A stretch of 21,126 nt of DNA, taken from positions 1 to 21,126 of the IMG/VR virus record IMGVR_UViG_3300048778_000061; one strand, given 5' to 3'. Below the pieces are notes generated by a model. That model made no database searches and was not told where the DNA came from. It saw only the letters and a list, made by a program, of their open reading frames with translations. The translations under genes and the position numbers were made by a program. Source of the stretch: a virus. This document shows, in pieces, positions 1 to 21,126 of the stretch; positions within the stretch are counted from its first letter, which is position 1, and the number at the start of each line of letters is the position of its first letter.

Positions 1-1
1 T

Positions 2-646
2 ATGCGCGAACTTCATAAAGTTTGGAAAATCTCTAAAACTAAAAACGAATCAACCACAGAACAAATATGTAATAAATGTTTTCGAATAAAACCAATATCT
101 ATGTTTGCTAAAAAACACAAAGATTCACGCGACATTAAAACTATTTGTAAAGATTGCAGTAATATCACAATTAAAGAATATAGAAAAAAGAATCCAGAAA
201 TGATAAAAGAAATAAATAAAAAATTTAGGAAAAATCCAAAAAATAAAGAAAAAAGAAACAAAATACATAAAACAAAAATAAAAACGGACACATGCTATGC
301 GATTAGACATAATTTAAGAAATAATTTAAGTCAAGCCTTTAGATTATATTCTAAAAATGGTAAAACAAAATCTTGTAAAGAATATGGAATAGATTTTCAA
401 GCGATATTTAAAAAAGTTGGACCAAGACCAGGAACAGGAAAAGAATGGCATCTAGATCATATTATTCCACTTGATTTATTTAACTTTGATATTTCAGAAC
501 ATGTTAGATTAGCCCATGTTCCGAGCAATCTACAATGGCTTCCTGGGCCTGAAAATATTCATAAATCAGATGATATTTTAGATTATGTTTATGAAAATTC
601 TGAATTAGTTTATATTCTTAATATTATTTTCGGATTTTATGACTAA
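2..646 (+). CDS. HNH endonuclease, possibly 5'-truncated by the window
   Basis: Probable free-standing HNH nuclease of the kind phages carry as mobile (homing) genes; it would cut double-stranded DNA in the host cytoplasm. The C-terminal half holds an HNH core with WHLDHIIPL at residues 149-157, followed by a conserved NLQWL...N..KSD stretch that supplies the distal metal/DNA-binding residues. The N-terminus has two CxxC pairs (Cys23/Cys26 and Cys49/Cys52), probably a zinc-binding knuckle, then a Lys-rich linker. The ATG at position 2 leaves no room to see a ribosome binding site, so the true start may lie upstream. The gene stands alone on + and faces the minus-strand uvsY group across a shared hairpin terminator. 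The family assignment is firm; a homing role is inferred from the family and the phage setting. Confidence 0.8.
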   Translation: MRELHKVWKISKTKNESTTEQICNKCFRIKPISMFAKKHKDSRDIKTICKDCSNITIKEYRKKNPEMIKEINKKFRKNPKNKEKRNKIHKTKIKTDTCYAIRHNLRNNLSQAFRLYSKNGKTKSCKEYGIDFQAIFKKVGPRPGTGKEWHLDHIIPLDLFNFDISEHVRLAHVPSNLQWLPGPENIHKSDDILDYVYENSELVYILNIIFGFYD

Positions 647-651
647 AAAGA

Positions 652-677
652 AAAGGCTCAACTTTCGAAGAGCCTTT
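652..677 (-). terminator. Hairpin terminator between convergent genes
   Basis: Inverted repeat AAAGGCTC (652-659) / GAGCCTTT (670-677) around a 10-nt loop, lying between the converging HNH gene and the minus-strand gene ending at 701. Read on the minus strand the stem is followed by a T-rich run (CTTTTT), so it fits a Rho-independent terminator of the uvsY group best. On + it has only the TTT of the stem, so it would be weaker in that direction. Confidence 0.75.
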
Positions 678-700
678 AAGAAACATAATAAAATTAAAAC

Positions 701-1225
701 TTATGACGAATAAATCGTAGGAAGCCATTCAGAAATCCACTTGCGGCCTTTTTCGGTAAGCTTTTTATCACCTTCTGTCAAAAGACCATGTTGAACCAAG
801 TCATCATCGGCAACAATTTCCTCATTTACCATACGTTCTGCCAAGTGTGCATTATAAAGACTTCTGACAGACTTTGGAGAAAGCTTTACGAAATCTTCTT
901 TAAGAGCTTTTGGCGCAGTTGCTTCTCTCTTTTCAATCTTAAGATTGCCACCAAGATCATATCCAAGTTCGGCTTCAGCTTTCTTTAGAGCGTCACCCTT
1001 ATCGGCAGCAGGACCTTCCCACTTTACTTCACCATCTTTCATAACTACCCAAACTTCAGTCTTATCATTTTCTTTTTCAACTTCATCTGGGTCTTGAAGT
1101 CCTTTAGGTTCATTTTGAATGAAAGTCGGTGCCACATCTACAATACCGAATCGTTCAGTTTCTGTGAGTGTGTTTTTTGAAAGCAAAGATTCTACCAAAC
1201 TTCCAATACTATTTTTCTGAGTCAT
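701..1225 (-). CDS. Conserved-looking phage protein of unknown function
   Basis: I do not recognise this 174-aa acidic, soluble protein. No signal peptide or membrane segment is visible. Three parts can be seen: an N-terminal helix-like stretch (SLVESLLSKNTLTETERF), a central compact segment WVVMKDGEVKWEGPAADK followed by an Ala/Glu/Lys helix that looks like a small alpha/beta fold, and a C-terminal part ending LTEKGRKWISEWLP that resembles a short winged-helix or DNA-binding segment in general character only. The start at 1225 has a good ribosome binding site (AGAGGA about 9 nt upstream). It overlaps the preceding gene by 17 nt, so the two are probably translationally coupled, and it is the last gene of the minus-strand group, ending just before the terminator at 652-677. 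Confidence 0.7.
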   Translation of the reverse strand: MTQKNSIGSLVESLLSKNTLTETERFGIVDVAPTFIQNEPKGLQDPDEVEKENDKTEVWVVMKDGEVKWEGPAADKGDALKKAEAELGYDLGGNLKIEKREATAPKALKEDFVKLSPKSVRSLYNAHLAERMVNEEIVADDDLVQHGLLTEGDKKLTEKGRKWISEWLPTIYSS

Positions 1226-1514
1226 TTTCTGATTCCTCTTTATTCTTATTTATAAAACTATTCAAATCTTTTTGCGGATATTTTTGTTTAATTAAATCTG
1301 TAGTATATACAAGACCATCTTGAATTTTTTTCTTAACTTCTTCTAAAAATCTTTTCGCATAAATTTCGGAAGCTACCATATAAAGGTCTTCGGCAGTTTG
1401 ATATTGATTTTGAGAGTATAATTCCCGAGCTATTTCTAAAATATCATCGGAAACTGACATGTCTGGTTTAGGACTTTGTTCGGAATTTTCTTGAATAAAT
1501 TTTTTAAATCGCAT
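1209..1514 (-). CDS. Small acidic hypothetical protein downstream of uvsY
   Basis: A 101-aa protein of unknown function. It starts MRFKKFIQEN, a short basic/amphipathic N-terminus of a type often seen in T4-like phage proteins, has a predicted helical middle (residues about 22-65) and a charged Glu/Asn/Lys-rich tail. It lies 11 bp after uvsY stops and overlaps the next gene by 17 nt. No convincing Shine-Dalgarno sequence precedes the ATG. Instead a GATAAATA box occupies 1527-1520 on the minus strand, beginning inside the uvsY stop codon. That box resembles a T4-type late promoter, but so close to the ATG it would give an almost leaderless transcript. Reality as a gene is supported by tight packing and overlap; function is not assignable. 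Confidence 0.6.
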   Translation of the reverse strand: MRFKKFIQENSEQSPKPDMSVSDDILEIARELYSQNQYQTAEDLYMVASEIYAKRFLEEVKKKIQDGLVYTTDLIKQKYPQKDLNSFINKNKEESENDSEK

Positions 1515-1525
1515 GAAATTATTTA

Positions 1526-1939
1526 TCAGAAATCCAAACCAGCTTTGAAACGCATATGAGCAATTGAATTTTTAATTTGGAAACCAAGGTCTCTAAAATT
1601 TTGTAGAGTGTTTTCGAGATATATTACAACTTCTTCTTGAAAATTTATTTCTTTACAAATATTGAAGAATCTTGGGTCTTTGTGCATTTGAGACTCAATC
1701 TCATCCCGCTTCTCTCTTCTGATATCTGAGTGAAATTTAATTTTATCATAAAGTTCTGCATAGAGGACTTCTTTATCGAGCCGTAGATCCTTCAATTTAG
1801 TTGTTTCCTTAGTGAATATGTCTAGATAGAAACATCTCTTAATGACTAACTCTTGAAGTTTAGATTGAATAGAATCTTCATTGAAAGTCAGTTCCTTTTC
1901 TATCAATGGTTTCAATTTTTGAAGTTCAAGTTTAGTCAT
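1526..1939 (-). CDS. uvsY: UvsY-like recombination mediator
   Basis: Likely UvsY, the T4 recombination mediator that helps load UvsX on gp32-coated single-stranded DNA during recombination-dependent replication and repair. The protein is 137 aa, the same length as T4 UvsY, highly charged and helical throughout. The C-terminus (about residues 117-134, LGFQIKNSIAHMRFKAG) matches in pattern the T4 ending, which reads roughly RGFAIKHIQDMRAFEAG. The start has a strong AGAGGAAA site (1955-1948 on minus) 8 nt upstream. A CTAAATA box (1967-1961) sits where a late promoter would be, with the ribosome binding site just inside the predicted transcript. It heads the minus-strand group. Its partner uvsX lies at 13495 in this window, which supports the call. 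Similarity is by recall, not by search. Confidence 0.82.
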   Translation of the reverse strand: MTKLELQKLKPLIEKELTFNEDSIQSKLQELVIKRCFYLDIFTKETTKLKDLRLDKEVLYAELYDKIKFHSDIRREKRDEIESQMHKDPRFFNICKEINFQEEVVIYLENTLQNFRDLGFQIKNSIAHMRFKAGLDF

Positions 1940-1960
1940 GAATTAAATTTCCTCTATAGT

Positions 1961-1967
1961 TATTTAG
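1961..1967 (-). promoter_or_regulatory. Putative late promoter box for uvsY
   Basis: CTAAATA on the minus strand, 22 nt upstream of the uvsY ATG. T4-type gp55/gp33-dependent late promoters consist only of a TATAAATA-like -10 box, and a gp55 gene is present in this window. The spacing puts the expected start of transcription just before the AGAGGAAA ribosome binding site. TAAATA is common by chance in DNA this A+T-rich, so position is the main support. Confidence 0.35.
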
Positions 1968-2068
1968 CTTTGAAGTTAATGATGAACCGTGATTTTTAAG
2001 ATTAAATTGCTGTTAATTCTAATTCAATAAAAGTAATTGAAATGGAGACCGTAGGGAGCCATTTCTGA

Positions 2069-2079
2069 GTCCGAAGGAC
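2069..2079 (+). repeat. GTCC-GAA-GGAC triloop hairpin
   Basis: Perfect 4-bp stem GTCC/GGAC closed by a C-GAA-G triloop, a class of DNA mini-hairpin known for unusual stability. It lies in the gene-free region about 130 bp upstream of uvsY. Being short, it could be coincidental; the same TTCCGAAGG words occur in coding DNA here. Confidence 0.35.
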
Positions 2080-2402
2080 GAACTTTAATATTGTGATTAA
2101 GTTTTTTCTAAAAATGATAATTTCAAAATGAGCATAATAATTCATTGTTTAAAAAGTTTGAACATTATGAATTAAACATGGCTCGATTGAATTATAATTT
2201 TCTTATTGAAGATAGATTTAATTACAATGGTTCTATAGGTTCTAATTTATAAAAATCTTTAACTTCAATAGATTGTGATTTATATTTCTAAAAACTTTAC
2301 TTCAATATGGTTCAATGCAGTTCAATTTATAATCATTTTCTAAAAAGTTTAATTACAATTCTGTTCATGGTCTTTCAGTCAATCTCGTTCCTCGATTGAA
2401 TC

Positions 2403-2409
2403 GCTTCGC
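2403..2409 (-). repeat. GCGAAGC mini-hairpin
   Basis: The minus strand reads GCGAAGC, the classic extra-stable DNA mini-hairpin sequence reported from some phage replication origins. It sits in a locally G+C-richer island (about 2378-2420) inside the A+T-rich gene-free region. It is only 7 nt long, so chance occurrence cannot be excluded. Confidence 0.35.
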
Positions 2410-2821
2410 TCAAGTCCTTTCTAATTCATGGTTCCGTTTCAGTTCAACTTTTCGAAAAATTTCTGACAGACCCACCCTAAATCCCTCCCAAAAAACATAA
2501 AAATTTTTAGAAGACAATTTAAGGAATATCTAGACCCAAGAAATGTTTTACTCTTTTTATTTGAAATCCTAGAAAATAAATTATAAGAATTTCAAACTTG
2601 CAAGAAACGTAAACCGTAACATTTCTTCGAAGTCTCTCTCATTTCTTTAACAATTTTATTCTTCCATTTCTCCAGAAGACTTATTATTTGTTAGAGGCTT
2701 TGTTCCTTTCTTTTTTACAGAGGAGGCACCTTATTGAGAAACTTCTACCCAAACCATTTTCAGATTTGTGTTTTAGAAAACTTTTCAGAAACATTTTCCG
2801 ATAATTTTCTTCAACTTTTTC

Positions 2822-2850
2822 ATCATACCATCTTTAATCTCATGTGTCAA
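2822..2850 (-). promoter_or_regulatory. Strong sigma70-type promoter into the gene-free region
   Basis: On the minus strand TTGACA (2850-2845), a 17-bp spacer and TATGAT (2827-2822). The spacer carries GATTAAAGATG, shared almost exactly with the promoters at 3416, 9087 and 16342. It overlaps the end of the HNH gene and its first downstream start codon is that of uvsY, about 880 bp away, so its transcript would begin with a long untranslated stretch. Confidence 0.7.
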
Positions 2851-3325
2851 GGACTTTTTCAAGGTAAACATATCCATTAAGTTTTTTATTTAATCTTCTT
2901 CTCATCGTAGTGTCAGGTATACTCATTTCAATACATGCCAAGCAAACACTTTCGAAAATTCTATCATATATTTTTACTGGTCTGCTTTTCCAATTTAATT
3001 TACCAGTATTAAAAAATGCATTCTTGATTCTTAGTTGTTCGTATTCTTTAGAACTTAATTTTATTCTTTGTTGATTTTCGGAAGAACTCAGAGACATTTT
3101 ATGATAGCCCATGAACAAACTTTTATTTCCTGGATAAGCTTTAGAAAGTAATTTATGTGCAAGAAAATGTTCTCTAGCAGTCAGAAGAACCATATTTTCT
3201 TTTTTATTAGAACCACCCAGACACTTAGGAATGATGTGATGGTTTTCGAAATAGTCTGAGCCTTTCTTTCGGTTTTGTTCCTTGGCATGTTCTATCAGTT
3301 TATTGTAGAGCTTCAAGTATGTCAT
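2840..3325 (-). CDS. HNH homing-type endonuclease with NUMOD tail
   Basis: Free-standing HNH endonuclease of the T4 Mob/SPO1 type, expected to cut related phage DNA lacking the gene and so spread it by recombination. The HNH motif is clear: ENHHIIPKCLGGSN at residues 27-40 (His29/His30), Asn44, then LTAREHFLAHKLL with His53 and His57. Residues about 116-155 (KIYDRIFESVCLACIEMS onward) look like a NUMOD1-type DNA-binding module with a following helix-turn-helix. No Shine-Dalgarno sequence precedes the ATG. A CATAAATA box lies at 3339-3332, 6 nt upstream, so a late transcript would be nearly leaderless. The gene separates uvsY and its long leader from the divergent gp46 operon, and a strong promoter overlaps its 3' end. 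Full length for this family. Confidence 0.85.
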   Translation of the reverse strand: MTYLKLYNKLIEHAKEQNRKKGSDYFENHHIIPKCLGGSNKKENMVLLTAREHFLAHKLLSKAYPGNKSLFMGYHKMSLSSSENQQRIKLSSKEYEQLRIKNAFFNTGKLNWKSRPVKIYDRIFESVCLACIEMSIPDTTMRRRLNKKLNGYVYLEKVLDT

Positions 3326-3415
3326 TAAATTTATTTATGTCGCTCTGGTCTCGTTTTCGGAAACTTTCTTTAAAATCTTTTGGAAATCTTTTCTAAAATT
3401 TCTCTAAACTGCTAC

Positions 3416-3444
3416 TTGACAACGGAGATTAAATATGATACAAT
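3416..3444 (+). promoter_or_regulatory. Promoter of the gp46-55-47 operon
   Basis: TTGACA (3416-3421), 17-bp spacer, TACAAT (3439-3444). The spacer contains GATTAAATATG, a one-base variant of the GATTAAAGATG found in three other promoters of this window. Expected transcription start is near 3451, giving a leader of about 20 nt before the gp46 ATG. Confidence 0.75.
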
Positions 3445-3469
3445 TAGTCTATGATAGAGAACAATCAAA

Positions 3470-5230
3470 ATGTATTTTAGAATAAACCATCAAATTGTAA
3501 GAAATTTTTTGAGTTATGGAAACATAGAAACCAAACTTGAATTCGAACCAGGGCTTTCATTAGTTCATGCTAAGAATGGCGGCGGCAAGTCTACGTTGTT
3601 TTTGGATGCAGTTTCTTATAACCTTTACGGAAAACCTTACAGAGATATTAAGATAGGGGAATTAGCAAACCGTAAGAATGGTTGTAAGGGATTGTATACA
3701 GAAGGGTCTTATACAATTGATAAAGATACCTATAGAATAATTCGGACATATGCTCCAGCAAGATTAGAAATTTATAAGAATGATGATCCTAAACCATTAG
3801 AGTCGGCATCTTCTAAAAAATTAGATCAGGAAGAAATTGAAGACTTGATTGGAATTAATTACAACATATTCAAATTAGTTATTGCTATCGCTACTTCTTC
3901 CAACCCACCATTCCTTTCTTTAGGACTTCCGGAAAAGCGTAAAGTAATGGAATCTATTTTCTCTATAAACATTTTCGGAGAGATGCTTGCAAAGGCTAGG
4001 AAAAGTTTTAACGGAAAGAAAACAGAAAAGACTATATATCAAAACAATGTAAATAATTTAAAATCTCTTTTGATATCTCTTAAAAATCAAATTACGGAAA
4101 TAGATAATTCGATTAGAGATTTTGATTCTACCAAAGCCGAAGAGATAGAGTCTTTAAAAAATAAAAAGAAAACTATCACAAAAGATATTAAAGATCTTTC
4201 GGAAAAACTTAAAGAACTAGAATCTTTAAAAATTGAATTGGATATTGCTGATTATGTTTCAGAACAAATTAAGATAGATTCTGAAATAAAGTTTTCCGAA
4301 AATAAGATAAAAGAAAACAAAACACAAATAAAGTTTTTGGAAAAGAATACTGAATGTCCTCTTTGCAAACACGAATTAACGAAAGATCATAAGAAAGAAG
4401 AGTTAGAAAAGTTAGAAAAGACGAATGTTAATTTACAGAAAGTTATTGATAAAAATAAAGTAAAGCTTTCCGAAACACTTTCTAAGATAACTAAGCAAAA
4501 AGAAATTAAGAAACTTTTTGAAGAAACTAATTCAAATGTTTCTATGACAAATTTAAAGATAAAGAATTTAGAAAAGAACCGTGGTGATATTGAAGACCAG
4601 ATTAAAAAAGTTGAAGAACGTGTATTTAACTTAGATTCTACAAATATTAAAAAAGACTTTGATGAAAAATCGGTTACATTTAAAGAATACGCTAATAAAT
4701 TAGATGATCTCAATAAGGATCTTAAAAAATTAGAGATGGTTATTAAGATGCTTTCCGAAGAAGGTATTAAAAGTTATTTCTTCAAACGCCTTGTTCCTCT
4801 CTTGAATGCTAAGATAAATGAACAACTAAATAACTTTGATCTTCCAGTAGTGATAAATTTTAATGAAAATATGGAAGAGTCTATAGATGAAATTGGTTCG
4901 GCAGAAAAAGGAATCTCTTACAATAGTTTTTCTGAAGGTGAGAAGAAGCGTATTGATATAGCCATTCTTTTATCCTTTATAAACACTATGAAGACCATTT
5001 CTAATTGGAATTGTAATCTTCTAGTATTTGATGAAATTCTTGATTCAGCTACTGATGCAGATGGTTTGGAAAAGTTGTTAGGGTCTATTAAAGAAATTAC
5101 TTTGAAAGATTCTAATATTTGTTCTTATGTAGTTTCTCACAGAGAGTCTATGCAAGATTTATATGACAGGATTATAGAGATAAAGAAAGTGAATGGTTTT
5201 TCAAAAGTTGAGGTAAAAACAAATGGCTAA
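3470..5230 (+). CDS. 46: gp46-like recombination nuclease ATPase subunit (Rad50/SbcC family)
   Basis: Large subunit of the gp46/gp47 exonuclease, which resects DNA ends to make 3' overhangs for UvsX-driven recombination and replication, and takes part in host DNA degradation. It has all the SMC/Rad50 landmarks: Walker A HAKNGGGKST at residues 33-42, a long Lys/Glu-rich coiled coil interrupted by a zinc hook CPLC at 296-299, the ABC signature SFSEGEKKR at about 486-494, and Walker B LLVFDEILDS with Asp521/Glu522. At 586 aa it is close to T4 gp46 (560 aa). The start lies about 20 nt after a strong promoter, with only a weak GAGA ribosome binding site. The stop overlaps the gp55 gene by 8 nt, and its partner gp47 follows after it. 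Confidence 0.95.
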   Translation: MYFRINHQIVRNFLSYGNIETKLEFEPGLSLVHAKNGGGKSTLFLDAVSYNLYGKPYRDIKIGELANRKNGCKGLYTEGSYTIDKDTYRIIRTYAPARLEIYKNDDPKPLESASSKKLDQEEIEDLIGINYNIFKLVIAIATSSNPPFLSLGLPEKRKVMESIFSINIFGEMLAKARKSFNGKKTEKTIYQNNVNNLKSLLISLKNQITEIDNSIRDFDSTKAEEIESLKNKKKTITKDIKDLSEKLKELESLKIELDIADYVSEQIKIDSEIKFSENKIKENKTQIKFLEKNTECPLCKHELTKDHKKEELEKLEKTNVNLQKVIDKNKVKLSETLSKITKQKEIKKLFEETNSNVSMTNLKIKNLEKNRGDIEDQIKKVEERVFNLDSTNIKKDFDEKSVTFKEYANKLDDLNKDLKKLEMVIKMLSEEGIKSYFFKRLVPLLNAKINEQLNNFDLPVVINFNENMEESIDEIGSAEKGISYNSFSEGEKKRIDIAILLSFINTMKTISNWNCNLLVFDEILDSATDADGLEKLLGSIKEITLKDSNICSYVVSHRESMQDLYDRIIEIKKVNGFSKVEVKTNG

Positions 5231-5645
5231 GAAAAAGAAAGAAGGTTATTTTAACAACGAAGAAGTTTTAGAATTTTTTAAGAGAAGAAATTTCTTAAAA
5301 TCTCTCGAAACTCGAACATTTCAAGAAGATAGAGAGTTGTTCAAAATTAAAGAAAAGTTGGGAGTTCTTTATTTCAAGATTTCCGAAGGACTTTTGCGTA
5401 GACCTAACTTTTGTAATTATGATATTGCTACAAAGTCCGAGATGATTTCTGATGCAGTTTATAATTGTCTTAAAGCTGGTGATAATTACGACGTAAAGTT
5501 TGATAAGCCTCATGCATACTTTACGCAAATTTCTTGGAATGCTTTTATCTTGAATATTAAAAATTTGAAGAAACGCTCTGGATTGATTCTTCCATTGTCG
5601 CATATAGAGAATATGGAAGCTGGAGATGATGGAGCAGGTGAATGA
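5223..5645 (+). CDS. 55: gp55-like late sigma factor, short C-terminus
   Basis: T4 gp55-type sigma factor, which binds host RNA polymerase core and recognises the TATAAATA box of late promoters. Residues about 55-118 match the gp55 pattern: EGLLRRPNFCNYDIATKSEM, then NCLKAGDNYDVKFDKPHAYF, then TQISWNAFILNIKNLKKR; T4 gp55 has [20 protein letters not shown] at the equivalent place. It is only 140 aa against about 185 in T4. The last residues are LPLSHIENMEAGDDGAGE, so the C-terminal clamp-binding peptide of T4 (LDFLYE) is missing. There is no space for a lost tail: the stop codon overlaps the ATG of gp47 (ATGA). It begins inside gp46 with GAGG 9 nt upstream. Function is well supported; independence from the clamp is inference. 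Confidence 0.88.
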   Translation: MAKKKKEGYFNNEEVLEFFKRRNFLKSLETRTFQEDRELFKIKEKLGVLYFKISEGLLRRPNFCNYDIATKSEMISDAVYNCLKAGDNYDVKFDKPHAYFTQISWNAFILNIKNLKKRSGLILPLSHIENMEAGDDGAGE

Positions 5646-6679
5646 AAATAGCTTTTGTAACTGACATCCACATGGGTTGCCGTAGAGGTTCGGAAGTTTT
5701 TCTAAAATCTCATCTAAAGTTTTTCAAAAACCAGTTCATACCTGATTTGAAAGAGCGTAAGATAGACACCATAATAATTCCAGGAGATTTTTTCGATAAT
5801 CGCCTAGCACTCGACTCCAGAATTTTAGATAGTGTGTTAGAACTTTTCGAAAACGATTTCAAAGACTTTAAAATTTATATCATAGTAGGAAACCATGACT
5901 CTTATTTGGAAAGTTCTATTCATATAAATTCTCTGAAAGTTTTAGAACACTTTTCTAATGTAACTGTTTTCGAAAAATCTAATTCAATTAAACTAGCAAA
6001 CAAGTCATTCTATTTTGTTCCTTGGGTTACAAATTCCGAAAAGTTTTTAGAAGAACTTTCTCAAATTAAAAAACATGACATCTGCGTAGGGCATTTCAAC
6101 TTTTCTTCTTTCCTAATGCATAAAGGACAAGAATGTGAACATGGTCTCCCTTCCGCACCTTTTTTCGAAAAGTTTAAGCTCACGATCTCCGGACACTTTC
6201 ATACACGTTCAGAAAAGGTTTTGGGAAGCTCTAGGATCGTTTACATAGGCAATCCGTTCCATATGACTAGGAATGACATAGATGACCCTAGAGGATATTC
6301 TATACTTAACACTGACGATCTTAGTTTGGAGTTTGTAGAAAATACACAGTCTATAAAGTTTGTGAAATATTTTTATCCTCAACCTTTGGAAGAACATCAT
6401 ATCAAAGGAAATCATGTCGATATTTTCATAAACATTGATGAGAAAACTGACGAAAAGCTAGTTGATAAATATTTCGAAAGGCTTGAGAAATTTGAACCAG
6501 CGTTTCCTATAAACAAGAAAACAGTTAATAAAATAGACTTGAACGCTCCAGATGAAATGCAGGGAGCCTCTATACCAGAACTGATAAATGAATATGTAAA
6601 TGCTCAAACGATAGAAAACAAAGAAGAAATTTTAGAAATGGTTTTTGAATTTTATAATGAATGCAAAAACTCAATGTAA
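5642..6679 (+). CDS. 47: gp47-like recombination nuclease subunit (Mre11/SbcD family)
   Basis: Metallophosphoesterase subunit of the gp46/gp47 nuclease, acting with gp46 at DNA ends. Every catalytic motif is present in order: DIH at residues 8-10, GDFFDNR at 48-54, GNHD at 83-86, GHFNFS from 150, and GHFHTR at 184-189, binding the two-metal centre. Length (345 aa) is close to T4 gp47 (339 aa). The C-terminal third, beyond the nuclease domain, is less conserved and should contact gp46. The start overlaps the gp55 stop (ATGA) with GGAG 7 nt upstream, so the three genes 46, 55 and 47 are co-transcribed and likely coupled. T4 has 47 and 46 adjacent, whereas here gp55 is placed between them. Confidence 0.95.
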   Translation: MKIAFVTDIHMGCRRGSEVFLKSHLKFFKNQFIPDLKERKIDTIIIPGDFFDNRLALDSRILDSVLELFENDFKDFKIYIIVGNHDSYLESSIHINSLKVLEHFSNVTVFEKSNSIKLANKSFYFVPWVTNSEKFLEELSQIKKHDICVGHFNFSSFLMHKGQECEHGLPSAPFFEKFKLTISGHFHTRSEKVLGSSRIVYIGNPFHMTRNDIDDPRGYSILNTDDLSLEFVENTQSIKFVKYFYPQPLEEHHIKGNHVDIFINIDEKTDEKLVDKYFERLEKFEPAFPINKKTVNKIDLNAPDEMQGASIPELINEYVNAQTIENKEEILEMVFEFYNECKNSM

Positions 6680-6690
6680 GGAACCTTGAT

Positions 6691-6876
6691 ATGATTCACG
6701 CAAAAGTAAAAACTGAAGAAGATTTCGTAAATAAAGATGTTGCAGAAGCTAAGGCTAACGCTTGGTTAGAGAGATTTAAGAAAGTTGCTAAAGAAAAGAA
6801 TCTAGATATGAACAAAGATTTTCGGAAAATTGAACGAATACTTGACAGAGAGGATAGGAACAATGTTGGAAATTGA
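6691..6876 (+). CDS. Small charged hypothetical protein after gp47
   Basis: A 61-aa protein (MIHAKVKTEEDF onward), rich in Lys, Glu and Asp and probably helical; no family recognised. I prefer the ATG at 6691 over the in-frame ATG at 6661 because AAGGA lies 8-9 nt upstream of 6691 and because 6661 is inside gp47. It is 11 nt after the gp47 stop and overlaps the next gene, so it belongs to the same operon. No membrane segment or known motif is seen. Confidence 0.6.
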   Translation: MIHAKVKTEEDFVNKDVAEAKANAWLERFKKVAKEKNLDMNKDFRKIERILDREDRNNVGN

Positions 6877-7198
6877 AGAAGTAAAAAATGTGCAAGATAA
6901 TTTAAATAATTGTGGGATGTTTCTTTTTAAAATATATACTACTGAAGGATTTTATGATATTAAGGTAAGTTCTCAAGTATCTACCCCAAACATTTATCAT
7001 GAATTTTCTTTAGAGTATAATTTTGGAGAACTTATGCAACAAATGTTTTCGAATACAATTTCAAATGATTTTGGAAAAGATTGGGAAACAGAGTTGAACG
7101 ATTTAGGATATAAGACAAATATAAATTATAAAGAACAGTTACAAATATTATTAAGCTCCGGTTTTAATAAACTTGCTATCAAACTTGAAAAAATTTAA
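6863..7198 (+). CDS. Hypothetical protein in the gp46-47 operon
   Basis: A 111-aa protein starting MLEIEEVKNVQDNLNNCG; no family recognised. Aromatic-rich beta-like segments (MFLFKIYTTEGFYDIKVSSQ) are followed by a helical C-terminal half, suggesting a small alpha/beta protein. I choose ATG 6863 rather than the earlier in-frame ATG at 6830 because AGAGG/AGGA lies directly upstream of 6863 and the earlier start is buried in the previous gene without a ribosome binding site. It overlaps that gene by 14 nt, and the glycosyltransferase gene follows 13 nt later. Function unknown. Confidence 0.6.
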   Translation: MLEIEEVKNVQDNLNNCGMFLFKIYTTEGFYDIKVSSQVSTPNIYHEFSLEYNFGELMQQMFSNTISNDFGKDWETELNDLGYKTNINYKEQLQILLSSGFNKLAIKLEKI

Positions 7199-7211
7199 GA
7201 GGAATAAATGA

Positions 7212-8414
7212 ATGGACTTTGAAAAATTTAAGGAATCTATTAACGAACTCTCTACGAAAAATGTAGAAGTAATTAGACCGGAAAGTTTAGCTAATGTGGT
7301 TCAAATTAAAAAGAATGTATTGTTAAGTTTCGTTTCTGATGCTACTGGTTGTGGACATATTAGAAACGTATTTCCTTTAACATATTTGAACGCACTTTTC
7401 GGAAAAGAACAAGTTTGTATTCCTATCATTTCTCCAATTTTTATTAAACAAGAAGATATTTTGGTTAAGACTAAAACAATTTTATTTCAGAGAAACATGG
7501 CTCCTGAACATCATCAACATGTCCAGTGGTATAAACAGAACCAAGCTAAGTATGGTTATAAGATGGTTTATGATATTGACGATTTCATTTGGGGACATAA
7601 TGAAAAACAGGGTGGAGATAAGGAAGATGGAGTTCCTAGTTATAATTTTGGTTGGCATGGAATTACAGAACCAGTTAAGAAATACTCTGTAGAAATTATT
7701 AAAATGATGGACCATGTTACTGTTACAAGTCAATTTCTAAAAGATTATATGATAAATGAATTGGGAATTACTTGTTCTATTTCAGTTCTTCCTAATTCTA
7801 TTCCTATGTATTTTTGGGGAAATAAGCGCAAAGCTCCTAAGAAAAATCCTATCAAGAAACCTAAAGTAATCTATACTGGTTCCCCTACGCACTATTCTAA
7901 TCAGGAAAGAATGTTAGGAGATTTCGAAAACTCTTTCAAAGATTTCGTGATTCAAAATGTCTTAAATGATAAAATTGATTTCGTTTGTATGGGTGATTTG
8001 CCATGGTTTTTCGAAGGTATTAAGACAAAGGTTCAGGTGTTGGGTTGGTTAAATTCTTATCAATACCATCTTGGAGTAAAATCTGTAAATGCGGATTTTG
8101 GAATTGGTCCACTTGTAAGAAACAATTTTAATTACTCTAAATCGAATATCAAATATCAGGAACTAGCTTGTGAAGGAATTCCTTTTATTGGAAGTGTTTT
8201 CACAAATGGTAAACCAAGTCCTTATGATACTTGTGAACTAACTGTTAAAGACGTTTGCTCTGTAGAAGATATAGAGAAAATTGTGTTCAATCTTTCGGAA
8301 AACCCTGAGAAATATAATTCAGTAGTTTCTAAGCAATATGAATTTTTAGATAGAACTGGAGGATATCTCGAATCTCCACAATACGTTCAAAAACTAGTTG
8401 ATAATTATTTTTAA
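7212..8414 (+). CDS. GT-B fold glycosyltransferase (GT4-like)
   Basis: Predicted nucleotide-sugar glycosyltransferase of about 400 aa. The N-terminal domain carries the segment YDIDDFIWG at residues 120-128, typical of phage GT4-like enzymes. The C-terminal donor-binding domain has KVIYTGSPTHYSN, then VQVLGWL, then KSNIKYQELACEGIPFIGSVF at about residues 310-330, which places the acidic residue and loop that contact the sugar nucleotide. No signal peptide or membrane helix is present, so it acts in the cytoplasm. In T4-like phages such enzymes can glucosylate modified cytosine in phage DNA, but no hydroxymethylase is in this window, so the acceptor (DNA, protein or surface glycan) is open. 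AGAGGA is about 10 nt upstream of ATG 7212; the ATG at 7208 is out of frame. Confidence 0.85.
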   Translation: MDFEKFKESINELSTKNVEVIRPESLANVVQIKKNVLLSFVSDATGCGHIRNVFPLTYLNALFGKEQVCIPIISPIFIKQEDILVKTKTILFQRNMAPEHHQHVQWYKQNQAKYGYKMVYDIDDFIWGHNEKQGGDKEDGVPSYNFGWHGITEPVKKYSVEIIKMMDHVTVTSQFLKDYMINELGITCSISVLPNSIPMYFWGNKRKAPKKNPIKKPKVIYTGSPTHYSNQERMLGDFENSFKDFVIQNVLNDKIDFVCMGDLPWFFEGIKTKVQVLGWLNSYQYHLGVKSVNADFGIGPLVRNNFNYSKSNIKYQELACEGIPFIGSVFTNGKPSPYDTCELTVKDVCSVEDIEKIVFNLSENPEKYNSVVSKQYEFLDRTGGYLESPQYVQKLVDNYF

Positions 8415-8429
8415 GGAGATTTTCCGAAA

Positions 8430-8828
8430 ATGGCTAAAAAGAAAACTTATTATCCTGTTGTTATGTGTGGAACTTATTTTCCGGAAGATCTGCTTTTGGA
8501 AATGAAGAAAGCCGCTATGGAAGAACATGACGACAAGATGAATCTTTTGGATTTCTTGTCAGCACTTTTTCAAGCATTTGATTATAAAGAAGTTCCTTAT
8601 ATGAAAAATGTTATTATGCTATCTACAGAAAATTGTGTTTTTTATCCAGAAGAAGATTTTGATAAAGGATATTTTATTGGTGTAGATATCTTAGAACTTC
8701 CGGAACATCTTTCGAAAAAACGTATGCAAATTGACGTAAGAAAGATTTTCGAAGGCGTTGGAATACTTTCTATTGATGATGAAGATTCAGCCATTCAAAT
8801 ATTCGCAAGGACAATTTTTAGTGCGTAA
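8430..8828 (+). CDS. Hypothetical protein, 132 aa
   Basis: No family recognised. The protein starts MAKKKTYYPVVMCGTYFPEDLLLEMK and has mixed alpha/beta character: a hydrophobic first strand, a helix around residues 20-32 rich in Glu/Lys, then LLDFLSALFQAF, and an acidic middle. No Cys-ligand cluster or membrane segment. Its leader (AAGGAG, 11 nt, ATGGCTAA) is nearly the same as that of uvsX at 13495, including a TTTTC(C)GAAA word between ribosome binding site and ATG. It sits 15 nt after the glycosyltransferase and overlaps the next gene by 8 nt (GTGCGTAA), so it is part of the same operon. Confidence 0.65.
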   Translation: MAKKKTYYPVVMCGTYFPEDLLLEMKKAAMEEHDDKMNLLDFLSALFQAFDYKEVPYMKNVIMLSTENCVFYPEEDFDKGYFIGVDILELPEHLSKKRMQIDVRKIFEGVGILSIDDEDSAIQIFARTIFSA

Positions 8829-9090
8829 GATAAATTTTAAAAAACCTTTTCAATATATTTGGTCTTATCTTTCCGCAAAGTTTGGACCAAGAGTTTCATT
8901 AGATGTTTTTATAAATCGTTTAATCGTTTGTAAAGATTGTTCTTGGAATATTCAGAAAGATACTCGAAACTATTGTAGAGCTTGCTTTTGTCCGGAGACT
9001 AAATTTTGGCCAGATGCAGAACTTAGAAATAAATGTGGCATGAAAAATGTAGAATGTCCTAGGAAAAAATGGCCTGAAATTTCTCCTTGA
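8821..9090 (+). CDS. Cys-rich putative zinc-binding small protein (GTG start)
   Basis: An 89-aa basic protein with seven cysteines in a tight pattern: CKDC (Cys37/Cys40), CRACFC (Cys52/55/57), then KCGMKNVECPRKKW (Cys72/Cys79). This resembles the small metal-binding phage proteins ending in CPxxKW, and likely binds one or two zinc ions. I place the start at GTG 8821, 9 nt after AAGGA and overlapping the previous stop (GTGCGTAA). An upstream in-frame ATG at 8758 lies inside the previous gene with no ribosome binding site. It is the last gene of the first operon; the next promoter (9087-9115) overlaps its stop codon. Function unknown. Confidence 0.65.
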   Translation: MRKINFKKPFQYIWSYLSAKFGPRVSLDVFINRLIVCKDCSWNIQKDTRNYCRACFCPETKFWPDAELRNKCGMKNVECPRKKWPEISP

Positions 9091-9115
9091 CTCCATAGAT
9101 TAAAGATGCTACAAT
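9087..9115 (+). promoter_or_regulatory. Promoter of the DHH/minigene/gp43 unit
   Basis: TTGACT (9087-9092), 17-bp spacer, TACAAT (9110-9115). The spacer holds AGATTAAAGATGC, the same word as in the promoters at 2850 (minus) and 16342. Expected start is near 9122, leaving about 15 nt of leader before ATG 9137. The -35 box overlaps the TGA of the Cys-rich gene. Confidence 0.75.
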
Positions 9116-9136
9116 GATCTAAGAAAAGAGAACTAA

Positions 9137-10048
9137 ATGAATTTAACAAAACAATATCAGCAAATTTTAAGAAGAGATGCGAAAATACTAAACATATGTC
9201 ACTTTGATTTAGATGGTGTAGGTTCTAGTATAGTTGTAAAGAATGTTTTCAAAAATGTTTCCTTCATAGATTTAAAATATGGTCAAGTAGACATATTTTT
9301 AAAGAACTTAGATTTCTCAGAATATGATGTAGTTCTTATGACAGACATTTCTCCAGAGACAGAGGAAGTTTTTAATCTTTCTGATAAACTATTTCTTCTC
9401 GATCATCATGACACTGCGGTTCGTTTCAATAATCCTGAAAAGAATCGAATCGTAATTGCTGGAAAATCTGCTTGCTTACTTTGCAAAAACTTTTTCGAAA
9501 ATCTTTTTAATCTAGACTTATCATATCTCGATGAACTTTGCAAATATATAAATGATTTTGATATGTGGGAATTAAAGTTTTTCGAAAAATCTTGGTCATT
9601 TAATTGTTTGTATTACTATTACTTTTCGAATGATTTTAGAAAACGTTTCGGAAATGGTGATGTAAAGTTTAATGATATAGAAATAAAATATATATTAGAA
9701 CAAAGAAAACTTTTAGAAAAAATCTATAAGAATGTTAACTTTTACGAATTAGAATCTATAAAATCGGGATTCTATATCGGAGGAAATTTCATAAACGATA
9801 TTTGCCACAGACTAATGATAGATAAAAATTTAGATATGGTGTTCTGTATAAATCCAAAATCTAATAGTTGTTCTGTTAGGTCTAGAAACGAAAATATACA
9901 CATAGGAAATATTTTACATGAGTTGTTTGCTGGAGGTGGACATCACGCGGCTGGAGCTTTCCATCTCAAAGAATACGATGACATTCAAGAAAGTATTGAG
10001 AAAGTTGAACGATACCTTTTCAAAAATTTTTCCGAAATAAGAAGATGA
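9137..10048 (+). CDS. DHH/DHHA1 phosphoesterase (NrnA/RecJ-like)
   Basis: Predicted Mn-dependent phosphoesterase of the DHH superfamily, cytoplasmic. All catalytic motifs are intact: HFDLDGVGSS at residues 22-31 (Asp24, Asp26), Asp70 in MTDIS, LLDHHD at 87-92, INDFDMWE as the fourth motif, and GGGHHAAG at 266-273 as the DHHA1 substrate-binding loop. At 303 aa it is the size of NrnA-type nano-RNases or cyclic-dinucleotide phosphodiesterases, not of full-length RecJ. Possible roles are recycling of short oligonucleotides from degraded DNA/RNA or removing nucleotide second messengers; the sequence does not decide. It is first in its transcription unit, just downstream of a strong promoter, followed 7 nt later by the minigene chain leading into the polymerase gene. 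Confidence 0.88.
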   Translation: MNLTKQYQQILRRDAKILNICHFDLDGVGSSIVVKNVFKNVSFIDLKYGQVDIFLKNLDFSEYDVVLMTDISPETEEVFNLSDKLFLLDHHDTAVRFNNPEKNRIVIAGKSACLLCKNFFENLFNLDLSYLDELCKYINDFDMWELKFFEKSWSFNCLYYYYFSNDFRKRFGNGDVKFNDIEIKYILEQRKLLEKIYKNVNFYELESIKSGFYIGGNFINDICHRLMIDKNLDMVFCINPKSNSCSVRSRNENIHIGNILHELFAGGGHHAAGAFHLKEYDDIQESIEKVERYLFKNFSEIRR

Positions 10049-10055
10049 AAGGTTA

Positions 10056-10289
10056 ATGAATTCTAGATTAGTTCTTTTAAAAGGTAATTTGTTTTCTACT
10101 GGGTATGAAAGAAACTTCCAACTATGTAAACTTAAACCGAACAGCCATTGGAAACTATATTCAGAAAAAGATGACGAAATTTGTAAGAAAAATATAGTGA
10201 CATTTTTAGAAATAGTTTTAGAAAAATCTTATAAGGGATTCAAAATACACAAGTCTATGAACAAATTTGGAACTTACAATTATCTATGA
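10056..10289 (+). CDS. Minigene 1 of a coupled array before gp43
   Basis: A 77-aa basic protein of unknown function, starting MNSRLVLLKGNLFSTG, with AAAGG 3 nt before the ATG. Its segment FQLCKLKPNSHWKLYSEKDD followed by EICKKNIVTFLEIVLEKSYKGFKI can be aligned by eye with the two following 54-aa proteins (aromatic strand, Lys, short linker, then an I/L-E-I-I/V-L helix and an aromatic end), so I consider it a longer member of the same family. The ATGA overlap with minigene 2 implies coupled translation. Confidence 0.6.
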   Translation: MNSRLVLLKGNLFSTGYERNFQLCKLKPNSHWKLYSEKDDEICKKNIVTFLEIVLEKSYKGFKIHKSMNKFGTYNYL

Positions 10290-10450
10290 CTACAGACTTT
10301 AATCCTTTTTTCTATTATGTTAAATTCAAAGGCTCAGGAAAGCTATACACTCTAAATGATTATAAAAATATGCTATGCAAACAATGGAAAGAAATTTATA
10401 TAGAAATAATATTGAATAAAAGATGTAATAGAGATTATTGGATTATATGA
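10286..10450 (+). CDS. Minigene 2 of the array, 54 aa
   Basis: Begins MTTDFNPFFYYVKFKGSGK and ends CNRDYWII; no known family. The start overlaps the stop of minigene 1 and its own stop overlaps the start of minigene 3, both as ATGA. It aligns with minigene 3 almost end to end: FxxFYxYVxxKxxG, LN(D/E)YxN, then IEIIL and a closing aromatic DYWII/DFYYI. Identical length and this conserved pattern make random occurrence unlikely. It is too short for common gene-calling cut-offs and easily missed. Confidence 0.6.
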   Translation: MTTDFNPFFYYVKFKGSGKLYTLNDYKNMLCKQWKEIYIEIILNKRCNRDYWII

Positions 10451-10611
10451 ACATCACTTATTTTAATACTTTCTATCAATATGTAGAAATAAAGAATCTC
10501 GGAAGATTTATTTTGAATGAGTATAATAACATAATGTTAAAAAATTATTATACAGAATCTATAGAGATAATTTTGAAGTTAACTTATAAGAAAGATTTTT
10601 ATTATATATGA
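10447..10611 (+). CDS. Minigene 3 of the array, 54 aa
   Basis: Begins MNITYFNTFYQYVEIKNLGR and ends TYKKDFYYI. Same length as minigene 2 and clearly its paralogue (see shared YV.(F/I)K, LN(D/E)Y.N and IEIIL elements), while the nucleotide sequences have diverged strongly, which suggests purifying selection on the protein. Overlaps its neighbours by ATGA on both sides. Function unknown. Confidence 0.6.
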   Translation: MNITYFNTFYQYVEIKNLGRFILNEYNNIMLKNYYTESIEIILKLTYKKDFYYI

Positions 10612-10748
10612 ATTATGTAAGATCTTTCGGAAGCGATTTTCAAAATAATTTCTTAAAACTTTCTAAAATAGATAAGATGGAAATAATACTTCAAAAACCA
10701 AATTACATAAACTTTTTATATAAACAACTTAAAGGAAACCATGTTTAA
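10608..10748 (+). CDS. Minigene 4 of the array, 46 aa, overlapping gp43
   Basis: Begins MNYVRSFGSDFQNNFLKLSK and ends KQLKGNHV. It starts in the stop of minigene 3 (ATGA) and runs 8 nt into the polymerase gene, with its last codons containing the polymerase ribosome binding site (AAAGGAA). KMEIILQKPNYINFLY resembles the IEIIL...aromatic end of minigenes 2 and 3, so it may be a diverged or shortened copy. Its translation would deliver ribosomes to the gp43 start. Confidence 0.5.
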   Translation: MNYVRSFGSDFQNNFLKLSKIDKMEIILQKPNYINFLYKQLKGNHV

Positions 10749-13170
10749 GAACATCTATTACGACTCTTGGAATAATAAAATGCACCTCTGGGAAATTGGT
10801 GCGGATGGGAAAACTGTCTATAATGTTTTTAAGCATGAGATTGAATATTACGTTTTAGACAAGACTGGTAAGAGTCTTATTAAAGATATTTACGGAAACT
10901 CTGTTATAAAAAAGATAACAGATTCTAAGAAAAATTTGAAAGACCTTAAAGATTCTGGAGAAAAACTATTCGAATCAGATTTGTCAGAAGACGTAAAGTT
11001 TCTCCATAAAAGATATGGTGACAAAGAACACATAGTTAATATTAAAGACTATTCTATTTTTAACATAGATATAGAAACAGAATTCCCAGAATCGGAAACA
11101 ATAAATTTGATTGGATTAGAAGATTTTCATACTGGAGAAATATTTCAATTAGGACTTAAACCATATACAGGGGATAGTAAAGAAACCAAGTATATACATT
11201 GTGATTCTGAATCTGTTCTTTTAGAAAGATTTTGTAAATTTCTTCATCTAAAACATGTTAATGTGATGATAGGCTGGAATCTCAGTAAGTTCGACATTCC
11301 AAAAATTCAAGAAAGAATCGATACGTTACAATTAAAATGTTGTATGTCTTCTATTGGAAAAGTCATTAGAAAGTATGATGGCGAAATTGTGATTCCAGGA
11401 ATAGACATATTAGATTGTATGGATATTTACAAAAAGTTTACGATGAAAAGTCAACCATCTTTTTCTTTGAATTATATTGGAATGTTAGAAGTAAAAGAAG
11501 GAAAGTTAGAATATGAAGGAACAATTAATGATTTTTGGAAAGCTGATTGGAATAGGTTCGTAGAGTATAATATTCAGGATTTACGATTAGTTAAAAAAAT
11601 AGACGATAAGAAAAAATTCATCAAACTTGCTATAGACCTTTGCACATATACTAGGACTCCTTTTTCGAAAATATCTTCTACAATTGCTGTTATTGAAGGA
11701 TATATTTTAAGACATATGCATAAGAATAATCTTGTGATGTCTGACATTTCCCATAACATAGCATTTGAACAGGAACGATCTATTAAAGGGGGTTGGGTAG
11801 AAACTGAACCGGGGTTTTATATACAGGCAATGTCAATAGACGCCACCGCTCTCTACCCTCACAATATTATGATGTTTAACATATCTACAGAAACAAAAGT
11901 ATTAAATCCTAAAGAAGAAGATATTCCGAACCTAATAAAGACACAAATTCCTGGAGTTTATTATAGAAAAGATAAACAAGGCATTCTTCCTATCATTGTT
12001 AAGAAATTGTTTGATGATAGGAAGGAATTAAAAGACGCAGGAAAGAAAGCAAAGAAAGCAAAAGATAAAGTGACGGCAGAATTTTATGACTCGCAACAGG
12101 CAATTATAAAGGTCCTCGCGAACGGAGTCTACGGCTGTTGTTTGGAAGCTCATTTTCATTTCTATGATTTCGATAATGGTTCGGTAATTACGGCAGTTGG
12201 AAGAGAAGCAATTGTTCACGTTAAAAAAAAATTTGATGAATATATTAAGAAAGATTTTAAGAAACTTGCAGACGAAATTTATCCAAACAACACATTCAAT
12301 CCTACAAAAATTAAAAAGTCTTTGTCCATCCTCTGCGACACAGATTCTCGGTTTTTCGATTTATCCTTTCTTTATAGTAGTCTAGCACCAGAAAAATCAT
12401 TCCTAGAGTTTTCTTTAGACTTTCAGAAAAAAGTTTTAGAACCATTTTTGAAAGTTATTATGGAAGAGTTTGCCGAAAAATACAATACAAAAAACCTAAT
12501 CCATTTCAAAAGAGAAAAGATTATTGCTAAGATTTATGTTCAACAAAAAAAGAAATATGCTACATTAAACTTAGCAAATGAAGAAGAAATTTACGAAACT
12601 CCAGACTTCGCAATAACTGGTTTAGAAATTAAGAAATCAGATTTGTGTATGTTCTCTAGAAAAAATCTTGAACAACTTCTACACATTATGTTTGCTGGAA
12701 AAATTGATGAACTTCCTAATAGAGAAAACATGTTAACTCACATTAGGAAGGCATATAAAGAGTTCAAACTTCAAAAAATTTCTGACATTTCCGCACCAAA
12801 AGGTATTAACGATTATGATAAATATTCAGTAGAAGGCTTCACAGACTTTAATAAAGGGACTCCAATATATAATCGTGCATCTATAATTTATAATCATGTA
12901 GTAGAAGATAACAATTTACCATTGACTAAAATTGTAAACGGAACTAAAATGAAATATGTATACGTAAATCCAAACAACAAATATAAAACAAATGCTATAG
13001 GATACATAGGAAATTGGCCAGCGGCTTTCGATAAACTTTTTCAAATAGATTACGAAACACAATTCGAAAAACAATATTTAGCTCCTGCACAAAGAATGTT
13101 TGATACACTAAAATTTGGAACCATTACTTTGAAAGATAGTAAACTTTTAAAAATGATTGAGGATGACTAA
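10741..13170 (+). CDS. 43: gp43-like family B replicative DNA polymerase
   Basis: Replicative DNA polymerase with 3'-5' proofreading. Exonuclease motifs: DIE at residues 110-112 (Exo I), GWNLSKFDIPK (Exo II, with the Asp) and YNIQDLRLVKK (Exo III). Polymerase motifs: A, SIDATALYP with Asp367; B, KVLANGVYG with Lys457 to Gly465; C, LCDTDSRFF with Asp533/Asp535. All catalytic residues are present. The protein has 809 aa against about 900 in T4, so it is a compact version. Two positions differ from the usual family pattern: motif A reads LYPHN rather than LYPSI, and motif B has NG where NS is usual. The ribosome binding site AAAGGAA lies in the overlapping minigene 4. It ends in TAATG shared with the next gene. 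Clamp and clamp-loader genes are not in this window. Confidence 0.95.
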   Translation: MFKNIYYDSWNNKMHLWEIGADGKTVYNVFKHEIEYYVLDKTGKSLIKDIYGNSVIKKITDSKKNLKDLKDSGEKLFESDLSEDVKFLHKRYGDKEHIVNIKDYSIFNIDIETEFPESETINLIGLEDFHTGEIFQLGLKPYTGDSKETKYIHCDSESVLLERFCKFLHLKHVNVMIGWNLSKFDIPKIQERIDTLQLKCCMSSIGKVIRKYDGEIVIPGIDILDCMDIYKKFTMKSQPSFSLNYIGMLEVKEGKLEYEGTINDFWKADWNRFVEYNIQDLRLVKKIDDKKKFIKLAIDLCTYTRTPFSKISSTIAVIEGYILRHMHKNNLVMSDISHNIAFEQERSIKGGWVETEPGFYIQAMSIDATALYPHNIMMFNISTETKVLNPKEEDIPNLIKTQIPGVYYRKDKQGILPIIVKKLFDDRKELKDAGKKAKKAKDKVTAEFYDSQQAIIKVLANGVYGCCLEAHFHFYDFDNGSVITAVGREAIVHVKKKFDEYIKKDFKKLADEIYPNNTFNPTKIKKSLSILCDTDSRFFDLSFLYSSLAPEKSFLEFSLDFQKKVLEPFLKVIMEEFAEKYNTKNLIHFKREKIIAKIYVQQKKKYATLNLANEEEIYETPDFAITGLEIKKSDLCMFSRKNLEQLLHIMFAGKIDELPNRENMLTHIRKAYKEFKLQKISDISAPKGINDYDKYSVEGFTDFNKGTPIYNRASIIYNHVVEDNNLPLTKIVNGTKMKYVYVNPNNKYKTNAIGYIGNWPAAFDKLFQIDYETQFEKQYLAPAQRMFDTLKFGTITLKDSKLLKMIEDD

Positions 13171-13415
13171 TGAAAATATTTGAAAAACTTTTAGATAAAC
13201 TTTTCGAAAAAATTGCTAATAAGATTTCTGAAAATCATTCTAAATGGTTTTTCGAAAAAGTTGGTGATGTTCTTATTGTTCAAATTCCTCTTCCAAACTT
13301 ACCACCACAAAAAGAAAGACAATATTTGAACTATGCTGAGAATATGTTTAGAAAATATTTGAAAGAATTTGGAGTTAAAGAAATCATAACTGTAGAAAAT
13401 AGAGTATCCCGTTGA
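13170..13415 (+). CDS. Small hypothetical protein between gp43 and uvsX
   Basis: An 81-aa basic protein, unknown family. Residues 1-32 form a probable amphipathic helix (MKIFEKLLDKLFEKIANKIS), followed by a strand-like DVLIVQIPLP, a Pro-rich turn NLPPQKER and a second helix with Tyr/Arg/Lys. The ATG overlaps the gp43 stop codon (TAATG) and has GAGGA upstream, so translation is likely coupled to the polymerase. Several FEK repeats use the TTC GAA codon pair that is over-represented in this genome. Function unknown. Confidence 0.6.
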   Translation: MKIFEKLLDKLFEKIANKISENHSKWFFEKVGDVLIVQIPLPNLPPQKERQYLNYAENMFRKYLKEFGVKEIITVENRVSR

Positions 13416-13420
13416 ATAAA

Positions 13421-13457
13421 TTTTAGAGAACTTTGTTTGATTTTTAGAGAACTTTGT
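13421..13457 (+). repeat. 16-bp direct repeat in the uvsX leader
   Basis: TTTTAGAGAACTTTGT occurs exactly at 13421-13436 and 13442-13457, separated by 5 bp. It is followed at once by two copies of GAAAACTTT (from 13458 and 13469). The stacked repeats fill the 79-bp gap before uvsX. They could bind a regulator or simply reflect slippage. Confidence 0.6.
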
Positions 13458-13494
13458 GAAAACTTTGTGAAAACTTTTAAGGAGAATTTTCGAA

Positions 13495-14649
13495 ATGGCT
13501 AAAGAAAAGAAAGAAAAAATTGTTGGAGAAGGAATGGGAAAAGCGGCCAGTCTGATGGACCGCATTTTGAAAAATAGTAGTATACCTCTGGCTTGTAAAT
13601 TATCAGAGTCTCAAATATTAGATGAAGATAAACCAATTCCAACAGACTATCCTATGATGAATGTTGCATTAAAAGGAAAATTATTAGATGGTGGAATTAC
13701 TCCTGGAATTATTCAATTTTGTGGAGTATCTAAAACGTTTAAGTCTTCGTTTATGTTACTTTTGGCGAGTGCATATTTGAAAGCAAATCCAGGATCGTTA
13801 TTTTTATTTTTTGATAATGAATTTGGAACTAGAAAATCTTACTTCGAATTATTTGATATAGACCCAAATTTTGTAGTGCATCTTCCATTTCAATCAATAG
13901 AAGAATTAAAATTTGAAATGGTAAAGCAATTAGATATGTTAACTATTGACGATAAAGTAATTTTTGGTATTGATTCTTTGGGCCTTTCTAGTTCTCTAAA
14001 AGAATTAAATGATGCAGAAAATATGAAGTCTGCGCTCGATTTATCGAGGCCAAAAAGTTTGAAGTCGTTATTTAGAATAATTACTCCTAAAATTTGTTTG
14101 AAGAAAATTCCGACAATAGTAATTAACCATATTTACAATGATATTTCAACTTTCTATCCCAGCGTCGTTATTGGCGGCGGGCAAGGTTCGGTTTTGGCTA
14201 GTAATAGTATTTTCGTAACGACGAAACAAAAGCTTAAGGAAGGAGAAAATCATGTTGGATATAAATTTCTTCTTAAAGTTAATAAATCTAGAGACGTTAA
14301 AGAAGGAACCGTAATACCATTTTCGATTAAGTGGGATGGTAGTATGTCAAAGTATTCCGGATTAGATGTTATTGCAGTTGATTTGGGCATCATAGATAAG
14401 GCTAAAGAAGGGAAACGAAATGCTTATCAATATCAAACTATTTCAGGAAATGTTTTGAAAGTGTTAGAAAAGGATGTTGATGATGCTGAAGAATTTTGGC
14501 AGACTATTTTTAAGGAAACCGATTTGATTTATAGAATCGAATGTATGTATCAATTAGGAAAACATTCAAAAGATTCTCTAAATGTTGAAGAGGATAATAC
14601 TGTGGTTGCTCAGAATCTTGTATTTGTCGATGAAGGAGAAGAAGACTAA
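13495..14649 (+). CDS. uvsX: UvsX recombinase (RecA family)
   Basis: Phage RecA/RAD51 relative that forms filaments on single-stranded DNA and drives strand exchange in recombination-dependent replication. Walker A GVSKTFKSS at residues 77-85 has the T4-type form GPSKSFKS. FFDNEFG at 106-112 holds the catalytic glutamate, Walker B is KVIFGIDSLG with Asp160, and the L2-region motif is VVIGGGQGSV. LKSLFRIITP and KIPTIVINHIY also match T4 UvsX in pattern. Length 384 aa, close to T4 (about 390). Start ATGGCTAAAG has AAGGAG 10 nt upstream. The preceding 79 bp contain stacked direct repeats, and the stop codon lies in a CTAAATA late-promoter-like box that begins the leader of the next gene. The matching mediator UvsY lies at 1526-1939. 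Confidence 0.95.
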   Translation: MAKEKKEKIVGEGMGKAASLMDRILKNSSIPLACKLSESQILDEDKPIPTDYPMMNVALKGKLLDGGITPGIIQFCGVSKTFKSSFMLLLASAYLKANPGSLFLFFDNEFGTRKSYFELFDIDPNFVVHLPFQSIEELKFEMVKQLDMLTIDDKVIFGIDSLGLSSSLKELNDAENMKSALDLSRPKSLKSLFRIITPKICLKKIPTIVINHIYNDISTFYPSVVIGGGQGSVLASNSIFVTTKQKLKEGENHVGYKFLLKVNKSRDVKEGTVIPFSIKWDGSMSKYSGLDVIAVDLGIIDKAKEGKRNAYQYQTISGNVLKVLEKDVDDAEEFWQTIFKETDLIYRIECMYQLGKHSKDSLNVEEDNTVVAQNLVFVDEGEED

Positions 14650-14652
14650 ATA
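14646..14652 (+). promoter_or_regulatory. Putative late promoter box before nuclease gene A
   Basis: CTAAATA overlapping the uvsX stop codon. A gp55-type start 6-7 nt downstream would fall at about 14659, exactly where the structured leader begins. The equivalent box at 16789 has the same relation to the second leader, which raises my confidence above that for an isolated TAAATA. Confidence 0.45.
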
Positions 14653-14658
14653 AAAGTA

Positions 14659-14736
14659 GAACAATTCTTCTATGATCGGATTGAATTGTTTAGGGAGAAA
14701 TCCCGGATCATAGTAAACAATTCAATTCCATAGGAG
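14659..14736 (+). ncRNA. Pseudoknot leader of nuclease gene A (copy 1)
   Basis: Predicted structured 5' leader. Helix 1: CTATGATC (14670-14677) with GATCATAG (14706-14713). Helix 2: GAATTGTTTA (14683-14692) with TAAACAATTC (14714-14723). Because the 5' strand of helix 2 lies inside helix 1 and its partner lies outside, the two form a pseudoknot with contiguous 3' strands. Between them sits GGGA-GAAA-TCCC (14693-14704), a hairpin with a GAAA tetraloop. Two alternatives are built in: AACAATTC at 14660-14667 can also pair with GAATTGTT, and TTCTATG (14668-14674) can pair with CATAGGA (14729-14735), which contains the ribosome binding site. The second copy at 16801 keeps every pairing with changed bases. 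A leader that controls translation of the nuclease is the simplest reading. Confidence 0.7.
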
Positions 14737-14745
14737 TATATTAAA

Positions 14746-16392
14746 ATGGCTAAGAAAATAACCAACATTGAATTTTTAGAAATAGTAAATAATAAGTTTA
14801 ATTTCTTTTATACATATTCAGAAGAATATCAAGGATCTTCAAAATATATTAAAATAATTTGCCCAAAACATGGCGAATTTTTATGTAATGCTGGTCATCA
14901 TTTAGCAGGTCATGGGTGCCAAATTTGTGGTGGAAATTTAAGAAAAACTACGAAACAGTTCATATCAGATGCTGATTTTGTTCATGATAGAAAATACGAA
15001 TATCCCGATGAATATCTTGGAGCACATAAAAAGATAAGAATAATTTGTCCAGAACATGGAGAGTTTTTTCAAAAGCCAAATTCACATTTAAATGGTCATG
15101 GTTGTCAAAAATGTGGAAAATGTTATAGACGAACACATGAAGAATATGTCAATGAATGTAATATAGTTCATGAAAACAAATTTAAATATATTAGTGAATT
15201 TGTTTGCCTAAATGATAAAATAAAAATTGAATGTCCTATACATGGAATTTTTGAGCAAAGGGCAGGAGATCATTTAAGAGGATATGGTTGCGATAAGTGT
15301 GGTGGAACTTGTGAAAAAACTAATCAAGAATTTTTAGAAGAAGCTAAAGAAAAACATGGAGACAAATATTATTATCCAGAAGAATATAAAGGATCAACTG
15401 TTAAGATTAAAATAGTATGTCCCGACCATGGACCATTTTACCAATCACCATCACATCATACAAGGGGTGAAGGGTGTTCGCAATGTTCTAGGCCAGTTTT
15501 TGACACAGAGTCGTTTTTGACAGAATCTAAAAAGGTTCATGGAGACAAATATGAATATCCTGATGAATATGTTGGAAGCAAAATAAGGATAAGAATTATA
15601 TGTCCAGAACATGGAGAATTTTTTCAAACACCAAATGCTCATACTCAAGGCTCTGGTTGCCAAAAATGCTATGGAAATCAATTAAAAACTACACCAGAAT
15701 TTATAGAAGATGCAATTGAAGAACATGGAGAAGTTTATTCATATATTTCTGCTACTTATATAAATTCTAAAACTTCGTTAATGATTATTTGTAAAAAACA
15801 TGGTCCGTTTTGGCAAGTCCCCTCTGACCATTTAGACGGATGTGGATGCCCTACTTGTAATATGTCTCAAGGCGAAAGAAAGATATTAAAAATTTTAACA
15901 AAGCATAATATCAACAATGATCCTCAATATAAATTTAAAGATTGTAAAAATATATATCCTTTAAGGTTTGATTTTGGTATTCTAAACAATTCCGAAAAAT
16001 TATTAGGATTAGTTGAATATCATGGAGAACAGCATTATATTCCAACCGATTTTACAAAAAAATTAACGTTATTTGAAATGGAAGAAGAATTAAAAGAACG
16101 TCAAGCAAGAGACCAAATAAAAAAGACCTATTGCGAAACTAATAAAATTCCTCTTCTTTGCATACCATATTTTGAAAAGTTTCCAGAAAGTATGCTTATA
16201 GATTTCTTAAAAAATACTCTAAACATTGAATTTAAAAATGACCCAACATGCTTAAACGTTAGAGAATATTATCCTGAAAGTTTTCTAAAACCTTTTCCGA
16301 AATGTCCTTCAAAAGATCCCAACAAGTCATCCAAATCTTCCTTGACAGTTCACATTAAAGATGCTACAATAGTCCTAGAGGAAACTGAATGA
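14746..16392 (+). CDS. Repeat-containing zinc-knuckle nuclease A (DUF723-like repeats plus Vsr/PD-(D/E)XK-like domain)
   Basis: Putative free-standing mobile endonuclease of 548 aa. Residues 6 to about 375 hold six tandem repeats of about 61 aa, each with the pattern EF...A...HG.KY.YP.EY, then I.CP.HG.F.Q....HL.G.GC.KC: two His/Cys clusters that probably bind zinc and, repeated, read along DNA. They resemble DUF723-type repeats. The C-terminal domain has LRFDFGIL (Asp409) and GLVEYHGEQHY (Glu424, Gln429, His430), the D...ExxGxQHY pattern of Vsr-like nuclease folds in phage endonucleases, and IPLLCIPYFE. Preceded by a pseudoknot leader, with AGGAG 9 nt before the ATG. Its last residues, roughly 520-548, are translated from the promoter of the next gene, and it overlaps that gene by ATGA. 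Paralogue: gene B at 16893. Confidence 0.75.
   Translation: MAKKITNIEFLEIVNNKFNFFYTYSEEYQGSSKYIKIICPKHGEFLCNAGHHLAGHGCQICGGNLRKTTKQFISDADFVHDRKYEYPDEYLGAHKKIRIICPEHGEFFQKPNSHLNGHGCQKCGKCYRRTHEEYVNECNIVHENKFKYISEFVCLNDKIKIECPIHGIFEQRAGDHLRGYGCDKCGGTCEKTNQEFLEEAKEKHGDKYYYPEEYKGSTVKIKIVCPDHGPFYQSPSHHTRGEGCSQCSRPVFDTESFLTESKKVHGDKYEYPDEYVGSKIRIRIICPEHGEFFQTPNAHTQGSGCQKCYGNQLKTTPEFIEDAIEEHGEVYSYISATYINSKTSLMIICKKHGPFWQVPSDHLDGCGCPTCNMSQGERKILKILTKHNINNDPQYKFKDCKNIYPLRFDFGILNNSEKLLGLVEYHGEQHYIPTDFTKKLTLFEMEEELKERQARDQIKKTYCETNKIPLLCIPYFEKFPESMLIDFLKNTLNIEFKNDPTCLNVREYYPESFLKPFPKCPSKDPNKSSKSSLTVHIKDATIVLEETE
16342..16370 (+). promoter_or_regulatory. Promoter of the 133-aa orphan, inside nuclease gene A
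   Basis: TTGACA (16342-16347), 17-bp spacer, TACAAT (16365-16370). The spacer contains CATTAAAGATGC, matching the promoters at 9087 and, on the minus strand, 2850. It lies in the 3' end of the upstream nuclease gene. Expected start is near 16377, 12 nt before ATG 16389. Confidence 0.75.
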
Positions 16393-16790
16393 AACTTTTA
16401 AGAAAAGATTCTGAAATAGCTATGTGGAGATTTTTCCGAAAAGAGTCTACAAATGTTTTTCGGAATTGGCCTGGACAGTTTGAAAAGAACAATCCTATGT
16501 TTCCAAATGTTTTCCAAAAACCTTCTAAGGTAAAGGAAATCTATTCGGAAAAGTCTTTGAAGATTGGTGTAAATTTTGAAATGAGAATTGGAAATGATTC
16601 GGTGAAGCTTTCAGATACTTTTGATGTAGACAATTTGAATAGGAATGATATAGGAAAGATTATTGTAGAAAATTTAGAGAAACATGGTTACAAATTTGCT
16701 CAAGGTTTGCCGGAGTTTAATTCGATCTTTCTGCAAGCTTTTTATAATAATTCTTATGAGTTTCAAACGACCTTGGTTGATAGGGTTTGA
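16389..16790 (+). CDS. Hypothetical protein between the two nuclease genes
   Basis: A 133-aa protein of unknown family. The N-terminal third is basic and aromatic (MWRFFRKESTNVFRNWPGQF), the middle has a beta-like LKIGVNFEMRIGNDSVKLSD, and the C-terminus reads GKIIVENLEKHGYKFAQGLP onward. It has its own strong promoter (16342-16370) and an AGAGGA ribosome binding site 6 nt before the ATG, so it is an independent early-type gene. Its start codon overlaps the stop of nuclease gene A and its stop codon overlaps the late-promoter-like box of the next leader. In T4 the gene between uvsX and 41 is gene 40; the position is equivalent but I see no sequence support for gp40. Confidence 0.65.
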   Translation: MKLLRKDSEIAMWRFFRKESTNVFRNWPGQFEKNNPMFPNVFQKPSKVKEIYSEKSLKIGVNFEMRIGNDSVKLSDTFDVDNLNRNDIGKIIVENLEKHGYKFAQGLPEFNSIFLQAFYNNSYEFQTTLVDRV

Positions 16791-16796
16791 TAAATA
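16789..16796 (+). promoter_or_regulatory. Putative late promoter box before nuclease gene B
   Basis: GATAAATA beginning in the TGA stop of the preceding gene. A start 6-7 nt downstream would fall at about 16803, at the 5' end of the second pseudoknot leader. Placement mirrors the box at 14646. Confidence 0.45.
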
Positions 16797-16800
16797 ATAG

Positions 16801-16883
16801 AAACAGTTCTTCTATGGTTGGATTGGACTGTTTTGGGGAAGAAATTCTCAAACCATAGCAAAACAGTTCAGTCACATAGAGGA
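16801..16883 (+). ncRNA. Pseudoknot leader of nuclease gene B (copy 2)
   Basis: Same architecture as the leader at 14659. Helix 1: CTATGGTT (16812-16819) with AACCATAG (16851-16858). Helix 2: GGACTGTTTT (16825-16834) with AAAACAGTTC (16860-16869), including one G-U pair. Hairpin GGGAA-GAAA-TTCTC (16836-16849) keeps the GAAA loop. Against copy 1, helix 1 has two pair replacements (A-T to G-C, C-G to T-A) and helix 2 has two (T-A to C-G, A-T to T-A), all preserving pairing. The upstream competitor arm has changed in step to AAACAGTTC (16801-16809). TCTATG can also pair with CATAGA (16875-16880) next to the ribosome binding site AGAGGA. Confidence 0.7.
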
Positions 16884-16892
16884 AAACTTAAA

Positions 16893-18404
16893 ATGACAAA
16901 AAAATTGACACATGAAATATTTTTAGAAAGAGCTAATAAGATACACGACAACTTTTATAGTTATCCTGAAAATTATATTACAGCGAACACAAAAATAGGA
17001 ATAATTTGCCCTAAGCATGGAATATTCCAACAAACTCCATGGTTGCATATGTTGGGTCAGGGTTGTTCTAAATGTGTTGGAAAGAATAAAACTACTAACG
17101 ACTATATATCAGAGGCAAAAGAAGTTCACGGCGAAAAATATAAGTATCATTTAATAAAATATGAAAATTGTAACACCCCCGTCGAAATTATTTGCCCAGA
17201 ACATGGAGTATTTAAACAACTCATAAGTAGTCATTTATTAGGATATGGTTGCGGAAAATGTGCAGGAAATAAGTTGAAGACTACAGATGAATTCAAAGCT
17301 GAAGCAAAAGAAATTAACGGCGAAAAATATGATTATAGTTTAGTTATATATAAAAATAGTCAAACTGATGTGGATATTATTTGTAGAACTCATGGAGTAT
17401 TTCACCAATCACCCGCACATCATTTACAAGGAGGTGGGTGCCCAAAATGTTTAGGGAGAAATAAAACCACCGGAGAGTTTAATATACAAGCTGGAAATAT
17501 ACACAATTTCTTTTATACATACCCTGATGAATATGTTCGTGCAAATCAAAAGATTAGAATAATTTGTCCAGAACATGGAGATTTTTATCAGACACCTAAC
17601 AAGCATTTATCTGGTGGTGGTTGCGGAAAATGCGTTGGCCTATATAAAACCACCGAAGAATTTAGAAATGAAGCAAGAAAAATACATAATAATTTTTACG
17701 AATATCCTGATGAGTATGTTTTATCAGAAACAAAGATGAGAATAATCTGTTCGGTTCATGGTGAATTTTATCAAACACCAAAAGACCATTTGCAAGGCAA
17801 GAGATGTCAAAGATGTGCTGGAGTGAACTTAAAAACTACAGACGAATTTAGAGAAGATGCGATAAATGTTCACGGCGACAAATATAAATATCATCTTGTA
17901 GATTATAAAGGTGCTCATGTTAAAGTTAAAATTTTATGCGGTGAACATGGAGAATTTGAACAAACACCGCATAGCCATTTGAGTGGTGGAGGTTGCCCTG
18001 AATGTAAAAAATCGAGGGGGGAATCAAAAATAAGAAATTTTCTTAATATTTGCAATATAACATTTACGCCACAATATAAATTTGATGATTGTCGGAATGT
18101 AAACCCTTTACCATTTGATTTTGGTATTTTGGATAATAATGGAAGTTTTCTTGGTGTTATAGAATATCAAGGAGAGCAACATTATGGTTTAGTTAATTTT
18201 AGTGGGAAACTGACTAAAGAAAAACAACAGGAAAATTTTGAAAAAACAATGTCGAATGATTTTACTAAAAAGTGTTATTGTGATTTTTATAAAAAGCCTT
18301 TGTTGTGTATTCCATATTTTGAAAAGAATTGGAAAGATGTTTTGAAAAATTTTTTGGAAAACGATTTAGGATTAGTTCTTAATAAAAAGAATAATCAGGA
18401 GTAA
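16893..18404 (+). CDS. Repeat-containing zinc-knuckle nuclease B, paralogue of A
   Basis: A 503-aa paralogue of the gene at 14746. It has six His/Cys repeats of about 61 aa (for example IICPEHGVFKQLISSHLLGY followed by GCGKC) and the same C-terminal nuclease-like domain, with Asp409 in LPFDFGIL, Glu424 in GVIEYQGEQHY, and KKPLLCIPYFE. The catalytic positions have the same residue numbers as in A. I start at ATG 16893 (MTKKLTHEIF), which has AGAGGA 8-9 nt upstream and matches the start of A. The in-frame ATG at 16818 lies inside the pseudoknot leader with no ribosome binding site. The gene ends at FLENDLGLVLNKKNNQE without the extra C-terminal tail seen in A, just before the TTG start of gp41. 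A mobile endonuclease role is inferred. Confidence 0.75.
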   Translation: MTKKLTHEIFLERANKIHDNFYSYPENYITANTKIGIICPKHGIFQQTPWLHMLGQGCSKCVGKNKTTNDYISEAKEVHGEKYKYHLIKYENCNTPVEIICPEHGVFKQLISSHLLGYGCGKCAGNKLKTTDEFKAEAKEINGEKYDYSLVIYKNSQTDVDIICRTHGVFHQSPAHHLQGGGCPKCLGRNKTTGEFNIQAGNIHNFFYTYPDEYVRANQKIRIICPEHGDFYQTPNKHLSGGGCGKCVGLYKTTEEFRNEARKIHNNFYEYPDEYVLSETKMRIICSVHGEFYQTPKDHLQGKRCQRCAGVNLKTTDEFREDAINVHGDKYKYHLVDYKGAHVKVKILCGEHGEFEQTPHSHLSGGGCPECKKSRGESKIRNFLNICNITFTPQYKFDDCRNVNPLPFDFGILDNNGSFLGVIEYQGEQHYGLVNFSGKLTKEKQQENFEKTMSNDFTKKCYCDFYKKPLLCIPYFEKNWKDVLKNFLENDLGLVLNKKNNQE

Positions 18405-18406
18405 CA

Positions 18407-19792
18407 TTGGAAGAAGCATTAACTAAAACTTTGTATGAAAATTTGTTGATTCAATTTTTATTCAAAGATGAAGAAGTAAGAGATAGATTAGTTCCTTATT
18501 TGAATCCTCTAGTTTTTTCTAATACGATCAATAGTCATATAGTCGGACATATTCTATCCTTCATGGAAAAACATACCCACTTTCCTAGAATGAACGAACT
18601 AAAACTTTTTATTAAATCTAGTGAGGATTATGATAGACTTATAGAAATAATGAATTATGATTCTTCAGATTTTGATAAAGAGTTTATATTGAAAGAATTA
18701 GAGGAATTTTATAGAAAGAGTTTATTATTAAATCTACAAATGGATATGAAGGATAATTTTCATAAGCCATCAGAAGAACTTCAAAAATATTCAGACGATA
18801 TTAGAACAGTTTTAAGTTTTACGTTTGATAATTCTATAGGTCTTTCATTATTAGATGACCGAGATTCTATATTTAGAGCTATGCATGATAAGGATACGGT
18901 CTTTTCTAGCGGAATTTCTGCATTAGACAATTTAATAGATTCCGGATTCCACGAAAAAAGTCTGAATTTATTTCTGGCATCTTCTAACATGGGAAAGAGT
19001 CTAATCAAAACTTCTTTGGCTTGCAATTTTCTAAAAAAGAATAAAAAAGTTTTATACATATCTTTAGAAATGTCAGAGCAAAAAATTATGGAAAGAGTTT
19101 TGGCTAACGTGTTTGATGAGAATATAAATGAACTTAAAAACATGTCTAAAGAAAAGTTTAATAAGAAGTTTGAATTAGTCAAATCCGTTATCAAATCTGA
19201 TTTGAAAATTATACAGCTTGGGGCTAAAACAGTATCAACTAACAAAATCCGTTCTATATTAAAAGAATACGAAACGAAAAAAAGGTTTAAACCAGATGTT
19301 TTGATTGTAGATTATCTCGGATTAATGACAACCAATAACAAATCAAAAGATACTAATACATATAGCGAGTTAAAGTTGATTTCAGAAGAGTTAAGATGTT
19401 TAAGTATAGAGTATGGCTTTCCCATTATTAGTTCCGTTCAAACTACAAGAAATGCGTATAATTCAATTAACGTAGAAATCACGGATATTTCCGAATCTAT
19501 AGGTATAGTAAATACTGCCGATCTTTTAATTAGCATATCACAAAACCCAGAGCTTAAAGAGGCTGGGAGATATAAATGGTCTATTCTTAAAAATAGATAT
19601 GGATTAAATTCTTTCAATTTTTATGTAGGAGTAAATTATCCTAAAATGAGAATTTATGATGTAGACGAATCTCAAGATTTAAGTCAAGTAATTACTCCTA
19701 AAGATATAGTCGATCAAGCTTCCGTAGAAGTACTCAAAAATGTTAAGAACAACACTCAGCAAGCTCGCTCCAAATTGACCGGAATAGAATAA
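18407..19792 (+). CDS. 41: gp41-like replicative DNA helicase (DnaB family), TTG start
   Basis: Hexameric 5'-3' replicative helicase that unwinds DNA ahead of gp43 and supports the primase. The RecA-type motor is complete: Walker A ASSNMGKSL with Lys197, YISLEMSEQKIMERV (the motif with the catalytic Glu), Walker B DVLIVDYLGL with Asp302, and SSVQTTRNAY. These match T4 gp41 in pattern (NVGKSL; YISMEMAEE; IIIVDYLG). The N-terminal 150 residues are helical, as expected for the hexamer-forming domain. Length 461 aa, like T4 (475). The start is TTG 18407, with AGGAG 5 nt upstream and no suitable ATG. The gene follows nuclease gene B by only 2 nt. Its loader gp59 is at the right edge of the window. 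Confidence 0.93.
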   Translation: MEEALTKTLYENLLIQFLFKDEEVRDRLVPYLNPLVFSNTINSHIVGHILSFMEKHTHFPRMNELKLFIKSSEDYDRLIEIMNYDSSDFDKEFILKELEEFYRKSLLLNLQMDMKDNFHKPSEELQKYSDDIRTVLSFTFDNSIGLSLLDDRDSIFRAMHDKDTVFSSGISALDNLIDSGFHEKSLNLFLASSNMGKSLIKTSLACNFLKKNKKVLYISLEMSEQKIMERVLANVFDENINELKNMSKEKFNKKFELVKSVIKSDLKIIQLGAKTVSTNKIRSILKEYETKKRFKPDVLIVDYLGLMTTNNKSKDTNTYSELKLISEELRCLSIEYGFPIISSVQTTRNAYNSINVEITDISESIGIVNTADLLISISQNPELKEAGRYKWSILKNRYGLNSFNFYVGVNYPKMRIYDVDESQDLSQVITPKDIVDQASVEVLKNVKNNTQQARSKLTGIE

Positions 19793-19809
19793 CAAAAGGA
19801 TTTTCAAAA

Positions 19810-20190
19810 ATGCTCGCAGAATTTATGCCCATGTCTCTCACACCGAAAAAAGAAATTTACAAAAATATAGAAGATGATATTGTAAGAACTGTTTTAAAGA
19901 AAAGGTTTTTCGAAAGTCTTTCTCAAATGGGTCTCGATATGGAAGTCGTAATAAATGGCCGAAGAAATAAAAATGAGCAGTTTCATAGATTCAATTTGTT
20001 TGTAAAAGATATGTATGAAAGTAGAATTTTAATGCAAGATATCTTTTACTTTATGGAAGAAGATATGTTTGATACGAAGACTGTTCTCTCTTGTTTTAAC
20101 GAAGAAAATCTATTTTTGCTCAGAGAAGAATTAGCAATTAAGTATTCGAAAAAGAAGAAATCTAATCTGAATTTTTTGATAGAGGAGTGA
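19810..20190 (+). CDS. 33: Probable gp33-like late transcription co-activator
   Basis: A 126-aa charged, helical protein. The C-terminus SNLNFLIEE resembles the clamp-binding tails of T4 gp33 (NTLDFLL) and gp55 (SLDFLYE). The preceding segment, FNLFVKDMYESRILMQDIFY then FMEEDMFDTKTVLSCFNEEN then LFLLREELA, follows the pattern of the gp33 core (EKMVEEFGMSYLEATTAFLE then EN.I......F). T4 gp33 has 112 aa. Position helps: T4 genes 33 and 59 are adjacent, and here gp59 lies two genes downstream. If right, it would bridge RNA polymerase and the sliding clamp at late promoters, complementing the tail-less gp55. Ribosome binding site AAAGGA is 9 nt upstream. The assignment is by pattern and position only. 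Confidence 0.5.
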   Translation: MLAEFMPMSLTPKKEIYKNIEDDIVRTVLKKRFFESLSQMGLDMEVVINGRRNKNEQFHRFNLFVKDMYESRILMQDIFYFMEEDMFDTKTVLSCFNEENLFLLREELAIKYSKKKKSNLNFLIEE

Positions 20191-20194
20191 TACA

Positions 20195-20713
20195 ATGAAT
20201 GACGTTGCAAATGATATAGAAAAATTTACAGAACAAATATCTAGTTATAATGACAAAAAGATTATTTCAAAAATGATAAATGATGCACAATTAACTACTT
20301 TAGAAACTATGTTGAGAAAAAGAAATCATTGTATTAAAAAATTAAAAGATTCCGAAAATGATATTAAAAATTTGCTTCCAAGTATTATTTCATTTACAAT
20401 AAAAGATTTCGAAAAATTCTCTAAAATAGTTACTAATTATAAAGGAGATAGATCTGGAGACAATATTCCTTATTTTAGTTTTTATTACAATGATATGTTT
20501 CTAGGTGAATATTCTTATTATATTTTAGATACGCATGAGTATGGAGTTAGAATGGTTATAGAACACCTTTCATATGAATTTTCTGAAAAACTTTCTATAA
20601 AAAATAATTCAGGAGTTTTCGAAAAAATTGAAGATAAAATATTTACATACGAACTTGCAAAATATTTTCTAAAAATAAATGATGATTTGACAGACAACTA
20701 TTTTATATTATAA
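20195..20713 (+). CDS. Hypothetical protein between gp33-like and gp59
   Basis: A 172-aa protein, no family recognised. The N-terminal 65 residues are Lys/Glu/Asn-rich and probably coiled coil (TTLETMLRKRNHCIKKLKDS); the rest is mixed with several Tyr/Phe-rich strands (YFSFYYNDMFLGEYSYYILD). It starts 4 nt after the previous stop with GAGGAG 7 nt upstream of the ATG, and ends 11 nt before the gp59 start, so it shares their operon. Two of its Glu-Lys stretches use the TTC GAA codon pair typical of this window. A role in replication or late transcription is only suggested by the neighbours. Confidence 0.65.
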   Translation: MNDVANDIEKFTEQISSYNDKKIISKMINDAQLTTLETMLRKRNHCIKKLKDSENDIKNLLPSIISFTIKDFEKFSKIVTNYKGDRSGDNIPYFSFYYNDMFLGEYSYYILDTHEYGVRMVIEHLSYEFSEKLSIKNNSGVFEKIEDKIFTYELAKYFLKINDDLTDNYFIL

Positions 20714-20724
20714 GGAATAACTTT

Positions 20725-21126
20725 GTGAATAACTGTGATTTTGATTGTTTCTACTTATACATTAAAAAACTTAAGTTAGGAATCTCTGGTAAAAAAGTAG
20801 ACTGGAGTTTTTGTAAAGGGTTTTTAGGAAAGCGTTTAGATCCTAGGATTACAAAAGCTCTTCAACCATTCTATACTAAGTATCTTTCGCACCACTTTTC
20901 CGAAAAAGATTTCCAAATATTTTTCATAGAGAATTTGATTATTTCTGAAACATTTTTAGAAAACTTTTTCAAATGGTCTTCAGATACAGTTAAGAATTAT
21001 GACGTAGATACTTTGATTAAACAAGATGAAGAAACTATTCTAAAAATTTCTCAGAAAACTTGCCAGAAATCTTTAGAGACATATTTTAATATAAATACTA
21101 ATGGTGAGAGTTTAGCTAAATACTTT
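20725..21126 (+). CDS. 59: gp59-like helicase loader, GTG start, cut by the window end
   Basis: The first 134 residues of a protein that runs off the window. gp59 loads gp41 helicase onto forked, gp32-coated DNA. The visible part begins MNNCDFDCFYLYIKKLKLGI and follows the T4 gp59 pattern: a YLxIK helix, a KVDWSFCKG segment (T4 IKYNWCMR), a helix with KYLSHHFSEKDFQIFFIENL (T4 KLSEKYKLKELALIFISNLV), then the variable middle. The start is GTG 20725 with AGGA 8 nt upstream, 11 nt after the previous stop; no ATG fits. The helicase it should serve is encoded at 18407. In T4, gene 32 follows 59, so a single-strand-binding protein gene may lie just beyond the window. Confidence 0.72.
   Translation, partial: MNNCDFDCFYLYIKKLKLGISGKKVDWSFCKGFLGKRLDPRITKALQPFYTKYLSHHFSEKDFQIFFIENLIISETFLENFFKWSSDTVKNYDVDTLIKQDEETILKISQKTCQKSLETYFNINTNGESLAKYF

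Follow-up and report, generated by a model that had tools for sequence, protein, structure and literature searches.

In T4 and related phages, the leaders of homing endonuclease genes, including I-TevI, I-TevII, I-TevIII, segB and Aeh1 mobE, sequester the ribosome-binding site (RBS; PMC2988022, PMC3014915). Homing nucleases cut DNA, and phages must therefore ration them; in the known T4 solution, the position of the late transcription start opens the RBS hairpin. Here, we describe a different design, found across a whole phage lineage, in which the predicted late transcript of a nuclease gene includes the mask together with a fold that competes with it.

The window analyzed, the whole stretch of 21,126 nt, covers positions 1-21,126 of the viral IMG/VR record IMGVR_UViG_3300048778_000061, read on one strand. 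It belongs to an uncultured group of T4-like phages in which profile searches identified UvsX, polB, a DnaB-like helicase, the late sigma factor gp55 and gp32. The gp55 homologue (5223..5645, + strand; phrog_234 late sigma transcription factor, E 1.7e-22) also matched, by tblastn, sequences annotated in T4-like phages as late sigma factors, and its presence supports a T4-type late promoter system. Immediately 3′ of the uvsX recombinase gene (13495..14649, +; phrog_97, E 3.4e-61) lies nuclease 1 (14746..16392, +; PF14311, E 3.1e-10; phrog_559, E 1.8e-97), in which repeated DUF723/DUF4379 treble-clef fingers precede a nuclease-like C-terminal domain. Nuclease 2, of the same family, follows downstream (16893..18404, +; PF14311, E 5.8e-12; PF05265 DUF723, E 4.5e-9; phrog_681, E 1e-102). 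Across the leader-bearing nucleases, the endonuclease families matched were phrog_559, phrog_681 and phrog_9084 in addition to DUF723/DUF4379, and a search of the nuclease profile against solved structures returned no match. By these profile assignments, the leader-bearing genes appear to encode homing-type nucleases in a T4-like phage. Nuclease 2, together with its late promoter and leader, forms an inserted cassette (16789..18398, +, ends approximate) between a 133-aa gene and the DnaB-like helicase gene; in the sister contigs L018, L004 and L006 this cassette is absent and the empty junction reads GGGTTTAGGAGATATCTTTGGAAG.

To delineate the leaders, we combined arm placement, an architecture scan and folding. 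Copy 1 extends from the predicted +1 to the start codon (14658..14745, +; ATG at 14746) and comprises arm a (14660..14667), arm b (14670..14677), arm a′ (14683..14690), a GAAA-loop hairpin of sequence GGGA-GAAA-TCCC (14693..14704), arm b′ (14706..14713), arm a″ (14716..14723) and, at 14729..14736, a CATAG (14729-14733) running into the Shine-Dalgarno (SD) AGGAG (14732-14736). Arm a′ can pair with arm a (8 Watson-Crick pairs and 1 G-U across 9 positions) or with a″, and arm b can pair with b′ (8 Watson-Crick pairs) or, together with the preceding TT, with the SD region, the predicted masked state pairing TTCTATG with CATAG and the SD. Copy 2 (16802..16892, +; ATG at 16893) repeats this order, with arm a at 16802..16809, b at 16812..16819, a′ at 16825..16832, the GAAA-loop hairpin at 16836..16849, b′ at 16851..16858, a″ at 16862..16869, and CATAG (16875-16879) with the SD AGAGG (16878-16882) at 16875..16882. 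Exact placement recovered all arms of both leaders in the order given by the first-pass annotation, and the base-pair replacements it had listed between the copies were confirmed: b·b′ has two double changes, a′·a″ has one and a G-U, and the a′·a″ extension has one more. The helix a′·a″ was likewise present, although the 8 bp ascribed to it proved too short: it extends to about 13 bp in copy 1 and about 15 bp in copy 2. A known Rfam family was rejected, as an Rfam scan of the window yielded zero matches at the gathering score.

Subsequently, we searched for further copies. The strict architecture required at least 7 Watson-Crick pairs in b·b′, at least 8 in a′·a″ and a gap of at most 2 nt from b′ to a″; it was scanned by k-mers because maximal-helix scoring, which demands non-overlapping maximal helices, overlooked copies 3 and 4. 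Sister contigs yielded three more full copies (copies 3-5), each 5′ of a related nuclease gene, and two of them, copies 4 and 5, have arm sequences unrelated to the others with an identical architecture. Composition-matched Markov-1 sequence gave 26 matches to the strict architecture in 7.89 Mb, or once per 303 kb; the leader architecture exceeds chance. The leader occurs on 5/5 intact DUF723/DUF4379 nuclease genes of the phage group. In the architecture scan none of 81 distant nuclease relatives carried it, and it was also missing from the nuclease relatives in contigs L277 and L278, from the Endo VII-like genes of contig G004 and from the second Endo VII-like gene of contig G007. One Endo VII-like nuclease of G007 bears a shortened leader, a perfect 22-bp SD-masking hairpin from which b′ is missing. 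Sequence-based searches added little: when viral contigs were scanned for a 15-base pattern, most matches were due to chance and the real ones were close relatives of the window only; a gapped pattern scan returned copies 1-3 plus chance matches and no others, although contig L169, which it retrieved, proved to contain copy 4 as well; and a BLASTN comparison of the leader with cultured phages yielded no match over noise.

The annotation had made its proposal depend on additional copies and covariation, to be sought with a covariance model. Because MAFFT misaligns copies 4 and 5 against copies 1-3, we dropped the covariance model and alignment-based pair counting, counted pairs on structure-placed arms, and found both the copies and the covariation by the architecture search. 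The arms of copies 4 and 5 form 7-9 pairs with their own partners versus 1-5 pairs with the partners of copies 1-3. Segment shuffles of the copies outside the discovery set gave combined Fisher values of 4e-5 for a·a′, 1.5e-6 for b·b′, 9e-6 for a′·a″ and 2e-6 for b·SD, values that are partly circular because the arms were picked by inspection; copy 3 pairs b with the SD only weakly (p 0.50, shuffles). Copies 1-3 share descent, so independent covariation events are few, with about three sequence families overall. Both a·a′ and b·b′ are retained through compensatory change, while a′·a″ competes with the candidate H-type pseudoknot that the two would form; the retention of competing pairings, including in copies with unrelated arms, supports the earlier proposal of a bistable, covarying leader on nuclease genes. 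The CATAG assigned to the SD is present in copies 1 and 2, but it is only one case of a general b·SD pairing, for which copies 4 and 5 use another sequence. These data also bear on whether the inverted and direct repeats might be kept as DNA, as an operator or as the nuclease's own target. I-TevI does bind an operator over its late promoter (PMC2988022), and the leader moves within a cassette; nevertheless, copies 4 and 5 share pairing with copies 1-3 and not sequence, and the spacing to the SD and ATG is kept, as expected of RNA rather than of a DNA site, which makes a DNA-level element very improbable.

Folding placed the SD within stable structure in every copy. The minimum free energy (MFE) z-scores of the five leaders were −4.9, −6.1, −4.0, −3.9 and −3.2, with 0/200 shuffles as good in each, and the predicted minimum-energy fold of all copies is an SD-masking hairpin of a′·a″ and b·SD. 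When folded from the predicted late start, the SD was mostly paired (P(unpaired) 0.00-0.23), in agreement with the suggested masking of the RBS. The pseudoknot originally drawn, a′·a″ with b·b′, is not the minimum-energy prediction, and it looks strained, since only 0-2 nt join b′ to a″ across a helix of 8 bp. The alternatives are likely instead a pseudoknot of a·a′ and b·b′ that leaves the SD free (approximately −21 to −26 kcal/mol as a helix sum before any pseudoknot penalty; its joining segments are short in copies 4 and 5) and the nested, SD-masking hairpin. In MFE folds of growing prefixes, which are not a kinetic simulation, the a·a′ hairpin appeared first in 5/5 copies, and the SD-masking hairpin appeared once a″ and the SD had been made.

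The masking hairpin could in principle suffice by itself, as a plain T4-type RBS-sequestering structure that keeps nuclease translation low on all transcripts, with a and b′ as remnants or padding; ribosomes from upstream, processing by RNase or an unseen start site would then open it. It is the predicted ground state of every copy, RBS-hiding structures are established for the T4-group genes named above (PMC2988022, PMC3014915), and the shortened G007 leader has precisely this form without b′. Yet a and b′ still pair with a′ and b in copies of unrelated sequence; even the shortened leader retains arm a (7 pairs with 1 G-U, but shuffle p 0.07), and the mask, in contrast to the T4 cases, does not include the predicted late +1. 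We therefore regard the plain hairpin as possible but doubtful.

The position of the late start was examined through the promoter motif. An [AC]TAAATA late-promoter motif lies upstream of all leader copies: ACTAAATA at 14645..14652 (+) precedes copy 1 with a predicted +1 at about 14658, and GATAAATA at 16789..16796 (+) precedes copy 2 with a predicted +1 at about 16802. Exact TATAAATA showed no enrichment in the first contigs searched, the looser [AC]TAAATA being the group motif. In contig G007, which carries structural genes, TAAATA occurs at 5.3/kb on the sense strand within 100 nt upstream of genes, against 1.0/kb on the whole sense strand and 0.5/kb on the antisense strand. The motif-to-ATG distance is 90-96 nt for the nuclease leaders versus mostly 16-35 nt for the other late genes of the group, whose leaders are mostly weakly structured compared with −24 to −32 kcal/mol for the nuclease leaders. 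A late-promoter motif, as expected at the leader edge, thus stands before every copy and would place the 5′ end at arm a. The opening by late transcription presumed from T4 fared differently: the T4 start falls inside the hairpin, whereas the +1 predicted here falls at arm a, and late transcripts would therefore include the entire mask with the SD still paired. Consistently, predicted SD accessibility in late-start RNA was no higher than in read-through transcripts.

We favor a co-transcriptional switch, in which nascent RNA would be open and then silence itself. The shared strands a′ and b would each choose between two partners. In state A, a′ would pair with the upstream arm a, and b with b′, giving an H-type pseudoknot around the GAAA-loop hairpin with the SD free; in state B, a′ would pair with the longer a″, and b with its neighboring bases would pair with the SD region, so that a single long, nested hairpin hides the SD. 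As the strands of state A are transcribed earlier, nascent late RNA may adopt it first, and the more stable state B would require a″ and the SD. From this order, newly made late transcripts most likely permit translation briefly and then silence themselves. The arms, their covariation, the genomic distribution, the promoter motif, the cassette insertion and the order of the minimum-energy folds are results of the analysis; we infer that translation occurs from state A, that refolding takes long enough to make a difference and that the purpose is nuclease rationing. Overall, we assign a probability of about 0.5 to a bistable leader that is self-contained, controls translation, moves together with the nuclease and a late promoter of its own, and switches from A to B, permitting brief translation before silencing.

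Two further readings were weighed. In copies 1 and 2, as in copy 3, which is linked to uvsX, about 10 nt separate the upstream stop codon from arm a; on read-through mRNA, a ribosome finishing the upstream gene might cover arm a and favor the masked fold, late transcripts lacking that ribosome and adopting the open pseudoknot. Such an attenuation-like sensor would account for the place of arm a at the late start, but it fits 3/5 copies at best: copy 4 (contig L169) lies about 80 nt downstream of gp32 past a terminator-like hairpin, and the open reading frame next to copy 5 on its upstream side has the opposite orientation. We consider it unlikely. Somewhat less probable still is a protein-binding operator, in which one fold would be bound by a phage protein (the nuclease fingers, gp32 or another) that would repress or activate translation. 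The GAAAU apical loop is kept in 5/5 full copies while the stems differ, and in T4, gp32 binds a pseudoknot in the leader of its own gene (PMC3014915); against this, no other bases are conserved, and the gene 32 RBS is unstructured and A+U-rich whereas the SD here is in a helix. A T4 gene 32-type operator was rejected on the latter ground, the SD region lying within the predicted helix, and a riboswitch was rejected because only the GAAAU loop is common to the five copies, with stems and joints varying.

Returning to the co-transcriptional switch, the phage probably rations a risky enzyme through RNA folding. The regulatory RNA travels with mobile nuclease cassettes and occurs in more than one nuclease family; if the switch holds, it would be a compact natural case of timing by RNA folding, kept in copies that share almost no arm sequence. 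More tentatively, the leader might act as a mobile translation timer, combining a late-promoter leader, brief opening by a co-transcriptional pseudoknot and self-silencing after a limited number of translation rounds per mRNA, common to unrelated nuclease families in the lineage.

Among metastable leaders whose folding during transcription changes SD access, such as those of hok and the MS2 maturation gene, the MS2 leader is probably closest to the early-open, final-closed order predicted here. We know of no comparable leader for F-CphI. F-CphI is described as a homing endonuclease of a cyanophage that has an Endo VII motif (PMC6083498), in which it resembles the Endo VII-like nuclease carrying the shortened leader in G007. 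In the Helicobacter pylori aapA3 type I toxin mRNA, sequential folds during transcription alter SD access and a harmful product is tightly controlled (PMC6733600); its transient folds close the SD, whereas here the early fold is predicted to be open and the final one closed. The T4 gene 32 leader likewise places a pseudoknot in a T4-like phage leader under translational control (PMC3014915), the pseudoknot here being a candidate, but it presents gp32 with an unstructured A+U-rich operator where our leaders have the SD in a predicted helix with competing strands. The T4-group endonuclease leaders are nearest: the first-pass comparison with their hairpins is borne out by a mobile nuclease of a T4-like phage, a late promoter directly 5′ and an RNA hairpin on the SD (PMC2988022, PMC3014915). 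Theirs loses its 5′ arm at the late start, leaving the mRNA open, whereas the start predicted here lies at the outer edge of an element in which five arms have two rival sets of partners, with an additional GAAA hairpin and possibly a pseudoknot. The leader is thus a new variant within the RBS-sequestering control of homing endonucleases.

The window, an IMG/VR contig, derives from a T4-like phage, since it encodes UvsX, a family-B DNA polymerase, a DnaB-like helicase and the gp55 late sigma factor (5223-5645). Nucleases 1 and 2 contain repeated treble-clef fingers (DUF4379 and DUF723) and were assigned to the phage endonuclease families phrog_559 and phrog_681; PMC10448857 describes fingers of this type as probable DNA-binding modules in homing endonucleases of phages. 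The first-pass annotation had described a common leader on both genes, and this arrangement was borne out by the window sequence, in which leader copies c1 (14658-14745) and c2 (16802-16892) each abut the nuclease ATG. The leader comprises strands a, b and a', a GAAA-loop hairpin, b' and a'', followed by the Shine-Dalgarno (SD) sequence. Between c1 and c2, two double changes were found in b·b', one double change and one G-U in a'·a'' (approximately 13-15 bp in predicted folds), and another double change where a'·a'' is extended. Nuclease 2 is missing from sister contigs L018, L004 and L006, where the empty junction reads GGGTTTAGGAGATATCTTTGGAAG; the insertion in the window holds promoter motif, leader and ORF together, indicating that the leader moved with the nuclease.

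Three further copies were identified: c3 upstream of the nuclease 1 orthologue (L018/L004), c4 upstream of another nuclease behind gp32 (L169/L187), and c5 upstream of a fourth nuclease on the 67.7-kb contig of L188. The arms of c4 and c5 share almost no sequence with c1-c3 or with each other, and cross-pairing tables showed that they match their own partners, not those of c1-c3. In a family inventory of nine contigs, all five distinct intact nuclease genes of this phage group carried the leader and none without it was found, whereas it was found in 0 of 81 more distant relatives; nor was it found on the relatives in L277/L278. One distant relative (L010, 2890-3001) has an exact TATAAATA followed by a differently built SD-complementary hairpin, whose loop CCTGTA is complementary to the SD TACAGG, which makes it another SD-masking design. 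A shortened form precedes an Endo VII-like nuclease (phrog_1035) on the structural-gene contig G007 (reverse strand, 1738; loci L189-L192), with the same late motif, an arm a and a perfect 22-bp SD-masking hairpin whose a'/a'' are similar to those of c3, and lacking b' and the GAAA hairpin. Within the group, no such leader was found on two further Endo VII-like genes; thus, the module crosses nuclease families and is not universal.

Several loci are disrupted. In L006 (IMGVR_UViG_3300029914_000429, 1178-2986), most of nuclease 1 has given way to a 602-aa methylase-like ORF, in which an NPPF motif was spotted by eye, with the leader cut off after GAGAAATC; L184 is arranged identically. A deletion between the AACATTGAATTT repeats at window positions 14764 and 16222 has left only a 58-aa ORF of nuclease 1, behind an intact leader, in L129 (9161) and L164 (4159). 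L178 (16687-16850) retains a remnant of a nuclease C-terminus immediately after the gp32 terminator-like hairpin, with the leader and most of the ORF missing.

Requiring at least 7 Watson-Crick pairs in b·b', at least 8 in a'·a'' and a b'-to-a'' gap of at most 2 nt, we obtained 26 matches across 7.89 Mb of sequence drawn from a first-order Markov model, and therefore a chance probability near 4e-4 for a given 110-nt leader. When segments were shuffled in the copies not used for discovery, the Fisher value was 4e-5 for a·a', 1.5e-6 for b·b', 9e-6 for a'·a'' and 2e-6 for b·SD, though the arms were picked by inspection, and c3 and the shortened leader are akin to c1-c2 or to each other. For each of the five leaders, predicted folding lay well below that of dinucleotide-shuffled sequences. 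The leader is real and conserved.

The minimum-energy fold of every copy is a nested hairpin combining a'·a'' with b (and neighbours)·SD region, the latter through CATAG in c1-c2 and other sequence in c4 and c5, and weakly in c3. In growing prefixes, the a·a' and GAAA hairpins form earliest and b·b' then becomes possible; the SD-masking fold prevails only once a'' and the SD are transcribed. G-U pairs occur in the a·a' helix of c1-c4 and a single mismatch in that of c5; its length falls short of that of a'·a'' once the extension towards the SD is counted. These results point to a' and b as shared strands, predicted to pair with either a and b' or a'' and the SD. The a'·a''/b·b' pseudoknot proposed originally would leave 0-2 nt between b' and a'', which we infer to be strained; the a·a'/b·b' pseudoknot, too, has short joining segments in c4 and c5.

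In G007, the sense-strand frequency of TAAATA is 5.3/kb within the 100 nt preceding genes, compared with 1.0/kb along that entire strand and 0.5/kb on the other; control hexamers mostly lacked upstream enrichment (AATAAT, 3.6 versus 1.6). [AC]TAAATA, comparable to NATAAATA of T4-like cyanophages (PMC2984593), precedes each of the five leaders as well as the shortened form, placing the predicted +1 (five bases past the motif) at arm a or within 3 bases of it in all six. Motif-to-ATG distances are 90-96 nt for these nuclease leaders and mostly 16-35 nt for other late genes of the group, with structure of -24 to -32 kcal/mol against mostly weak. Elsewhere in the window, an HNH homing-type endonuclease gene (2840-3325, minus strand; phrog_655, E 6.7e-37) has ATAAATA a few nt 5' of its ATG and a leader without strong structure, and an Endo VII-like ORF (2-646; phrog_1035) runs off the window edge on the 5' side, its G004 homologue having a short, unstructured late leader. 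The replication cluster includes DHH phosphoesterase-like (9137-10048) and glycosyltransferase-like (7212-8414) genes.

The simplest account employing all arms would be a co-transcriptional switch, in which nascent RNA would adopt an open pseudoknot, later replaced by the closed hairpin; the pseudoknot state and its role are predictions from folding. By rough estimate, opening the 8-bp b·b' helix may take on the order of seconds, comparable to translation initiation. Predicted SD accessibility was no higher in late-start than in read-through RNA. The leader would represent a new variant of the ribosome-binding-site sequestration that controls phage homing-type nucleases: in T4, the mask loses its 5' arm through a late start (PMC2988022, PMC3014915), whereas the predicted late RNA here keeps the entire element, mask included.
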